Below, in pieces: positions 1 to 64,000 of a stretch of 64,000 nt of DNA (its first letter is position 1; the number at the start of each line of letters is the position of its first letter). This DNA is from Candidatus Adiutrix sp. (GTDB taxonomy: Bacteria; Desulfobacterota; Desulfarculia; Adiutricales; Adiutricaceae). The position numbers were made by a program, and so were the translations under genes. The notes beneath the pieces were generated by a model, which did not search any database, was not told the origin of the DNA, and saw only the letters and a list, made by a program, of their open reading frames with translations. Location of the stretch: contig JAISFR010000081.1 of assembly GCA_031263565.1 (NCBI GenBank), forward strand, positions 1 through 64,000, in the 5' to 3' direction.

Positions 1-170
1 GACGTGGCGGGGACTGGAAACGTGGTCCGAATGGGACCGGCGCGCCAGTCTTCGACCCTACCGACGAGCGGGATGTGGAAACGGAGCCACGGCCACCGCG
101 CCACATCTCGACTCTACTGGATTTGAGGCCCCCTGGAAATTCGGTCGGCCCCGGTCCTGGCCGCTGGAAA
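1..170 (+). repeat. Tandem ~60-nt structured repeats, candidate non-coding RNA
   Basis: Two full units (about 1-62 and 63-119) and a degenerate third (about 120-170) lie head to tail, and the array probably continues left of the window. Each full unit has GACG-x-GCGGG, a stem, the bulge AAA followed by CG, a variable inner part, GCG, the closing stem arm and a tail YTCGACYCTACYG. In unit 1 the stem is GACTGG (12-17) with CCAGTC (45-50), with inner hairpin GGTCC/GGACC. In unit 2 it is GATGTGG (72-78) with CCACATC (101-107). The stem sequences differ but still pair perfectly while the flanks are conserved, which is compensatory change expected of RNA structure. No convincing ORF is present. I do not recognise the family. 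Plus-strand orientation is chosen from the A-rich bulge and is not certain. Confidence 0.55.
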
Positions 171-202
171 CGGCAAAGGAGATCGATCGATCTCCTTTGC
201 CG
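171..202. terminator. 32-bp perfect palindrome, possible bidirectional terminator
   Basis: Bases 171-202 are a perfect 16+16 palindrome starting CGGCAAAGGAG and centred on three overlapping GATC sites. It could terminate the reverse-strand gene ending at 243 (followed on that strand by TTTCC) or the forward repeat transcript (followed by CCTTT). Neither side has a strong T-run. Its left arm CGGC can alternatively pair with GCCG at 160-163, so two folds compete. Confidence 0.4.
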
Positions 203-242
203 CCTTTGGTGAACCATTTCTTTCATTTGGCGGGTATTCAGC

Positions 243-764
243 TTATAGGCGCCTCCTTTCGTCAGGGGCGGGCAGTTCTTCCGCCCAGGTGATGTTGAGG
301 ATCAAATCACCCTTCAAGCCCAGGCGGGCGTTGTAGCGGCCGGCCGGCCGCTTGCGGATGACCCGCCGGCCGCCCTGGCCGTCGTTGACGGTGATGTCGA
401 TTTCACTGTTGTCAGGCGGCGGGCCTTCAGCGCGGCAGTCCTCGCAGAGCGAGGCCTCGTAGGAGGATTTGTCCCGGCGCCAGCGGTAGACCAGGCCCTG
501 ACCCTGACAGGTGGGGCAGACTTCCTGAACCGGCCAGGGCAGGGCCGGCGGAAAATCCTGTTCCCGGGGATAGATCAGGCAGAGCTGGTAACAGACGCTC
601 AGGCCGTCTTCCCCGCGGCTCTGAATGAGCCATTTGTCGCCGGGCCAGGCGCCGGACGCGCTTGAACCCTGGCCGACGGCCCCGGCCGGCCGGCCGCTCA
701 GGGCCGTCAGCTCTTCCGGACCGTTGCCGCTGATATTCAAAACCTGATAAACATTATTAGACAT
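243..764 (-). CDS. Small protein with DnaJ-like zinc-finger motif, function unknown
   Basis: A 173-residue protein. CPTCQGQG (83-90) and CEDCRAEG (107-114) resemble one half of a DnaJ zinc module (CxxCxGxG pair), here slightly degenerate in the second motif. The C-terminal GDLILNI (152-158) resembles the strand that begins many DnaJ C-terminal domains. There is no J domain, so it is not itself an Hsp40. The start at 764 is preferred over an upstream ATG at 776 because GAGG lies six bases upstream of it. An exact sigma-54 promoter sits about 45 bases upstream. It is transcribed alone, with the palindrome at 171-202 downstream. The role is unknown; a chaperone accessory or metal-binding role is speculation. 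Confidence 0.75.
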   Translation of the reverse strand: MSNNVYQVLNISGNGPEELTALSGRPAGAVGQGSSASGAWPGDKWLIQSRGEDGLSVCYQLCLIYPREQDFPPALPWPVQEVCPTCQGQGLVYRWRRDKSSYEASLCEDCRAEGPPPDNSEIDITVNDGQGGRRVIRKRPAGRYNARLGLKGDLILNITWAEELPAPDERRRL

Positions 765-808
765 GGCGGGCCTCATTCTGTTGAGAGTTCTTTCTTGACC
801 TTTACTTA

Positions 809-824
809 AGCAAGGCCTGTGCCA
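809..824 (-). promoter_or_regulatory. Sigma-54 (-24/-12) promoter
   Basis: On the reverse strand the sequence reads TGGCAC-AGGCC-TTGCT, an exact match to the sigma-54 consensus TGGCAC-N5-TTGCW with ten bases between the GG and GC dinucleotides. The start of transcription would fall near 798, giving a leader of about 33 bases before the ATG at 764. Such promoters require an AAA+ activator protein, and none is encoded nearby. Confidence 0.7.
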
Positions 825-1057
825 TTTAATAAATTGCTTTTTAATTCAATGTTTTATCTTAATTCAGGTGCCGAGATGTGAAAGCCGCCGCACAGCGGGG
901 GCTGGTCGGCCGGCCCTTCGAAAAAGGGCCGTTTGGTACTATAAATAATGAATTCAATATGTTATTTAGCGTAAATATGCTTTTACAGGTGACTGTGCAT
1001 CATTATGCGCACAAAATATTGACGCTCGAGCCAAATTGCCCCCCACATGAGGGAGGG

Positions 1058-1831
1058 ATGAAGTATAATGGGAGCATGAAGTTCAGTGAATTGATAAGCG
1101 CCGGCCAGACCGTGGCCGTCATTGGCGGCGGCGGCAAAACCGGGCTCATCGAAAAGCTGGAGACCGCCCTCCATGAGGCCGGCCGTCCGGCGCTGGTCAG
1201 TGTGACCACCCGTTTGGGCCGGGAGCAGTTGCCGCACCTGGCCAGGGTCGAGGCCGGCTCCCCGGACGAGGCCCTGGCCGCCGCCGAACGGGCGGCCCGG
1301 GGCGAAAGGCTGCTTCTGGCCGGCCCGTTTAAGCCGGATAATCTGACCTTGAATAAATTTTCCGGCCTGCCCCCGGCCTGGTTTCCGCTCGTCCGCCGGG
1401 CTCTCGGGCCGGAACTGAGCATTCTGGTGGAGGCCGACGGTTCCGCCGGGCGGCCTCTTAAAATACACCGGGCCGGCGAGCCGGCGCCGCCGCCCGGGGC
1501 CGACCGGCTCATTGCGGTGCTGGGGCTGTCGGTTCTCGTCCGGCCCTGGGTCGGAAGCGTCCACCGGGCAGCCGATTTGCCGCTTCTTTGCCCGCCGGGG
1601 GAACTGCCTGAAGAAAATGCCCCTCTCCGCCCGGCCCAGGTGGCGGCCGTGCTGGGGGCCGGCTGGCGCGGGCTCCGCCCGGATTTGATTTTTCTCAATC
1701 AAGCGGACCTTTTAAAGTCGGAATCAGAGCGGAGTCTGGGGCGGGACCTGATGGCCCGTCTGGGCTCCGCCGGTTGGCCGCTTTTGGCCGGCAGCCTCAG
1801 GGATGGCTGTCTCGGACCTGAGATTCGCTGA
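1058..1831 (+). CDS. yqeC: YqeC-type selenium-dependent hydroxylase accessory protein
   Basis: A 257-residue protein of the YqeC family, linked in other genomes to maturation of selenium-dependent molybdenum hydroxylases. It begins VAVIGGGGKTGLIEKLE (19-35), a P-loop-like GGGGKT motif typical of the family, and has the LVEADGSAGRPLK stretch characteristic of it. The reading frame is open from 878, but the upstream part has no family similarity. The ATG at 1058 has GAGGGAGG upstream; a second ATG at 1076 starts right at the conserved domain and is a possible alternative. It stands alone, without the xdh or selD genes it often accompanies. Together with the molbindin at 10904 it hints at molybdenum-enzyme metabolism elsewhere in the genome. 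Confidence 0.75.
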   Translation: MKYNGSMKFSELISAGQTVAVIGGGGKTGLIEKLETALHEAGRPALVSVTTRLGREQLPHLARVEAGSPDEALAAAERAARGERLLLAGPFKPDNLTLNKFSGLPPAWFPLVRRALGPELSILVEADGSAGRPLKIHRAGEPAPPPGADRLIAVLGLSVLVRPWVGSVHRAADLPLLCPPGELPEENAPLRPAQVAAVLGAGWRGLRPDLIFLNQADLLKSESERSLGRDLMARLGSAGWPLLAGSLRDGCLGPEIR

Positions 1832-1838
1832 TTTGGGC

Positions 1839-1868
1839 TTGTTTTGTCCATAGTATATATGGTATCAT
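1839..1868 (+). promoter_or_regulatory. Candidate promoter with inverted repeat upstream of fur
   Basis: TTGTTT (1839-1844) and TATCAT (1863-1868) are 18 bases apart. The spacer contains the inverted repeat CCATA-N5-TATGG (1848-1862). An operator placed between -35 and -10 would suit a repressor, and Fur autoregulation is conceivable, but the repeat is not a canonical Fur box. Confidence 0.3.
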
Positions 1869-1950
1869 CAGAATTTAATCGTGCCGGATGGCATCGGCGC
1901 GAGGGCTTTTTCGAATTTAAAACCAGGTGCGGCCGGCGCGGCGAGGTTCC

Positions 1951-2436
1951 ATGGCGAATAAAAATTCAGCCTACTCTGTTCATAAAAACGACCTTGACCT
2001 CAGGGTCGAATTGGATTCTTTCCGGGCCTTCCTCAAAAGCAAAGGGCACCGCATCACCCGGGAACGGGAAGCCATCGCCGAGGCCGTGCTTCTCAATCGC
2101 GGCCATTTTGACGTTGACGAACTTTTCCTTCACCTGAAAGTCAAGGCCGGCGTTTCCAAAGCCTCCATCTACCGAACCATTCCCATTCTGATCGAATCGG
2201 GCCTCCTGGCCGCGGTTTATCTGGAAAACGGGCATATGCATTACGAAAAGGTTTACGGCCGCGAACATCACAGCCATTTGCGCTGCACCAGTTGCGGCCG
2301 TATTTTTGAATTCAGCGCGCCGGAACTGCCGATCCTGGAAAAGAACATCGCCGAGCAGAAAAATTTTAAAAGCGAAGGCCACAAGTTCGAGATTTGGGGG
2401 CTTTGCTCCAAGTGCCGCGATGACGAGGTTCAATGA
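1951..2436 (+). CDS. Fur/Per/Zur family metal-responsive repressor
   Basis: A 161-residue protein with the two-domain Fur layout: an N-terminal winged helix including GVSKASIYRTIPIL (67-80), then a metal-binding dimerisation domain. Metal ligands are visible as HYEKVYGREHHSHL (97-110) plus two CxxC pairs, CTSC (112-115) and CSKC (152-155), which form the structural zinc site. The start at 1951 has GAGG four bases upstream. The reading frame overlaps the next gene by ATGA, implying translational coupling with ctpA. Whether it senses iron, zinc, manganese or peroxide cannot be decided from sequence alone. Confidence 0.88.
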   Translation: MANKNSAYSVHKNDLDLRVELDSFRAFLKSKGHRITREREAIAEAVLLNRGHFDVDELFLHLKVKAGVSKASIYRTIPILIESGLLAAVYLENGHMHYEKVYGREHHSHLRCTSCGRIFEFSAPELPILEKNIAEQKNFKSEGHKFEIWGLCSKCRDDEVQ

Positions 2437-3821
2437 TGTTTTCACCGACTAATTCAGGCCGCCGGCGCGGCGCGGTTCTGGCCCTGATGCTGGCCCTGGC
2501 CTTGATCATGGTTCCGGCGCGGGCGGCCCGGGCCGATTCGGAAAGCGAACTGTACGACAAGCTGAAAATTTTTTCGCTGGTCATTTATGAAATAAAGAGC
2601 AAATTCGTCGAAGCCCCCAAGGACGACGAAATGATATACGGCGCCATTCGAGGCATGCTGGCCACCCTGGATCCGCACTCGTCCTTTTTGACCCCCGAGG
2701 AAATGAAAGACTTTCAGCAGGAAACTTCGGGCAGTTTCTTCGGGGTGGGCATTGAACTCACCCTGCGCGATGGAGTGCTGACCGTGGTCTCGCCCATTGA
2801 GGGCACCCCGGCCTACAAGGCCGGGCTCCAGTCGGGGGACCAGATAACCAGGATCGACGACAAATCCACCAAGGATATGGGTCTGACCGAGGCGGTCAAG
2901 CTCATCAGGGGGCCGAAGGGCAGCCGGGTGGAATTCACCATCAGCCGCGAAAAAACCAAGTCCCTCCATACCTATTCCCTGGTCCGGGACCTGATCCCCA
3001 TGCGCAGCGTCCGCTCGGAAGTTTTTGAAGACCAATACGCCTATCTGCGCATCGTCAATTTTCAAGGCGACACCTACCAGGACGCCCTAAAGGCCCTGAA
3101 GGACTTTCCGCCCGACCTCAAGGGCCTGATTCTAGATGTCCGCAACGATCCCGGCGGGCTTCTGGACCAGTCCATTAAAATCAGCGGCCTCTTTCTGGGG
3201 CCGGAGCTGGTGGTGGAAACCAAGGGGCGCCTGGCCGATCAGAACGTCAGCTACAAAGCCGACACTAAAATGGAATTTCCGGCCCGGCTGCCCATGGTCG
3301 TTCTGGTCAACGAAGGCTCGGCCAGCGCCAGCGAAATAGTGGCCGGCGCCCTTCAGGACCACCGGCGGGCCCTGGTGGTGGGGGCCAAAAGCTTCGGCAA
3401 GGGGTCGGTGCAGACCATTCTGCCCCTGCCCGACGGCTCGGGCCTGCGTTTGACCACGGCCCGCTTTTATACCCCCTCGGGCCATTCCATCCAGGCTGAC
3501 GGCATCACCCCGGACATCGAGGTGCCCAGCCGCCTGCCTCCGGAAGTGGAAGTGGTGCGGGAAAAAGATCTGGACCGCCATCTGATAGGGGTCAATGAAA
3601 AGGTCGGCGGCCAATCCTCCGCGTCGAAAGATATGCCCGGCCAATCCAAAAAAGATGATCAAAAGAAAGACGAGGGCCAGGGCCCGGAATTTGAAATGCC
3701 CGACCGGCCGCTGTCGGAAATGCCGCTGCCCGAACGCCTCAAGTTTGATCCTCAATTGGATAAAGCTTTGACTTTACTTAAAAATAACCAGGTTCCGAAC
3801 AAGTTCGCCCAGCGCCGCTAG
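2433..3821 (+). CDS. ctpA: C-terminal processing peptidase, S41 family
   Basis: A 462-residue periplasmic serine protease that trims or degrades proteins from the C-terminus. Residues 12-35 form a hydrophobic signal segment. A PDZ domain spans about 103-175 (FFGVGIEL, GTPAYKAGLQSGD). The S41 catalytic core contains NEGSASASE with nucleophile Ser298 and GKGSVQ with general base Lys323, the spacing seen in CtpB-type enzymes. The tail 395-440 is rich in charged residues and proline. The start overlaps the fur stop by four bases; a second ATG follows immediately at 2436. The envelope substrate is unknown. Confidence 0.92.
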   Translation: MMFSPTNSGRRRGAVLALMLALALIMVPARAARADSESELYDKLKIFSLVIYEIKSKFVEAPKDDEMIYGAIRGMLATLDPHSSFLTPEEMKDFQQETSGSFFGVGIELTLRDGVLTVVSPIEGTPAYKAGLQSGDQITRIDDKSTKDMGLTEAVKLIRGPKGSRVEFTISREKTKSLHTYSLVRDLIPMRSVRSEVFEDQYAYLRIVNFQGDTYQDALKALKDFPPDLKGLILDVRNDPGGLLDQSIKISGLFLGPELVVETKGRLADQNVSYKADTKMEFPARLPMVVLVNEGSASASEIVAGALQDHRRALVVGAKSFGKGSVQTILPLPDGSGLRLTTARFYTPSGHSIQADGITPDIEVPSRLPPEVEVVREKDLDRHLIGVNEKVGGQSSASKDMPGQSKKDDQKKDEGQGPEFEMPDRPLSEMPLPERLKFDPQLDKALTLLKNNQVPNKFAQRR

Positions 3822-3900
3822 TCGGCCGGGCCGCCCAAGGCTCCTTCGGGGCCGTGATACCGGCGTCGGCCGCGGGCCAAGGCGCCTCTATGGAGTTTGC

Positions 3901-6294
3901 ATGTCCTCAGTCCAGAGCGACGAAACGCCGTCGGAAATTCAGTCCGGCCAAGAAAACGAGCCGCTGGAGCCGGAATTGGTTTCAGAACTGGAAGCCGGGC
4001 CCCGGGCCGAACGCCCCAATTTCCTCACCGCCACCCGCTTCACTGATTTCGATCTCCCCCCGGAAATTTTGGAAGGCCTGGACAACGCCGGCTTTGAATA
4101 CTGCACCCCCATCCAGGCCCAGGCCATTCCCGTGGCCCTGAAGGGCGACGACATCGCCGGCCAGGCCCAGACCGGCACCGGCAAGACCACCGCCTTTCTG
4201 GTGCCGCTTCTCAATCGTCTTTTAAAGAACAAGGCCCTGGAGCCGGGTCTGCCCCGGGCCATCATCGTCACCCCCACCCGGGAACTGGCCCTGCAGATTC
4301 ATGAGGACGCCCTGATCCTGGCCGGGGGCACCAGCCTGCGCCAGGTGCTGGTCATCGGGGGTCTGGATTACAAGGAACAGGCCGAACTCTTGAGTTCCGG
4401 CCCGGAGATCGTCATCTGCACTCCCGGCCGCATCATCGACTATCTCCAGCAGGGGGTCTTCAAGACCCGGGCCATTGAAGCGGCCGTGGTCGACGAGGCC
4501 GACCGCCTCCTGGACATGGGCTTCATCAAAGACCTGAAATATCTCCTGGGCAAGCTGCCGCCTTTCACCCAGCGGCAGACCATGCTCTTTTCGGCCACTT
4601 TGGATGAGCGGGTGCTGGAACTGACCTATCAGTACATGAACCCGCCCCAGTACATCACCGCCGAACCCGACAAGGCCACCAAGATCTCCATCGAACAGGA
4701 ACTCTACCACGTGGGGCGCGACGAAAAGTTGCCGCTGCTGATGGGCCTTCTGCGGCGGGAGGAGCATCGCCGGGTCATCATCTTCGTCAACACCAAAAGC
4801 GGGGTGGAATGGCTGGCCAAAAAATTGGCCATGAACGGTTTTCAGGCTGAAGGCATCACCGGGGACCTGCCCCAGCCCCGGCGCCTGAAGCTGATGGAGG
4901 CTTTCAAGGAAAACCGCCTCCAGATCCTGGTGGCCACCGATGTGGCCAGCCGGGGCATCCATGTCGATGACGTCAGTCATGTCTACAACTACGACCTGCC
5001 CCAGGACGCGGAAAATTACGTTCACCGCATCGGCCGCACGGCCCGGGCCGGGCACAGCGGCAAGGCCGTCTCTTTTGGCTGCGAGGATTATGTCTTTCAT
5101 CTGGAGGCGATTGAAAATTTTCTGGGTGAGAAAATTCCGGTCTTCTGGGCCGAGCAGGACTGGTTACAGGAAGATCTGGGGGGCGAAGTGCGCTTGAAAG
5201 AACGGCGGGTCGGCGGCGATAAGCGACGGACTGAAAAGCGCGGCGGCCGGGAGACCGGCGGCGGCGGACGCGTTGGCCGGGGGCCGGCCAAGAGCCAGCG
5301 GCCCGGCGGCATTTTCGGGCTGGCCCCCCGCCTGAGTTCTCCGGGAAGCGAAGATCCCCGCCAGATTCTCAACTGGTCTCCGGCCGTTGACGAGGCTCCC
5401 CCGGTAGAGGCGGAGCTTATGGAAGTCCAGGCCGGGGATGGCCCTGAAGGCCCTGAACGCGAAGGCCGGGAAGGGCGGCGCCGCAAACGCCGCCGGGGCC
5501 GCCGGGGCGGCCGGGAGGCGGCGGTCTCCGCTGCTCCGGAGCTGCCCGATCTGAGCGGCGAGGCCGCCGTCCCTGAGGCGTCGGCGGCCAGCCCGGCCTC
5601 GGCCGAAGCCGAGCCGCCCGAAGCGTCGGAGGATTCCAGCCCGGAAGAGGCTCCCCAGGCGCCGGCCAGGAAGGCGCCGGCCAGAAAACCGCGTTCTTCC
5701 TCAAAGAGCCGGGTCCCCGCCCGGGCCCTGGAGACGGAGGCCCCGGCCGGGGTGGCCGTCGCTTCGGAAGCCCGGCCGGAGAAGGAAGCTCCGTCGGCGG
5801 AGAAGGCCGGGCCGGCTGAAAAAAGCGGAACCGCCCCGGCCAGAAAAGCGGCTCCCCGGAAAAAGGCCGCGAGCCGGGCGGCCGAAGCCCCGGCCGAAAT
5901 TCCGGCCGGGAAGAGCGCCGGGACCAAAGCCAAAAGCCCGGTGAAAAAGGCCGGGGCCGAAAGCGCCGCCAAGGCCGGCCGGTCCGCAGCCAAAAAGAGC
6001 TCCGCGGCCGGCTCTCCGGCCGGGGCTGAAGCTGAAAAAGCCGCCGCGCCCAAAACGCGCCGGCCGGCCAAAAAAGCCGCCGCCCCTGCGGCCGAAAAGA
6101 AGGCCCCGGCTGAGCCCGGAGCCGAAGCCGCCAGTCCGAAAAGCCCGGCCAAAAAAACGGCCGCCAAAAAAGAAACTGAAGAAAAACCGGCCAAAGCGGC
6201 CGCCCGGCCGGCGGCTAAAAGCCCGGCCGCGAAGAAGACGGTGGCCGGGAAGAAGGCCGGCCCGGCCGAACCAGAGGCCAAGCCCGGCGAATAA
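3901..6294 (+). CDS. DEAD-box RNA helicase with long Lys/Ala/Pro-rich tail
   Basis: A 797-residue ATP-dependent RNA helicase. The core (about 45-420) has the Q motif region, motif I AQTGTGKT (89-96), PTRELA, DEAD (198-201), SAT and HRIGRTARAG (near 375-384). This is close to RhlE/RhlB enzymes of RNA decay or ribosome assembly. After about residue 430 the protein becomes low complexity: first an Arg-rich block (RRRKRRRGRRGG), then about 230 residues of repeated KKAA, AAKK and SPAKK-like units resembling histone H1 or AlgP tails. Such a tail should bind nucleic acid non-specifically and raise local RNA affinity. GGAG lies five bases before the start. Very high GC in the tail makes long antisense frames that are not genes. 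Confidence 0.9.
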   Translation: MSSVQSDETPSEIQSGQENEPLEPELVSELEAGPRAERPNFLTATRFTDFDLPPEILEGLDNAGFEYCTPIQAQAIPVALKGDDIAGQAQTGTGKTTAFLVPLLNRLLKNKALEPGLPRAIIVTPTRELALQIHEDALILAGGTSLRQVLVIGGLDYKEQAELLSSGPEIVICTPGRIIDYLQQGVFKTRAIEAAVVDEADRLLDMGFIKDLKYLLGKLPPFTQRQTMLFSATLDERVLELTYQYMNPPQYITAEPDKATKISIEQELYHVGRDEKLPLLMGLLRREEHRRVIIFVNTKSGVEWLAKKLAMNGFQAEGITGDLPQPRRLKLMEAFKENRLQILVATDVASRGIHVDDVSHVYNYDLPQDAENYVHRIGRTARAGHSGKAVSFGCEDYVFHLEAIENFLGEKIPVFWAEQDWLQEDLGGEVRLKERRVGGDKRRTEKRGGRETGGGGRVGRGPAKSQRPGGIFGLAPRLSSPGSEDPRQILNWSPAVDEAPPVEAELMEVQAGDGPEGPEREGREGRRRKRRRGRRGGREAAVSAAPELPDLSGEAAVPEASAASPASAEAEPPEASEDSSPEEAPQAPARKAPARKPRSSSKSRVPARALETEAPAGVAVASEARPEKEAPSAEKAGPAEKSGTAPARKAAPRKKAASRAAEAPAEIPAGKSAGTKAKSPVKKAGAESAAKAGRSAAKKSSAAGSPAGAEAEKAAAPKTRRPAKKAAAPAAEKKAPAEPGAEAASPKSPAKKTAAKKETEEKPAKAAARPAAKSPAAKKTVAGKKAGPAEPEAKPGE

Positions 6295-6353
6295 TACCCG
6301 GAGATGGGGCCGTCAAGGGCTGCCAGTTAATTTAGATAAGCTTGGTAAATCAG

Positions 6354-7364
6354 ATGAGCCTGGATCCTTACAAAGTGTTGGGCGTGGAAAAGAACGCCGA
6401 CGCTGCCGCCGTCAAGAGCGCCTATCGCAAGCTGGCCCGCAAGCATCACCCGGACGTCAACCCGGGCGACAAGGCCGCCGAAGAGAAGTTCAAAGAGATT
6501 TCGGAAGCTTACGATATTCTGTCCGACCCGGCCAAAAAAAACGAATATGACCATCTGGGCCGCGAAGCCTTTTATGAACGGGGTTTCGGCGGCGCCGGCT
6601 ATCAGAGCCCGGACTTCAGCCAGGGCGGCTTTTCCTTTGAAGACATTTTTGGCGATCTCTTCGGCGGCGGTGGTCGCGGTCGCGGCGGCGGAGCCTCCTT
6701 TTCCTTCGGGCGCTCCTTTGGCGGGGCGTCGGCGCCCCAAAAAGGCGACGACGTCAACCTCAAGCTGACCATCAGCCTGCGCGAGGCCGCCTTCGGCGTC
6801 GAAGCCAAGCTGGAACTGGGCATTCCCCAGACCTGCCCTCAGTGCCGGGGCCAGGGCCTGATGTCCTCCGGCGGCGGAGTGCGGACCTGCCCGGGCTGCG
6901 GCGGGCGCGGCCAGGTCAACCAGTTGGAGAACCTGAAAGTCAAAATACCGGCCGGCATCGAAAACGGCCAGAAGGTCCGTCTGAAGGGCAAAGGTTCTCC
7001 GGGGCGGAACGGCGGCCCGGCCGGCGACCTGCTGGCGGAAGTTGCGACCAAGCCCGATCCGGTTTTCACCCGGAAGGGCCGCGACCTGAGCGCCGAACTC
7101 CCGGTCAGTCTCTATGATCTCCTTCTGGGCGGCACGGTCGAGGCTCCGACCTTGAGCGGCCGGGCCTCTCTGAAGATCCCCGCCGGCACCCAGAACGGCG
7201 CCCGCCTGCGCCTGAAAGGCCAGGGAATGCCGGCCAGCAAAAAGGAGGCCGCCGGCGATCTCTACGTGACCATTCGGGCTCTTCTGCCCACCAGACTCGC
7301 GGCCGGGGCCCAGAAGCTCGTCCGGCAACTGGCCGAGGCCGCCCCTCTGGGAGAGCCGACATGA
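6354..7364 (+). CDS. DnaJ-family co-chaperone with a reduced zinc module
   Basis: A 336-residue J-domain protein. The J domain (1-66) carries the HPD triad at 32-34 that stimulates DnaK ATPase. A Gly/Phe-rich linker follows (about 75-120). Only two cysteine repeats are present, CPQCRGQG (from 161) and CPGCGGRG (from 179), instead of the four of canonical DnaJ, followed by the two beta-rich C-terminal substrate domains. It is therefore between DnaJ and the zinc-less CbpA in architecture. The ATG at 6354 is chosen; an in-frame TTG at 6342 is possible, and neither has a strong ribosome site. The gene overlaps the next by four bases. Confidence 0.85.
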   Translation: MSLDPYKVLGVEKNADAAAVKSAYRKLARKHHPDVNPGDKAAEEKFKEISEAYDILSDPAKKNEYDHLGREAFYERGFGGAGYQSPDFSQGGFSFEDIFGDLFGGGGRGRGGGASFSFGRSFGGASAPQKGDDVNLKLTISLREAAFGVEAKLELGIPQTCPQCRGQGLMSSGGGVRTCPGCGGRGQVNQLENLKVKIPAGIENGQKVRLKGKGSPGRNGGPAGDLLAEVATKPDPVFTRKGRDLSAELPVSLYDLLLGGTVEAPTLSGRASLKIPAGTQNGARLRLKGQGMPASKKEAAGDLYVTIRALLPTRLAAGAQKLVRQLAEAAPLGEPT

Positions 7365-8356
7365 GTCACCAGTCCTCCGGCCGGGCCCGTCTGGAGGCTT
7401 TTTTCAAGGTCTTTCAAAGCGACGACCGGGTGCTCATCGTCATCTCGGCCGATCCTGACGCCATGGCCAGCGCGGCGGCCGTCAAGCGTCTGTTGTGGCG
7501 CAAGGTGAGCCAGGTGGCCGTGGCCTCGGTCAACCAGGTCAAGAGACCTGACAATCTCCATTTGCTGGAGATCCTGAAGCTGAAGATGGACTCCCTGGCC
7601 TCGATCGATCCCGGCGATTACCAGCGCCTGGTCATGGTCGATTCCCAGCCCCACCATTCGCCCGAGACCGAGTTGCTGTCTTTTGATCTGGTCATCGACC
7701 ATCACCCGTCGGCGCCCCTTTATCCGGGCCGGCAGCCGGCCTTCGCCGATATCCGGCCCGAACTGGGGGCCACGGCCACCATGATGGCCGGCTACCTTCG
7801 GGCGGCCAAGATCAGGCCCAATCCCCGGCTGGCCACCGCCCTGTTTTACGCCATCAAGACCGATACCCAGAATTTCGTCCGCCAGGGACAGTTGGAGGAC
7901 ATGAAAGCCTTCCGCCGGCTCTATCCCCTGGTTCATCTGCCGCTGCTCTCCGACATCGAACGGGCCCCCATCGCCCGCTCTTCCTTTAAAAATATCGTTT
8001 CCGGGCTGGGCGGCGCGGTTTTTGCGAAAAATTCGGCCCACAGTTTTCTGGGCCGGACCGACCACGCCGACACCCTGGTGATGGTGGCTGATTTTCTGAT
8101 GAAGATCAAAGGGGTCAATCGGGCCGTGGCCGCCGGCCTGGCCGGCGACAAACTGGTGATCATCCTGAGGGCCGGGGGCCTGCGTCAGGATGTGGGTCAA
8201 CTGGCCCAGCGCGCCTTCGGCGAGCTGGGTTCGGCCGGCGGCCACAAAAACATGGCCCGGGCCGAAATCCCCCTGAAGCATCTGGAGGTCAAAATCAGAA
8301 ACAACCTCCAGGCCATCAACCGTTTCGTCCTTCGCCGGCTCAGCGACGCCAAATAA
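7361..8356 (+). CDS. DHH-family phosphoesterase
   Basis: A 331-residue protein with the DHH phosphoesterase signature: SADPDAMASA (30-39), MVDSQPHHS and the DHHPSA motif that gives the family its name, then a DHHA1-like C-terminal part ending in GSAGGHKNMARAEI. Relatives such as NrnA degrade oligoribonucleotides or cyclic-dinucleotide linear products using Mn2+. The first motif reads DPDA rather than the usual DxDS/DADG, so the exact substrate is uncertain. It overlaps dnaJ by ATGA, so the two are co-translated. Confidence 0.8.
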   Translation: MSHQSSGRARLEAFFKVFQSDDRVLIVISADPDAMASAAAVKRLLWRKVSQVAVASVNQVKRPDNLHLLEILKLKMDSLASIDPGDYQRLVMVDSQPHHSPETELLSFDLVIDHHPSAPLYPGRQPAFADIRPELGATATMMAGYLRAAKIRPNPRLATALFYAIKTDTQNFVRQGQLEDMKAFRRLYPLVHLPLLSDIERAPIARSSFKNIVSGLGGAVFAKNSAHSFLGRTDHADTLVMVADFLMKIKGVNRAVAAGLAGDKLVIILRAGGLRQDVGQLAQRAFGELGSAGGHKNMARAEIPLKHLEVKIRNNLQAINRFVLRRLSDAK

Positions 8357-8381
8357 AGTAAAATTTGAAAGAGGTAGTGTC

Positions 8382-9656
8382 ATGGTCCCCCCAAGCCGTT
8401 CTTTTTCGTTCCTGGCCCTGAGTTTAGGGGTTTTTTTTCTTTTCAGCGGCCTGGCGGAAGCCAGCCCTCTCCTCAGCGCCGTCGGACAGGCGGCCTCGGG
8501 CCAGGCCGCCGCGCCGCGGAACAGCGTCGGCGGGCGACTGACCGCTCCTGACCAGCAGCCCGGAACGGGCCTGCCGACCGAGGCCGAGGGGCGGCAGGCC
8601 ATCACCGCCCAAGAGGCCGTCGCCCTTCTGACCAATTCCGCCGAGCAGGGGCAGCCGGAAGCCATGATGAGTCTGGCCTCTTTTTACGAGCAGGGTCTGG
8701 GCGTCGCCCGCAACCACTCTGAAGCCTTGGAATGGTACCAGAAGGCCGCCGAAAAGAACCTGCCGGCCGGCTTCTATCAGTTGGGCCTGGCCTATGAAGC
8801 CGGCAAAGGCGTCACCGCCAACCGCGACGCGGCCGTCACCTATTTTCAAAAGGCCGCCGACCTGAAAGTGGCCGAGGCCGCCTACAAACTGGCCGCCCTG
8901 GCCATGGCCGGTCCGGCCGCCAAAAGCGACGACCAAAAGGCCCTGGATTATCTGAGAAAGGCCGGGGTAAGCGGGCCGCGCGGCCAGGAGACGCTGGGCA
9001 CCTTCTACGAAAATGGCGTGGGGGTCATCCCTAATTACAGCACGGCTTTCAACTGGTACCAGAAAGCGGCCGCAGGCGGCCTGGCCACGGCCTACTTCCG
9101 TCTGGGCACCTGTTACGAAATCGGCTTCGGCACGGCCGCCGACCCCCAGGCGGCCCTGGCCAATTTCCAGAAAGCCGCCGACCTGAAGCTGGCCGCCGCG
9201 GCCTATAAGCTGGCCGCCCTTTATCTGGGCGGCGCCCTGACCCCCCCGGACCAGAAGAAGGCCTTCCAGTATCTTCAGGGCGCCGCCAATAACGGCCACG
9301 CCCTGGCCGCCAACGAACTGGGGGTGGTCTATCTTCAGGGCCTGCTGGAACAGCCGGTGGATACCGACAAGGCCCTGGACAGCTTTCTGAAAGGGGCTGA
9401 TCTGGGCAATACCGAAGCCATGAAAAACATAGCCGTCGTCTTCAAAAACGGCCTGGGCCGCAAACCGGACGCCGCCCAGGCCCTGAAGTGGTATACGATC
9501 GCCCGGAAGGCCGGCTACCAGGCCGAGGGGCTTGAGGAACTCATCAATGAAATCAAAAAACCCCTGACTCCGGCCCGGATTAAAGAGAGCGAAGCCGAAG
9601 CCGACAAGTGGCTGGCCGCCTTCGAGGCCGAAAGGCCGGCGCCGGCCCAGAATTAA
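8382..9656 (+). CDS. Secreted Sel1-repeat (TPR-like) protein
   Basis: A 424-residue protein with a signal peptide (hydrophobic core 9-25, probable cleavage after AEA). Successive Sel1-like repeats of about 36 residues follow from residue 80 to 375, recognisable by A-x-x-x-L-A-x-x-Y-x-x-G-x-G-V and A-x-x-W-Y-x-K-A-A. These alpha-helical solenoids act as protein interaction scaffolds in the periplasm or at the membrane. GAGG lies upstream of the ATG. It follows the DHH gene by 25 bases and is probably co-transcribed with it. The partner is unknown. Confidence 0.85.
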   Translation: MVPPSRSFSFLALSLGVFFLFSGLAEASPLLSAVGQAASGQAAAPRNSVGGRLTAPDQQPGTGLPTEAEGRQAITAQEAVALLTNSAEQGQPEAMMSLASFYEQGLGVARNHSEALEWYQKAAEKNLPAGFYQLGLAYEAGKGVTANRDAAVTYFQKAADLKVAEAAYKLAALAMAGPAAKSDDQKALDYLRKAGVSGPRGQETLGTFYENGVGVIPNYSTAFNWYQKAAAGGLATAYFRLGTCYEIGFGTAADPQAALANFQKAADLKLAAAAYKLAALYLGGALTPPDQKKAFQYLQGAANNGHALAANELGVVYLQGLLEQPVDTDKALDSFLKGADLGNTEAMKNIAVVFKNGLGRKPDAAQALKWYTIARKAGYQAEGLEELINEIKKPLTPARIKESEAEADKWLAAFEAERPAPAQN

Positions 9657-9679
9657 TTAAAAGCGGCATAAGATACTAA

Positions 9680-9732
9680 TAGACAGTCAAGGCTTTGAAA
9701 TGCGGCCAAGCCGCACTTCAAAGCCTTGACTG
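9680..9732. terminator. Bidirectional terminator, 27-bp stem
   Basis: Arms 9680-9706 and 9710-9736 region pair over 27 positions with a single mismatch (A9700 opposite C9716) around the loop CAA. It is followed by AATTTT on the forward strand. It separates the convergent Sel1 and pirin genes. The stem is far longer than needed for termination. Confidence 0.7.
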
Positions 9733-9751
9733 TCTAAATTTTGACTTGGTA

Positions 9752-10594
9752 CTAAGTTCTGGCGAAGGTATTGTTTTCCAGTTCCTGGAAGGCCTGGTCC
9801 AGTTCTTCGCGGCTGTTCATGACGATGGGTCCGCCCCAGGCCACCGGCTCATGGAGCGGACGGGCCTGGCAGAGGACGAAACGCAGACCCTCGGCCCCGG
9901 CCCGGACCTGGACTTTGTCGCCCGGCCCGAAAAGAATGGCGTGCTTTTGGGAGACGATGGTTTCGCTTTGATCAAAGCGGCCCTGGCCTTCCAGGATGTA
10001 GAGGTAGACGGTGGCCTGGGGGTCGGACGGGAATGACCAGCCGGCTCCGCCGGCCAGGGCCACGTCAATGAAAGTGGCCTGAAGGTGTTCGGGACGCAGG
10101 GCGCCCGGGCGGCCCTGGTAGTCGCCGGCGATGAGCCGGATGGTGGCCGCGTCTTCCTGGATCACCGGCACCTGGTCCCGGGCGGCTCCGTGATATTTGG
10201 GGGGCGCCATTTTTTGGGCCCGGGGCAGGTTCAGCCAGAACTGCAGACCCAGCATCCGGGGGGCCGGCTGAGGCATTTCCTGATGGATGATGCCGCGGCC
10301 GGCGGTCATCCACTGGCATTCCCCGCTTTCGATGCGGCCTTGGTGCCCCAGGCTGTCGCCGTGCTCAATGACGCCCTCCACCAGATAAGTGATGGTCTCG
10401 ATGCCCCGGTGAGGATGCCAGGGGAAACCCCTGAGGTAATCGCCGGGATTGGTGGAGTCAAAGGCATCCAGCATCAGGAAAGGGTCGAAATCGTCCACGG
10501 TGTCCGGACCCAGAACCCGCACCAGCTTGACGCCGGCACCGTCCTGGGTGGCCTGACCGGTGACGATTTTTTTTATTCCGCGCATGGCGCTCAT
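9752..10594 (-). CDS. Pirin family cupin protein
   Basis: A 280-residue bicupin of the pirin family. The N-terminal cupin shows FPWHPHRGIETITYL with the metal-binding HPHRG, and later GEHQWMTAGRG-like GECQWMTAGRGIIHQE, where His and Glu complete the iron site. Many pirins have quercetinase activity; others act as metabolic regulators, so function is open. The start at 10594 has GGAGG five bases upstream and lies under a strong promoter. The longer frame to 10672 would begin inside the -35 box and is rejected. Confidence 0.88.
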   Translation of the reverse strand: MSAMRGIKKIVTGQATQDGAGVKLVRVLGPDTVDDFDPFLMLDAFDSTNPGDYLRGFPWHPHRGIETITYLVEGVIEHGDSLGHQGRIESGECQWMTAGRGIIHQEMPQPAPRMLGLQFWLNLPRAQKMAPPKYHGAARDQVPVIQEDAATIRLIAGDYQGRPGALRPEHLQATFIDVALAGGAGWSFPSDPQATVYLYILEGQGRFDQSETIVSQKHAILFGPGDKVQVRAGAEGLRFVLCQARPLHEPVAWGGPIVMNSREELDQAFQELENNTFART

Positions 10595-10643
10595 GCCAGC
10601 CTCCAGATCAATAATAATTTGCTTAGGGATGGTCAATAAACAA

Positions 10644-10672
10644 GCTATACATCTCCATAATCCATTTGTCAA
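10644..10672 (-). promoter_or_regulatory. Sigma-70-type promoter for pirin
   Basis: Reverse strand: TTGACA, 17 bases, TATAGC. The -35 is a perfect consensus. It is positioned about 50 bases before the pirin start codon. The dispersed repeat at 10687 begins just upstream of the -35. Confidence 0.65.
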
Positions 10673-10686
10673 GGGTTCCGGGAGCG

Positions 10687-10824
10687 ATTCTCAAAGTAGC
10701 TTCCCATCTTCAAGTGGCCTGGTCGCAGCCGGGCAAAAAGGGCGATTTTTGCCCGGCAGGGGACGGATTGGCCGCCAAAACCGGTCGCTCCGCTCCGTCG
10801 CCCTCTCCGGGGCGACCGGCTATC
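10687..10824 (+). repeat. Dispersed double-hairpin intergenic repeat, copy 1
   Basis: It opens with ATTCTCAAAGTAG (10687-10699). Hairpin A pairs GCCGGGCAAAAA (10728-10739) with 10746-10757. Hairpin B pairs CCGGTCGC (10781-10788) with GCGACCGG (10812-10819). The sequence is nearly identical to copies at 38064 (inverted and complete) and 40304. The right terminal inverted repeat is missing here. It is non-coding. Confidence 0.8.
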
Positions 10825-10827
10825 CCT

Positions 10828-10848
10828 AAAAAACCCCGCAAAGCGGGG
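10828..10848 (-). terminator. Rho-independent terminator of the molbindin gene
   Basis: On the reverse strand CCCCGC-TTT-GCGGGG is followed directly by six T (10833-10828). It is located about 55 bases past the molbindin stop codon. Confidence 0.75.
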
Positions 10849-10903
10849 CGAAAAGCGTCGGGCGGCTGGAAAAAAGCATTTTCAAGCCGCCCCCCAATCA
10901 ATC

Positions 10904-11335
10904 TCAGTCCTCCACCGCCACCAGAACATGGGAGGCTTTGATCAGTGCCCCGGCCGGGGCGCCTTCCTCAAGGCCCAGGCTGTCGAGGCTGGCGTTGGTG
11001 ATGATGGCCACCAACTGGCGGCCGCCGGCCAGGTTCAAAATTACCTCGCTGTTGACCGCGCCCCTGGTGACCTTGGCCACCGTGCCGCTGAGGTTGTTGC
11101 GGGCGCTGACCTTCAGCCCCTGGCCGTCGGTCAGGATGACCCAGGAAGCCTTGATCAGGGCGCAGGCCGCCAGGCCTTCCTTAAGACCCAGAGTCTTGAC
11201 GCTCTCGTTGGTGATGACGGCCACGATGTCCTGACCGCCGAGGTCCAGGACCACTTCGGCGTTGACCGCCCCTAAAGTGACCCGCTTGACTTGGCCCTGA
11301 AAAACGTTTCTGGCGCTGGTTTTGATTCCGCTCAT
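10904..11335 (-). CDS. Molbindin-type protein with two Mop domains
   Basis: A 143-residue protein made of two tandem Mop/TOBE repeats of about 70 residues. Each reads SARN-x-x-x-G-x-V-x-x-V-x-x-GAVN-x-EV and ends in ALIKAS-x-V. Mop domains oligomerise and bind molybdate or tungstate, acting as cytoplasmic molybdenum stores or buffers. The start at 11335 has GAGGGG six bases upstream; an upstream in-frame ATG at 11401 lies before the promoter start point. It is monocistronic, with its own promoter and terminator. A molybdenum store fits with yqeC in the same window. Confidence 0.88.
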   Translation of the reverse strand: MSGIKTSARNVFQGQVKRVTLGAVNAEVVLDLGGQDIVAVITNESVKTLGLKEGLAACALIKASWVILTDGQGLKVSARNNLSGTVAKVTRGAVNSEVILNLAGGRQLVAIITNASLDSLGLEEGAPAGALIKASHVLVAVED

Positions 11336-11352
11336 GATAAACCCCTCTTTTG

Positions 11353-11366
11353 CATTACTGGTAATG
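11353..11366. promoter_or_regulatory. Candidate operator upstream of molbindin
   Basis: The 14-bp inverted repeat CATTAC-TG-GTAATG lies between the predicted transcription start (about 11383) and the start codon. It could be a repressor operator or an RNA hairpin near the ribosome site. It does not match the E. coli ModE consensus. Confidence 0.35.
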
Positions 11367-11389
11367 AAGATCCCGGTGATCTGTTTCTG

Positions 11390-11418
11390 AATATAAGGCA
11401 TGTTTTACAATTTGGCAA
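11390..11418 (-). promoter_or_regulatory. Sigma-70-type promoter for molbindin
   Basis: Reverse strand: TTGCCA, 17 bases, TATATT, about 55 bases before the start codon, within an AT-rich stretch. From 11419 to 11608 I see only AT-rich non-coding sequence. Confidence 0.65.
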
Positions 11419-11608
11419 GATATTTTTTAAATTAATATCCTGGATTACTATAAAATAAAATTACATATCCCCGGCGGCCTAAGAGGCGGAAATCAAAAAA
11501 TAAAATTTTTGAACAAAGCGTTATTGATTGTCTGGCCATAACCGCGGGCCGACCTTGATTCAGACCGGGGATAATATAAGGCGCCGGGAGCGAGGGTGAC
11601 CCCAAGAC

Positions 11609-11632
11609 AAAGCCGCCTCTTCAGGCGGCTTT
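11609..11632 (-). terminator. Terminator of fba
   Basis: AAAGCCGCCT (11609-11618) pairs with AGGCGGCTTT (11623-11632) around CTTC. On the reverse strand the stem ends in TTTGTCTT, a weak T-tract, 32 bases after the fba stop. Confidence 0.6.
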
Positions 11633-11663
11633 CAGGGATGATGCTTTATAAGGCTGAAACGGC

Positions 11664-12953
11664 TCAGTCGTCGAAATTTCCTTCCGGGCCTTTGCCGCTG
11701 TTTAAAGCCGCGGCTTTCCGGGTGATTTTTTCCGGGGTCCATTCGGCCGGGTCTTCAAGGCGCGAGGCTTTTTCGCCCAGGTCGAAGCCGCCGGCCTTCA
11801 TGATGGCTTCATAGGCCAGTTGGGCGCTGCCCTGGGCCGAGAAAACATTGGTCAGGAGGCGATAGGTGAAGTCCTCGACATCCTTGGCCATGCGTTCCCG
11901 GATTTCCCGGCTCTGAGCCATGATCTTGTTTTCATAAGGCAGGTTGAATTTTTTATAGTCCCCGGCCTTCAGATTCTGGGCCCGGCCGGCGGACTCGATC
12001 TCGGCCCAGAGTTTCTCGCTCATACCCCGGCCTTCCACCTTGATGAATTTGCCGTCGGCATCCAGTTCGGCGTTGCCGTAGTCGTCGATCTTGACCCCCC
12101 AGGAAACCATCTGCAGCGCGGTGGCCACGTTGGCCTTGGTGGTGTTGGTGAACTGGGCGATCTCCCTGAGGCGCTCGGAAGAGTTGCCGCTGGTGCCGTG
12201 CTGGGCGCCCGACAGGCCGTAAGGCTTGACGGCCTGATGCACTTTGGCCGTCAGTTCCACCTGGATGCCGGTGGAGGAGGCCTGGATGCCGTGGGTGGTG
12301 CCGTTGTTGAGGGCGATCCAGTCGGGGTGGATGCCGTGGGCGTTCAGGCCCTGGGCCAGGAAGAGGGCGTCTTCCGGGGTGGAAAGCCCCACGTCGCCCT
12401 TGATCTCGCCCACTTCGCATTCCAGCCCGGCCCATTTGGGTATAAAGGGGTTGATGGCGATGGAGGCCAGAAGGTTCTTGTCGTCGGTCATGTGGGAGGC
12501 GTCAATGGCGATGGAGGTCATGCCGGCCTCGAACATGGAGGGCACTTCCAGCTTGGCCTTTTCCAGGTCCTGGTCGTTCTTCAGGCCGTAGTGGTCGGCA
12601 TGGACGGCCACCGGAATGGTCAGGCCCATTTCGTTGATCAGGGCGTCCACCTGGCGGGCCAGATTCCAATAATTGGGCGCGCAGTAGGCGCTGGCCCCGC
12701 CTTCGCTCTTGGCGATCTCAATGATGACGGCCGCGTCGGCCCGCTGGGCGGCGGCCAGGACGCCCCTGATGATCAGATGGTTGCGGGCGTTGGCGGCGAT
12801 GGTCATGGAACGCCCTTTGCTCATCAGGGCCCGGTCGATGACCTTGCCGCTGACCAGAAGAGCCCTGGAATTGGGAAAAAGCTTCTGAATGTTGGGCGGC
12901 CGTCCGATTTCGATCAGTTTGGCGTATTCCGGCGAATTTTGGGACCAGGCCAT
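11664..12953 (-). CDS. fba: Class II fructose-1,6-bisphosphate aldolase
   Basis: A 429-residue class II (zinc) aldolase that interconverts fructose-1,6-bisphosphate with dihydroxyacetone phosphate and glyceraldehyde-3-phosphate in glycolysis and gluconeogenesis. Metal and substrate residues are visible in PVAVHADHYG, DASHMTDDKN, ECEVGEIKGD, GIQASSTG-type and LSGAQHGTSGN stretches. It is longer than the common 280-360-residue forms because of a C-terminal extension. GGAGG lies six bases before the start. It is 61 bases downstream of asd on the same strand and is probably co-transcribed. In an organism fixing CO2 through acetyl-CoA it would run in the gluconeogenic direction. Confidence 0.88.
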   Translation of the reverse strand: MAWSQNSPEYAKLIEIGRPPNIQKLFPNSRALLVSGKVIDRALMSKGRSMTIAANARNHLIIRGVLAAAQRADAAVIIEIAKSEGGASAYCAPNYWNLARQVDALINEMGLTIPVAVHADHYGLKNDQDLEKAKLEVPSMFEAGMTSIAIDASHMTDDKNLLASIAINPFIPKWAGLECEVGEIKGDVGLSTPEDALFLAQGLNAHGIHPDWIALNNGTTHGIQASSTGIQVELTAKVHQAVKPYGLSGAQHGTSGNSSERLREIAQFTNTTKANVATALQMVSWGVKIDDYGNAELDADGKFIKVEGRGMSEKLWAEIESAGRAQNLKAGDYKKFNLPYENKIMAQSREIRERMAKDVEDFTYRLLTNVFSAQGSAQLAYEAIMKAGGFDLGEKASRLEDPAEWTPEKITRKAAALNSGKGPEGNFDD

Positions 12954-13014
12954 GAGGCACCTCCATGGAAAAGATAAATATTACAGCAAAAGCGGCTGGG
13001 CCGGGGCCGGGGGC

Positions 13015-14052
13015 TCACCATACCCAGTCGGTTTTCAACAGTTCAGGGTCGCGGACCAGGAGTTCGGCGATTTCCACGGCGTTGCCGGCCGCGCCCTTGC
13101 GGAGGTTGTCGGCAACCACCCACATGGTCAGGCCGTTGTCGCAGGATATATCGGCCCGGATGCGGCCGACGAAGACCTCGTCCCGCCCGGCGGCGTCGGT
13201 GGCCAGGGGGTATTTATTGTTGTCCGGATCGTCCACCACCAGGAGGCCGGGAGCCCGGCTCATCAATTCCCGGGCCGCCCCGGCGTCAATGTGGCGGGCG
13301 GTTTCGATCCAGACGGCTTCGGAATGGCCGTAGAAGACCGGCACCCTGACGCAGGTGGCCGATATTTTGATGCTGTCGTCGCCGAAAATTTTCCTGGTCT
13401 CATTGACCATCTTCATCTCTTCTTTGCTGTAGCCGTTGTCGGTGAAGACATCGATATGGGGCAGACAGTTGAAGGCGATGCGGTGGGGATAGACCGACCT
13501 GGTCGGTTCCTGGCAGTTGAAGATCTGCCTAGTCTGCTCGGCCAGTTCCTCGATGGCTTTCTGGCCGGTGCCGGAGACGGCCTGATAGGTGGCCACCACG
13601 ATGCGCCGGATGCCCACCGCGTCGTAGATGGGTTTCAAGGCCACCAGCATCTGGATGGTCGAGCAGTTGGGGTTGGCGATTATGCCCCGGTGCCGGGCCA
13701 GAACCCGGGCGTTGACTTCCGGCACCACCAGGGGCACCCGCTCGTCCATCCGCCAGCAGGATGAATTGTCGATCACCGGACAGCCGCTCCTGGCGGCGAT
13801 GGGGGCGTATTCCCGGCTGGTCGAGGCGCCGGCCGAAAAAATAGCCAGATCCAGGTCTTTGAAGGAGTCCGGGGTCACTTCTTCCACAGTGATTTCGCCG
13901 CCGGCGAATTCCAGCCGGCTCCCGGCCGACCGGGAAGAGGCCAGAGCCTTGACCGAGGCCCAGGGAAAGCCCCGTTCCTCAAGGCAGTTCAACACTTCCC
14001 GCCCCACCGCGCCGGAGGCTCCCAAAACACCCACGTTGTATTCTCTGGACAT
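13015..14052 (-). CDS. asd: Aspartate-semialdehyde dehydrogenase
   Basis: A 345-residue NADPH-dependent enzyme reducing aspartyl phosphate to aspartate semialdehyde, for lysine/diaminopimelate, threonine and methionine synthesis. The Rossmann motif is VGVLGASGAVG (7-17). The catalytic cysteine is Cys130 in NPNCST. AVSGTGQKAI, EPTRSVYPHRIAFNCLPHID and RVPVFYGHSE are family hallmarks. The start at 14052 has GGGAAG upstream; the open frame to 14217 lacks similarity. A long inverted repeat lies in its leader (14092-14131). It is followed by fba. Confidence 0.93.
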   Translation of the reverse strand: MSREYNVGVLGASGAVGREVLNCLEERGFPWASVKALASSRSAGSRLEFAGGEITVEEVTPDSFKDLDLAIFSAGASTSREYAPIAARSGCPVIDNSSCWRMDERVPLVVPEVNARVLARHRGIIANPNCSTIQMLVALKPIYDAVGIRRIVVATYQAVSGTGQKAIEELAEQTRQIFNCQEPTRSVYPHRIAFNCLPHIDVFTDNGYSKEEMKMVNETRKIFGDDSIKISATCVRVPVFYGHSEAVWIETARHIDAGAARELMSRAPGLLVVDDPDNNKYPLATDAAGRDEVFVGRIRADISCDNGLTMWVVADNLRKGAAGNAVEIAELLVRDPELLKTDWVW

Positions 14053-14091
14053 CCTCTTCCCAGCTTTCCTGAAAAAATCCGCGCTTCGGCA

Positions 14092-14131
14092 GTTCCAATT
14101 CCATACTAAATAGGCCTTCAATAATTGGAAC
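14092..14131. promoter_or_regulatory. Inverted repeat in the asd leader
   Basis: GTTCCAATT (14092-14100) and AATTGGAAC (14123-14131) are exact 9-bp inverted repeats 22 bases apart, 40-80 bases upstream of the asd start. It is either an operator pair or an RNA hairpin. No known lysine or methionine riboswitch consensus was recognised. Confidence 0.3.
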
Positions 14132-14245
14132 CACTTAAGATTTGACCAATATACTATATAATCGGCCCATCCCGCAAGTGCCTTGAACGGGTGATCGGCA
14201 ATTCTCAAGGCTGTCATTGGATAGCAAATAATGATATCCTGAAGA

Positions 14246-14309
14246 GGGAGGCGACCGGTAATAGCCGCCTCTCCCGGACGGGTTCCGTCAAACGCGCCTC
14301 GTGAGGCGC
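14246..14309 (+). promoter_or_regulatory. Attenuator-like leader before alpha/beta hydrolase
   Basis: Four mutually complementary arms are present: GGGAGGCG (14246-14253), CGCCTC (14266-14271), GCGCCTC (14294-14300) and GAGGCGC (14303-14309). Arms 1:2 and 3:4 form two hairpins; 2:4 and 1:3 are alternatives. No T-run follows arm 4, so classical attenuation is not proven. Confidence 0.3.
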
Positions 14310-14367
14310 ATTTGCCGCGAACAGGCGGTCAACATTCAAAGAATCCAAGACCTTTAAGGACTGGGCC

Positions 14368-15060
14368 ATGAGCAGGCCGACTTCTCTGTTCAAAACGGAC
14401 AATCAAAGCCGCGGACTTGAGCTTTTCCATGAAAAGCGGGGCGCCGGCCCGCCTTTGATCCTGCTGCACGGCAACGGCGAGGATCATCACATCTTCGACC
14501 GGATAGCCCCCAGGCTGGCGGCCCATTTTACGGTTTACGCCCTCGACAGCCGCAATCACGGGCAAAGCCCCCAAACGGATGATTACAGTTATGAGGCCCT
14601 GGCCGGGGATCTCGAGGCCTTTATTCAGGCTCTCGGGCTGGGCCGGGTCGGCTTGATCGGCTTCAGCGACGGGGCTATCGTGGCCCTGATGCTGGCCATG
14701 AAGCCCGGTCGGCTGATCAGGAAAATGGCCTTGCTGGGGGTCAATCTCAAACCTGACGACTTTAAGGCGGAAATTTATGACGAGCTTAAGCGCGCCTATG
14801 CCGAAAGCCGCGACCCGCGGCTGAAGATGATGCTGGAGCAGCCGCGGATAGAATTGGAAGACGTCGGCCGGGTCAGGGTGCCGACTATTCTGATCGCCGG
14901 CGAAAACGACGTCTTCAAACCGGGAACTTTCGCCGAACTGGCCCGGGCCATGCCGGCGGCCCGCTTGAAAATCATGGCCGGGCACAATCACGACAGCTAC
15001 ATTGTGAACCAGGATATACTGTACCAGGATTTTGTCGATTTCTTCGGAACTGGAATCTGA
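14368..15060 (+). CDS. Alpha/beta hydrolase
   Basis: A 230-residue alpha/beta-hydrolase fold protein. Nucleophile Ser100 sits in the elbow GFSDG. The oxyanion region is LLHGNGEDHH (33-42). The acid is probably the Asp of AGENDVFKP, and the histidine lies in GHNHDSY near 207. Relatives include esterases, C-C hydrolases and BioH-like enzymes; the substrate cannot be inferred. AAGGA lies seven bases before the ATG. A leader with competing hairpins precedes it. The gene stands alone between divergent asd and convergent fusA-like genes. Confidence 0.85.
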   Translation: MSRPTSLFKTDNQSRGLELFHEKRGAGPPLILLHGNGEDHHIFDRIAPRLAAHFTVYALDSRNHGQSPQTDDYSYEALAGDLEAFIQALGLGRVGLIGFSDGAIVALMLAMKPGRLIRKMALLGVNLKPDDFKAEIYDELKRAYAESRDPRLKMMLEQPRIELEDVGRVRVPTILIAGENDVFKPGTFAELARAMPAARLKIMAGHNHDSYIVNQDILYQDFVDFFGTGI

Positions 15061-15069
15061 GCCCTGCCC

Positions 15070-15103
15070 AAAAAGCCGGCCCCGCTTAAACGGCGGGGCC
15101 GGC
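15070..15103 (-). terminator. Terminator of the EF-G-like gene
   Basis: GCCGGCCCCGC (15075-15085) pairs perfectly with 15093-15103 around seven bases, followed on the reverse strand by five T. Confidence 0.7.
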
Positions 15104-15134
15104 GGCTGGCAGAGGCTCTCAATTGAGAAGCCGG

Positions 15135-17210
15135 TCAGGCCTCTTCGTCCTTGGGTTTGTATTCGGCGATGACCTTGTCCTTGATCTGGGGCGGAGCCTC
15201 GTCGTAACGGGCGAACTCGATGGAGAAGGAGCCCCGGCCGCCGGTCATGGAGGTCAGGGTCGGCGCGTAGCTCAGAATTTCCACCTGGGGCACGTGGGCC
15301 TTGATGATCTGTTTCTTGCCCTTGGCTTCGGTGCCCAGGAGTTTCCCCCGGCGGCTGGAGATGTCGCCCATGACGTCGCCCATGAATTCGTCGGGCACGG
15401 TCACGGTCAGGAGCATGACGGGTTCCAGAATGGTGGGCTTGCATTCCTGAAAGGCTTTTTTGAAGGCCAGGGAGCCGGCTATTTTGAACGACATTTCCGA
15501 AGAGTCCACATCGTGGTAGCTGCCGAAGACCAGGCCGACCTTGAGGTCCACCACCGGGTTGCCGCTGATGACCCCGTTGGCCATGGCCTCGACGATGCCC
15601 TTTTCCACGGCCGGGATGAACTGCCGGGGGATGACCCCGCCGACGATGCGGTCTTCAAAGACAAAGCCCTCGCCCCGGGGCAGAGGTTCCAGGTCGATGA
15701 CCGCATCGCCGTACTGGCCTTTGCCGCCGGTCTGTTTCTTGTATTTGCCCTGAACCTTCAGGGCCTTGCCCTTGATGGTCTCTTTGTAGGCCACCTTGGG
15801 GGCTTTGAGGATCATCTCCACGCCGTATTTGCGTTTCAGTTTTTCCAGGGCGGTGTCGATGTGCACCTGGCCCATGCCGGAGAGGATCATTTCCTTGGTC
15901 TGGTCGTTGCGGGTCAGGCGCAGGGTGACGTCTTCCGCCAGCATTTTGTTGATGGCCGCGAAAACCTTTTCCTCGTCGCCCTTGCTTTTGGCCTCCACGG
16001 CGAAACTGACCACCGGTTCCAGGCTTTTGGGCGCCGGGTAGACGATGGGGGCCGCTTCGTCGCAGACCGTGTCGCCGGTCAGGGTGTTTTTGAGTTTGGC
16101 CACGGCCACGATGTCCCCGGGGCCGGCCTCGTCGATGGGTTTCTGGTTTTTGCCCTCCAGGGTCAGAAGCTGGCCGAAACGTTCCTTCTGGTCCTTTTTG
16201 GGGTTGTAAAAGCCGCTGTCCGGGGTCAGAGCGCCGGAAACCACCCGGATGACCGAAAGCTGGCCCATGGTGTCGGCCACGGTTTTCAGCACCAGGCCGC
16301 TGAAAGGCGCGGCCGGATCAGGTTCCCGGCTCTCGGCCTGGTCAGCGCCCGGCTTCCTGCCCGGCCGGGCGCCCCGGTCCTGGGGGGAGGGCAGATTCAG
16401 GATCAGGTCCAGAATATTCTGAAGGCCGATCATCTTCAGGCCGGAGGCCGGGACGACCGGGGCGATCTTGCAGGCCAGGATCTCTTTTTTGAAGGCCTCA
16501 TTGACTTCTTCGGGGGTGATTTCCTGGCCTTCCAGGAATTTTTCGATCAGGGCGTCGTCGGCCTCGGCCACGGCCTCGACCATCTTTTCCTTCCATTCGG
16601 CGACCAGGGCGGCCATGTCGGCCGGGGCCTCACCCTCGCTGACCTTGCCGCCCTCGCCATAGGTATAGGCCTTGCCGGTCAAAAGGCTGACCAGGCCGCT
16701 GAAAGTGGCCTCGGCCCCGATCGGGAGGAAGGCCGGCACGGCCTGGGGCGCGCCCAGGGATTCGTTGATGTCGGCCAGGGTGCCGTAGAAATCGGCCCGT
16801 TCGCGGTCCATTTTGTTGATGATGATCATGCGCGGCAGCTTATAAAGGTCGGTGAATTCCCAGGTTTTTTCGGTGGAGACCTTGACCCCGTCCACGGCGT
16901 CGACCACCATGACCGCGGAATCGACTCCGTTTAAAACCGTTTTGGTGTCATTTAAGAAGTTTTCATCGCCGGCGGTGTCGACGAAGGTAATTTGATGCTT
17001 CTTCCAGGGCAGGGAGTGAAAGGCGGCGTTGATGGTGCTTTTGCGCTTGATTTCCTCGGGCTCGGCGTCGAGAACGGAACTGCCGTCCATCACCGAGCCC
17101 AGGCGGTTGGTTACCTTGGTGTAAAACAACATGGCCTCGGCCAGCGAAGTCTTGCCGGCCCCGTTATGGGCAATCAAGGCGATGGTTCTCTGTTTGGCGA
17201 CGTCTTTCAT
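15135..17210 (-). CDS. Elongation factor G-like GTPase (EF-G paralogue)
   Basis: A 691-residue translational GTPase of EF-G architecture. The P-loop reads AHNGAGKTS (14-22) instead of the AHIDAGKTT of housekeeping EF-G, followed by DTAGDENF (G3) and NKMD (G4). This marks the FusA2/EF-G-like subfamily of unclear role in ribosome recycling or stress. A Pro/Gly/Arg-rich insert near residues 285-305 separates domains. EF-G C-terminal motifs (VIDLEPLPRGEGFVFED, SYHDVDSSE, FMGDVMGDISSRRGK) are present. The start at 17210 follows AGGGGTGG; the frame to 17297 covers the promoter and is rejected. It is not next to rpsL-rpsG-tuf, which also argues for a paralogue. Confidence 0.85.
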   Translation of the reverse strand: MKDVAKQRTIALIAHNGAGKTSLAEAMLFYTKVTNRLGSVMDGSSVLDAEPEEIKRKSTINAAFHSLPWKKHQITFVDTAGDENFLNDTKTVLNGVDSAVMVVDAVDGVKVSTEKTWEFTDLYKLPRMIIINKMDRERADFYGTLADINESLGAPQAVPAFLPIGAEATFSGLVSLLTGKAYTYGEGGKVSEGEAPADMAALVAEWKEKMVEAVAEADDALIEKFLEGQEITPEEVNEAFKKEILACKIAPVVPASGLKMIGLQNILDLILNLPSPQDRGARPGRKPGADQAESREPDPAAPFSGLVLKTVADTMGQLSVIRVVSGALTPDSGFYNPKKDQKERFGQLLTLEGKNQKPIDEAGPGDIVAVAKLKNTLTGDTVCDEAAPIVYPAPKSLEPVVSFAVEAKSKGDEEKVFAAINKMLAEDVTLRLTRNDQTKEMILSGMGQVHIDTALEKLKRKYGVEMILKAPKVAYKETIKGKALKVQGKYKKQTGGKGQYGDAVIDLEPLPRGEGFVFEDRIVGGVIPRQFIPAVEKGIVEAMANGVISGNPVVDLKVGLVFGSYHDVDSSEMSFKIAGSLAFKKAFQECKPTILEPVMLLTVTVPDEFMGDVMGDISSRRGKLLGTEAKGKKQIIKAHVPQVEILSYAPTLTSMTGGRGSFSIEFARYDEAPPQIKDKVIAEYKPKDEEA

Positions 17211-17261
17211 GGTCCACCCCTGTTTTTTTGTGATGATTGTGATCCGCCGAACGATCTTAAG

Positions 17262-17291
17262 AGTATGGTGTAAAAAGCCCCCTTTTGTCAA
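17262..17291 (-). promoter_or_regulatory. Promoter for the EF-G-like gene
   Basis: Reverse strand: TTGACA, 18 bases, CATACT, about 50 bases before the start codon. It is immediately downstream of the tRNA-Arg terminator. Confidence 0.55.
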
Positions 17292-17299
17292 CCTCAATT

Positions 17300-17338
17300 A
17301 AAAAAGCCGGGGCTTCAGCAAAAAACTGAAGCCCCGGC
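17300..17338 (-). terminator. Rho-independent terminator of tRNA-Arg
   Basis: On the reverse strand a 13-bp GC-rich stem (17338-17326 with 17318-17306) with a seven-base loop is followed by six T. It lies eight bases past the tRNA 3' end. Confidence 0.85.
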
Positions 17339-17345
17339 CTGGAAA

Positions 17346-17422
17346 TGGTGGGCGATGCGCGATTCGAACGCGCGGCCTTTAGCTCCGGAGGCTAACGCTC
17401 TATCCAGCTGAGCTAATCGCCC
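17346..17422 (-). tRNA. tRNA-Arg (anticodon CCG)
   Basis: The reverse strand folds as a full cloverleaf of 77 bases. Acceptor GGGCGAT pairs with ATCGCCC; D-arm GCTC/GAGC; anticodon stem TTAGC/GCTAA with loop CTCCGGA (anticodon CCG); T-arm GCGCG/CGCGC with loop TTCGAAT. Discriminator A and an encoded CCA end at 17346. It reads CGG arginine codons, which are common in this GC-rich genome. It has its own promoter and terminator. Confidence 0.96.
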
Positions 17423-17461
17423 GCGGCGCCCGCGGCGGCCGCTTTAGACGCCAGATAGGGA

Positions 17462-17489
17462 ATTATAGCGCAGTTGCGGCAAAAGTAAA
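17462..17489 (-). promoter_or_regulatory. Promoter for tRNA-Arg
   Basis: Reverse strand: TTTACT, 16 bases, perfect TATAAT, about 40 bases before the tRNA 5' end. It lies between the coiled-coil gene stop and the tRNA. Confidence 0.6.
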
Positions 17490-17499
17490 GCTTTTTCCC

Positions 17500-18354
17500 T
17501 CAGGTCAGTTCCAGGCCGGCCTGTTCCAGTTTGGTGATCAGGCGGTTGACAATGGCCCTGAAGTTGTGGGCGCTCTCCACGGTGAGCTTGTTGGCCTCCA
17601 AAAGGCGGCTCAGTTCCCGCATTTCCGGGGCCACGCTGGAGCGGACCCTTTTGCGCAGAAGATTGACCTCGTGCACGGCGTCGGCGCTGGAACGCTCGGT
17701 CAGCCGCCTGATTTCCTCGGAGTATTTGAGCACGGCCTCTTCCAGCCGGCGCTCGGTCAGGGCCACCTTGCCCTGGCTTTCCGAAATTATCAGATTCATG
17801 CGCCGGGCTTCCTTTTCATGCTGACCGGCGGCTTCGCGTTCGGCGGCCAGCCGGCGCTCCATGGCGTCGATCTTCTGATTGGCGGCCTTCAGAGCCGTAT
17901 TGAGGGCCTCGTTCTCCTGAACGGTGCGGGCCAGCTCCTGCCGGTAAAAATTGGCGTCGTTTTCCTTCTGGGCCAGCTTGTTGGCCAGGTCGCTGTTGTC
18001 CCGGGTCAGCTTTTTGAACTGCTTTTCGTAGTTCTGGGTTTTCTGGTTGAGGGTCGAGAGCAGGCTTTCCTGCTCTTCAAAAGTGTTGGTCACCTCCATC
18101 AGGTCGCCGGTCAGACGGTCGAGTTCCTGTTTCTGATCTTCCCTGAGCTTGTTCAGGGCCCGGTATTCACCCTCCAACTGGCGGTATCGGGCGCCGGCGG
18201 ATTTGTTGAGCTCCTCGTAGGCCGCCTCCAGATCCCGCAGATAGCCGCCCAGAATGCGCATGTTGTTGTGGGGGTCGAAGCCGGGGGGCAGAAGATCGGT
18301 CAGCGTGTTTGACTTTTCAAGAGCCTTGAGTCGATTTTTTACGGTTACAGCCAT
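17500..18354 (-). CDS. Coiled-coil protein of unknown function
   Basis: A 284-residue, highly charged, almost entirely helical protein. From about residue 37 to 240 heptad-like spacing of Leu, Ile and Ala with Glu, Lys, Arg and Gln predicts a long coiled coil. The first 35 residues and the last 45 (AHNFRAIVNRLITKLEQAGLELT region) look like separate capping segments. No signal peptide or membrane segment is present, so it is cytoplasmic. I recognise no family. The ribosome site is weak (TTGAG). It lies alone upstream of tRNA-Arg and divergent from the KamA-type gene. A scaffold or cell-shape role would be a guess. Confidence 0.75.
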   Translation of the reverse strand: MAVTVKNRLKALEKSNTLTDLLPPGFDPHNNMRILGGYLRDLEAAYEELNKSAGARYRQLEGEYRALNKLREDQKQELDRLTGDLMEVTNTFEEQESLLSTLNQKTQNYEKQFKKLTRDNSDLANKLAQKENDANFYRQELARTVQENEALNTALKAANQKIDAMERRLAAEREAAGQHEKEARRMNLIISESQGKVALTERRLEEAVLKYSEEIRRLTERSSADAVHEVNLLRKRVRSSVAPEMRELSRLLEANKLTVESAHNFRAIVNRLITKLEQAGLELT

Positions 18355-18552
18355 TTTGAACTCAAGTCGTCAACCGCGGCCCGCCCGGCGTGGCCGCACA
18401 TTGATGAAAGGAACGGTTTGTTCCCTATAAATATTGAATTTATATCGGCAGATAAAATTCCGCCAACGGAAGTCCCCGACCGGCCGGGATTCCCAAATCC
18501 CCCCCACTGTAACACATGACGGAGTGCGGCGCCACCCCGAAAGAACAGCCGC

Positions 18553-18582
18553 TTGACCTGACTGTTTTTTTATTGTTATTAT
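18553..18582 (+). promoter_or_regulatory. Promoter for the KamA-type gene
   Basis: TTGACC, 18 bases including a T-run, TATTAT. Transcription would start near 18589, about 43 bases before the ATG with its AAGGAGG. Confidence 0.6.
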
Positions 18583-18631
18583 AAACCGTGCGCAAGTCAA
18601 GGATAAACAGCGCAAAGCAAGGAGGCTGCCT

Positions 18632-19960
18632 ATGACGGAACATAAGTATCAGGCCTACAATGCCCGCAATTTTCGGGAGATCACCCAGTTAGCCGACTGG
18701 CCGGCGTCGGCTCTCAGGGAAATCGAGACCGTGGCCCGGGTTCTGCCGTTTAAGACCAACAACTATGTGGTCGACGAACTGATCGACTGGGACCAGATTC
18801 CGGGCGACCCCATGTATACTCTTAATTTCCCCCGGCGGGAACTTTTAAGGGCCGCCCACTGGCAGCGCCTGTCCCGGGCCGTGACCCGGGGCCTTCCGGA
18901 GCACGATCTCAAAAGCCTGGTCCGGGCCATCCAACTGGAACTCAACCCGGATCCCTCCAGCCAGAGCGCCAACGTGCCTCTCTTAAACGGACACCGGGTC
19001 AGCGGCGCCCAGCATAAATACCGGGAAACCGTGCTCTTCTTTCCCCAGGCCGGGCAGAGCTGCCACGCCTTCTGCACCTTCTGCTTCCGCTGGCCCCAGT
19101 TCGTCGGCTTTTCCCAGTCCCGTTTCAGCGGCAAGGACAGCCAGACTATGGCCGAATACCTCAAAATACACCCCAGGGTCACCGACCTACTGATCACCGG
19201 CGGCGACCCCATGACCATGAGGGCCGGCGTACTGGAGACCTGCCTGACGCCCTTCCTGGGCAAGGATCTGGCCCACCTGCGGACCATCCGCATCGGCACC
19301 AAGAGCCTCAGCTATTGGCCCTACCGCTATCTCAGCGACCCCGACTCGGACGACCTTCTGCGGCTCTTCGACCGGGTGGTCAAGAGCGGCCGCAATCTCT
19401 CGATCATGGCCCATTTCAACCACCCGGTGGAACTGTCCACCGAGGCGGTCAGAAAGGCCATCATTCGCCTCCGCGGCACCGGCGCCCAGATCCGCACCCA
19501 GTCGCCGCTTTTGCACCACATCAACGACAAGCCCGAACTCTGGGCCGAAATGTGGCGCCAACAGGTGGATCTCAACTGCATCCCCTATTATATGTTCGTG
19601 GAACGCGACACCGGGGCCAAGCACTTTTTCGCCCTGCCGCTGGAACGCTGCTGGCAGATTTTCCGTCAGGCCTATCAGCGGGTCAGCGGGCTCGGCCGCA
19701 CGGTCAAGGGTCCGGTCATGAGCGCCACGCCCGGCAAAGTGGAGATCCTGGGCGTCACCGAACTGAACGATGAAAAGGTCTTTATGCTGCGCTTCATTCA
19801 GGGCCGCAACGCCGACTGGGTCGATCGGCCCTTCTTCGCCCTCTATGACCGCACGGCCACCTGGCTCAACGGCCTCAAGCCGGCCTTCGGCGAGCATGAT
19901 TTCTTCTTTGAAAAAGAACTCAAGGGCATGCTCACGGCCCGCATGCAGCCCATGGGCTGA
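18632..19960 (+). CDS. KamA-family radical SAM aminomutase
   Basis: A 442-residue member of the lysine 2,3-aminomutase family. The radical SAM cluster motif is CHAFCTFC (Cys144, Cys148, Cys151). LLITGGDPM is the SAM-binding stretch, and MSATPGKVEIL places a likely PLP-binding lysine at about 369. Family members convert L-lysine to beta-lysine for fermentation, osmolyte synthesis or EF-P modification. The sequence between the SAM core and the PGK motif differs from classic KamA, so the true substrate is uncertain. AAGGAGG lies upstream. It is followed after three bases by sfsA. No ablB-type acetyltransferase or epmA lies beside it. Confidence 0.82.
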   Translation: MTEHKYQAYNARNFREITQLADWPASALREIETVARVLPFKTNNYVVDELIDWDQIPGDPMYTLNFPRRELLRAAHWQRLSRAVTRGLPEHDLKSLVRAIQLELNPDPSSQSANVPLLNGHRVSGAQHKYRETVLFFPQAGQSCHAFCTFCFRWPQFVGFSQSRFSGKDSQTMAEYLKIHPRVTDLLITGGDPMTMRAGVLETCLTPFLGKDLAHLRTIRIGTKSLSYWPYRYLSDPDSDDLLRLFDRVVKSGRNLSIMAHFNHPVELSTEAVRKAIIRLRGTGAQIRTQSPLLHHINDKPELWAEMWRQQVDLNCIPYYMFVERDTGAKHFFALPLERCWQIFRQAYQRVSGLGRTVKGPVMSATPGKVEILGVTELNDEKVFMLRFIQGRNADWVDRPFFALYDRTATWLNGLKPAFGEHDFFFEKELKGMLTARMQPMG

Positions 19961-19963
19961 CTG

Positions 19964-20710
19964 ATGCCCGTCGATTCTTCCGGATATCTGGCCCCGGCCC
20001 CCGGCGGGGGCCTGTCGTGGGGACCGCTGATCAGAGGGCGGCTGATCCGCCGCTACAAGCGCTTTCTGGCCGATGTGGAACTGGACGGCGGCTGGCCCGG
20101 CACCGCCCACACCCCCAACACCGGCCGCATGCTGGGCTGCTCCGAACCCGGGCGCCCGGTCTGGCTGTCCCGCCACGAGGGCGGCGGCCGCAAATATCCC
20201 CTGACCTTGGAAATGATTCAGATGCCCACGGCCCTGGTGGGCGTCAACACCATGGTCCCCAACCGGCTGGCGGCTCTGGCCGCCGCCGCCGGGTTACTGG
20301 CTGAGACCCGCGGCCCGGTCCAGGTGGCCAGGGAAGTGACGGTCGGCCGCAGCCGCCTGGATCTGCGCCTGACCGATGCCCGGGGCGGAATCATCATGGT
20401 GGAAGTAAAAAACTGCACCCTGGCTGAAAACGGGGCGGCCTTTTTCCCGGATGCGGTCACCGAGCGGGGGACCAGGCATCTGGACGAACTGGCCGCGCTG
20501 GCCGCAAGCGGCCTCAGGGCGGCGCTCTTCATTTTGGTTCAGCGGGCCGATGCCGATCATTTTCGGCCGGCCGACCATATTGATCCCGAATGGGGCCGCC
20601 GCCTGAGGACCGCCGTGGCCCGCGGGGTGGAAGTCTGGGCCTACCGGGCCGATTTGAGCCTGGAGAAGATCAGCCTGGGCGACCCTTTGCCGGTGCTTCT
20701 TAAACCCTGA
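19964..20710 (+). CDS. sfsA: SfsA family DNA/RNA nuclease-like protein
   Basis: A 248-residue SfsA family protein. Recognised from HTPNTGRMLGC near residue 46, the central VNT-x-x-x-NRL and the nuclease-like core LDLRL-x8-VEVKNCTL with FPDAVTERGTRHL. E. coli SfsA was described as a sugar fermentation stimulation protein binding DNA; the fold is PD-(D/E)XK-like. The start codon is three bases after the preceding stop, so the two genes form an operon. The upstream 15-residue extension before LSWGPLIRGRLI is slightly longer than usual. Confidence 0.9.
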   Translation: MPVDSSGYLAPAPGGGLSWGPLIRGRLIRRYKRFLADVELDGGWPGTAHTPNTGRMLGCSEPGRPVWLSRHEGGGRKYPLTLEMIQMPTALVGVNTMVPNRLAALAAAAGLLAETRGPVQVAREVTVGRSRLDLRLTDARGGIIMVEVKNCTLAENGAAFFPDAVTERGTRHLDELAALAASGLRAALFILVQRADADHFRPADHIDPEWGRRLRTAVARGVEVWAYRADLSLEKISLGDPLPVLLKP

Positions 20711-20826
20711 AATACCTGTATAAATTTGCTCTGGCATTCACCTGTGATTCAATATATAATAATAGTTTTCGGGGACGCCGCAGGATGCTGGGGTCCATAT
20801 CCGGAACCTGGACAAGTGAGGAAAAA

Positions 20827-21411
20827 ATGCCTGTTGCGCTGGCTAAGCAGGCCATAGACGACAGCGCCCGGTCCCTGGCCCTGGCCCCGGCCGAACTTCT
20901 GGCCGAAGCGGCCCGTTTTCTGGCCCGGACCCTGGCCGACGGCGGCACCATCTTCATCTGCGGCAACGGCGGCAGCGCCTCCCAGGCCCAGCACCTGGCC
21001 GCCGAGTTCGTGGGCCGCTTCCTGATGGAGCGGCCGGGGCTGCCGGCCGTGGCCCTGACCACCGACAGTTCCATCCTGACCGCCGTCGGCAACGACTACG
21101 GCTTTGAGGAAGTCTTTGCCCGGCAGGTCAAAGCCTTGATGCGGCCGGGGGACGTCTTGTGGGGCCTGTCCACCAGCGGGCGCTCGCCCAACGTGCTGAA
21201 AGCCTTTCAGGCCGCCAGAGAAGCCGGGGGGCGCTGCCTGATGATGTGCGGGGCCGGGCCGCCCCCGGGCCTGGACCTGGATCTGGTCATCCCGGCCCCG
21301 GTCCCCGACACCCCCAGAATCCAGGAAATGCATCTTTTATACGGCCATACCATTTGCCAACTGGTGGACCATCTGCTCTTCGACGTCCCCGGGGAGACCG
21401 ACCGGCTCTGA
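20827..21411 (+). CDS. gmhA: Phosphoheptose isomerase (SIS domain)
   Basis: A 194-residue SIS-domain protein that converts sedoheptulose-7-phosphate to glycero-manno-heptose-7-phosphate for LPS inner core. The family motif FICGNGGSASQAQHLAAEF spans about 38-56, with ALTTDSSILTAVGNDYGFEEVFARQV and STSGRSPNVLKAFQAAREAG following. The start at 20827 has GAGG five bases upstream; the longer frame to 20785 starts beyond a plausible leader. A TATAAT (20755-20760) may be its -10. It is followed by an uncharacterised gene after seven bases. Its presence supports a heptose-containing LPS together with lptD. Confidence 0.9.
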   Translation: MPVALAKQAIDDSARSLALAPAELLAEAARFLARTLADGGTIFICGNGGSASQAQHLAAEFVGRFLMERPGLPAVALTTDSSILTAVGNDYGFEEVFARQVKALMRPGDVLWGLSTSGRSPNVLKAFQAAREAGGRCLMMCGAGPPPGLDLDLVIPAPVPDTPRIQEMHLLYGHTICQLVDHLLFDVPGETDRL

Positions 21412-21418
21412 GGTGGCC

Positions 21419-22372
21419 ATGAAAGACTATTCACCGCTGGATTTCAAAGCCGTCCGGACCACCGACCTCGACGGCCGCCATTCCAAGGTCAAAGTCGGCG
21501 CTTTCGCCCGGCCCCTGAAAAAGGGCGCGGCCCTGTCCGATTTTTTCCAGGGCCTGCCGAAAATCCTGGCCGCTGCCGACCTCCAGGAGGCCGCCGCCCG
21601 GATCGCGGCCGCCAGGGCCGCCGGCCGGCCGGTGATTCTGGCCATGGGCGGCCACGTCATCAAGGTCGGTCTGGGGCCCCTGATAATCGACCTGGTTGAA
21701 CGGGGCCTCATTGACGGCCTGGCCGCCAACGGTTCGGTCATGGTGCACGATGCCGAGGCGGCCCTGGTCGGCGCCACCAGCGAAGATGTGGACGCCACCC
21801 TGGGCTCGGGCCATTTCGGGGTCACCGCCCAGACCGGGGCCCTGATCAACCGGGCCGCCCGGGAGGCCGCCCGGGCCGGGGAGGGCCTGGGCCACGCTCT
21901 GGGGCAGGCCCTGATCGCGCAGGCGCCGCCTTTTCTGCCGGTGAGCCTTCTGGCGGCCGCCGTTCGGCTCAAGAGGCCCCTGACCATTCACGCGGCCATC
22001 GGCACCGACGTTTACAACATTCACCCGGAGGCCGACGGCGCGGCTCTGGGGGCCTCCAGCATGCACGATTTCCGGATTTTTTGCCGGATGGTCAGCCAGC
22101 TCGACGGCGGGGTCTTCATCAACCTCGGCTCGGCGGTCATCATGCCCGAGGTTTTCTTAAAAGCCCTGACTCTGGTGCGCAACCTGGGCCATCAGGTGGG
22201 GAATCTGACCACCATCAATATGGACTTCATCCGCCATTACCGCCCCTCGGTCAATGTGGTCGGCCGGCCCACCCAGGACGGCGGCCGGGGTTTTTATTTC
22301 ATCGGCCATCATGAGATCATGTTTCCGCTTCTGATGTCCCAGGTCCTGGAGCGGCTGCCCGGGGAGGGCTGA
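21419..22372 (+). CDS. Conserved protein, deoxyhypusine-synthase-like (tentative)
   Basis: A 317-residue cytoplasmic protein. Residues about 70-135 (VILAMGGHVIKVGLGPLI, then DLVERGLIDGLAANGS) look like the NAD-binding alpha/beta core of deoxyhypusine-synthase-type folds, and FYFIGHHEIMFPLL near the end is distinctive. The assignment is only by resemblance. Bacteria generally lack eIF5A, so bacterial members are usually of other or unknown function. ATG 21419 has GAGG five bases upstream; the overlapping GTG at 21413 is less likely. It is tightly coupled to gmhA, so a sugar or LPS role is possible. I cannot name its reaction. Confidence 0.6.
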   Translation: MKDYSPLDFKAVRTTDLDGRHSKVKVGAFARPLKKGAALSDFFQGLPKILAAADLQEAAARIAAARAAGRPVILAMGGHVIKVGLGPLIIDLVERGLIDGLAANGSVMVHDAEAALVGATSEDVDATLGSGHFGVTAQTGALINRAAREAARAGEGLGHALGQALIAQAPPFLPVSLLAAAVRLKRPLTIHAAIGTDVYNIHPEADGAALGASSMHDFRIFCRMVSQLDGGVFINLGSAVIMPEVFLKALTLVRNLGHQVGNLTTINMDFIRHYRPSVNVVGRPTQDGGRGFYFIGHHEIMFPLLMSQVLERLPGEG

Positions 22373-22451
22373 GATGGACGGGGCGGCGACCAAGGCCTGG
22401 CGGGCGGAGCCCCGGGCCCGCGAATCATTGAGGTCTGCGCTTTGCTTGAGG

Positions 22452-22480
22452 GCTTCGCAATCAGCCTTTTAATTCACGAT
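22452..22480 (+). repeat. 29-nt dispersed repeat, copy A
   Basis: It begins GCTTCGCAATCAGCC and ends AATTCACGAT, matching 39368-39396 at 27 of 29 positions. It is intergenic, before the LUD gene. Confidence 0.55.
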
Positions 22481-22526
22481 TTAAACTTTGACGACGTATG
22501 AGAGCGCCAAGACTGGGAGGTCAAGC

Positions 22527-23180
22527 ATGAACGACGCGGAAATCAAAGCCTGGCAATGGGAATGCCAGGCCGGGGACCTGATCAAAAAAATGGAAAAACG
22601 CGGCTTTAAGGCCTGCTACGCGTCCACCGGGGCCGAGGCCAGAAAGATCATTCTGGATCTGGTGCCGGATAGGGGCGCGGTGGGGCTTTTGGGCAGCCAG
22701 ACCATGAACCAGATCGGCGTCTACGCCCACTTCCGGGCCAGCGGCCGGGAACTGGTGGATCACGCCACCCAGCTCAAAGGGCTGGGCCCGGAAGAAGCTC
22801 ACGACTATCGGCGCCGGATCTTCCTGGCCGAGGTCATGCTGGCCAGCGCCAACGCCGTAGACGCCGACGGGCGGCTCTACAATATCGACGGCGTCGGCAA
22901 TCGGGTGGCCGCCATGATCTACGGCCCCAACCAGGTCATTTTGGCCGTCGGCATGAACAAAGTCTGCGCCAGCCCGGAAGAGGCCTGGCGCCGGGCCCGG
23001 CAGACCGCCTCGCCCATGAACAACAAGCGAATCGGGCTTCCCAACCCCTGCACCAAGTCGGCCCGCTGCCACGACTGTCAGCTGGAGAGCAGCATCTGCA
23101 ACTATTTCACCATCATCGACCGTTCCAAACCGGTCGGCCGCATCAATGTGGTGTTGATCGGCGAGCTTTTAGGCTATTAA
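22527..23180 (+). CDS. LUD domain (LutC/YkgG-type) protein
   Basis: A 217-residue protein of the LUD/DUF162 group. The fold motif includes KACYASTGAEA, GSQTMNQIG and AMIYGPNQVILAVGMNKV. The C-terminus has a cysteine cluster, CTKSARCHDCQ then SSIC, seen in stand-alone members of this family. Relatives such as LutC take part in lactate utilisation with LutA and LutB, but neither partner lies here, so the role is open. The start at 22527 has GGGAGG six bases upstream. It is followed by a strong GC-rich hairpin (23189-23221). Confidence 0.8.
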   Translation: MNDAEIKAWQWECQAGDLIKKMEKRGFKACYASTGAEARKIILDLVPDRGAVGLLGSQTMNQIGVYAHFRASGRELVDHATQLKGLGPEEAHDYRRRIFLAEVMLASANAVDADGRLYNIDGVGNRVAAMIYGPNQVILAVGMNKVCASPEEAWRRARQTASPMNNKRIGLPNPCTKSARCHDCQLESSICNYFTIIDRSKPVGRINVVLIGELLGY

Positions 23181-23188
23181 ACCTGAAC

Positions 23189-23221
23189 CCGGGGCGGCCG
23201 GTCCGGGACCGGCCGCCCCGG
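23189..23221. other. 15-bp GC hairpin between genes
   Basis: Bases 23189-23203 pair perfectly with 23207-23221 around CGG. There is no T-run, so it is more likely an mRNA stability or processing hairpin than a terminator. Confidence 0.45.
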
Positions 23222-23239
23222 CGCCATACAAGGTGCTTG

Positions 23240-23479
23240 ATGCCCATTTACGAATTTCACTGCCGGGACTGCGGCCGGGACTTTGAGGAACTGGTTCTGG
23301 GCCGTCCCGAAAAAATAGTCTGCCCCGACTGCGGGCGGGAAAACTGCGAAAAACTGATGTCCGCCTCCAGCTTCTTCTCCAAGGGGGCCGACGGTTCGAC
23401 CACTTCCGGTTCGGCCGGCTCCGGCTGCGGCGGCTGCGCGGCCACTTCCTGCGCCACCTGCGGCGGCGGGGGCTGCTGA
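23240..23479 (+). CDS. FmdB-type zinc ribbon protein
   Basis: A 79-residue protein of the FmdB putative regulatory family. It begins MPIYEFHCRDCG with zinc ligands Cys8 and Cys11, then CPDC (28-31). The end is an unusual Gly/Ser/Cys-rich tail (CGGCAATSC, CATCGGGGC) with six more cysteines that could bind metal. Such proteins are widespread and mostly uncharacterised. An AAGGTG lies upstream of the ATG. It precedes hemC by about 50 bases. Confidence 0.85.
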   Translation: MPIYEFHCRDCGRDFEELVLGRPEKIVCPDCGRENCEKLMSASSFFSKGADGSTTSGSAGSGCGGCAATSCATCGGGGC

Positions 23480-23527
23480 CGGCTTTGGCCGTTAAAATTA
23501 TAAACTGACGCGAGACATTGGATGGTC

Positions 23528-24460
23528 ATGAGTGATATCTTGAAAATAGGCGCCAGGGGTAGCCCTCTGTCCCTGGCCCAGACCGGCCTGGTGGCCCGGG
23601 CCCTGGAAGAGGCCCATCCCGGGCTCAAGACCGAGATCATCAGCATTAAAACCACCGGCGACAAGATGCGCAACGTGTCGCTGGCCAGGATCGGCGGCAA
23701 GGGCGTCTTCGTCAAGGAAATCGAAGAGGCCCTCTTGGCCGGGGAGATCGACCTGGCCGTTCACAGTGCCAAGGATCTGCCTTCCGAACTGCCGGCCGGC
23801 CTGTCGGTCGGGGCCGTGCCGCCCCGGGCCGACTTCCGGGACGTTCTGATCACCAGGCGGCCGGGAGGCCTGGCCGCTTTACCCCGGGGCGCCCGGCTGG
23901 GGACCAGCGGTCCGCGCCGTCAGGCCCAGATGCTGGCCGCCCGGCCCGATCTGGTGGCGGAGCCCATCAGGGGCAATGTGGTCACCCGCCTGAAAAAACT
24001 GAAAACTGAGGTGGAGGCCATCATCCTGGCCGCCGCCGGCTTGGACCGCCTGGGCCTTTCCCCGCCCAATTCGGAATACCTGCCCCCGGAAATCATGCTG
24101 CCCTCGGCCGGTCAGGGCGCCCTGGCCGTGGAAATCCGGGCCGAAGATTTGAAGATCCAGGAATTTCTGTCGCCCCTGACTCATCGCCCCACCTTTCTGG
24201 CCCTGGCCGCCGAAAGAGGCTTTCTGCGGCGCCTGGGCAGCGGCTGCCAGTTGCCGGCGGCCGCCCTGGCCCGCTATGAGGAATCCAGCATGAGCCTGGA
24301 AGGCCTGGTGGCCTCTCCGGACGGGCGGCGGATAATCAGGCGCGGCCGGACGGTGGAACTGGATTCCACCGAGGCCGCCGCCAATTTCGGCCAGTTGCTG
24401 GCCACCGAAATCCTGGACAACGGCGGCCGGGAAATAATGGCGGAGGTGGAGGGCTCATGA
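23528..24460 (+). CDS. hemC: Hydroxymethylbilane synthase (porphobilinogen deaminase)
   Basis: A 310-residue enzyme that joins four porphobilinogens into hydroxymethylbilane. Motifs: IGARGSPLSLAQT (6-18), GDKMRNVSLARIGGKGVFVKE-like substrate loop, VHSAKDLP, GTSGPRRQAQ. GSGCQLP carries the dipyrromethane cofactor cysteine near 240. The start is either 23528 or 23522 (ATG GTC ATG); the first has better spacing to GGATGG. It overlaps cobA-hemD by four bases. Together these two genes give uroporphyrinogen III and the branch to sirohaem, haem and corrinoids. Confidence 0.94.
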   Translation: MSDILKIGARGSPLSLAQTGLVARALEEAHPGLKTEIISIKTTGDKMRNVSLARIGGKGVFVKEIEEALLAGEIDLAVHSAKDLPSELPAGLSVGAVPPRADFRDVLITRRPGGLAALPRGARLGTSGPRRQAQMLAARPDLVAEPIRGNVVTRLKKLKTEVEAIILAAAGLDRLGLSPPNSEYLPPEIMLPSAGQGALAVEIRAEDLKIQEFLSPLTHRPTFLALAAERGFLRRLGSGCQLPAAALARYEESSMSLEGLVASPDGRRIIRRGRTVELDSTEAAANFGQLLATEILDNGGREIMAEVEGS

Positions 24461-25974
24461 GCGGCAACGGGATAGTCTACCTGGTGGGGGCCGGTCCCGG
24501 CGCTCCGGGGCTCATGACTCTCCGGGGGGCCGAACTGATGAGGCGGGCCGAGGTGCTGGTCTATGACTATCTGGCCGCCCCGGAAATCATGGACCTGGCC
24601 CCCGAAAACTGCCGGCGGATCTACGTCGGCAAAAGGGCCGGCCATCATGCCAGAAGCCAGGAGGAAATCAATCGGCTGCTGGTCGGCGAGGCCCGGTCCG
24701 GGCGGGTGGTGGTGCGCCTGAAAGGCGGCGATCCCTACGTCTTCGGCCGGGGCGGCGAAGAGGCCCAGGAACTTTATAAGGCCGGGGTGGTCTTCGAAGT
24801 GGTGCCGGGCGTCAGTTCGGCCGTCGCCGCCGCCGCCTACGCCGGCATTCCCCTGACCCATCGGGACTACAGTTCCCAGGCCGTCCTGGTCACCGGCCAG
24901 GAACGCCCGGATAAGGAAGAGTCGGCCCACGACTGGGCCGCCCTGGCCAAGATGGGCACCATCGCCATGGTCATGGGCGTCAAGAATCTGGGCCGGATCT
25001 GCCGTTCCCTGGCCTCCGCCGGCCGCCCGGCCGACAGCCCGGCGGCCCTCATTCAGTGGGGGACCACCGGCCGCCAGAAAACAGTGGTCGGCTGCCTGGC
25101 CGATCTGCCCCAAAAGGCCGAGGCCGCCCGGATCGGGCCGCCAGCCCTTTTCGTGGCCGGCGAAGTGGTCGCCCTGCGGGAGCAGTTGAACTGGTTCGAA
25201 CGCCGCCCCCTCTTCGGTCGCCGCATTCTGGTCACCCGTAGCCGGGAACAGGCCAGCCGCCTGAGCGAGGCCCTTCAGGAACTGGGGGCCGAGGTCTGGG
25301 AACGCCCGACCATCGCCATAGAAGCCCTCGATGACCCCAGGTACTTCAAGACCGCCCTGGGGCGCCTGGCCGATTATCACTGGCTGGTCCTCACCAGCCC
25401 CAATGCTGTGGAACTCTTCATGAAGATCACCTGGCGGGAAGGGCTGGACGCCAGAAGCCTGGCCGGGCTGAAGATCGCGGTCATCGGCCCGGGCACGGCC
25501 GAGGCTTTGAAAGCGCACGGCCTCCGGGCCGACCTGATGCCTGAGAAGGAATATGTGGGCGAAGCCCTGGCGGCCGCTTTGGCCAAAACCGGGCTGTCCG
25601 GCAAAAAAGTGCTGCTGCCCCGGGCTCTGGAAGGGCGGGATGTCCTGCCCAAAGGCCTGGCCGAGGCCGGGGCCGAGATCACTGATCTGGCCCTTTATAA
25701 GACGGTCAATCCGGTCTGGCCGGAGCCGCTGCCGGGCCGGCCCGATCTGGTGACCTTCACCAGTTCCTCCACGGCCGCGGGTTTGGCCGGCCTCATTCCC
25801 CCGGAAGAGCGCCAGAACTATCCGGCGGCCTCCATCGGCCCCATCACCAGCGAAACGGCCCGGTCCCTGGGCTTTCCGGTGGCCGTGGAGGCTGAAAGCT
25901 CAACCATCGACAGTCTGGTCATGGCTGTGGCCAGGCGCCTGCATGACCGCAATTGCGGCCCGCCCGCGACCTGA
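24457..25974 (+). CDS. cobA-hemD: Uroporphyrinogen-III C-methyltransferase / synthase fusion
   Basis: A 505-residue bifunctional protein. Residues 1-245 are SUMT: VYLVGAGPGAPGLMTLRG, VVRLKGGDPYVFGRGGEE, VVPGVSSAVAAAAYAGIPLTHR and the EVVALRE end, making precorrin-2 from uroporphyrinogen III. Residues 255-500 are uroporphyrinogen-III synthase: RRILVTRSREQ, LVLTSPNAVELFM and the TFTSSSTAAGL motif. This fusion is common in anaerobic bacteria. Overlap with hemC by ATGA indicates coupling. The product feeds corrinoid synthesis needed by the CFeSP encoded at 47770 and 53781. Confidence 0.94.
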   Translation: MSGNGIVYLVGAGPGAPGLMTLRGAELMRRAEVLVYDYLAAPEIMDLAPENCRRIYVGKRAGHHARSQEEINRLLVGEARSGRVVVRLKGGDPYVFGRGGEEAQELYKAGVVFEVVPGVSSAVAAAAYAGIPLTHRDYSSQAVLVTGQERPDKEESAHDWAALAKMGTIAMVMGVKNLGRICRSLASAGRPADSPAALIQWGTTGRQKTVVGCLADLPQKAEAARIGPPALFVAGEVVALREQLNWFERRPLFGRRILVTRSREQASRLSEALQELGAEVWERPTIAIEALDDPRYFKTALGRLADYHWLVLTSPNAVELFMKITWREGLDARSLAGLKIAVIGPGTAEALKAHGLRADLMPEKEYVGEALAAALAKTGLSGKKVLLPRALEGRDVLPKGLAEAGAEITDLALYKTVNPVWPEPLPGRPDLVTFTSSSTAAGLAGLIPPEERQNYPAASIGPITSETARSLGFPVAVEAESSTIDSLVMAVARRLHDRNCGPPAT

Positions 25975-26041
25975 CCGCCTGGCTTTGAGGGCCTGAAGAG
26001 CGATAGTCATTCAGGCCATTGATGTTCCATCTTCGTTACAG

Positions 26042-28324
26042 ATGCCGGGAACCCCTTTGATGAACTTTTCCGACGAAACGGAAGCCGCTTCGCCGCCCCC
26101 CGAGAGAGCGGCCGAAAGCCTGGACCTGGCTGCCCGGCTCAACCCCGCCCAGTTGGCCGCGGCCACCTATGAGGGCGGGCCGCTGTTGATCGTGGCCGGG
26201 GCCGGCAGCGGCAAAACCCGCACCCTGGTGCATCGGGTGGCCTATCTGGTGGACCGGGGCGTGCCGCCGCCGGCTGTTTTGCTGCTGACCTTCACCCGCA
26301 AGGCGGCCTCTGAGATGCTGGGGCGGGCCGCGGCCCTGGTCGGCCGGCGGGCCTCGGAGGTCTCCGGGGGCACCTTCCACAGCCTGGCCAATTACCTGAT
26401 CCGGCCCTGGGCCCACCTTCTGGGCTACCCGGCCGGTTTCAGCATCATGGACCAGGACGACGCCGAAAGCCTCATCGCCCGCATCCGGGCCGAGCATCCC
26501 GCCGCCGGGCGCCACAAGCGCTTCCCCCAGAAGGGGACCATTTTGGGCCTTTTGAGCCGGGCCATCAACCAAGACCGGCCTCTTTTGGAGACCATCACCG
26601 ACTCCGCCCCCCATCTCCTGGAATACGCCCCGGCCATCGAGCAGATCGGCCGCACTTATCGGGAACACAAGATCGCCAATGCCCTGATGGATTTTGACGA
26701 CCTTCTGGTGGGTCTGGAAATCATCCTCCGGGATCACGGAGATGTTCGCCGCCGCCTGGCCGGGCGTTACGACTATATCCTGGTCGATGAATATCAGGAC
26801 ACCAATCCCATCCAGGCCCGCCTGACCCGGCTTTTGGGCCAGGACCATCTGCGGGTCACGGCCGTGGGCGACGACGCCCAGTCCATTTACGCCTTCCGGG
26901 GGGCCAGTTTCCGCAATATAATGGATTTCCCGAAAATTTTTCCGGGCGCCAGGATTCTGAAACTGGAGGAAAACTACCGCAGCCAGCGGCCCATCATCCA
27001 ACTGGCCAATCAGCTCATTGCCCAGGCCCGGGAGAAGTATGACAAGACCCTGGTGGCTGTGCGCGGCCCGGGCGAGGCCCCCCGCCTGGTGGCCGTGCAG
27101 GACCAGACCGACGAGGCCGGCTGGGTGGCCGCCCGAATCGAGGCCTTTCTGGAGGAAGGTCTGGACTTGAAAGATATGGCCGTGCTCTTCCGGGCCTCTT
27201 CCCATTCCTTCGACCTGGAAGTGGAACTGGTCCGCCGCCGTATCCCCTACACCAAATATGGCGGCCGCAAATTTCTGGAGGCGGCCCACATCAAGGATTT
27301 CATGGCCTTTTTGCGGGTGGCGGCCAACCCGGCCGACGGCCTCAGCCTGCGCCGGGTCTTGACCCTGATCGAGGGCATCGGGCTCAAGGGCGCCGACGGC
27401 CTGGTGGCATGGGTGGCCGGCCGCCAGGATCGGCTGGTTGATCTGAAGTCGGCGCCCGTCAAGGGCAAGGCCAGGGAAAACCTGGGCCCTCTGGCCGACC
27501 TTCTGGCCCTGATCGCCGGCGGGGAGGCCGAACTGGGCCCCCGGGTGCGGGCGGTGACCGATTTCTACTACCCCCGCATTCGGGACCTCTACCCCGACGA
27601 CTGGCCCGAGCGCCAGAATGATTTGAAGGAACTGGTCCGCATGGCCGAAGAGCGGGGCGACCTGCGCGGCTTTATCGACGAACTGACCCTGGATCCGCCC
27701 AACCACAAGCGGGTGGACCCTGAGGAGCGGCGGCCCGGCCTGACCCTGTCCACGGTTCATTCGGCCAAGGGTCTGGAATGGAAGTCGGTCTTCATTCTTT
27801 CAGCGGTCGAGGGCCGTTTCCCGCCCTCTTACGCGGCCCGCTCCCCGGCCGAGGTGGAGGAAGAGCGGCGGCTGATGTATGTGGCCGTCACCCGGGCCAG
27901 GGACCGCCTCTTCCTGATGCTGCCCCTGGGCACGGTCGACCGCCGCACCGGTCTGGCCGCCGCCCCCAGCCGCTTTCTGGCCGCCCTGCCGCCCGAGGCC
28001 GGGGCCGGCCTGTGGCGCGGCGACCGGGAAATCGATCCAAATGAATTCTTGAATCTTGGGGCCGATTCAGGGTATAATTATAAGGCCTCGTTCCCATCGT
28101 CTCCGGCCCGGCCGCCGGCGGGTCGCCCCGGGCTCCCCCCGCGTCCGGCCTGTCGCCCTGAACCGGTCGCCCCGCTGGATGTTGCGGCCGGGCAGAGGGT
28201 CAGCCATCCGGTTTACGGGTCGGGGCTGGTCAGGGAAATTCAGGGGCCGGCGGCGCTGATCGATTTCGACCTCTTCGGTCGCAAACGGGTGGTGATCCAG
28301 TACGCCAGGCTGACGGCCCTCTGA
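26042..28324 (+). CDS. UvrD/Rep/PcrA-type DNA helicase
   Basis: A 760-residue superfamily 1A 3'-5' helicase. Walker A is GAGSGKT (53-59), motif Ia LLTFTRKAASEM, motif II DEYQDTNP (near 250), motif III GDDAQSIYAFRGA, motif IV ENYRS, motif V LSTVHSAKGLEW, motif VI VAVTRAR. The C-terminal 55 residues (VSHPVYGSGLVREI) form the Tudor-like domain of PcrA/UvrD that contacts RNA polymerase. Residues 1-30 are a low-complexity extension. Neither ATG 26042 nor 26060 has a good ribosome site, so the start is uncertain. Role: nucleotide excision repair or transcription-coupled repair and fork clearance. Confidence 0.92.
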   Translation: MPGTPLMNFSDETEAASPPPERAAESLDLAARLNPAQLAAATYEGGPLLIVAGAGSGKTRTLVHRVAYLVDRGVPPPAVLLLTFTRKAASEMLGRAAALVGRRASEVSGGTFHSLANYLIRPWAHLLGYPAGFSIMDQDDAESLIARIRAEHPAAGRHKRFPQKGTILGLLSRAINQDRPLLETITDSAPHLLEYAPAIEQIGRTYREHKIANALMDFDDLLVGLEIILRDHGDVRRRLAGRYDYILVDEYQDTNPIQARLTRLLGQDHLRVTAVGDDAQSIYAFRGASFRNIMDFPKIFPGARILKLEENYRSQRPIIQLANQLIAQAREKYDKTLVAVRGPGEAPRLVAVQDQTDEAGWVAARIEAFLEEGLDLKDMAVLFRASSHSFDLEVELVRRRIPYTKYGGRKFLEAAHIKDFMAFLRVAANPADGLSLRRVLTLIEGIGLKGADGLVAWVAGRQDRLVDLKSAPVKGKARENLGPLADLLALIAGGEAELGPRVRAVTDFYYPRIRDLYPDDWPERQNDLKELVRMAEERGDLRGFIDELTLDPPNHKRVDPEERRPGLTLSTVHSAKGLEWKSVFILSAVEGRFPPSYAARSPAEVEEERRLMYVAVTRARDRLFLMLPLGTVDRRTGLAAAPSRFLAALPPEAGAGLWRGDREIDPNEFLNLGADSGYNYKASFPSSPARPPAGRPGLPPRPACRPEPVAPLDVAAGQRVSHPVYGSGLVREIQGPAALIDFDLFGRKRVVIQYARLTAL

Positions 28325-28424
28325 TCCGGGGCCTTTTACTGCGGCGGACCCTGACGGCCGGCATGAAAATGAAAAATAGTTCCCGGCCGATACTTTTCTG
28401 GTACCTGGGCTTTTTGGGCGGAGT

Positions 28425-29783
28425 TTGAGCATCTTGGGCGGCGACAAAAACTATAGCGGCGAACTTCGGAAGATGTTCGAGCTGCAGAAGTTCGGAATGA
28501 AATTCGGGCTCGGCGGCATCAGGGGCATTCTGGAGAAGCTCGGCCAGCCCCATCTCGGCCGGAAGTTCATTCATCTGGCCGGCACCAACGGCAAGGGTTC
28601 GGTGGGCATCATGCTCCATCAGGCCCTGACGGAAGCCGGCTATAAAGTCGGGTTTTACACCTCCCCCCATCTGGTGACCTTTCGGGAACGCATCCGGGTC
28701 GGCGGGGAGATGATCGGCGAAGAGGACGTTCTTCGCTTGAGCGACCGGGTCTGGGGCGTGATTGACCCGAACTCGCCGCCCACTTTTTTTGAATTCGTCA
28801 CGGCCATGGCCTTTCTTTATTTTCGGGAGAAAGAGGTCGATCTGGCCATAATTGAAGCCGGCCTGGGCGGCCGGCTGGATTCCACCAACGTCATTGTGCC
28901 GCTCTGTTCGGCCGTCACCAATATCTCCCTGGAACACACCGAGCACCTGGGCGACACGGTGGAGAAAATCGCCGCTGAAAAAGCCGGCATCATCAAAAGC
29001 GGCGTGCCCCTGGTCTGCGGGCGTTTGGGCGCGGGGGCCGGGGAGGTTATTTTCAGGGCCGCCGAGCAAAAAAAGAGCCCGGTTTACCTTCTGGGCCGTG
29101 ACTTTGAGGTCAGGACCCGCAGCCAGGATCAATTCGGCCGCCCCACGGTGGATTTTGAAATGGGCGGCCGCCGGATGGAAAATCTGGCCGTCAGCCTGGC
29201 CGGGCGACATCAGGCCGACAACGCGGCGCTGGCTCTGGCTATTTTGGATCTTCTGGTCGGGCCGGCTTTTTCGGTGAGCGAAGAGCAGATCCGGTCCGGA
29301 TTGGTCCGGGCGGTCTGGCCCGGGCGGGCCGAACTGTTCCCGGCCGGCTCCTGGCCTCCGGCGGCGGCCGGGGCCCGGGCGCCCCTGATGCTGGACGGCG
29401 CCCACAACCCGGCCGGGGCTCAGGCCCTGGCCGGTCTTCTGGACTCCTTAAGCCGCGACCGGCTGCATCTGGTGGTGGGGGTCATGGCCGACAAGGATAT
29501 CGGCGGGGTGCTGGGCCCTCTCATAGAACGGGCCGACCGCCTTTACCTGAGCCGGCCGCTTTTCAGCCGGGCCGCTTCCCCGGGGCTTCTGTGGGACAAG
29601 ATCGCCGCTGCCCTGGGGCCGCCCAAGGTCCTGACCACTCTCTATCCGGGGCTGCCCGAAGCCCTGACGGCGGCCGCGGCCGAAGCCGGCGAGGGCGACT
29701 TGGTTTTGCTCAGCGGCTCTCTCTTCACCGTCGGCGAGGGCCGGGCCTGGCTGATGGGCCTGGGCGATGTGGAATCGAATTGA
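28425..29783 (+). CDS. folC: Folylpolyglutamate synthase / dihydrofolate synthase
   Basis: A 452-residue Mur-ligase-fold enzyme that adds glutamates to folates. P-loop is AGTNGKGS (52-59), then TSPHL, GLGGRLDSTNV, AEKAGIIK and the C-terminal LDGAHNPAGA. The N-terminal helix NYSGELRKMFELQKFG begins before the first ATG (28473), so a TTG start is needed: 28425 or 28434, both after GGGCGGAG. Folate polyglutamates are the C1 carriers for the methyl branch that supplies AcsE. It is followed by lptD. Confidence 0.9.
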   Translation: MSILGGDKNYSGELRKMFELQKFGMKFGLGGIRGILEKLGQPHLGRKFIHLAGTNGKGSVGIMLHQALTEAGYKVGFYTSPHLVTFRERIRVGGEMIGEEDVLRLSDRVWGVIDPNSPPTFFEFVTAMAFLYFREKEVDLAIIEAGLGGRLDSTNVIVPLCSAVTNISLEHTEHLGDTVEKIAAEKAGIIKSGVPLVCGRLGAGAGEVIFRAAEQKKSPVYLLGRDFEVRTRSQDQFGRPTVDFEMGGRRMENLAVSLAGRHQADNAALALAILDLLVGPAFSVSEEQIRSGLVRAVWPGRAELFPAGSWPPAAAGARAPLMLDGAHNPAGAQALAGLLDSLSRDRLHLVVGVMADKDIGGVLGPLIERADRLYLSRPLFSRAASPGLLWDKIAAALGPPKVLTTLYPGLPEALTAAAAEAGEGDLVLLSGSLFTVGEGRAWLMGLGDVESN

Positions 29784-29940
29784 TTTTTGTCTGGATGAAT
29801 GTTTTTTTAAGTGCTGACGGGTAGCGGAAACAGACTGTGGGGACTTTGGCCAGCGCCGGAGCTTCCCTGGTGAGCCGGAGCGGCTTTTGATTCTGAAAAG
29901 CGCCGACATAGCCCGCCGAGGGCGAGACCGCCGGAACCGG

Positions 29941-32382
29941 ATGAGCCGGCTCGGATTCTGGTCCGTCCTGGCCCTGCTGTCGGCGCTTTGCCTGTCTCCG
30001 GCCGCGGCCGCCGAAGACAGCCGCGAACACCACTTCCTGAAAGTCGAGAGCCAGAGCCACTACCTGACCGGTATTCTGGAAGAGCGGCCCGGCGAACGGA
30101 AAGCGCCGGGTCAGCAGGTGGAGGTGGTCATCGAAGGCGAACCGGCCATCATCATCCGGGCCGACGAAATAGAGTCCGACCTCGACCGCCGGCTCAACCA
30201 TTTCATCGGGCACGTTTCCATTACCCGGGGCCCGGAGACGGTCACCGCCGACCGGGCCCTCTGGAGCGACCGCCAAAACACCGCCGAGGTGGTCGGCAAT
30301 ATCCGCATCCAGACCGGGGAATTCATCATCATGGCCAACCGGGCCATCATCAATCTCGATCTGCAGATGGCCAAGATTTATGACGGCTCGGCTTTCTTCC
30401 CGGCCCAGAATTACTACCTCAAGGGCGCCCTGATCGAACGCCTCGGGGAAAAGATCATCCACATCGAAAACGGTTCGGCCACCACCTGCGACGGCCCCAA
30501 CCCCTCCTGGACCATTGAAGCCGAAAGCTTGACCGTCACCCAGGGCGGCTACGCCACCGCCTCGGGGGTTTCCTTCAACGCCGGCGGCCAGGTGCCCATA
30601 GTCAGGACGCCTTATTTTGTCTTCCCGGTCAAAAACGAGCGGCAGAGCGGCTTGTTATTCCCCGGCCTGGCCAATTCCTCCCGCGACGGCCTGACGGTGG
30701 CTCTCCCCCTGTTCTGGGCCACCGGCGAAAACCACGACCTGACCTACACCCCGGTCTGGCGGGAAAAACGGGGCCTGGCCAATACCCTGGAGGGCCGTTA
30801 CCATTTTGAAAAAGGCCGGGGTCTCTGGCAGTTCACTTATCTGAACGACAACGACCCTCAGCATTTTTATTATAAAAATTCCCCGGATCTGGAGAGGACC
30901 AAGGAGCGTTACTGGCTGCGGGCCCAGAACGAGTGGCATTTCGGGGCCTGGGATTTGAACCTGAATCTGGACCTGGTCTCCGATCCGCTCTACCTGGCTG
31001 AATTCAGAAATGACTTTGACGGATTCTTCAACTCCTACAACGCCCTTTCCCGGGAATTCGGCCACAGCGTCAACGAATATCTCGATCCGCTGCGCAACAG
31101 CAGCCTCTTCGCCCAGAGAACCGGCTATGACACTTTTTTCCGGGGGACCCTGGAATACACCGAAGACCTTTACAGCCAGGGCAACCGCGACACCATCCAG
31201 AAACTGCCGTCGCTGCAGTACAATATGGTCAGCCGGCCCGTAGTGAACAGCCTCAGCGGCGATCCGCGCAACCTGCCCCGCGTTTCCCTGAATATGCGTT
31301 ATGACTATTTCACCCGCTCTTCCAACCAGTGGAGCTATACGGATGAAACCGGGCACCGGATGATTCTCAATCCCTCCATGACCTGGAACACTCCGGTCGG
31401 CGGGCTGGCCACTTTCAGGCTCGACGGTGAGCTGGAACTGAGCATGTACGGGGTCAACGGCCACCGGCCCTATGACCGCACGGTCATAGGCGCCCGGGAG
31501 GCCGCCCGGCATGACCGTCGGGACAACCGGTTGACCGGCGCTCTGGAGGCCGCGCTCTCCACCACCTTCAGCCGGGTCTACAGCGGCGGTCCGGGCGACG
31601 CCTCGGCCACCCGCCATCAGTTTTCGCCGACCATTGCCTTTTCCTATGTGGGCGCCCCTGACGACCAGAGCGATCTGCCCTATTGGGACTATTATGACCG
31701 CCGCCTGTCGCGCCGCACGGTGCGCTATGGTTTCCTGAACACTTTCGTCAGCAAAACGCCCAGTGTCGACGAAAAAGGGCGGGATGACGGTTTCGAATAT
31801 TTTCAGTTTCTCAAAATCGGTCTCTGGAGCAGCTACGAGTTCGCCGACAACCTGGAGTGGGCCAACCGCCCCTTCGCCCGTTATTACACCACCGATTACT
31901 ATGACCGGGGCGCCGGCCCGGTGGAGCTGGAAATAGAAACCTTCTTCAACCCCTATTTCTCGGCCCGCCTGGTCTCGGCGGTCGACGGGCGCACCGGCCA
32001 GACCACCAGCCACGACCTCAGCTTCAAGGTCGCCGACTTCCGCGGCGACAGCCTGACCCTGACTTATGACTATGACCGGCCCTCGGTGGCCCAGGGCACC
32101 GGCGATTATGAGGATTACAAGGAAGTCAGGGCCGACCTGTCCCTGGTCTTCAGCCCTGAATGGTATGCCGATTTTTCCGCCAGGTATGACGTCCGGGAGG
32201 GCCGGGCCTTGGAATCCCACGCCCGGATCATGTATCAGGCCCAGTGCTACGGCCTCGGTCTCCTCTTCTCCGATTCCGACAACGACCGCCGGGTCGGCCT
32301 GGTCATCGACCTCCTGGGCCTGGGCTCCATCAACCACGACCGCAACAGCCTGGCCAGCCCGCCGCAGTTTTTTTACCAGTAG
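29941..32382 (+). CDS. lptD: LPS assembly outer-membrane protein LptD
   Basis: An 813-residue outer-membrane protein that inserts LPS into the outer leaflet. A signal peptide (LGFWSVLALLSALCL, ending AAA) precedes a periplasmic OstA/LptA-like domain (about 55-190: IIIRADEIESDLDRRLNHFIGHVSI). A large beta-barrel of aromatic-rich strands follows to the end, closing in FFYQ, where a terminal aromatic-type beta signal is expected. The start at 29941 is preferred because the signal peptide begins there; the frame is open from 29887. Its partner LptE is not nearby. It is terminated by the hairpin at 32404. Confidence 0.9.
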   Translation: MSRLGFWSVLALLSALCLSPAAAAEDSREHHFLKVESQSHYLTGILEERPGERKAPGQQVEVVIEGEPAIIIRADEIESDLDRRLNHFIGHVSITRGPETVTADRALWSDRQNTAEVVGNIRIQTGEFIIMANRAIINLDLQMAKIYDGSAFFPAQNYYLKGALIERLGEKIIHIENGSATTCDGPNPSWTIEAESLTVTQGGYATASGVSFNAGGQVPIVRTPYFVFPVKNERQSGLLFPGLANSSRDGLTVALPLFWATGENHDLTYTPVWREKRGLANTLEGRYHFEKGRGLWQFTYLNDNDPQHFYYKNSPDLERTKERYWLRAQNEWHFGAWDLNLNLDLVSDPLYLAEFRNDFDGFFNSYNALSREFGHSVNEYLDPLRNSSLFAQRTGYDTFFRGTLEYTEDLYSQGNRDTIQKLPSLQYNMVSRPVVNSLSGDPRNLPRVSLNMRYDYFTRSSNQWSYTDETGHRMILNPSMTWNTPVGGLATFRLDGELELSMYGVNGHRPYDRTVIGAREAARHDRRDNRLTGALEAALSTTFSRVYSGGPGDASATRHQFSPTIAFSYVGAPDDQSDLPYWDYYDRRLSRRTVRYGFLNTFVSKTPSVDEKGRDDGFEYFQFLKIGLWSSYEFADNLEWANRPFARYYTTDYYDRGAGPVELEIETFFNPYFSARLVSAVDGRTGQTTSHDLSFKVADFRGDSLTLTYDYDRPSVAQGTGDYEDYKEVRADLSLVFSPEWYADFSARYDVREGRALESHARIMYQAQCYGLGLLFSDSDNDRRVGLVIDLLGLGSINHDRNSLASPPQFFYQ

Positions 32383-32403
32383 AGTCCAATAGAGCCCAAA
32401 CAA

Positions 32404-32443
32404 AGCAAACCCGCCGAAAAGCGGACTTTTCGGCGGGTTTGCT
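32404..32443. terminator. Bidirectional terminator, 18-bp perfect stem
   Basis: Arms 32404-32421 and 32426-32443 pair perfectly around CGGA. Forward read-out is CTTTACT; reverse read-out is TTTGTTTG. It separates convergent lptD and the pentapeptide gene. Confidence 0.8.
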
Positions 32444-32467
32444 CTTTACTCCAAGGCTGCTTGGGCC

Positions 32468-32806
32468 TCAGCCTTTGATCTGGCGCAACCTGGTGCCCAG
32501 GTCTACGGAAAGCCGAATTTCTTCGGCCGATATTTCGGGCGGGAAGAGACAGCCGCTGACCCGGGCCTGTTTCAGGCTGGCCCCGTGGAGATTGGCGCCG
32601 CTCAGATCCTGACCGCCGAGATTGGCGCCGCGAAGATAGGCGCCGGACAGATTGGCGTTTTTTAAATTAAAGCCGGTGAGATCGAGATCCGACAGATTCT
32701 GGTTGCTGAAGTCGGCCTCCCGGCCTTCGGCCACGGCGTTATTAAAGGCCGCCCGGTTTTCTTCAAAAAGTACTTGAGGCTTGGGGTTGCGCTTGATTTC
32801 GTCCAT
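32468..32806 (-). CDS. Pentapeptide repeat protein
   Basis: A 112-residue protein with about nine A(D/N)Lxx pentapeptides between residues 32 and 85 (LSDLDLTGFNLKNANLSGAY, LRGANLGGQDLSGANLHGAS), which form a short right-handed beta-helix. The tail CLFPPEISAEEIRLSVDLGTRLR is a conserved ending of small bacterial pentapeptide proteins of unknown role. GGGAG lies eight bases before the ATG. It is single and divergent from the GDT1 cluster. Confidence 0.85.
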   Translation of the reverse strand: MDEIKRNPKPQVLFEENRAAFNNAVAEGREADFSNQNLSDLDLTGFNLKNANLSGAYLRGANLGGQDLSGANLHGASLKQARVSGCLFPPEISAEEIRLSVDLGTRLRQIKG

Positions 32807-33065
32807 TGGCGGATCTCCCGTTTTTTTTCAGATGGCTTGGACTTGGCGGCTGGAGGCGGGGGCCCGGCTAAGCGAGTCGCCCGGCCGGCTTCAATTACAA
32901 AAATTCCTAGTTATTATAGTCAAATTCCATTAGCTTGTCCATAAGAAAGGTCCAGCGAAATTTAGACAGCGCTTTATTTAAAGGCTGAAAATATGCTATA
33001 TTCATCAACTCCACAGGAAGGTTCGCTTCCGGTGGTCGGGGATTCGAGGTCAGGGGGGGCCAACT

Positions 33066-33374
33066 ATGGATTTCGGGGTCATGCTGCCGATCTTCACCAG
33101 CGTTTTCATGGCGGAACTGGGGGATAAGACCCAAGTGGCCACGGTCTGCTTTATGGCCGGGGGGGGCTGCTCCAAAGGCGAAGTCTTCTGGGCTTCTTCT
33201 TTGGCGCTTCTGTCCAGCACGTTTCTGGCCGTTGTTTTCGGGGCGGCCGCAGGCCGCCTGATTCCGCCGTCCCTCTTGAAAATAGGGGCCGGAGTCATCT
33301 TTGTGATCATGGGCCTTATTTTTCTGAAGCAGGCCTTGGGCCGCCGGGCCGACGGGCCGGGGGGCGGCCGGTGA
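33066..33374 (+). CDS. GDT1/TMEM165 (UPF0016) family half-size membrane protein A
   Basis: A 102-residue protein with three transmembrane helices and the signature FMAELGDKTQVAT near residues 14-26, whose acidic residues carry cations in Gdt1/MneA-type Mn2+ or Ca2+ exporters. Full-size family members contain two such halves in one chain; here this is only one. A strong AGGGGGGG ribosome site precedes it. It overlaps the second half-size gene by four bases (GTGA), so the two probably assemble as a heterodimer. Confidence 0.85.
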   Translation: MDFGVMLPIFTSVFMAELGDKTQVATVCFMAGGGCSKGEVFWASSLALLSSTFLAVVFGAAAGRLIPPSLLKIGAGVIFVIMGLIFLKQALGRRADGPGGGR

Positions 33375-33649
33375 AAATCAAAACCATGCTGCCGATCTTC
33401 AGCAGTGTCTTCATGGCCGAACTGGGGGACAAGACCCAGGTGGCCACCATGCTTTTCATGGCCGGCGGCGCGGCCGGCGCGGCCGAGGTTTTCGCGGCGG
33501 CCGGCGCGGCCCTGCTGCTGTCGACTTTTCTGGCGGTCATGTTCGGCGCGGCCATCGGGCGGCTGATTTCGCCCAGGGCCTTAAAGGCCGCCGCCGGCTC
33601 GGTTTTTGTGCTGCTGGGCGCCTATTACCTTTATCAGGGGGTGGCCTGA
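33371..33649 (+). CDS. GDT1/TMEM165 (UPF0016) family half-size membrane protein B
   Basis: A 92-residue three-helix protein with the same FMAELGDKTQVAT signature as its upstream neighbour and clear full-length similarity to it, so the pair arose by duplication. GTG start at 33371 overlaps the previous stop. Its own stop overlaps the next gene's ATG by one base (TGATG). In one-chain relatives the two halves are inverted in the membrane; separately encoded halves would need dual orientation or opposite insertion. Confidence 0.85.
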   Translation: MKIKTMLPIFSSVFMAELGDKTQVATMLFMAGGAAGAAEVFAAAGAALLLSTFLAVMFGAAIGRLISPRALKAAAGSVFVLLGAYYLYQGVA

Positions 33650-34623
33650 TGCTGCGCTATCGCCGGGGTCCGGAAAGCGACCCCTTTTATCGGCTTTATA
33701 AATCTCCGGGCTGGCTGACTGATTACGATCCGCCCCGGGATTTCCCCTTCTGGCTGAACCTGGAATTGAGCAACCGCTGCCAGTTGGACTGTTTTTTCTG
33801 TTCCCGCCAGAAGAGCCTCAGGCCTCTGGGGGACATGGACCCGCATCTGCTTTCGCTCATCGTCCAGGAGGCCGCCCTTTACCCCGAATGCGGCCTGAGG
33901 CTCACCGGCTGGGGGGAGCCCCTGCTCTACCCCCGGCTGGCCGAGGCCGTGCGGCTGATCAAAGGGGCCGGTCTGCCGCTGAAAATTTACACCAACGGCC
34001 TGGCCCTGACTCCGGAGCTGATGGATGTTTTTCTGGAATGCGGCTTGGATGATCTCCAGTTTTCCCTTCAGGGCCTGACCCCGGAACAGTATGAATTCAA
34101 TCGCCGCCGCTCCAGCTACGCCCGCCTCCGGGCCAACCTGGAAATGGCCGCCCGGAGGCGCGGCCGGGCCGGGCGCCCCTTTCTCAGCGTCCTGACTTCG
34201 GTTCTGGCCGACGAGGCCCGGGCGGCCGACCCGGAAGCCTTTGCGGCCGATATGCTGAGCATGGTGGATAAAGTGGCCGTGGATCTGACCAACCTGAATT
34301 TCGTGGCGGAACTGGAGCGGGTCAAGCCCTATCTGGACCGTCAGTCCGGGGGCCTGAGCCGGGGACGCTGTGTGGATGTTTTCCTGGCCCTGGAAATCAA
34401 GTACGACGGCCTCATCCAGTTCTGCGGCCAGGACGCCGACAGCCGTCCGGAACACAGCCTGGGCCGGGTGGGGGAAATCAGCCTCCACCAGGCCTGGCAC
34501 AGCCCGAAAATGAACCGTCAGCGGGACCTGGTGGGCCGCGCCCTGGGGCACGAAAGCTCCGGCGTCTGCCGCCACTGTTACCACAACACCAGCAAATATG
34601 ACCTGTTTAAGGAGTCAAAATGA
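33649..34623 (+). CDS. Radical SAM/SPASM-type protein
   Basis: A 324-residue radical SAM enzyme. The cluster motif is CQLDCFFC (Cys44, Cys48, Cys51), followed by RLTGWGEPLLYPRL. C-terminal cysteines in GRCVDV, IQFCGQD and GVCRHCYHN suggest an auxiliary Fe-S cluster in a SPASM-like domain. The substrate is unknown; such enzymes modify peptides, sugars or protein residues. Translation is coupled to the GDT1 pair upstream (one-base overlap), and the GNAT gene follows directly. Confidence 0.83.
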   Translation: MLRYRRGPESDPFYRLYKSPGWLTDYDPPRDFPFWLNLELSNRCQLDCFFCSRQKSLRPLGDMDPHLLSLIVQEAALYPECGLRLTGWGEPLLYPRLAEAVRLIKGAGLPLKIYTNGLALTPELMDVFLECGLDDLQFSLQGLTPEQYEFNRRRSSYARLRANLEMAARRRGRAGRPFLSVLTSVLADEARAADPEAFAADMLSMVDKVAVDLTNLNFVAELERVKPYLDRQSGGLSRGRCVDVFLALEIKYDGLIQFCGQDADSRPEHSLGRVGEISLHQAWHSPKMNRQRDLVGRALGHESSGVCRHCYHNTSKYDLFKESK

Positions 34624-34632
34624 GGACCGCCC

Positions 34633-35625
34633 TTGCCCGGCCGTGATCTGGCCCCGATGCCGCCGGCTCTGCCGGAACTCCAGGCCGCCCGTATTGTGGC
34701 CGGGACCCTGACTTTGTTATCCCGCGAAATACGGGAGACGGGGCGGCCGGTGGATCTCTGGAGCCCCCCCCTCTACCCGGATTACATCCGCGAGCTTGCG
34801 ATTCAGGTAGGGCGGGGCGAAGCCTTGCCCCTCTGGGTGGAGGAGCGCCATCCGGCCCGGGGGTTGGCCGTTTTCGCCGATTCGCCCTGGGAAAGCGATT
34901 TTTTGGCTTACCGCTGCGCCCGCCTGATGGGGCCCTTTATGGTGGTGGAAGATCAGCGCGACCGGGAGGGGCGGGTGCGCCGCCTGGCCAGTCTGGCCAT
35001 CGAGCAGGGCCGGGCCCAGGGCTGCCGTCTGATGACTTTGAAGACTTTTCACGACCCCGCCGGGCTGCGGGGCTTTTTAGCCGAAGGGTTCATACTGGCT
35101 GAAATCGGGGCCTCCCTGGGCGGGACGCTGCCCAGGGAGGAACTGCCGGTGGAACGCCCCGCCCAGTTCGACTTTCCCCCGGCCGAGGATCTGCGGGAAA
35201 TGGCCGGGGAGGCGGTGGCGTCCCTGGGCGATTTTTTCTATGACGGGCATTTCCGCCACGACCCCGACCCGGGGCCGGAGGCGGCCCGCCGGCTGTGGAG
35301 CCGCATCGCCCGGGACGATCTGGAAGGCGCGGCCGACCCGGCCGTTCTCTTGTGGGATCGCCAAAAAAACCGGGCCGCCGGCCTGGCCACCGTGCGTCTG
35401 GCCGGCCGGGAGGCCCGGCTCTCTATTCTGGCCGTGGGCCCCGCCTATCAGGGCCGGGGTCTGGGGCGGCTGATCATGCATGAAACCCTCAACCGCCTGC
35501 GGGGCCGGGCGGTCCGCCTGGCGGTGGAGACGGCCGCCTACAACCTTCCGGCCTTAAAGCTCTATCAGAGCCTGGGGTTGAACCCCGCCCCGCCGCTGGC
35601 GGCCCTGCATTATCACTATAAGTGA
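34633..35625 (+). CDS. GNAT family N-acetyltransferase, two-part
   Basis: A 330-residue protein. The C-terminal 140 residues are a GNAT domain: LSILAVGPAYQGRGLGRLIMHETL gives the acetyl-CoA pyrophosphate loop (QGRGLG), then AYNLPALKLYQSLGL. This resembles WecD-type sugar amine acetyltransferases. The N-terminal 190 residues look like a second, degenerate acetyltransferase-like or substrate domain. A TTG start at 34633 is supported by GAGG seven bases upstream; the next ATG (34657) has none. It ends the GDT1-radical SAM-GNAT cluster. Confidence 0.8.
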   Translation: MPGRDLAPMPPALPELQAARIVAGTLTLLSREIRETGRPVDLWSPPLYPDYIRELAIQVGRGEALPLWVEERHPARGLAVFADSPWESDFLAYRCARLMGPFMVVEDQRDREGRVRRLASLAIEQGRAQGCRLMTLKTFHDPAGLRGFLAEGFILAEIGASLGGTLPREELPVERPAQFDFPPAEDLREMAGEAVASLGDFFYDGHFRHDPDPGPEAARRLWSRIARDDLEGAADPAVLLWDRQKNRAAGLATVRLAGREARLSILAVGPAYQGRGLGRLIMHETLNRLRGRAVRLAVETAAYNLPALKLYQSLGLNPAPPLAALHYHYK

Positions 35626-35642
35626 CCGGCGTGGCCGAAAAA

Positions 35643-35678
35643 GGAAGAGAGCCGGCGGGGGCTCCCTTCTCTTTTTTT
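35643..35678. terminator. Terminator between GNAT and GcvH-like genes
   Basis: GGAAGAGAGCC (35643-35653) pairs with 35660-35670 with one A-C mismatch, loop GGCGGG, followed by seven T on the forward strand. The reverse read-out has five T, so it may serve both convergent genes. Confidence 0.75.
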
Positions 35679-35711
35679 CAGGCGATTCGTCTTGACGCCC
35701 TGACGCGGACT

Positions 35712-36179
35712 TTAATCGTCGTCCTCGTCGTCGTAATATTCGTCGTCGTCCTCGTCGTATTCCTCGTCGTTCTCGTCGAGTTTGTCGTCGCCGAATTCAT
35801 CATCAATGAATTCGTCGTATTCCTCGCGAGTCATCAGGTCGTCATATTCGGTCATGGAATTCATTTCCATCCGTATCAGCCAGCCCTCTTCGTAAGGGTC
35901 TTCCAAAATGGCTTCCGGAGCGTCAACTATATCCTCGTTGACGGCTGTCACTTCGCCGCTGACCGGGGCCAGAAGCCGCAGTCCGGTGCCGCTGCCGACG
36001 GACACGCGGCCGAAGGGTTCGTCCTTGGAGAATTCGTCGCCTTCCGCCGGGAGGCGGATCTTGGTCAGTTCGTCAAAATCCTCCAGAGCTTCGTCAGTCA
36101 GGCCGATGGTGGCCTGATGGTCGTCTTCCAGACGTATCCAGAGCTTTTCGGCGGAATACCTAAGTACGTGCAGATCCAA
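35712..36179 (-). CDS. GcvH-like protein without lipoyl lysine, with acidic tail
   Basis: A 155-residue protein. Residues 1-107 match glycine-cleavage H protein (WIRLEDDHQATIGLTDEAL, APVSGEVTAVNEDI, DPYEEGWLI). Aligned without gaps to the usual ESVKAxxxxYAPVSG, the lipoylated lysine is replaced by Gly64 (VSVGSGTG), so it cannot carry lipoate in the known way. Residues 111-155 form a tail with 29 Asp/Glu in 45 residues. TTG start with AAGGAGG six bases upstream. It lies 84 bases after lgt on the same strand. No gcvT, gcvP or lipoate ligase genes are near. Confidence 0.8.
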   Translation of the reverse strand: MDLHVLRYSAEKLWIRLEDDHQATIGLTDEALEDFDELTKIRLPAEGDEFSKDEPFGRVSVGSGTGLRLLAPVSGEVTAVNEDIVDAPEAILEDPYEEGWLIRMEMNSMTEYDDLMTREEYDEFIDDEFGDDKLDENDEEYDEDDDEYYDDEDDD

Positions 36180-36263
36180 AGTCGACCTCCTTATCGTCGC
36201 ATACGTTTCTTGAATACTTACCGCATGGCTGTAATAAATTCAAGATAAAAATGAAGGCTTTTT

Positions 36264-37055
36264 TCAGCCGCCCGGCCGGCTGGGCCGGGCGGGCCCTATC
36301 CAGAAAAGCAGAATCAGCCCCGATACGGCTGCCGCCAAGGCGGTCAGGCTGGTCGGGGGCAGCCCGGCCACGATGGCCGCCCCCCGGAAATCGCCCCGAA
36401 AGAATTCCACCAGCAGCCTCAGGAGCCCGGCCGACATCAGATAGAGGGCCGCCAGACGGCCGGGCCGGCTGAAAAAGCGGAGCCGGGATCTGATGATCAG
36501 GAAGAGGGTCAGGGCCAGGATGAAGAGACCGGCCGACTCCATCAACTGGGTCGGCCAGAGCGGCAGCCCGGCCGGGGCCAGGGAACCGGGGGGAAAGATC
36601 AGAGCCAGAGGATTGTCCGGGCCGGCGGGGCCGCCGTAGCAACAGCCGGCCCCCAGGCAGCCCAGACGGCCGACAGCCTGCCCCAGGGCCAGGGAGGGGG
36701 CCATGACGTCGGCGGTCGGCCCAAAGGGCAGGGCATATCGTTTCAGGAAGATCGGCGAGAGGACCAGGGCGGCCAGCACCCCGCCCTGAAACATCAGGCC
36801 GCCCCGCCAATAGGCCAGCATGGCCGCCGGCTGGCCGGCGAATTCCGGCCAGTGGAAAAGGATGTAAAAAATCCGGGAGCCCAGCAGTCCGGCCAGGACC
36901 ATCCAGAAGCAGAAGTCGCGGCAGCGGGCCGCCTTGAGGTTGCGGCGGGCCGCGGTCCAGGAAAAAAGGACCAGGGCGGCCAGGACGCCGGCGGCCACCA
37001 TAAATCCGTAAAAGCTGATTGACAGCGGCCCCAGCCGAAAGGGAACGGGAAACAT
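36264..37055 (-). CDS. lgt: Prolipoprotein diacylglyceryl transferase
   Basis: A 263-residue inner-membrane enzyme that adds diacylglyceryl to the lipobox cysteine of prelipoproteins. Seven hydrophobic segments are visible. The Lgt signature is GRLGCLGAGCCYGG, with the conserved arginine in VGRLGC. The usual FHGG region reads MFQGGVLA. AAGGAG lies six bases before the start, under a strong promoter. Substrates in this window include the alpha-2-macroglobulin (40443) and the lipoprotein at 57285. The GcvH-like gene follows and may be co-transcribed. Confidence 0.9.
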   Translation of the reverse strand: MFPVPFRLGPLSISFYGFMVAAGVLAALVLFSWTAARRNLKAARCRDFCFWMVLAGLLGSRIFYILFHWPEFAGQPAAMLAYWRGGLMFQGGVLAALVLSPIFLKRYALPFGPTADVMAPSLALGQAVGRLGCLGAGCCYGGPAGPDNPLALIFPPGSLAPAGLPLWPTQLMESAGLFILALTLFLIIRSRLRFFSRPGRLAALYLMSAGLLRLLVEFFRGDFRGAAIVAGLPPTSLTALAAAVSGLILLFWIGPARPSRPGG

Positions 37056-37108
37056 GCCAGACTCCTTATCTTGCTTACCCGTCCAATACCGCGGGCCTTC
37101 ATCGACTT

Positions 37109-37137
37109 ATCATATTTCCGGGTTCTTGTCCAGTCAA
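37109..37137 (-). promoter_or_regulatory. Promoter for lgt
   Basis: Reverse strand: TTGACT, exactly 17 bases, TATGAT, about 50 bases before the lgt start. From 37138 to 37284 I see only non-coding sequence between two divergent promoters. Confidence 0.65.
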
Positions 37138-37284
37138 AGCGGCTTGAATGCTTGAATCCAGGTAATCTTTCACGGGTTGCAAATGGTCAAGGTCGCTGCT
37201 TCGGCTCTCAGCTTTCGCCGCGCCTTTCCAGCTTTCTGTGAAGTGCAATTATACCGTAGGCCGCGAATTTGCGAATTCTGCGGC

Positions 37285-37313
37285 TTGAATCCTGGCGGGT
37301 TTTCAAGTAATAT
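37285..37313 (+). promoter_or_regulatory. Promoter for the SPOR-domain gene
   Basis: TTGAAT, exactly 17 bases, TAATAT. Transcription would start near 37320, leaving a leader of about 105 bases. Confidence 0.6.
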
Positions 37314-37424
37314 AGTAACGGGAACCTAAATAATCCAGGCTGCCCTGGCCCGCAAAGTCCCGGAAAGCATAGCCGCAGGCCGCCGTCGGACCGGGATCGC
37401 CTGTTGAGGAATGAGGCATCAAAT

Positions 37425-38048
37425 ATGCTTAAAGGTATTTTTTTGGCTCCCGGGCGGCTCCTGGCCAGGCTTTTCAGGCGGGACCGGCGAAAAGTGTATC
37501 GCAGTGCCCGCAGCCGTTCCGGCGCCGGTCCGGGCACGGTGATTCTGTCGCTGGTCGCCTGGCTGGCCCTGGCCGGGGCGCTTCTTTATTCGATCGACCA
37601 GGCCGGGCTCCTGAAGCAGGCCCTGGATGCGGGCGTGGAAGTGGCCAAAGGCGCCGAGGACGACCCGACCCCGCCGTTGCCTCCCCCGGTGCGGGACAGA
37701 AGCACCGGCGGCCAGTTGAACACCGGGCCGGCCGGTCCGTCTGACGCTGAAATTCCCCCGGGCTCTTCCCATCTGAACGTCTCGCCGAGCCCGGCGGAAA
37801 CCGAGATGTGGCTGGTCATCCTCCACTCCATCCCCAAAAGCGCCCGGGCCGAGGCCGAGCGGCGGCAGAGTCAATATCTCAGCCGAGGCTTGAATGTGGA
37901 AATACTGGACACCGACGCCTTCCCCAAGCTCAGGCCCGGCAACTGGATCATCGCCCAGGGCCCTTTTGACGACCGGGCCAGCGCCCTGGCCGCCGCCAAC
38001 AAAGCCAAAGCCTTCAACGACGGGCTGATGGTCAGGCGCGGCCTCTGA
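37425..38048 (+). CDS. Membrane-anchored SPOR-like domain protein
   Basis: A 207-residue single-pass protein: a basic cytoplasmic start with many Arg, one transmembrane helix (about 37-57, VILSLVAWLALAGALL), a Pro-rich linker (78-125), then about 80 residues (MWLVILHSIPKSARAEAERR to GLMVRRGL) with the beta-alpha-beta pattern of a SPOR/sporulation-related domain. SPOR domains bind denuded peptidoglycan at division sites. ATG 37425 has GAGG upstream; TTG 37404 is less likely. The dispersed repeat copy 2 begins right after the stop. Confidence 0.72.
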   Translation: MLKGIFLAPGRLLARLFRRDRRKVYRSARSRSGAGPGTVILSLVAWLALAGALLYSIDQAGLLKQALDAGVEVAKGAEDDPTPPLPPPVRDRSTGGQLNTGPAGPSDAEIPPGSSHLNVSPSPAETEMWLVILHSIPKSARAEAERRQSQYLSRGLNVEILDTDAFPKLRPGNWIIAQGPFDDRASALAAANKAKAFNDGLMVRRGL

Positions 38049-38063
38049 GTTTGCCGGGCAGCG

Positions 38064-38227
38064 ATTCTCAAAGTAGGCCCGATTATCAAAATAGCCGGTC
38101 GCCCCGGAGAGGGCGACGGAGCGGAGCGACTGGTCAGGTCGGCCAATCAATCCCCTGCCGGGCAAAAATCGCACTTTTTGCCCGGCTACGACCAGAGCAC
38201 TTGAAGATGGAAAGCTACTTTGAGAAT
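38064..38227 (-). repeat. Dispersed double-hairpin repeat, copy 2 (complete, with terminal inverted repeats)
   Basis: Terminal 13-bp inverted repeats ATTCTCAAAGTAG (38064-38076) and its complement (38215-38227) bound a 164-bp element lying opposite to copies 1 and 3. Hairpin A: GCCGGGCAAAAA (38157-38168) with 38175-38186. Hairpin B: GGTCGCCCC (from 38097) region with the GGAGCGACTGG region. It is non-coding and starts 15 bases after the SPOR gene stop. The architecture resembles a MITE. Confidence 0.8.
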
Positions 38228-38244
38228 TACTGTTTGCCGGGCTC

Positions 38245-38273
38245 TTTCATTTCGATTCTCTCTGTGATATATT
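38245..38273 (+). promoter_or_regulatory. Candidate promoter for the CDF exporter
   Basis: A good -10, TATATT (38268-38273), is 17 bases from a weak -35, TTTCAT. Transcription would start near 38280, just before the competing-hairpin leader. Confidence 0.4.
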
Positions 38274-38281
38274 AAGTCTCG

Positions 38282-38404
38282 GGCGGAACTGAAACCGCCT
38301 TCCGGACCACTAAGAAACCGCCGATAAGGCGGTTTCAGCGTTTAGGGGCCGGGGCAACTTGGACACAATCTCAATATCCTAAGACGGCTCAGAGCAGATT
38401 GAGG
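38282..38404 (+). promoter_or_regulatory. Attenuator- or riboswitch-like leader of the CDF exporter
   Basis: GGCGG (38282-38286) can pair with CCGCC (38295-38299). CTGAAACCGCC (38289-38299) can instead pair over 11 bases with GGCGGTTTCAG (38328-38338), which itself can pair with GAAACCGCC (38314-38322). Further down CTCAAT (38370-38375) can pair with ATTGAG (38398-38403), masking the GAGG ribosome site of the exporter. No known metal riboswitch consensus was recognised. Confidence 0.45.
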
Positions 38405-38410
38405 CGCCCT

Positions 38411-39343
38411 ATGTCAAATTCATATAAGGAAGAGAGCCGGGCGGCCGCCCAGGCCGACGGAGGGCCGGGCTGGACCAAATCCGGGGCGGCCCTGGTCTCG
38501 ATCGTTTCCAACAGCACTCTGGTGCTCCTGAAGCTGGCGGCCGGCTTTTTGACCGGCTCGGTGGCCATTATGTCCGAGGCGGTCCATTCGGGCCTGGATC
38601 TGGTGGCCGCGCTGATGGCCTACGTTTCGGTCCGGGTGGCCGAACGGCCTCCGGACAGCCATCATCCTTTCGGGCACGGCAAAGCCGAGTTTCTGGCCGC
38701 TCTTTTCGAAGGCCTTCTGATCATGGGGGCCGGGGGTCTGATCGTCCGGCAGGCCGCCCGGGGCTTTTTCAAGCCCGAACCCATGCCGGAACTGGGCTGG
38801 GGAGCTCTGGTGATGTTGATTTCAGCGCTGGTCAACATCCTGGTTTCGCGCGGCCTCTTCCGGGTGGGCCAACGCGTCGAATCGGCGGCCCTGGTGGCCG
38901 ACGCCTGGCATCTGCGCACCGATGTCTACACCTCCCTGGGTGTTTTCGCGGCCCTGGCCGGCATCATGATCGGGGCTCATCTGGCCCCGGATCTTGATTT
39001 GCTGTTCCTGGACCCTCTCTGCGCCCTGATCGTGGCCGTGATGATCCTCAAAGCCGGGGCCGCCCTCAGTTGGGAGGCCGTCGGCCAGTTGTTGGACCAC
39101 AGCCTGAAACCTGACGAATTGAACCTGATCGTCCGCCATATTCAGGCTCTGGCGCCTCAGATAAAAGGTTACGGGGCAATCAAAACCCGGCGTTCCGGCT
39201 CCTGCCGGCATATTTACATGGAACTGCGGGTCAACGCCGGAATGAGCGTGGAGGCGGGACACAGTCTGGGCGTGGAACTGGTGAAGAGCCTTCAGGAACA
39301 TTTTCCGGATTCCCAGATCAGCTTTCACCTGGACCCCGGATAG
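38411..39343 (+). CDS. Cation diffusion facilitator (CDF) metal exporter
   Basis: A 310-residue inner-membrane H+/metal antiporter. Six transmembrane helices occupy residues 25-225. The metal site is shown by HSGLD in helix 2 and HLRTD in helix 5 (HxxxD pairs), a combination found in Zn/Fe/Mn-type CDFs. HHPFGHGKAEFLAAL is a family hallmark. A C-terminal cytoplasmic ferredoxin-like domain follows (240-310). The start at 38411 has GAGG six bases upstream. The leader holds competing hairpins, so expression may respond to a metal. Confidence 0.92.
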   Translation: MSNSYKEESRAAAQADGGPGWTKSGAALVSIVSNSTLVLLKLAAGFLTGSVAIMSEAVHSGLDLVAALMAYVSVRVAERPPDSHHPFGHGKAEFLAALFEGLLIMGAGGLIVRQAARGFFKPEPMPELGWGALVMLISALVNILVSRGLFRVGQRVESAALVADAWHLRTDVYTSLGVFAALAGIMIGAHLAPDLDLLFLDPLCALIVAVMILKAGAALSWEAVGQLLDHSLKPDELNLIVRHIQALAPQIKGYGAIKTRRSGSCRHIYMELRVNAGMSVEAGHSLGVELVKSLQEHFPDSQISFHLDPG

Positions 39344-39367
39344 TAGCCAGTCAAGGTTTGGTTGATT

Positions 39368-39396
39368 GCTTCGCGATCAGCCTTTCAATTCACGAT
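39368..39396 (+). repeat. 29-nt dispersed repeat, copy B
   Basis: It begins GCTTCGCGATCAGCC and ends AATTCACGAT, matching 22452-22480 at 27 of 29 positions. It lies directly before the terminator at 39400. Confidence 0.55.
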
Positions 39397-39399
39397 ATG

Positions 39400-39434
39400 A
39401 AAAAACCGGGGAGCCAGACGCTCCCCGGTTTTTT
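39400..39434. terminator. Bidirectional rho-independent terminator
   Basis: A 15-bp stem (39400-39414 with 39420-39434) has six A on the left and six T on the right around CAGAC. It serves the convergent CDF and Bax-inhibitor genes. Confidence 0.9.
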
Positions 39435-39453
39435 GAGGCCGTTGAAAAAAGCG

Positions 39454-40188
39454 TCAGTCGCGGGCGCTGCCGAAAAGGCGCAGGAGGAAGAGGAAGATAT
39501 TGATGAAATCCAGATACAAATTCAGGGCGCCCAGGACCACCACCCGGCTGACCTCATCTTCGTCGGAGTCTTGCAGGGCGGTGCCGAAAATGACGCGAAG
39601 CTTCTGGTGGTCATAGGCGGTCAGCCCGGCGAAAATGAAGACGCCGATGACGCAGATGGCCATTTCCATCATGGTGCTCCTGGTGAACCAGTTGACGACC
39701 GAGGCGATGATGAGGCCGATCAGGCCCATGAACAGAAAGCTGCCCCAGGCCTGGAGGGACCGTTTGGTGACCAGGCCGTAAACAGCCATGGCTCCGTAAA
39801 TACCGGCCGTGCAGACAAAGGCCTTGATGAAGGCCGCGCCGGTATAGACCAGCAGGATGGGCGACAGGCAGGCGCCGGTCAGGGCCGAATAGGCCAGAAA
39901 AATGCCCTTGGCGGCAGCGGGCGTCATATGCTGGATGCGGGCGCTTAAAAAAAACACCAGGCCCAACTGACAGGCGAAGCCGACCCAGATGGCCCAGCTG
40001 TTGTTCACAAGGAACATTATGAAGGTCGCCGAATGGGCCAGGACATAGGAAGCCAGGGCGGTGAGGGCCAGGCCGGCAAACATCCAGGTGTAAACTTTTT
40101 GAAAAAACAGGGCTTCGGAGCCGGCCGCGCTGCGGGCCATGACCCCCGGCTGCCGGGAATTGGGAGTGAAATTGGTGAAATCCTGCAT
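39454..40188 (-). CDS. Bax inhibitor-1 / YccA family membrane protein
   Basis: A 244-residue protein with seven hydrophobic helices from residue 30 to the end. The family ending DEVSRVVVLGALNLYLDFINIFLFLLRLFG is complete. E. coli YccA modulates FtsH proteolysis, and BsYetJ is a pH-sensitive Ca2+ leak channel; conserved Asp residues near the C-terminus are present. The start at 40188 has GAGGAG upstream; the open frame to 40281 is unsupported. The dispersed repeat copy 3 lies upstream. Confidence 0.9.
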   Translation of the reverse strand: MQDFTNFTPNSRQPGVMARSAAGSEALFFQKVYTWMFAGLALTALASYVLAHSATFIMFLVNNSWAIWVGFACQLGLVFFLSARIQHMTPAAAKGIFLAYSALTGACLSPILLVYTGAAFIKAFVCTAGIYGAMAVYGLVTKRSLQAWGSFLFMGLIGLIIASVVNWFTRSTMMEMAICVIGVFIFAGLTAYDHQKLRVIFGTALQDSDEDEVSRVVVLGALNLYLDFINIFLFLLRLFGSARD

Positions 40189-40303
40189 TATAAGCCGCTC
40201 CTCTGATTCAGGTTGATGGGATCGAAACCGAAAATAACCTACTGTTGCCCATAATATAACTGTCTTGAAAATAAATTGCAAGTCGATCTTCCGACCGGGC
40301 GCA

Positions 40304-40453
40304 ATTCTAAAAGTAGCTTTCCATCTTCAAGTGCTCTGGTCGTAGCCGGGCAAAAAGGGCGATTTTTGCCCGGCAGGGGACGGATTGGCCGACCCGACCG
40401 GTCGCTCCGCTCCGTCGCCCTCTCCGGGGCGATCTGCTATTTTTAATCGGCCA
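40304..40453 (+). repeat. Dispersed double-hairpin intergenic repeat, copy 3
   Basis: It has the same order as copy 1: ATTCTAAAAGTAG (one change), hairpin A from 40345, hairpin B from 40398, then CTATTTTTAATCGG. The last part matches the end of complete copy 2 and overlaps the final codons and TAA stop (40443-40445) of the reverse-strand alpha-2-macroglobulin gene. Confidence 0.8.
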
Positions 40454-43400
40454 CTTCCAGGCTTTGGCCGGTGCCGCGGCCGAAGGTTTCGGGGGCGTAC
40501 ATCTCTTCGGCCTGGGGGCCGGGGGTCAGGTAGACGCCGCTGGTGACCGCCCGGGCCAGGTAAGAATAGCTGTAGACCCCGGCCTCGAGGCGGTCGGCGT
40601 AGACGGCCACCCGGTCGGGCCAGATTTCCTGGTGCCGGTACCAGTGGAGGCGGCGCTCGTCTTCATTTTCGCCGGCGGGCAGGTTCAGGAGGCTGAGGTC
40701 AGCCTCGGCCAGGTTGAAGTTGACGGGCTCCAGGCCGGCCGGCACCCGGTCCATCAGCACCACGTTATGGCGCGGGGCGGGGACCATCATGGTCACCGAA
40801 ACCCGAACCACGTCGCCGCGCTTGAAACGCAGGGCCCCGGCCGGCCCGGCTTCGGGCGAGACCACTTCAAAGGAGCGGGCGAGCCTGAAGCCGCCGCTGG
40901 AGGCCGCCGAAAGATCGGGCGCCAGGGGGGCGGTTCTGATCTTCAGGGCGGCCCAGGCCTGGCCCTGGCCCTGGACCTCGTAGCTGACGGACGGGCTTTC
41001 GGCGGGGATGGCCGAAAGCGGGGCCTGGCCGAGGGCCGGCCGGTCGCTGAAAGATTTAAAGCGGGCCTGGGCCAGGAGGCTCTCGCCCAAAAGGGCTTTG
41101 ACGTCCAGGTCGGGGTTTTCGGGCTCGGCCGTTTTGACGTAGTCGGAGAGGGCGGCCAGGGCCAAGGCGTTGTTCTGGGTGGTCCCGAAGTGGCCGCCGC
41201 GGCTGGCCGAAACCAGCCAGCGGACCAGGGCCGGGAGGAGGTCGTGCCGGGGCGCGGTCTGGCAGAGGACGCTGAGGGCCAGGGCTGAAGTGCGGACCGA
41301 GCTGGACCAGATTTCGGGCGCGCCCTCCGCCGGTTCCACGAACTGCGCTTCACCGGCGCTCACCTGTAAATGCCGGTCCAAAAGCGGAATCAGGGCCGCC
41401 AGACGGAGATCCCGGTTCTGGCCCTGGGGCAGGAAAGCCACGGCCCGGATGAGGTTGGCCAGTTCAAAGAGGCCCAGTTTTTCCCGATCCTGATAGAGCA
41501 GTTCAATATAGGCGGCCACATTTTCGCCGGAACGGCCGAGCATGGCCAGGGCGTAGCTTTTGGCTTCCCGCACGGCCTCTGGCGAATACCAGGCGGGGAA
41601 GGACCGGCTTTCGCCGCCCAAAGCCTCTTTCAGGAAGTCGGCGATGCGGCCGGGCAGGGCCGGGTCGGGCAGTTCAAAGCCGTCATCCCGGGCCGAGAGC
41701 AGAAAGTCCAGCACATAGGCCGAAAGATAGACCGAGCGGCTTGACCAGTCATAGGTTTCGGGCCAGAAATTGTAGCCGCCGCCCTGTTCCCACCGCAAGA
41801 GGCGAGCCAGTTGCGACTGCACGTCGCGCCGGGCCTGTTCCTCTTTTTCGGCGGTCCCGTTCAGGCGCTCTTTAAGCCGCAGCCAGACCAGGCTGGCGTA
41901 GGCCTTGGAGACGGACTGTTCCACGCAGCCGTGGGGGTAGGCCGCCAACCAGTCAAAGGGCTCGGTCAGCACCCCCGCCAGGCTGGGCGACAGGGCCAGT
42001 TCCAGGCCGCCCCGGCCGGGGTCCAGCCCTTCGGCCAGGGCCAGAGAGGCCGTGGCCTGGCCGGGGAGGAGGCGTTCATAAGAGGCCTGGGTGCTCAGGG
42101 GATTGGGCGGGGAGACCGGGAGGACGTATTCCACGCTGTCGCGGTCCGGCCCCAGAGTCACGCTGAAGAGAAACCTGGCTTCTCCGGCGGAGCCGGCCTT
42201 GACCTTGAAGTGAAGTTCCTGGCTTTGGTCCGGGCCGAGGGTCACGGTTTTGGCGGCCGAATCGTTGACCAGGCTGAAATTGTCGCCTTCCAGCCTGACG
42301 GCGGCCTCCCCGGAGATCCGGCCCCGGTTGCTGAGAACCACGGCCGCCTGGAATTCATCGCCGACGCCGGCATAGCCGGGCAGGGCCGAGCGGACCAGGA
42401 GATCGCGGCTGACCAGAACCGAATTCTGCCCGGTGCCGGTTTTTCGCCCGGGCCCGGTGGCCACGGCGAAAATTTTGAAGGTGGTCAGGTTTTCAGGCAT
42501 TTTGACCTTGACTCTGGCCCGGCCGCTCTGGTCCAGAGCGACCCGGGGCTCGAAGTGGGCCAGGGCGGCGAAGAGCCGCCGTATTCCGTCGTCGCTGCGG
42601 TCCTTCATCAGGGCGGCCGCCTCCATCAGCCCGCCGCCTCCGCCGGGGTTGTCGCCTTTGCTGCCCCAGTTCTGGCGGCCGATGAGGCTGACGAGGTTGT
42701 CGGCGGTCTGAACCATCAGGGGCCGGTCGCGGTGATAGAGGGTCTCCGGATGGTAGGCGGCTTCTCCGCCCAATTGCAGCACGGCGGCATCGGCCACGAT
42801 GAGGGCCACCTCAGCCCCGGTCGCCGGCTGACCATAGTAATCGACGACTTCCAGGTCCACTTCCACTTCGCCGCCCGGCCCGACTTCCTTCTGATCGGGG
42901 GTGACCCTGACCGTAAAGAGGTCTTTTCGGCTGGGGACCTTCAGTTCGGTGTAGCCCAGGCGAATGGCGGGCTTGCCGAAATCCAGGCCGGCTTCGTCGA
43001 GTTTGTCGGCGATGCGGCCCCTGACCAGGAGCACCGAGACGAAGATATTGGGGCTGTCGTCGTCAGTGACCGGTATTTCCAGAACGGGGGTCTGGCTCGT
43101 GATCTCAAAGACCCGGGAGCTGCGCACCCCGGCCCGCTCCACGGTCAAAAGGCCCTGCCCCCGGTCAAAGGGGCTCTGGACCATGATCCGGGCCTGGTCG
43201 CCCGCTTGGTAGGAGTCGCGGTCGGCCACCAGGGTCAGGCGGTCGTCATTGCCCATGAACCAGCCCACCGGCCCGGATCCGCTGACGTAGAAGTCGCAGC
43301 TGGCCTGGTTGACCCGGCCCTGCTCGTCTTGCAGTTCGGCCAGAACCCAGTAATGGCCGGGCTTTTCCGGCGTGAACTCCACTTCGGCCGGAAGATCGGC

Positions 43401-46328
43401 GCTGCTCACGGTGCGGGTTTCTATTTTTTCATCCAGCATGCGGGAGACGTACTCGTAAGCCGAGCCGGGCGATTTGCGGCGGACGTTCTGCCAGACGCGG
43501 CGGTGAAGGGTCAGGCTGACCGGCCGGCCGCTGATCAGGCGTCCCTCCCGGTCGGCGGCAATGAGTTTCAGCCGATAGGGCCGCCCGGCTTCGGTCACGT
43601 ATTGGTCCCGATAGAGACCGGCGTAGATTTCGGCCGGGTGGACCAGGAAAGAGGCCGAAGTGGAAACTGTGCGTTGATCGACATCGGTGACGGTGACGAA
43701 GCTCTGATAGTTTCTGGGCCGGGGCCGCTGTTCCGGGGTCGGGCTCAGGTTCAGCCGGAATTTCAACAGGCCCCCGGCGTCCAGCCGGACTTCGTCGGAA
43801 GCCACGGTGACCGACGGTTCGCTGCGGTCATAGCCGTCGTCCCGGTCCTCGTCGGCCGCTTCGAAGCGGTTGATGACGCTGTATTGGGAAAAATCGCCGG
43901 GCAGGCTGAACTCGGCCGGCGAGGCGCTGACGCTGTAGCGGACGGGCTGCCCGGCAACCGGGGCGCCGTAATGATAGCCGGCTTCGGCCCGGATTTCGAC
44001 GGTCTGGCCGGCCAGCGGATTCTGGGGCGGATCTGTCATCTTGATTTCAAAGGCCGGCGGCCGATAGGTCATGACCATGAAGCTGCCCAGTTCCGGGAGG
44101 TCCGTCTGGCCGGGGCGGCCGGCCCTGACCGACCAGTAGCCCAAGGCGGCGTTCCGGGGAATGGGCAGTTCATGGCTGAGGGTTCCCAGCGGCCCGGTTT
44201 TCAGAAGACGCCGCTCCACCAGTTCGTCGGCGCCGTCGCGGATCTCCACTTCCAGATCCTGGCCGGCCAGATCCCGCAGTTGATCGCCCTGGCGCTGGCG
44301 GGCGATGATCTTGAATTTGGCGGTCTCGCCTGGTTTGTAGAGGGGCAGGGAATTTAAGAGCCAACTGCTCTGGTCTTCGTCCCGGCCCAGGGGATCGCCG
44401 GTGTTCAGATCCCAGCGCCAGGTTTCCAGGCCGTCGTTCCAGTTGACGTTCCACAGGGACATCTGGCCCTCGGCCCGGGCCACCACAAAGAGGTTGGGGC
44501 GGTCAGGCCCCGCTTCCCTGAGAATTTCCAGGGCCCCGGGCAGTTCGGCCAGGCCCTGGGCGTCGCTTTGGCCGCTCCACAAAAGGCGGCCGCTCTGGTC
44601 GCGCAAGTCCAGGGCCACCCCCGCCCAGGACTGCCCCCGGCCCAGGTGGCTGGTCCAGATCAGAGAGGATTCCGGCCCCATTTTGACGGCCAGGCCGATG
44701 TCCGAGACCTGGATCAGGGCATAGGTGTGATCCTGGTATTCCTTGGCGTTTTCCCGGGCGGGGACGGTCCAGGCTGAGCGGAGATAGAGAAGCCGGCCGC
44801 TGAGGTCGTCGCCGTAAATTTTTTTAAGGTCCAGGGTCAGGGGCGTGCGGCCGTGGCGGGCGCCGTCGGGGACGGCCAGGGTCAGAACTTCCGGCTTGAG
44901 GTTGGCCAGGGTTTTTTCGGCGGTGCTGAGATCGCCGAAATAATCCGGGGAAAAATCGGCCTCGGCCAGGAAGCCGATGGCCTGTTCAGCCGTGAGGGAA
45001 TAGGCTTCCACCCGGGCTTCCCTGATGTTGCCGGCCCAGAGACGCACCTTGGCCTCAGAGCCGGTTTCCAGCAGCCCGTAGCCGTCGCGCAGGCGCAGAA
45101 AGGTTTCATATTCGCCGGTGTGGAATTTGTGGACAAAATCGCCGCCCAGGGTCTGGCCGAAGATGTCCCGTGCCGAGCCGTCGATGGTCAGGCGGTAGTC
45201 GGTGTCGGCTTTCAGGCCGCCTGGAAGATAGAGGTAGTCCCGAAAATCGTCGATCACTTCATCGCCGGTCTCTTCGGCCGCCGGGTCGGCCCCGGCGGGC
45301 GGCTCTTCTTTTTCGGGGTTGAACTGCCTGACCAGGGGCGTCAGGTCATAATCATTGTCGATCTTGATGAGGCGAACCAGTTCCGAGATTTTGACCCGGT
45401 TGGTGAAATGGAGATAAAGGCCGCGGTCGGGGTCCACTTTTTCTTCATCGACAGAGCCCACGGTGACGCGCAGCGGGCCGTAGGTCCGGCCTTCGGCCAG
45501 GGTCAGCGGCGGGGCGGGGAGCGGGCCGGCCAGGGAGGCCGCGCCTTCTTCCACAGTTAATTGATAGGGGCGGTCGGGGGGCAATTTTCCCCGGGCGGTA
45601 AAGGTCAGAAAGTTGGGATCGTGGCCGGGGACAGTCTCGACCCGGGCCGGGATCTTCTGTTCCCCGCCGGAATCGCTCCATTTGAAAAAAGCTTTTTTCC
45701 CCAAGCTTTCCAAGTCGGGGTTCTGGTTGAAAAGCACCCGCCAGACCGGGGTCAGAGCTTCGTCGATATCCCGGGGGGAGACATTGCTCTGGTATCGGCT
45801 GAGAGGGGCCAGGAGCGGCAGTTTGACCTTGATTTCCGCACCCTGATCCAGGCGGGCGCCGGAAAGGGCCTTCAGGTTTTCGGGCTTCAGTCGGGCCGTC
45901 AATTCCAGGCTGCCGGTCAGAGGCTCTTTGAAAACATAGGCCAGGGTGTATTGATTGAGCCAAAGGGCTTGCCCCTCCATCGGCGGGTCCAGGCTCAGGG
46001 CTCCTTCGGGCACGTTCCGGTAGTCGCCGAGGGCCGCCATGGGCTGATTGAACATGGCCGCCACCTGGTTCAGTTTTTTGAGTTCGCCTGAGGGGCCGAA
46101 ACGCAAAAGGCTCAGGGCCTGGCCTTCCGGCCCGGGCGCGCCCTGGGCCCGGGCTTCCGGGCTCCCGACCTCCGCCTGGCGGCCGGCGGCCTGATCAGCG
46201 CTTTCAGCGGGCGCGGGCCGGCTGACGGCCGCCGCTTCGGGCTTTTTCTCTTCTTGACAGGCGGGATTCAGACATATAGCCAGAGCCAGCAGGAAAAACC
46301 GGACCAGGCGGAAAGAGTTTTTTTTCAT
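40443..46328 (-). CDS. Bacterial alpha-2-macroglobulin lipoprotein
   Basis: A 1961-residue periplasmic protease trap. A signal peptide ends at a lipobox-like LNPAC (Cys24), so it is lipid-anchored. Successive macroglobulin-like beta domains fill residues 90-1150, including MG-type segments (YKPGETAKFKIIARQ, SYQAGDQARIMVQSPF). The thioester motif is YPHGCVEQS near residue 1465, where Cys and Gln would form the internal thioester, followed by the alpha-helical thioester domain and a receptor-like end. It resembles E. coli YfhM, but the usual neighbour pbpC is absent. ATG 46328 is preferred to 46334 because GGGAG is then seven bases away. The stop lies inside the dispersed repeat. Confidence 0.92.
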   Translation of the reverse strand: MKKNSFRLVRFFLLALAICLNPACQEEKKPEAAAVSRPAPAESADQAAGRQAEVGSPEARAQGAPGPEGQALSLLRFGPSGELKKLNQVAAMFNQPMAALGDYRNVPEGALSLDPPMEGQALWLNQYTLAYVFKEPLTGSLELTARLKPENLKALSGARLDQGAEIKVKLPLLAPLSRYQSNVSPRDIDEALTPVWRVLFNQNPDLESLGKKAFFKWSDSGGEQKIPARVETVPGHDPNFLTFTARGKLPPDRPYQLTVEEGAASLAGPLPAPPLTLAEGRTYGPLRVTVGSVDEEKVDPDRGLYLHFTNRVKISELVRLIKIDNDYDLTPLVRQFNPEKEEPPAGADPAAEETGDEVIDDFRDYLYLPGGLKADTDYRLTIDGSARDIFGQTLGGDFVHKFHTGEYETFLRLRDGYGLLETGSEAKVRLWAGNIREARVEAYSLTAEQAIGFLAEADFSPDYFGDLSTAEKTLANLKPEVLTLAVPDGARHGRTPLTLDLKKIYGDDLSGRLLYLRSAWTVPARENAKEYQDHTYALIQVSDIGLAVKMGPESSLIWTSHLGRGQSWAGVALDLRDQSGRLLWSGQSDAQGLAELPGALEILREAGPDRPNLFVVARAEGQMSLWNVNWNDGLETWRWDLNTGDPLGRDEDQSSWLLNSLPLYKPGETAKFKIIARQRQGDQLRDLAGQDLEVEIRDGADELVERRLLKTGPLGTLSHELPIPRNAALGYWSVRAGRPGQTDLPELGSFMVMTYRPPAFEIKMTDPPQNPLAGQTVEIRAEAGYHYGAPVAGQPVRYSVSASPAEFSLPGDFSQYSVINRFEAADEDRDDGYDRSEPSVTVASDEVRLDAGGLLKFRLNLSPTPEQRPRPRNYQSFVTVTDVDQRTVSTSASFLVHPAEIYAGLYRDQYVTEAGRPYRLKLIAADREGRLISGRPVSLTLHRRVWQNVRRKSPGSAYEYVSRMLDEKIETRTVSSADLPAEVEFTPEKPGHYWVLAELQDEQGRVNQASCDFYVSGSGPVGWFMGNDDRLTLVADRDSYQAGDQARIMVQSPFDRGQGLLTVERAGVRSSRVFEITSQTPVLEIPVTDDDSPNIFVSVLLVRGRIADKLDEAGLDFGKPAIRLGYTELKVPSRKDLFTVRVTPDQKEVGPGGEVEVDLEVVDYYGQPATGAEVALIVADAAVLQLGGEAAYHPETLYHRDRPLMVQTADNLVSLIGRQNWGSKGDNPGGGGGLMEAAALMKDRSDDGIRRLFAALAHFEPRVALDQSGRARVKVKMPENLTTFKIFAVATGPGRKTGTGQNSVLVSRDLLVRSALPGYAGVGDEFQAAVVLSNRGRISGEAAVRLEGDNFSLVNDSAAKTVTLGPDQSQELHFKVKAGSAGEARFLFSVTLGPDRDSVEYVLPVSPPNPLSTQASYERLLPGQATASLALAEGLDPGRGGLELALSPSLAGVLTEPFDWLAAYPHGCVEQSVSKAYASLVWLRLKERLNGTAEKEEQARRDVQSQLARLLRWEQGGGYNFWPETYDWSSRSVYLSAYVLDFLLSARDDGFELPDPALPGRIADFLKEALGGESRSFPAWYSPEAVREAKSYALAMLGRSGENVAAYIELLYQDREKLGLFELANLIRAVAFLPQGQNRDLRLAALIPLLDRHLQVSAGEAQFVEPAEGAPEIWSSSVRTSALALSVLCQTAPRHDLLPALVRWLVSASRGGHFGTTQNNALALAALSDYVKTAEPENPDLDVKALLGESLLAQARFKSFSDRPALGQAPLSAIPAESPSVSYEVQGQGQAWAALKIRTAPLAPDLSAASSGGFRLARSFEVVSPEAGPAGALRFKRGDVVRVSVTMMVPAPRHNVVLMDRVPAGLEPVNFNLAEADLSLLNLPAGENEDERRLHWYRHQEIWPDRVAVYADRLEAGVYSYSYLARAVTSGVYLTPGPQAEEMYAPETFGRGTGQSLEVAD

Positions 46329-46573
46329 TACCATGCTCCCTTTGTCGACACCTTAGGAAAACCAATGGGGCATCGACATGGTTATTATTTCAGGAGCCTG
46401 TCGGAGTATGAATTTTGCATAAGATAACATATTGTAATAAAAGGATAAATTTTATTGAGAAAATTCTCGACAATAATGATTTCAATAGCTTATCTCATAC
46501 CCCGAGCAGGCTCCCAAGTCAGGATATAATAAATCAGGTTCTATTGCAAGGGAAGCAAATTGCTTCCAGTAAA
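46329..46573. other. AT-rich spacer upstream of alpha-2-macroglobulin
   Basis: It contains a 12-bp palindrome GAGAAAATTCTC (46457-46468) and several AT-rich -10-like strings on the reverse strand. I cannot assign a single promoter with confidence. Confidence 0.3.
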
Positions 46574-47125
46574 TCAGAAAAGCCGGTTTTCGTCGGACTG
46601 ACTGAGAGATTCAATTTCTTCCATGGACGGCAGGGCCTCCAGGCCGGGCAGGTCAAAAGTCTCCAGGAATTTTCTGGTGGTGCCGTAGGCCATCGGCCGG
46701 CCGGGCAGATCCCGGCGGCCGGCCACCCGGATCAGTTCCTTTTCCAATAGGGTCTTGATCAGGCCGCCGGCATCCACCCCCCGGATCTTTTCCACCTCGG
46801 CCCGGAGCACCGGCTGGCGGTAGGCGATGATGGCCAGGGTCTCCAGGGCGGCCCGGGACAGGCGGGCCGGCGACTTCTTTTTCAGGCGCAGGGCATAGGG
46901 GGAGATCTCCGGGCGGGTGCGGAACTGAAAGCCGCCGGCCACCGGCTTGAGGACAAAGGCCCGACCCAGTTCCTCATATTCGTTGATCAGTTCGTCCATT
47001 ACTCTGGAGAGCCGGTCCGGGGAGATTTCCTCTTCAAAGGCCTGGGCCAGCTTTTCCAGGGACAGGGGCTCGTCGGCCACGAAAAGCAGACCTTCGATGA
47101 TTATTTTAATGGAGAGATCGCTCAT
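46574..47125 (-). CDS. scpB: Segregation and condensation protein B
   Basis: A 183-residue winged-helix protein that joins ScpA and Smc in the condensin complex for chromosome segregation. Motifs: IIEGLLFVADEPLSLEKLAQ at the start, LSRAALETLAIIAYRQPVLRAEVEKIRGVD (about 95-124) and GRPMAYGTTRKFLETFDL near the end. The start at 47125 is under a promoter but has no clear ribosome site. scpA, commonly adjacent, is not in the window. Confidence 0.9.
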   Translation of the reverse strand: MSDLSIKIIIEGLLFVADEPLSLEKLAQAFEEEISPDRLSRVMDELINEYEELGRAFVLKPVAGGFQFRTRPEISPYALRLKKKSPARLSRAALETLAIIAYRQPVLRAEVEKIRGVDAGGLIKTLLEKELIRVAGRRDLPGRPMAYGTTRKFLETFDLPGLEALPSMEEIESLSQSDENRLF

Positions 47126-47148
47126 AATATAGTAAACGGTTCCGATAT

Positions 47149-47177
47149 ATTGTAGGTGAGGAGGCGACAGGCCCCAA
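47149..47177 (-). promoter_or_regulatory. Candidate promoter for scpB
   Basis: Reverse strand: TTGGGG, 17 bases, TACAAT, placing the start of transcription about 20 bases before the scpB ATG. From 47178 to 47397 nothing else is evident except AT-rich sequence. Confidence 0.4.
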
Positions 47178-47397
47178 TCCATAGTGTCGATCTTAGTTAT
47201 AATGCCCCCGGCCAAGCTTTTCAAGCAAAAAATCACCGTTTGAAGCCGGGCTTCGGTCCGGCGGCAAGAAAGAAAAAGCCGATAAAGGGGCCGGGATCAA
47301 GTAAAGACAATAATTAATTATATTAAATACTTAATTGTCATGAGCGGCCGCCGGCCCTTTTTTTTCAAGAAGTCTTACATATGTCTTCGAATAAGTC

Positions 47398-47430
47398 TTG
47401 ACAAAAAATGGAAATGTGGTAAATATAGAT
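47398..47430 (+). promoter_or_regulatory. Promoter of the acs operon
   Basis: A perfect -35 TTGACA (47398-47403) is followed 16-20 bases later by the AT-rich string TAAATATAGAT. The exact -10 is ambiguous. It leaves a leader of about 335 bases before acsD. Confidence 0.5.
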
Positions 47431-47452
47431 AAACTTTAAATGTAAGGTTTTA

Positions 47453-47644
47453 ATGCCTAAAAGCGAGGGTGCCCGATTCGGGGGTTTGCGTTTGTGCCGG
47501 ATTTTGGCGGAGTTTTTCGTAATCCCGGCGACGCGGCCTGATCTGCCGGCGCCCGCGTCTACAGGTGAGGCCCTGATTCAGAGGTTCCCGGCAAGCTCAG
47601 GGCGGGTTTCGGCCGCCGGCTGTTCCGGGGCTTCGGCCCGTTAA
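47453..47644 (+). CDS. Possible 63-codon leader ORF upstream of acsD
   Basis: A 63-residue frame starts with ATG five bases after AAGG, just downstream of the predicted acs promoter, and ends with TAA at 47642. The protein has no recognised motif, is rich in Ala, Arg, Pro and Ser, and may be a chance frame in GC-rich DNA. If translated it could be a leader peptide controlling the operon. Confidence 0.22.
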   Translation: MPKSEGARFGGLRLCRILAEFFVIPATRPDLPAPASTGEALIQRFPASSGRVSAAGCSGASAR

Positions 47645-47769
47645 GGTGTGGATAAATAAGCTATAATAATTCCGGCTTGAGGCCCGGCTGGCAGTCGGCG
47701 CGGCCGGATGAAACAGAACAAAGGCATCGTCCGCGATGCCCCCAGACCAGACCCCGAGGAGGTAGAACA

Positions 47770-48756
47770 TTGGCTTTTCAAATTCCGACCGTTAAATACA
47801 GCGGCAAAATCAATGAAGTTCCCATCGGCCCCGCCAAAGTGATGGTGGGCGGTCAGAACGCCTACAGCTTTCACACCTTTGAGGGCAGCTTCCCCAACAA
47901 GCCGAAGATCGCTCTCGACGTCTGGGATTACGATCCGAGCGAGGAATGGCCGGAAGCTCTGCGCCAGGCTTTTGCGGGCGTCATGGGCGACCCCGGGGCC
48001 TGGGCCGGGAAGTGCGTGGAATACGGCGCCGACATCGTGGTTCTGCACCTGAAGAGTTCGGACCCCAACGACAAAAACACCGGCGCCGATCACGCCGTGG
48101 CCGCCGTGCAGAAGGTCCTGGACGCGGTCAGTTGTCCGGTCGTCATCTTTGGCGTGGACAATAAGGACAAGGATGTGGAAACCCTGTCGGCCGTGGCCGA
48201 GAAGTTCGCGGGCAAGAACCTGATCCTGGGTCCGGTGACTGAAAAGAACTACAAGCAGATCGGCGCCCAGGCCCTGGCCTACGGCCACACGGTCATCGCC
48301 CGCACCCCCATCGACGTCAACCTGGCCAAGCAGTTGAACATTCTGCTGACCGGCCTGGGCCTGCCGAAGGATAAGATCATCGTCGATCCCACCACCGGCG
48401 GCCTGGGTTACGGCATGGAATACGGCTACTCGGTCATGGAGCGCATTTCCATGGCCGCCCTGGTCCAGCAGGACGACAATCTCCAGCAGCCGATGATCAG
48501 CTTTTTTGGCGAAGACGTCTGGAAGTCCAAGGAGGCCAACCTGCCGACCGCCGAAAACCCGCAGTTGGGCGACGCCACCTGCCGGGGCGTTCTGATGGAG
48601 ACCACGGAGGCCGTGGCCGTTCTCGGCGCCGGGGTGAGTGTCCTGTCCATGCGTCACCCCGCCTCGGTGAAGCTGGTGCGGGAATACGTGGAACTGGCCT
48701 ATGACGGCGGCGATGTCAAGGGTGATCTGCCGAAAGTGCCCATCACTGAATTCTGA
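47770..48756 (+). CDS. acsD: CO dehydrogenase/acetyl-CoA synthase delta subunit (corrinoid Fe-S protein, small subunit)
   Basis: A 328-residue TIM-barrel subunit that, with AcsC, forms the corrinoid iron-sulfur protein carrying the methyl group from AcsE to acetyl-CoA synthase. Recognised from VMVGGQNAYSFHTFEGSFPNKPKIALDVWD, then DIVVLHLKSSDPN, NLILGPVTEKNYKQIGA and DPTTGGLGYGMEYGYSVMERI. The TTG start at 47770 is supported by GAGGAGG seven bases upstream; residues encoded from 47677 are not family-like. It is the first gene of the operon here, whereas in Moorella it follows acsC. Confidence 0.93.
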   Translation: MAFQIPTVKYSGKINEVPIGPAKVMVGGQNAYSFHTFEGSFPNKPKIALDVWDYDPSEEWPEALRQAFAGVMGDPGAWAGKCVEYGADIVVLHLKSSDPNDKNTGADHAVAAVQKVLDAVSCPVVIFGVDNKDKDVETLSAVAEKFAGKNLILGPVTEKNYKQIGAQALAYGHTVIARTPIDVNLAKQLNILLTGLGLPKDKIIVDPTTGGLGYGMEYGYSVMERISMAALVQQDDNLQQPMISFFGEDVWKSKEANLPTAENPQLGDATCRGVLMETTEAVAVLGAGVSVLSMRHPASVKLVREYVELAYDGGDVKGDLPKVPITEF

Positions 48757-48951
48757 TTTTTAACCAGGCTTTCGGCCGGCCCCCGGGAAATTCCGCATCC
48801 CCGGCCGGCCGGAGGTCGCTTTGGGAAAAGGGGGAGGGCCTTCCGGCCGGACCGGGCCGGATTCTGAAGCCGGGGCCGCCGAAGGCCCGAGCCGGACGTC
48901 AAGCACTGGAGCGTTTTATATTGAAAAGCGCGCTTAAGGAGTCATACAGTT

Positions 48952-49071
48952 ATGAGCGAAAAAGAAAAAAAACAGACCAAGACCGCCGAGGTCAGCAAGC
49001 CCAGCGAAGTCGTCGCCGACCGTATTATAGCCGAACTCGATCGGGTTCATGTCCGGAAGGCCAGATACTAA
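48952..49071 (+). CDS. 39-residue small ORF inside the acs operon
   Basis: ATG at 48952, TAA at 49069. It encodes a 39-residue charged peptide (starts MSEKEKKQTKTAEVSKPSEV, ends HVRKARY) with a basic N-terminus and a probable amphipathic helix (SEVVADRIIAELDRV). AAGGAG lies ten bases upstream. It sits between acsD and acsA. It resembles no family I know; the MSE-KK start is similar to that of AcsA but the rest is not. It could be a true small subunit or regulator, or a remnant. Confidence 0.45.
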   Translation: MSEKEKKQTKTAEVSKPSEVVADRIIAELDRVHVRKARY

Positions 49072-49186
49072 CGAGGCTTTGGAGACGGGCTTTCTCCCGG
49101 ACGCGCACGGCCGGGACCGGTCAAAGCGCAGGTTCGGACCCCGAAACGCCCTCCGGCCGCTTCCGCTCGGGCGGATAAGACCAGAA

Positions 49187-49219
49187 GCCTATGAAAGGCA
49201 ACCGCCGCCTATGAAAGGC
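49187..49219 (+). repeat. Two direct copies of a 13-nt hairpin before acsA
   Basis: GCCTATGAAAGGC occurs at 49187-49199 and again at 49207-49219. Each folds on itself (GCC/GGC; CCGCC/GGCGG in the second) and lies just upstream of the acsA ribosome site at 49237. Confidence 0.5.
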
Positions 49220-49247
49220 GGAATGTGACTCGTTGAAAGGAGTTTCC

Positions 49248-51257
49248 ATGTCTGAAGAGAAGAAGGCGGTCCCAGAGGCCGTATCTATTGATACCGCAAC
49301 CATAAAAATGCTCCATATCGCCCAGGAGAGGGGTCAGGAGACCATCTTCGACCGGGCCGTCAAGATGAAACAGTGCAATATCGGCACCGAGGGCATTTGC
49401 TGCAAGATCTGTTCCCAGGGCCCCTGCCGTCTGCCGATGACCAAGGCCATCAAAGACGGCGCCGAGCCCGACACCCGCAAGGGCCTCTGCGGCGCCTCCC
49501 CGGAAACCATCGCCGCCCGTAACCTGGTGCGCATGATGGCCGCCGGTTGCGCCTCCCACTCCGACCACGGCCGGAGCGTGGCTGAGACCTTCCGGGCCAT
49601 GGCCTATGGTGAAGCCAAAGACTACACCATCAAAGATGAACTCAAGCTGATCGATACCGCCGGTTATTTCGGCGTGCCGACCACCGTCAAGGAAGGCGAC
49701 GAGGAAGTGCCCCGCGACAAGTGGGAAATCGCCCGCGAAATCGCCGATATCGCTCTCGGGCAGTGGGGCACCCAGCAGGGTCAGATGATCTACCCCCGCC
49801 GCGCTCCCCAGGCCACCCAGGACCGCTGGGTCAAGCACGGCGTCTGGCCGCGCGGCATTGACCGGGAAGTGGTGGAAATCATGCACCGCACCCATATGGG
49901 CGTGGATCAGGACTACCGCAACCTGTTGAAACAGGGCGCCCGCTGCTCCCTGGGCAACGGCTGGGGCGGCTCCATGATGGCCACCGACCTTCAGGACATC
50001 ATGTTCGGCACCCCCTACCCCAACAACGGCAACATCAATCTGGGCGTGCTGGCCCATAACAAGATCAACATCATTGTCCACGGGCACGACCCCCTGCTGT
50101 CGGAGATGATCGTGGCCGCCGTCCACACCCCGGACATGATCGAATACGCCAAGACCGTCGGCGCCGAAGGCTATGTGGTGGCCGGCATGTGCTGTACGGC
50201 CAACGAGATCCTGGTGCGCCACGGTATGCCCATCGCCGGCGACTACCTGCAGCAGGAACTGGCCGTGGTCACCGGCGCGGTGGAAGCCATGGTCGTTGAC
50301 GTCCAGTGCGTCATGGAGAACCTGGCCAACATCAGCGAATGCTATCACACCAAGTTCGTCACCACCATGCCCATCGCCAAGTGCGCCATCGGCAAGAACA
50401 CCGTTCACGTCGAATTCGAGGAACACCACGCGCTGGATATCGCCAAGAAGATCGTCAAGCTGGCCGCCGACAACTACAAGAACCGCGGCCAGGTCAATAT
50501 TCCCTCGGAGACCAACAAGATGGTGGTCGGCTTCTCCACCGAGGCCATCAAATACCATCTGGGCGGCACCTTCCGGGGCTCCTTCGTGCCTCTGAACGAC
50601 AACATCATCAACGGCCGCATCCGCGGCGTGGTGGGCGTCGTCGGCTGCAACAACGCCCGCATGGAACATGACCGGGTGCATATTGATATGATCAAGGAAC
50701 TGATCAAGAACGACGTCATCGTTCTGACCACCGGTTGTTCGGCCATGGCCTGCGGCAAGGCCGGCCTTCTGACTCCGGAGGCCGCCGCCGTCTATGCCGG
50801 CCCCGGCCTGGCCGAGGTTTGCGAAACCGTGGGCATCCCGCCGGTTCTGCACATGGGCTCCTGCCTGGACAACTCCCGCATCCTGACCGCGGCCACCGAA
50901 GTGGTCAAGGCCGGTGGTCTGGGCAAGGAACTGGCCGATCTGCCGGCCGCCGGCGCGGCCCCGGGCTGGATGAGCGAAAAAGCCGTCGGCATCGGGCAGT
51001 ACTTCGTCACTTCCGGCGTCTACGTCATGCTGGGCGTTCCCCTGCCGATTTACGGGTCTCCCAAGCTGGTCGAGCATCTGGAAGTGGAGATGGAAGAACT
51101 CTACGGCGGCAAGTGGGCCTATGACCCGGACCCCGTTTCCGCGGCCCGCAAGATCATCGACCATATCGACAAGAAGCGTAAGGCTCTGGGCATCGACACG
51201 GCCCGTGAACGCGTGTTGATGGATATGGCCGACCGTCAGAAACTGGAAGTTGCCTAA
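49248..51257 (+). CDS. acsA: Carbon monoxide dehydrogenase catalytic subunit
   Basis: A 669-residue Ni-Fe-S enzyme reducing CO2 to CO (and the reverse) in the carbonyl branch. N-terminal cysteines for the B and D clusters are in CNIGTEGICCKICSQGPC (43-60). Ligands of the Ni-4Fe-5S C cluster are visible in HGHDP, GMCCTANE, GVVGCNN, TTGCSAMACG and GSCLDN. Its length and the adjacent acsB indicate the ACS-bound type rather than a stand-alone CooS. AAAGGAG lies five bases before ATG 49248. No cooC or cooF maturation or electron-transfer gene is in the operon. Confidence 0.95.
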   Translation: MSEEKKAVPEAVSIDTATIKMLHIAQERGQETIFDRAVKMKQCNIGTEGICCKICSQGPCRLPMTKAIKDGAEPDTRKGLCGASPETIAARNLVRMMAAGCASHSDHGRSVAETFRAMAYGEAKDYTIKDELKLIDTAGYFGVPTTVKEGDEEVPRDKWEIAREIADIALGQWGTQQGQMIYPRRAPQATQDRWVKHGVWPRGIDREVVEIMHRTHMGVDQDYRNLLKQGARCSLGNGWGGSMMATDLQDIMFGTPYPNNGNINLGVLAHNKINIIVHGHDPLLSEMIVAAVHTPDMIEYAKTVGAEGYVVAGMCCTANEILVRHGMPIAGDYLQQELAVVTGAVEAMVVDVQCVMENLANISECYHTKFVTTMPIAKCAIGKNTVHVEFEEHHALDIAKKIVKLAADNYKNRGQVNIPSETNKMVVGFSTEAIKYHLGGTFRGSFVPLNDNIINGRIRGVVGVVGCNNARMEHDRVHIDMIKELIKNDVIVLTTGCSAMACGKAGLLTPEAAAVYAGPGLAEVCETVGIPPVLHMGSCLDNSRILTAATEVVKAGGLGKELADLPAAGAAPGWMSEKAVGIGQYFVTSGVYVMLGVPLPIYGSPKLVEHLEVEMEELYGGKWAYDPDPVSAARKIIDHIDKKRKALGIDTARERVLMDMADRQKLEVA

Positions 51258-51319
51258 GTCCGACCCGGGGCGCCGCATGAAGCGGCGTCCCGCTCCAGCT
51301 GAAAGGGAGATTTTACAAG

Positions 51320-53536
51320 ATGTCCAAACTCGTAGCCTTTGCCGCCATCCAGGGCGGGTACAATATCGTTCAAAAAGCTGAAGGCAAGTACAAAGCCGCT
51401 GTGGAGAAATACGGTCCGGACCAGAAGCTGGAATTCCCCAATACGGCCTATTACCTGCCGATCATCTATTCCCTGCTGGGCATTCCGGTCAAGACCCTGG
51501 GCGACGCCAAAAAGCCCCTGGAAGTGGCCCGGGCTCTGCTCCCGGCCCACGTCAAGATCCAGAACCATCTGCCCTACCTGGGGCCCTTGCTGGATGCCGG
51601 CATGGCCGCCATCCTGGCCGAGGAAATCGTCGAAGCCATCCGCTACGTCGAAGACCCCGACTTCTACCTGACCGCCGAAGACCCGGATCTGGAAAAGGGC
51701 AAGATCTGGCTGGGCGCGGCTGAAGACACCGTCTTCCGCAAGCGCGGCGTGCAGTTCGTCGACGGCTCGGCCCCGGGTTTCGCGGCCATCGTCGGCGCGG
51801 CCCCCAACCCGGAAATCGCCAAGGCCATCGCCCTGGAATACCAGAAACGTTCCATCTACGTCTTCATGGCGGCCAACCAGGGCGGCACCACCTTCTCCGA
51901 GCAGCTCGTGGAAGCCGGCGTGGCGATCGGCTGGAACACCCGCCTGGTGCCCTTCGGCCCCGATATCTCGGCGGCCGTCTTTGCTCTCGGCTTCGCCAAC
52001 CGCGCGGCCATGGCCTTCGGCGGGGTCAAGCCCGGCGACTACCAGAAGATGTTGCTGTATAACAAAGAACGTATCTTCGCCTTCGTCAACGCCCTGGGTG
52101 AAGTTGGCGCCGAGTGGGCGGCCAATGCCGCCGGTTGCGTCAACTGGGGTTTCCCGACCCTGGCCGACACTGACATTCCGCCGATTTTACCGACCGGCGT
52201 CTGCACCTACGAACACGTGGTGCCCAATATCGAATACGACAAGATGGTCCAGCGCTCGGTGGAAGTGCGCGGCCTGAAGACCACCGTTTCGACCATCGAC
52301 ATCCCCGTGGCCTACGGCCCGGCCTTTGAAGGCGAGCGTATCCGCAAGGGCGACATGTTCGTGGAAATGGGCGGCGGCTCCAAAACCCCGACCTTCGAAT
52401 GGGTCACCAGCGTGGACATGGACAAAGTTGAGGACGGCAAGGTCGAAGTCATCGGGCCCGACCTGACTTCGGTCAAAGAGGGCGGCAGCATGGCCCTCGG
52501 CATCAAAGTCGAGGTCGCCGGCCGGAAATTCCAGGAGGACTTCGAGCCCATTCTGGAACGTCAGATCCACCACCTGCTGAACTACGCCCAGGGCGTCATG
52601 CACACCGGCCAGCGCGACATCGGCATGGTCCGCATCTCCAAGGAAGCCATTGCCAAGGGCTTCAAACTGGATCACATGGGCGTCATCCTCCACGGCAAGC
52701 TCCATCAGGATTTCGGCGCGGTCTTCGACAAACTGCAGGTCAAGATCTACACCGATACCAAGGAAGTGGAAAAGCTCCGGGAAACCTGCCGCAAGGTCTG
52801 GGCGGCCCGCGACGCGCGCGTGGAGAACATGACTGACGAAGGCACCGAGACCTATTACAGCTGCACTCTCTGCCAGAGCTTCGCCCCCAACCACGTCTGC
52901 GTGGTCTCCCCGGAGCGGACCGGCCTCTGCGGGGCCTACAACTGGATGGACTGCAAGGCCTCTTTTGAAATCAACCCCACCGGCCCCAACCAGCCCATCG
53001 AGAAGGGCGAGGTCATGGACCAGAAGCTGGGCATTTTCAAGGGTGCCAACGAGTTCGTGGAAAAGGCCTCCCGCCAGGCGGTGAACAATGTCTGCTTCTA
53101 CAGCCTGATGAACGACCCCATGACCACCTGCGGCTGTTGCGAGTGCATCGCGGCGGTGCTGCCGAGCTGCAACGGGGTGATGTCGGTTCACCGCGACTAC
53201 ACGGGCGAAACCCCCATCGGCATGAAGTTCACCACCCTGGCCGGCGAAATGGGCGGCGGAGCCCAGAGCCCGGGCTTTGTGGGCCACGCCAAATACAACA
53301 TCATCCAGAGAAAATTCCTCTCGGGCGACGGCGGCATAGCCCGCATCGTCTGGCTGCCCAAGAGCCTGAAAGAGGAACTGAAGGATAAGATCGACGCCCG
53401 CGGCAAAGAGATCGGCATCCCCGACCTGTATGACCGCATTGCCGACGAAACCGTGGGTACTTCCGAAGAAGCCATTCTGCCCTTCCTCCAGGAAAAGAAA
53501 CATCCGGCCCTGGAAATGGACAGCATCTTGGGTTAA
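51320..53536 (+). CDS. acsB: Acetyl-CoA synthase (CODH/ACS beta subunit)
   Basis: A 738-residue full-length bacterial ACS that joins the methyl group, CO and CoA to form acetyl-CoA. The N-terminal CODH-binding and CO-tunnel domain is present (about 1-310), followed by the middle and A-cluster domains. The A cluster ligands are in YSCTLCQSF, HVCVVSPERTGLCGAYNW and CGCCEC (Ni-Ni site Cys-Gly-Cys). GGGAGATTTTACAAG precedes the ATG, 62 bases after acsA. It is the bacterial rather than the shorter archaeal form. A GC-rich hairpin region separates it from acsC. Confidence 0.96.
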   Translation: MSKLVAFAAIQGGYNIVQKAEGKYKAAVEKYGPDQKLEFPNTAYYLPIIYSLLGIPVKTLGDAKKPLEVARALLPAHVKIQNHLPYLGPLLDAGMAAILAEEIVEAIRYVEDPDFYLTAEDPDLEKGKIWLGAAEDTVFRKRGVQFVDGSAPGFAAIVGAAPNPEIAKAIALEYQKRSIYVFMAANQGGTTFSEQLVEAGVAIGWNTRLVPFGPDISAAVFALGFANRAAMAFGGVKPGDYQKMLLYNKERIFAFVNALGEVGAEWAANAAGCVNWGFPTLADTDIPPILPTGVCTYEHVVPNIEYDKMVQRSVEVRGLKTTVSTIDIPVAYGPAFEGERIRKGDMFVEMGGGSKTPTFEWVTSVDMDKVEDGKVEVIGPDLTSVKEGGSMALGIKVEVAGRKFQEDFEPILERQIHHLLNYAQGVMHTGQRDIGMVRISKEAIAKGFKLDHMGVILHGKLHQDFGAVFDKLQVKIYTDTKEVEKLRETCRKVWAARDARVENMTDEGTETYYSCTLCQSFAPNHVCVVSPERTGLCGAYNWMDCKASFEINPTGPNQPIEKGEVMDQKLGIFKGANEFVEKASRQAVNNVCFYSLMNDPMTTCGCCECIAAVLPSCNGVMSVHRDYTGETPIGMKFTTLAGEMGGGAQSPGFVGHAKYNIIQRKFLSGDGGIARIVWLPKSLKEELKDKIDARGKEIGIPDLYDRIADETVGTSEEAILPFLQEKKHPALEMDSILG

Positions 53537-53552
53537 GTGCCGAAAAAGCCCC

Positions 53553-53621
53553 CCGGACCGGCACCATAAAGCCGGTCTGGCCCAGGGTTCGGGCGGCGGC
53601 GGCCGTGACCGGGCCGCCGCC
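53553..53621 (+). other. Two stable hairpins in the acsB-acsC spacer
   Basis: Hairpin 1: 53553-53562 with 53571-53580 (10 bp, loop of eight). Hairpin 2: GGCGGCGGC (53592-53600) with GCCGCCGCC (53613-53621). No T-run follows, so they are more likely mRNA-end or processing structures that could set different levels of acsAB and acsCE. The remaining spacer to 53780 shows nothing else. Confidence 0.45.
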
Positions 53622-53780
53622 GGCCCCTTACGCCTTAAGGCGACAAGTTATCTGAAGATCCGACGGCTGAGAATCGCTCCCGATATAAAGAACTTGGCCG
53701 GCGGCTGAAGAAGGTCCCTGAAGGAAGCCAGGCGCTTCGGCCTGCTCCGTCCTCAATAAACCGCAATTTAGGAGTGAACA

Positions 53781-55115
53781 ATGGCCCTGACCGGTATTCA
53801 GATTTTCAAAATGCTGCCGGGCACCAACTGCAAGAAGTGTGGCGCCGCCACCTGCTTGGCCTTCGCGATGAATCTCGCTTCGGGCAAAGCCGAGTTGGAT
53901 GCCTGTCCTGACGTTTCCGAAGAATCCCGCGAGAAGCTGTCCGCCGCTTCCGCGCCTCCCATCCGCCCGCTGACCATCGGCTATGGCGACACGGCCATCA
54001 AGATCGGCGGGGAAACCGTGCTCTTCCGCCATGAGAAGACCTTCTTCAACCCCACCGGCATTGCCGCCCTGATCAACGACAGCGAGTCCGACGCCGACAT
54101 CGCCGCCAAGGTCAAGCGCTATCAGAAGATGCAGTATTCCCGCGTGGGCCTGAACCTGCGCCCCGAGCTGGTGGTGGTCAAGGGCGGCGCCCGCCTGGCC
54201 GACGCGGCCAAGGCGGTGGTGGCCAACAGCGATCTGTCGGTCATCCTCTACAGCGAAGACCCGGCCGCTCTTAAGGCGGCGGCCGAAGCCCTGGCCGGCA
54301 AAAACCCGCTCATCGGCCCGGCCACCAAGGCCAACTGCGCCGAGGTGGCCGCCGTCGCCAAAGAAGCCAAGGCGCCGGTCTGGCTGAAAGCGGCCAGCAT
54401 GGACGAAGTGGCCGAACTGACCAAGGCCCTGACCGCGGCCGGCCTTAAGGATATCGTCATTGATTCCGGGGCCCGCACCGTCAAAGAGGTCTTCACCGAT
54501 TCGGTGGCCATCCGCCGCGCGGCCCTGGGCGGCAACCGCGACTACGGCTTCCCGACCATCGCCTTCCCGGCCGAAATCACCGACAACCTGGCCATGCAGA
54601 CCGCCATTGCCTCGGCTCTGATCGCCAAATACGCCGGCGTGGTGGTCTTGGGCGACCTCGACGGGGCCATGGTTTTTCCCCTGCTTCTGGAAAGACTGAA
54701 CATCTTCACCGACCCGCAGCGGCCGATGACCATGGTCCAGGACATCTACCCCATCAACAACCCCGGCGAAAACAGCCCGGTCCTGGTGACCACCAACTTC
54801 TCGCTGACCTACTTCATCGTCTCCAGCGAAGTGGAAGGCAGCCGGGTGCCCTGCTGGCTTCTGATCAAGGATTCCGAGGGCCTGTCGGTCATGACGGCCT
54901 GGGCCGCCGGCAAGTTCTCCGGCGACGATGTCGGCCAGTTCGTCAAGAAGATCGGCATTGAAGAGAAGATCAAGCATAAATCCGTGGTCATCCCCGGTTA
55001 CGCGGCCTCCATTTCAGGTGATATGGAAGAGGAACTGCCCGGCTGGAACATCACCATCGGCCCGCGCGAAGCGGCCCATCTGACCAAGTTCCTGAAGGAC
55101 TACAAAACCGCTTGA
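53781..55115 (+). CDS. acsC: Corrinoid iron-sulfur protein large subunit (CODH/ACS gamma)
   Basis: A 444-residue protein with an N-terminal [4Fe-4S] domain (Cys17, Cys20, Cys25, Cys42 in TNCKKCGAATC and DAC), a TIM barrel and a C-terminal corrinoid-binding domain. The cobalt-bound methyl group passes from methyl-tetrahydrofolate to ACS. The cluster reactivates inactive Co(II). The ribosome site AGGAG precedes the ATG. Partner of AcsD at 47770. The reactivator acsV/RamA-type gene is not in this window. Confidence 0.95.
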   Translation: MALTGIQIFKMLPGTNCKKCGAATCLAFAMNLASGKAELDACPDVSEESREKLSAASAPPIRPLTIGYGDTAIKIGGETVLFRHEKTFFNPTGIAALINDSESDADIAAKVKRYQKMQYSRVGLNLRPELVVVKGGARLADAAKAVVANSDLSVILYSEDPAALKAAAEALAGKNPLIGPATKANCAEVAAVAKEAKAPVWLKAASMDEVAELTKALTAAGLKDIVIDSGARTVKEVFTDSVAIRRAALGGNRDYGFPTIAFPAEITDNLAMQTAIASALIAKYAGVVVLGDLDGAMVFPLLLERLNIFTDPQRPMTMVQDIYPINNPGENSPVLVTTNFSLTYFIVSSEVEGSRVPCWLLIKDSEGLSVMTAWAAGKFSGDDVGQFVKKIGIEEKIKHKSVVIPGYAASISGDMEEELPGWNITIGPREAAHLTKFLKDYKTA

Positions 55116-55128
55116 CGCTAAATAGAGA

Positions 55129-55162
55129 CCCCGACCGCCGCTTAAGGCGGCCGGGCTTTTTA
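55129..55162 (+). terminator. Terminator-like hairpin between acsC and acsE
   Basis: CCCG-A-CCGCC pairs with GGCGG-C-CGGG around GCTTAA, followed by CTTTTT. As an intra-operon terminator it may only partly stop transcription and lower acsE. Confidence 0.6.
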
Positions 55163-55218
55163 GTCTTTTGAAGCGCCCTTCGGGCGTTCCCAAACCCCAA
55201 CAGAACCGGGAGGAAAAC

Positions 55219-56130
55219 ATGGCCGAAAAATATATGGTCACGCTCGCTGAAAACCTTAACGTCATCAACAAGGGCGTCGGCGCCGGCTTTAAGGAGAAAG
55301 ATCCCAAGCCCGTTCGGGAGATGGTGGAAAAAATCATCAAGTCCGAACCCGACTGGATCGACATCAACCTCGGCCCGGCCCGGAAGAACGGCGCGGAACT
55401 GATGCCCTGGGTGGTCAACATCGTCCAGGAAATCACCGATATCCCCGTGGTGCTGGACACTTCCAACATTGAGGCCATCGAAGCCGGCCTCAAGGTCTGC
55501 AAAAAGCCGTCCCTGATCAATTCCATCATGGTCCGCCCCGAGCGCTATGAGCTTATGCTGCCCCTGGTCAAGAACTACGGCGCCGACTATGTGGCCCTGA
55601 TGTGGGGCCCCAACGGCATGGCCCGCGACGCCAACGAACGCGCCGAACTGACCACCGAACTGCTGATGGCCGCCCAGGCCATGGAAATCCCGGTGGAACG
55701 GGCCTGGGTGGATCCCATCATCACCCCGGTCAATATCCAGCAGGACCAGCTCATGCAAAACCTGACCTTCTTTGAAATGCTGCCCGACATCGTCGGCGCC
55801 ATTCAGGATGGCGGCACCTGCAAGAGCACCAACGGTCTGTCGAACATCTCCAACGGCAACCCCGACCACCTGCGCCCCATCCTGAACCAGGTCTACATGT
55901 GCATGCTCAAGCGCAAAGGCATGTACAGCTGCATCGTCGACGCCTTCGACCCCATCATCATGGACATCTGCAAAGGCAAGATGCCCTGGTTCGTGGATCT
56001 GGTCTACGGGGTCATGGACGGCCGGGAATACGATCTCGGCTCCCTGAAGAAAGAGGAAGTGGACGTCATCAAGACCGCCCAGGTCGTCCTGGGCCACTCC
56101 CTGTTCAGCGAAAGCTGGCTGGATATCTGA
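55219..56130 (+). CDS. acsE: Methyltetrahydrofolate:corrinoid methyltransferase
   Basis: A 303-residue TIM-barrel (pterin-binding) enzyme that moves the methyl group of 5-methyl-tetrahydrofolate to the cobalt of the AcsC/AcsD protein. Family segments: DPKPVREMVEKIIKSEPDWIDINLGPARKNG, VVLDTSNIEAIEAGL and NGLSNISNGNP. It is slightly longer at the C-terminus than Moorella MeTr. ATG 55219 has GGGAGGAA upstream. It ends the operon, with a strong terminator after it. It links the folate methyl branch to the carbonyl branch. Confidence 0.94.
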   Translation: MAEKYMVTLAENLNVINKGVGAGFKEKDPKPVREMVEKIIKSEPDWIDINLGPARKNGAELMPWVVNIVQEITDIPVVLDTSNIEAIEAGLKVCKKPSLINSIMVRPERYELMLPLVKNYGADYVALMWGPNGMARDANERAELTTELLMAAQAMEIPVERAWVDPIITPVNIQQDQLMQNLTFFEMLPDIVGAIQDGGTCKSTNGLSNISNGNPDHLRPILNQVYMCMLKRKGMYSCIVDAFDPIIMDICKGKMPWFVDLVYGVMDGREYDLGSLKKEEVDVIKTAQVVLGHSLFSESWLDI

Positions 56131-56160
56131 TCTCGACGCCCCGGCGCTGAAGTCCCGAAG

Positions 56161-56192
56161 AAACGCCGCGCCCGCCGCGGCGTTTCTTTTGA
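56161..56192 (+). terminator. Terminator of the acs operon
   Basis: AAACGCCGCG (56161-56170) pairs perfectly with CGCGGCGTTT (56176-56185), followed by CTTTT. It is 30 bases past the acsE stop. Confidence 0.85.
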
Positions 56193-56261
56193 CCGGTGGA
56201 CATCCGGGGAAAGGCGGAGTATAATGATTTATTGCATTTTTATGCCGGCTGACGAGGGTTC

Positions 56262-57233
56262 ATGGCCGAGATAATGGACATCCTGGCGCCGCTGATCAAA
56301 AATATCAACCAGACCATGATCGATCTCATCGGCCGGGATGAGGCGGCGGTGGCCCGGGTCAGCGGCTATAGCTTTGACGGCGGTGGCAAGCGGCTTCGTC
56401 CGCTGATGTTCTGTCTGGTCAGCGAAGCTCTGGGCCGGCCCCTGAACCGGCCCTGCCTGGAGATCGCGGCCTCCTTCGAATTTCTGCACATGGCCACGCT
56501 CTTGCACGACGATATTGTGGATGTGGCCGAAGTCCGGCGGGGCCGGGCCGCCGCCCATCTGGTCTTCGGCACGCCCGAAGCCGTGCTGGCCGGCGATTAT
56601 CTTCTGTCCAAGGCCGCCGCCCTGGGGGCCGCCACCGGCAACCTCAAATGCGTTCAGGTCATGAGCCGGGTGGCCGGCACCCTGAGCCTGGGCGAACTGG
56701 TGCAACTGGGTTCCCGGCGCCAGGTGGAATTGAGCGAGAGCGCCTATTTCCAGATTATCTACCGGAAGACCGCGGTCCTGATGGAGGGCGCCGCCCGCAT
56801 CGCCGCCCTGCTGGCCGGGGCTGACGGCCGGGAGGAAGCCGCCGCCCGCCGCTATGGCCTCCAGTTCGGCCTGGCCTTCCAGATTATGGATGATATCCTG
56901 GACTACCAGGGCGACGAGGCCACTTTCGGCAAACCTGTGGGGCACGATCTGGACGAAGGCAAAATAACCCTGCCCTTCATCAAGGCCCGGGAGGCCCTGG
57001 ACGACCGGAAAAGGGCCAGGCTCTGCGAACTGGCCGAACGCGACAGCCTCAGTCCCCAGGATCACGAAGAGATCCAAGCCCTGGTTCTGGCCGGCGGCGG
57101 GGTCAATTCCGCCCACCTGAAGGCCGACGAACTGGCCCACGAAGCCATGGAAGCCCTGAGCCAGTTCCAGCCGTCCCCGGCCCGCGACAAACTCGAAGCC
57201 CTGGCCGCCCTGGCGGCAGCCCGGAGCTATTGA
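56262..57233 (+). CDS. Trans-polyprenyl diphosphate synthase (octaprenyl type)
   Basis: A 323-residue isoprenyl diphosphate synthase elongating farnesyl or geranyl diphosphate for quinone side chains. FARM motif LHDDIVD (82-88, DDxxD form) and SARM MDDILDYQGD (near 208-217) are intact. GGGKRLRP (40-47) binds isopentenyl diphosphate. Residues before the FARM (FLHMATLLHDD) lack bulky stops, in line with a long C35-C45 product, as in IspB/HepT. GAGGG lies just before the ATG. It suggests a menaquinone-type respiratory chain. Confidence 0.9.
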   Translation: MAEIMDILAPLIKNINQTMIDLIGRDEAAVARVSGYSFDGGGKRLRPLMFCLVSEALGRPLNRPCLEIAASFEFLHMATLLHDDIVDVAEVRRGRAAAHLVFGTPEAVLAGDYLLSKAAALGAATGNLKCVQVMSRVAGTLSLGELVQLGSRRQVELSESAYFQIIYRKTAVLMEGAARIAALLAGADGREEAAARRYGLQFGLAFQIMDDILDYQGDEATFGKPVGHDLDEGKITLPFIKAREALDDRKRARLCELAERDSLSPQDHEEIQALVLAGGGVNSAHLKADELAHEAMEALSQFQPSPARDKLEALAALAAARSY

Positions 57234-57284
57234 AAAGTATGGCGGGCGGCGCCCCGGACTTTAAATCGCCCACAGAGGTTGCTG

Positions 57285-57683
57285 ATGAGAAAAATGACGG
57301 TCGGATTGTCGCCTGTTTTGATTCTGCTGCTGATCATGACCGTGGCTTGCGCCGCTCTTTCTTCGGAAAGCTCTTCTCTGTCCATGTTTACTGACGTTCC
57401 GCTGCCCCCGGAGTTGAGTGTTGATCAGAAGAACAGTCAGGTTTATGAGCACTCTGTGGGGCGGGTGGGCCTGATGCGGGCTTCGGGCCGCATCGGCCGG
57501 CAGGCGCTTTTGAGTTATTACCGGGAGGCCATGATTCAGAACGGCTGGACCCGCGACAGCGAGTTCGATAACGGCGACCGGCACATGCTGATCTTCAGCA
57601 AGGCCCCCCGCTCGGCGGCCGTCAGTGTTGAAGAGGGCTGGATCAACAGCGATGTGGAGATCAATGTCAGCGCCAGGCAGTAA
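57285..57683 (+). CDS. Small lipoprotein of unknown function
   Basis: A 132-residue protein. A signal peptide (LSPVLILLLIMTV) ends at a lipobox-like VAC with Cys22 as the modified residue. The mature part has a pattern YEHSVGRVGLMRASGRIG, LLSYYREAMIQNGWTR and a beta-rich end, resembling small DUF-type lipoproteins that fold as an alpha/beta sandwich. GAGG lies six bases before ATG 57285. It overlaps coaBC by 20 bases, so both are read in one operon. Confidence 0.78.
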   Translation: MRKMTVGLSPVLILLLIMTVACAALSSESSSLSMFTDVPLPPELSVDQKNSQVYEHSVGRVGLMRASGRIGRQALLSYYREAMIQNGWTRDSEFDNGDRHMLIFSKAPRSAAVSVEEGWINSDVEINVSARQ

Positions 57684-58917
57684 GCCCGTCAAAAGCGCCG
57701 AAAACTGGGCCGCGCCGCTGGAGACCCTGGCCGGGCGGCGGCTGGCCCTGGTGGTCAGCGGCGGAGTGGCCGCTTACAAGGCCGCCGAGCTGGCCCGCCT
57801 TCTGGTCCGTTCCGGCGCTCAGGTCCGCGCGGTTTTGACCGCCAACGCCGCCCGTTTCGTCACCCCCCTGACTTTTGAATCTCTGACCGGCCAGCCCGCC
57901 TGTCTGGATATGTGGGTCCGGCCTCAGTATGATATTGAGCATATTGCCCTGGCCGACTGGGCCGAAGCCCTGATCGCGGCCCCGGCCACGGCCAATTTTC
58001 TGGCCAAGATGGCCCACGGGCTGGCCGATGATTTCGCCAGCACTTTTTTGCTGGCCTTTGGCGGGCCGGTCCTGGCCGCCCCGGCCATGAACAGCCGCAT
58101 GCTGGCCGCTCAGGCCACTAAGGCCAATCTGGAAAGCCTGGCCGGACGGGGGGTGGAACTGATCGCTTCCCGCACCGGTCTGCTGGCCTGCGGCACGGTC
58201 GGCGACGGGCGGCTGGCCGACCCCGAGACCATAGCCCTGGCTGCGGCCCGGGCTTTGGGGCCGGGCGACTTTTCCGGCCGCCGGCTGGTGGTCAGCGCCG
58301 GCTCCACCCGGGAGCCCTGGGATGATATCCGCTTTATGGCCAACCGGTCCAGCGGCCGCATGGGCCTGGATCTGGCCCTGGCCGCCTGGCTGCGGGGGGC
58401 CGAGGTGCAGGTGGCGGCCGGGCCGGCGGTGGCCGCTCCTCCGCCTTTGCCGGGCCTGACCTTTCAGACGGCGGAAAGCACCCGGGATATGCTGGAACTG
58501 ATCTCCGCCCTGGATTACGACACCCTGATCATGGCCGCCGCCCCGGCCGATTTCCGGCCGGCCGAACGGGTCGTCGGCAAGATCAAAAAAGGCGCTTCGA
58601 TGCCGCGCTTGGCCCTGGCGGCCAATCCGGATATTCTCAATAGCCTGCCCCGGGCCGGAGGGCGGCTTTATGTGGGCTTTGCCGCCGAGGAGGCCGACCT
58701 GGTCGAGCGGGCCCGGGGCAAGCTGCGCGACAAGGACCTGGACCTGGTGGCCGCCAACCGGGTCGGCGGGCCGGACGGGGCTTTCGCCTCGGCCGAAAAT
58801 CGGCTCTGGCTGGTCTACCGGGACGGCCGGACCGAAGAAATCGGGCCCCGGCCCAAGTTCGCGGCGGCCTGGAGCCTGCTGACGGCCGTCAAAAGCCTGG
58901 CCCCGAAGGGCGCTTAA
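57664..58917 (+). CDS. coaBC: Bifunctional phosphopantothenoylcysteine decarboxylase / phosphopantothenate-cysteine ligase
   Basis: A 417-residue flavoenzyme of coenzyme A synthesis. The CoaC half (about 15-190) has LVVSGGVAAYKAAEL, EHIALADWAEALIAAPATANFLAKMAHGLADD with the active His, PAMNSRM and the substrate-binding LACGTVGDGRL. The CoaB half (about 200-410) has SAGSTREPWDDIRFMANRSSGRMG and AAPADFRPAERVVGKIKK. The start at 57664 with GGAG four bases upstream is chosen; codons from 57625 are not family-like. CoA is also the acetyl acceptor in the ACS reaction. Confidence 0.93.
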   Translation: MSAPGSKPVKSAENWAAPLETLAGRRLALVVSGGVAAYKAAELARLLVRSGAQVRAVLTANAARFVTPLTFESLTGQPACLDMWVRPQYDIEHIALADWAEALIAAPATANFLAKMAHGLADDFASTFLLAFGGPVLAAPAMNSRMLAAQATKANLESLAGRGVELIASRTGLLACGTVGDGRLADPETIALAAARALGPGDFSGRRLVVSAGSTREPWDDIRFMANRSSGRMGLDLALAAWLRGAEVQVAAGPAVAAPPPLPGLTFQTAESTRDMLELISALDYDTLIMAAAPADFRPAERVVGKIKKGASMPRLALAANPDILNSLPRAGGRLYVGFAAEEADLVERARGKLRDKDLDLVAANRVGGPDGAFASAENRLWLVYRDGRTEEIGPRPKFAAAWSLLTAVKSLAPKGA

Positions 58918-58927
58918 GCCGGCCGCC

Positions 58928-59977
58928 ATGCCCGGAACCTATCAGTACGCCGATTCGCGCTCCGTTTCCCGGCTGAGTTCCGCCCGGGTGGATCTGGACG
59001 AGGTCATGCGGGCGGAGATCGGCCCGGCCTGGAATGCCTATCGCCGCCGCTGGGAGGCCGCCCGGACTTTTCAGGAGCAGCCGCCCTTCCCCCTGCACCT
59101 GGATCTGGAACTTAAATTCAGTTGCAATCTGCGCTGCCCCATGTGCCTGATGAGTCTGCCGCCGGACCAGAGGCGGGCTTACGGCCGGGCCGGGCGGGAA
59201 CTGAGTCTGGCCAGGGTGTGGGAGCTTCTGGACGAGGGCGCGGAAGAGGGGCTTTGCGCCCTGGGTTTCGGCGGTCTGTGGGAGCCGCTTTTGTCCCCTG
59301 ATCTGCCGGAAATAGTGGCCCGGGCCCGGGACCGGGGCCTGGTGGACGTGATGTTCAACACCAATGGCCTGCTTCTGGATGAAAAAACAGGGCGGGCTCT
59401 TATCCAGGCCGGCCTGACCCGGCTGATGATCAGTTTGGACGCGGCCACGCCGGAAACCTATGCCCGCCTGCGGGTCGGCTCGGATTTTGAGCGGGTCACG
59501 GCCAACATTGAAAATATTCTGGCCCTGCGTCAAAGTCTGGGCCGCCGCCTGCCGCTGGTGCGGCTGAGTTTTTGCCGCACGGCCGTCAATGAACACGAAC
59601 TGGAAGCTTTTCAGGGCCGCTGGCGGGGCCTGGTCGATTTTTTTTCCGTTCAGGCCTACGGCCGCTATCCCGGGGCCGCGCCGCCGGGCTTTCCCCGGGG
59701 CGGGGCAACGCCGCCGCCGGCCGGCCGCTGCGCCCAGCCCCATAAGCGCCTCCTGGTCCGCCATGACGGCCGGGTGCTGCCCTGCTGTGACGCCTCCGGG
59801 CTGGAACTGAACCTGGGCGATGTGGCGGACCGGTCTCTGGGTGAAATTTGGCGGGGGCGGCCTCTGGCCGATCTGCGCCGCCGACTGGCCGCCGGCGATT
59901 TAAGCGGCCCGGCCGCTCCCTGCCGGGCCTGTCAGGCCAAATTCCTGGCCGGGGCTGAAAACCCGTGCCAATCGTAA
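58928..59977 (+). CDS. Radical SAM/SPASM protein
   Basis: A 349-residue radical SAM enzyme. Motif CNLRCPMC (Cys66, Cys70, Cys73). FGGLWEPLLSPDLPEIV follows as the SAM-binding segment. The SPASM region has CAQPHKRLLVRHDGRVLPCC, NLGDVADRSLGEIWRG and CRACQ. The first 50 residues are an extra helical region. No ribosome site is obvious; it starts 11 bases after coaBC. It is paired with the TPR-glycosyltransferase gene, which starts 12 bases after its stop. A role in envelope glycan or peptide modification is inference only. Confidence 0.83.
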   Translation: MPGTYQYADSRSVSRLSSARVDLDEVMRAEIGPAWNAYRRRWEAARTFQEQPPFPLHLDLELKFSCNLRCPMCLMSLPPDQRRAYGRAGRELSLARVWELLDEGAEEGLCALGFGGLWEPLLSPDLPEIVARARDRGLVDVMFNTNGLLLDEKTGRALIQAGLTRLMISLDAATPETYARLRVGSDFERVTANIENILALRQSLGRRLPLVRLSFCRTAVNEHELEAFQGRWRGLVDFFSVQAYGRYPGAAPPGFPRGGATPPPAGRCAQPHKRLLVRHDGRVLPCCDASGLELNLGDVADRSLGEIWRGRPLADLRRRLAAGDLSGPAAPCRACQAKFLAGAENPCQS

Positions 59978-59988
59978 TCTGGTGAGCC

Positions 59989-61449
59989 ATGGCCATGGAC
60001 GAACGACTCAAGGAGATAGAAAGTCTTTTTTCCGAAGGGCGGGCCCGGGAGGCTCTGGATCTGCTTCAGCGCTTTCTGGAAGAGGCGCCGGAAAATGTGC
60101 GGGCCTGGAACGACCTGGGGGCCATCCTACAGGCCCTGGGCCAGTCCGAGGCGGCCGAGGAGGCCTTTCGGCGGGCGGTGGCGCTGGCCCCCGACCGGCG
60201 CGACAGCCGCAGCAACCTGGCCCTGGCCCTGGCCGCCCATGAAAAATGGGGCGAGGCCCGGGAACAGATCCAAAAGCTTCTGGCCGAAAATCAGAATGAC
60301 GACCGGCTCTGGATCTGGCTGGCCAAAATCGAGCAGTCCACCGGAAATCCGGCCGCGGCCGCGGACTATCTGGATCGGGCCCTGACCTTGAGGCCCGACC
60401 AGCCCGAGCTTCGGAAAGCCCGGGATAAACTGGCCGCCGAGGCGGCTTCGCCCGAAACACCGGCCGCCGTTCGGAAGCCGACCCTCTTGATGTGCTGCCA
60501 GAAATCCCTGGAGCATTTCGCCTTCGAACTCTGCGACGAGCTGGAGAAATACGCCGTGGTCCGCCGGGTGGTCGGCGACAATTTCGGTTCTTTTCACGGC
60601 CATTTGAACACGGCCTCCACCATCTGGCTGGACTGGGGCACGGAAATGGCCGTGGCGGCCACCAAACAGCCGCGTCTGCTGCACGGCAAAAAAGTCATTC
60701 TGCGGCTGCACAGCTTTGAGATCCTGAATCGTCTGGCCGGCCAGATCAATTACGAGGCGGTCAGCGACGTGGTCTTCGTCAGCCACTACCTGCGGCGGAT
60801 TTTTGAGCGGCTGATGCCCGGGCGCCTGACCGGGCGGCGGGTGCACGTCATCCACAACGGCATCAAGCTGGAACGCTTTCCTTTCATCCCCGGCAAGGGC
60901 CGCCGCAAAATAGCCGTGGTCGGCAAACTGGACGCCAAAAAAGACCCCATGCTCACGGTTCAGGCTTTCGCCTTCCTGCTCCGCCGGCACCCGGAACTGG
61001 AACTGCACGTGGCCGGCGGACCCGACGACAACCGCTATTATTTGTCTCTGCCGGATTTCCTGGCTAAAAACAACTTGGGGGAAAAGAGCAATTTTTACGG
61101 CCACGTGAAGGATATCCCGGGCTGGCTGGCCGACAAGGATTTCATCCTCTGCACCAGTCCCTTCGAATCTCAGGGCGTGGGCCTTCTGGAGGCCATGCAC
61201 CGGGGCCTGCGGCCTCTGATCTACAACTTTCCCGGGGCGGAAAGCCTGTATCCGGCCGCTTGTCTGTGGAATGATCTCGACGGGCTGGAAGCCTTGCTTC
61301 TGGGCGGCCCGGCGCCTGAGGACTGCCGTGATTTCGTGGCCGAAAAATACTCCATGGAGCGCCAGGCCCTGAATTTCCTGAAAGTCGTCACCGGCCGGGA
61401 ACCGGTGGTCGAAGAGCCGCCGGTGCCGCCGATTGCGGGCCCGGCCTGA
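59989..61449 (+). CDS. TPR-domain GT4-type glycosyltransferase
   Basis: A 486-residue fusion. Residues 1-150 contain about four TPR-like repeats (AWNDLGAILQALGQSEAAEEAFRRAVALAP and the following units). Residues 160-470 are a GT-B glycosyltransferase with an N-terminal Rossmann half and a C-terminal family-4 half: VHVIHNGIKLERF, KIAVVGKLDAKKDPMLTVQAF and the nucleotide-sugar motif FILCTSPFESQGVGLLEAMHRGL (ESQGxGLLEAM). The protein lacks a signal peptide and is cytoplasmic. The acceptor is unknown. It lies between a radical SAM gene and a chelatase-type gene. Confidence 0.83.
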   Translation: MAMDERLKEIESLFSEGRAREALDLLQRFLEEAPENVRAWNDLGAILQALGQSEAAEEAFRRAVALAPDRRDSRSNLALALAAHEKWGEAREQIQKLLAENQNDDRLWIWLAKIEQSTGNPAAAADYLDRALTLRPDQPELRKARDKLAAEAASPETPAAVRKPTLLMCCQKSLEHFAFELCDELEKYAVVRRVVGDNFGSFHGHLNTASTIWLDWGTEMAVAATKQPRLLHGKKVILRLHSFEILNRLAGQINYEAVSDVVFVSHYLRRIFERLMPGRLTGRRVHVIHNGIKLERFPFIPGKGRRKIAVVGKLDAKKDPMLTVQAFAFLLRRHPELELHVAGGPDDNRYYLSLPDFLAKNNLGEKSNFYGHVKDIPGWLADKDFILCTSPFESQGVGLLEAMHRGLRPLIYNFPGAESLYPAACLWNDLDGLEALLLGGPAPEDCRDFVAEKYSMERQALNFLKVVTGREPVVEEPPVPPIAGPA

Positions 61450-61466
61450 AAGGCCGCGGGAAAGAC

Positions 61467-63365
61467 ATGGCCCGGCCGAACGCCGATCCGCTGCTTTATC
61501 CCCTGGCCGCCCTGGTGGGGCAGCGGCCCATGCTGGAGGCCCTGCTGATGCTGGCGGTGGATCCCTCCATCGGCGGACTTCTGCTGGTGGGGGAGAAAGG
61601 CACGGCCAAGTCCACGGCGGCCCGGGCCCTGGCCGGGCTGCTGCCGCCGATAGAGGCGATTTCCGGCCGCGGCCCGGCCCCCTTTCGCACCGTGCCCCTG
61701 GGGGTGACCGAGGACCGGCTGCTGGGCGGCCTGGATTGGGCGGGCACCCTGAAGAGCGGGCGGCCCCTGCTGAGCCCGGGTCTTCTGAGCGAGGCCGACG
61801 GCGGGGTCCTTTACATCGACGAAATAAATCTTCTGGACATTTCCCTGGCCCATCTGATGCTGGACGCGGTTTCGGCCGGGCGGGTCACTGTGGAGCGGGA
61901 GGGCCTGTCGGCCGTCGGCCCCAGCCGGGTGGCCCTGTTGGCCACCATGAACCCCGAGGAGGGGCGTCTGGGGCCGCAACTGGCCGACCGTTTCGCTCTG
62001 TCGGTGGACCTCAAAGGCGAAAGCGATCCCCGGCGGCGGGTCGAAGTGCTGCGGCGGCGGCTGGAATTTGAGGCCTCGCCTTCGGCTTTTCAGAAAAAAT
62101 ACGCGGCGGAAAGTGAGCGTTTAAGGCGCCTGATCGAGGCCGGCCGGGCCAATCTGCCGAAAACAGGCTTCAGCGAGGCGGCCCGGAGCTTAATCGCCGA
62201 CCTGGCCGCCCGGGAACGCCTGGCCGGGCACCGGGGCGACCTGGCCCTGGCCAAGGCGGCCCGGGCCCGGGCCGCTCTTGACGGCCAGGAACTGGTTGGC
62301 CCCCGGGCGGTTCTGCAAATAGCCGATCTGGTTTTGCCTTCCCGCCGCCGCCCGGCTCCCCACCGCGAAGCGCCCCGGGTGAAAGTGGAGTATCTGAGCC
62401 GCCCCGACGCCGATAAGCCCCGGCTCTATGAAGAGCCCCTGGTTCTCGACAGCCCCGAGATTCCCCCGGAATATCGGGAATACTCCGCCGGGGAGCCGGA
62501 GGAAGACCTGGTCAGGGTCTTTCAATCGGCCGGGCCATACCGGGTGGTCACCCCTCAGGACCGCCGGGAAGTGGGGCCCAGGGGGCGCAGCGGGCGGCGC
62601 CTGAGCCGGGAGACCCTGGAGGCCCGCGGCCGGGCGGTGGGCGTCAGCGCCCGGCGCCTGGGCCGCCCTTTGTCGCTGTCGGCCACCCTCAGGGCCGCCG
62701 CGCCCTATCAGGCGGCCCGCCGGGCCGGCCGGGATGATGAGCGGCCGCTGATCCTCAGGCCCGCCGATTTCCGGGAAAAGGTCTATCGCCAGAAAACCGG
62801 CCGCCTGGTGATCTTCGTGGTCGATTCCTCCGGCTCCATCGGCACTCTCTACCGGATGGAGGAGGCCAAGGCCGCCGCCCTGGCCCTCCTGGGCGAGGCC
62901 TACCAGAAGAGGGACCGGGTGGCCCTGATCGCTTTCCACGGCCGGCGGGCCGACTTGCTCTTGCCGCCCACCAACAGCCCGGACCTGGCCGCGCGGCTGC
63001 TCTCGGAACTGCCGTCCGGCGGCAAGACCCCCCTGGCCGCCGCCCTGGCCCTGACCCGTCAGGTCCTGAGAGTGGAACAGGCCAAAGACCCGGCCCTGGA
63101 TCCCTACATCATCGTCATGACCGACGGCCGCCCCAACATTCCTCTGGCTCCGGGGGCCAACCCCTGGCGGGAAGTTCTGGGCCTGGCCGAGCAGATGAGC
63201 CAGGACCCCAGGCTTCACTTTCTGCTCATCGACACCGACCGGGGGGCTTACAACGACTACAAGCTGACGCGCGACCTGGCCGAAAAACTGCGGGCCCCCC
63301 GCCTCAATCTGGAAGAACTGCGGGCCGGGCGGCTGGCAGCCTGGCTGGAACGGACAGGCCGTTAG
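61467..63365 (+). CDS. Mg-chelatase-type AAA+/VWA protein (ChlI-ChlD fusion)
   Basis: A 632-residue protein. The AAA+ half has Walker A GEKGTAKST (42-50), Walker B VLYIDEINLL and a sensor ATMNPEEG, like ChlI/BchI. A charged, Arg-rich linker (about 290-440) leads to a VWA domain with MIDAS DSSGS (about 452-456) and TDGRPN, like ChlD. Such fusions activate CobN-type cobalt or nickel chelatases. In this organism corrinoid synthesis is a natural partner, but cobN is not in the window. It follows the glycosyltransferase by 17 bases. Confidence 0.83.
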   Translation: MARPNADPLLYPLAALVGQRPMLEALLMLAVDPSIGGLLLVGEKGTAKSTAARALAGLLPPIEAISGRGPAPFRTVPLGVTEDRLLGGLDWAGTLKSGRPLLSPGLLSEADGGVLYIDEINLLDISLAHLMLDAVSAGRVTVEREGLSAVGPSRVALLATMNPEEGRLGPQLADRFALSVDLKGESDPRRRVEVLRRRLEFEASPSAFQKKYAAESERLRRLIEAGRANLPKTGFSEAARSLIADLAARERLAGHRGDLALAKAARARAALDGQELVGPRAVLQIADLVLPSRRRPAPHREAPRVKVEYLSRPDADKPRLYEEPLVLDSPEIPPEYREYSAGEPEEDLVRVFQSAGPYRVVTPQDRREVGPRGRSGRRLSRETLEARGRAVGVSARRLGRPLSLSATLRAAAPYQAARRAGRDDERPLILRPADFREKVYRQKTGRLVIFVVDSSGSIGTLYRMEEAKAAALALLGEAYQKRDRVALIAFHGRRADLLLPPTNSPDLAARLLSELPSGGKTPLAAALALTRQVLRVEQAKDPALDPYIIVMTDGRPNIPLAPGANPWREVLGLAEQMSQDPRLHFLLIDTDRGAYNDYKLTRDLAEKLRAPRLNLEELRAGRLAAWLERTGR

Positions 63366-63412
63366 GCGCTGTCAAACGGCCTATCCGGCGGAATGGCCTT
63401 ATGGCCGGTTAT

Positions 63413-64000
63413 TCAGCTTAAATGCTTCGTTTGCGCGTTCAGCAGATGCTCCCCGGCATGGCAGATGATGATCTTTCCTTCCTGGTCGAGAAATTGAAAA
63501 TGAACCCGGAACTTTACTCCCTGTATCGTGTCTTTGACATGAGGGAAGAAAGTAATTTCCTCGCCGTTGTAAAGGCAGGTCCGGCTTTCCCAAACGGCCT
63601 GATCGCGTTTGCTGGCCTTGCTTTCCGTCATGGACATTTCCAGCCCGGTTTCATCCCTGAATTGTTCCTCGGAAAAAGAGCCCTTCTCAAATTTGGAGCG
63701 GTGAAGATTTTCGGCCAGGGCCTTGAATATCCTGGCGGCGGATACCGCCGCGTTCAGGTTTTGGTTCAGGGAAAAGTCCTGGATGGACTGATCGACCCGC
63801 TCATGAAAAATGAGCTTGGAACTGTACTTGGCCGCCGCAATGCGCTTGGCGTCCATGATTGATTCCGGGAAGTCCCAGGCGTTCACGGCGCCAAGGTCAT
63901 TTCTTAAATCCGCTATCAGGCGTTTCAGGTTCAGGTTTTCCTGGTTAAGCTGGCTGGCGGCGCTTCGCAGCCCCTCAAAGGCGGCGTCTTTTTCCCTGAT
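63413..64000 (-). CDS. Unknown protein, 5' end beyond the window
   Basis: The reverse frame is open from the right edge to TGA at 63413, giving 195 visible residues. The 38 residues encoded by 63887-64000 (REKDAAFEGLRSAASQLNQE and on) form a coiled coil, so the internal GTG at 63886 is not the true start. The visible C-terminus (SRTCLYNGEEITFFPHVKDT, then a hydrophobic strand GKIIICHAGEHLL) suggests a small beta-rich domain after a helical one. I recognise no family. It is convergent with the chelatase-type gene. Confidence 0.65.
   Translation of the reverse strand: MREKDAAFEGLRSAASQLNQENLNLKRLIADLRNDLGAVNAWDFPESIMDAKRIAAAKYSSKLIFHERVDQSIQDFSLNQNLNAAVSAARIFKALAENLHRSKFEKGSFSEEQFRDETGLEMSMTESKASKRDQAVWESRTCLYNGEEITFFPHVKDTIQGVKFRVHFQFLDQEGKIIICHAGEHLLNAQTKHLS

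Follow-up and report, generated by a model that had tools for sequence, protein, structure and literature searches.

The 64,000-nt window from Candidatus Adiutrix sp. analyzed here (the whole stretch of DNA under study, which is contig 98 of a 145-contig host assembly, a MAG of 2.97 Mb that is 94.6% complete) contains three copies of a repeat with two hairpins, raising the question of whether they are remnants of a mobile element, REP sequences or ordinary terminators, and of what could have moved them. An earlier note had described three copies sharing two hairpins, and this description held: the repeat was found at the three places named there, copies 1 and 3 being 91% identical across 146 nt, and copy 2, in inverted orientation, matching the other two at 91-94% identity over 137-141 nt. 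The evidence gathered from the window, from the host genome and from its relatives makes it very probable that these repeats are a 174-bp non-autonomous cut-and-paste MITE, mobilized in trans by a DDE transposase of a group annotated as 'ISNCY', and now orphaned.

Copy 2 is complete and bounded by terminal inverted repeats (TIRs), as had been proposed, but the limits assigned to it (38064-38227, with 13-bp TIRs) were too narrow, since the TIRs comprise 18 bp and the element 174 bp (Table 1). Copies 1 and 3 lack the final 25-30 bp at the hairpin-2 end. The TIR core ATTCTCAAAGTAG was detected at five sites in the window (up to two mismatches), against 0.42 expected. The fold predicted for the 174-nt element was far more stable than those of shuffled sequences, both as RNA (z = -6.5) and as DNA (z = -5.2), and the search for Rfam families in the window detected none except a tRNA.

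Table 1. Positions of the repeat copies and their parts in the window, and of the related features in other loci.
Feature	Position	Strand	Description
MITE copy 1, truncated	10682..10826	+	91% identity; ~30 bp missing on the right
Copy 1, left TIR	10682-10699		1 mismatch
Copy 1, hairpin 1	10728-10757		
Copy 1, hairpin 2	10797-10816		
MITE copy 2, complete 174-bp element	38059..38232	- (consensus orientation)	93-99% identity to dozens of copies; both 18-bp TIRs
Copy 2, left 9-bp target-site duplication	38050..38058	.	TTTGCCGGG; same as 38233-38241
Copy 2, TIR	38059..38076	+	CAGCGATTCTCAAAGTAG; matches the family TIR exactly
Copy 2, hairpin 2	38098..38117	-	GTCGCCC-TCTCCG-GGGCGAC, then CGGCTATTTT; terminator-like (predicted fold and terminator score)
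Copy 2, hairpin 1	38157..38186	-	GCCGGGC-AAAAA...TTTTT-GCCCGGC; 12-bp stem in predicted fold
Copy 2, second TIR	38215..38232	-	CAGTAATTCTCAAAGTAG; 1 mismatch to the family TIR
Copy 2, right 9-bp target-site duplication	38233..38241	.	TTTGCCGGG; same as 38050-38058
MITE copy 3, truncated	40299..40450	+	93% identity
Copy 3, left TIR	40299-40316		3 mismatches
Copy 3, hairpin 1	40345-40374		
Copy 3, hairpin 2	40414-40433		
Autonomous IS	L295:4894-6356		1,463 bp; termini CAGCAATTCTCAAAGTAA and CAGTGATTCTCAAAGTAG; flanked twice by the duplication GTGAACTGC; one 437-aa ORF
Intron-MITE junctions	L423, L424, L425, L429-L435 (G000 C97, C142, C76, C59, C58, C131)		...TTTGAGAATTGC / GTGCGCCG

Copies were gathered from the host genome by searches with the whole element, its core and its TIR, keeping the unique ones, which gave at least 53 distinct copies, 35 of them near full length (87-99% identity to the consensus) and 18 truncated. 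The full element measures 174 bp and carries at both ends the 18-bp TIR CAGCRATTCTCAAAGTAR, for which 95 sites were found genome-wide, compared with three for a control pattern. Among the 35 near-full-length copies, a 9-bp duplication was exact and in register (9/9) in 10, and reached at least 8/9 in register in 15; allowing a one-base shift raised the count to 17 (threshold of at least 8/9, four alignments allowed), the chance rate for such a duplication being about 0.0008 per copy. In seven copies one end is occupied by a group II intron, so that the duplication could not be assessed there. That about half of the full-length copies show no recognizable duplication is as expected if they are old or were later rearranged, transposition being unproven for them. 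The element has no coding capacity, and the open frames overlapping it are those that arise by chance in GC-rich DNA.

Strong matches among 60 related genomes came from members of the same genus only, and a TIR search of 37 genomes of the family (up to one mismatch) gave many sites only in the host and in Smac51, a complete genome of the same genus (CP026657.1, G003) that carries a homologous MITE family, with 183 TIR sites against five for the control. The elements of both genomes align over their whole length, with ends that are usually GTAG on one side and GTAA on the other; most of the Smac51 elements checked (n = 48) measured 173-176 bp, and a perfect 9- or 10-bp duplication flanked 20 of them. 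The copy number and the duplications in the two genomes, along with the matching autonomous element described below, support the proposal of the earlier note that the repeat is a mobilized, MITE-like element. The exact 28-base left-end pattern gave no match across the genome contigs database. Two longer versions of the MITE, each with a perfect 9-bp duplication around it, were also observed in Smac51 (L183:4165-4432, 268 bp, and L187:4176-4445, 270 bp); the additional length, about 95 bp and GC-rich, lies between the hairpins.

A search with the 18-mer TIR over 257 Gb of genomes returned 92 stretches, mostly from Smac51. One of the 25 stretches from other sources, belonging to a Spirochaeta sp. 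MAG (L295), was paired, at 1,463 bp and with a single mismatch, with an inverted copy of the TIR, thus delimiting an autonomous IS (Table 1) whose 437-aa protein is a DDE transposase akin to the 'ISNCY' transposases of cyanobacteria. An autonomous element with this exact TIR was found only there, in another phylum, and the MITE, which shares the TIR alone with it, may not be its direct descendant; the transposase with matching ends that the earlier note proposed looking for was found in a Spirochaeta MAG and not in the host or Smac51. The MITE displays short size, multiple non-coding copies, TIRs, a constant 9-bp duplication and an autonomous counterpart with matching ends; it is a new family within a type of element already known. 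It resembles the bacterial MITEs QMITE2 and MITEAba12, which are likewise short and non-coding, with TIRs, target duplications and a strong fold (PMC10969869); QMITE2 of Coxiella has duplications of 7-9 bp and TIRs of 23-29 bp (PMC10969869). It differs from them in its unrelated sequence and parent transposase, and in the REP-like dimer inside it and the intron at its ends.

The alignment of the transposase with its relatives showed the DDE motifs LDGT, LGDD and RWKIEN..LK..GYNLEHNFGHG. Relatives encoded on cyanobacterial plasmids were 43-45% identical, one of them annotated as 'ISNCY family transposase'. Relatives at 34-45% protein identity had TIRs CAGCAATTCTCATTTTGA or CAGCAATTATTGG, with a 9-bp duplication in three of the four checked: the cyanobacterial ones carried CAGCAATTCTCATTTTGA, the Anabaena and Calothrix copies being flanked by 9-bp duplications, and the one from Saccharobesus had TIRs CAGCAATTATTGG and TAAATAAAG. 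The cyanobacterial 'ISNCY family' ISs (e.g. WP_013335080.1, Gloeothece verrucosa plasmid, with a transposase homologous to that of the Spirochaeta IS at 43% identity) share with the MITE the start of the TIR (CAGCAATTCTCA) and, in related copies, the duplication length, whereas they are autonomous, measure 1.77-1.88 kb, and continue their TIR with TTTTGA instead of AAGTAR. The similarity of the Spirochaeta transposase to DDE_Tnp_1 (Pfam, just under the cut-off) and to IS4 (NCBIfam) was weak. The IS4 family (IS10/IS50 subgroups) also generates 9-bp duplications (PMC2266710), but the transposase scored 28.5 bits with the NCBIfam IS4 model, far under the cut-off of 152, and in GRSRWKIENEHNKTLK the Y-(2)-R-(3)-E-(6)-K signature that defines the family (PMC2266710) lacks the Y and has the K displaced, with R(3)E present. 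A search of solved structures with the transposase gave chance matches only. ISs of this group are mostly annotated as 'hypothetical protein' or left unannotated. This links an unannotated bacterial repeat with a specific group of transposases by the 18-bp ends and the 9-bp duplication that they have in common; existing family models hardly recognize the group (scores are far under the cut-off in NCBIfam and just under it in Pfam).

A profile built from nine transposase sequences of the group gave no match in the host genome or in Smac51; a multi-copy IS might be missing from the fragmented host MAG, but the complete Smac51 genome is also without it. Since no such transposase was found in either, the MITEs of both look orphaned. 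The DDE_Tnp_1 genes of the genus were considered as a source and dropped, the pairing of TIRs in the fetched host and Smac51 regions having yielded no element of 1-3 kb with these ends. A third genome of the genus, G001 (2.1 Mb; e.g. loci L381, L384-L392, L400), gave 122 matches to the parent-group profile, fragmentary and riddled with stops, revealing that this transposase group was once present in the genus; most of about a dozen relics examined had CAGYRATTCTYATTTTAG-like ends separated by about 1.4 kb, their TIRs differing slightly from that of the MITE (ATTTTAG instead of AAAGTAG). The same genome contains 47 Y1 transposase fragments, mostly decayed, and is the kind of IS graveyard that genome reduction typically leaves. 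The MITEs would have outlasted their source in two species, with only wrecks kept in a third. In the proposed mechanism, a DDE transposase from an autonomous IS of the unclassified 'ISNCY'-annotated group, with the same TIRs, would have acted in trans on the CAGCRATTCTCAAAGTAR ends, inserting the element and generating the 9-bp target duplications; loss of the source IS would then have ended the amplification, leaving in the host some 50 copies that are probably orphaned, given that the source is not detectable in the host or Smac51, and decaying (18/53 truncated). Surviving insertions lie mostly between genes, and in the host the MITE ends are also where a group II intron has inserted.

This intron was recognized in a repeat flanking several MITEs (RF02003, 109.6 bits, gathering threshold 49), and its reverse transcriptase is partial (TIGR04416, E = 1.3e-24), being cut by the contig end in L424; the repeated flank (CTGGATGAGGCGCACC...) had been taken as the end of another IS, a candidate rejected when it proved to be the intron. 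Searching the host genome with the intron 5' end gave seven copies, all of them joined to a MITE, at the junction ...CTACTTTGAGAATTGC / GTGCGCC, which lies 2 bp inside the MITE terminus and always points outward (four copies at the end with hairpin 2, three at the opposite end); random placement would give this position with a probability of about 1.8e-5 per copy. Toward domain V and the 3' junction the intron copies reach contig ends, as most of them do, or diverge. Class IIC introns are known to target terminators and attC sites (PMC4424553), and insertion beside inverted-repeat motifs is a likeness to them (PMC4424553), the difference being that here the terminal repeat of the MITE is the target in 7/7 copies. 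This target is the most novel part of the system, the REP-like dimer inside the element being unusual too. It seems reasonably likely that the intron is specialized on MITE ends as its homing site, forming a three-layer nest of REP-like dimer, DDE-type MITE and retrotransposing intron in which the dispersed MITE offers many safe intergenic landing sites. If confirmed, MITE ends would join ordinary homing sites, terminators and attC sites as a further class of intron target, and one selfish element would be supplying landing sites to another.

The inner part of the element consists of hairpin 1, with stem GCCGGGCAAAAA/TTTTTGCCCGGC, and hairpin 2, with stem GTCGCCC/GGGCGAC, whose outer feet in the consensus, GTAG and, at hairpin 2, ATAG, resemble a head-to-head REP dimer. 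The stems of G004, a same-genus genome, and of G006 differ by compensating changes, as judged by eye, hairpin 1 is mostly lost in Smac51, and only weak support was obtained for one covarying structure common to all species; conservation of the hairpins is therefore claimed for parts of the genus only. In G004 the core occurs without recognizable TIRs on both sides and partly in tandem, flanking sequence included. The tandem arrays of that genome (L217-L228) have units of about 130-140 bp, with another repeat (GTCAGCCCCTGAAATGGCGGGGCGTAACGAACGGAACAAATGAGCGATGAAACAAAA) interleaved.

These features would suit a REP dimer (REPIN) that owes its mobility to a RAYT tyrosine transposase, with the outer inverted repeats being incidental: GTAG REP dimers are two inverted, head-to-head palindromes with such feet (PMC3733652), REPINs form clusters (PMC3116915), as the core does in G004, and a single intact Y1/RAYT-like gene (225 aa) is present in the host genome. 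We consider this unlikely for the unit that moved, which in the host and Smac51 is bounded by DDE-type TIRs and 9-bp duplications. Tyrosine transposases make no such duplications. Moreover, no MITE or core copy was found beside the RAYT-like genes of the host and G004; near one of the nine Y1 loci of Smac51 (IS200-type) a copy lies at a distance of about 0.4 kb, perhaps by chance, given the approximately 90 copies of that genome. The earlier note was right in calling the element a MITE, but its opposition of MITE to REP sequences needs some qualification in view of the TIR-less, partly tandem core of G004. Both descriptions may apply, with a REP-like dimer travelling inside a MITE and the core possibly being derived from REP sequences; for Anabaena variabilis, REP dimers located within long palindromes have been reported (PMC3733652).

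Two further explanations, both of them very improbable, were weighed against the DDE-mobilized MITE. Hairpin 2 and the CTATTTT following it score as terminator-like, and the copies lie mostly outside long ORFs, as intrinsic terminators or mRNA-stability hairpins grown alike by convergence would; an identity of 91-99% over 140-174 bp that includes the non-hairpin spacer, more than 50 copies, the TIRs, the target duplications and an empty orthologous site contradict such immobile repeats, and terminator activity may be a side effect. The position of the copies was tested after removing the element and its duplication: 10 of the 33 testable copies fell inside ORFs of at least 200 codons, compared with 21.5 expected from random places in the same loci, so that surviving copies favor intergenic DNA. 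The other explanation sees in the MITE a passenger that would owe its spread chiefly to recombination or to the group II intron, in keeping with the position of all seven intron copies at MITE ends and with some tandem copies in Smac51 (L196, L214). Against it, 46 of the 53 host copies are intron-free, no intron was found at the ends of the Smac51 copies examined, and the 9-bp duplications are consistent with a DDE transposase. A group II intron, moreover, moves only itself into a site and leaves its target behind.

For the third copy of the window, three same-genus relatives show an empty site: no element follows their orthologous macroglobulin gene. Such a comparison of empty sites had been proposed in the earlier note. 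This copy overlaps the final codons and stop of an alpha-2-macroglobulin-like ORF (40443-46334, minus strand, 1963 aa), whose GCC-GAT-TAA end looks as if it were derived from the element. Elsewhere in the window, a low-complexity region of CGTCGTC-type repeats (35704-35826) corresponds to an Asp/Glu-rich acidic stretch on the minus strand.
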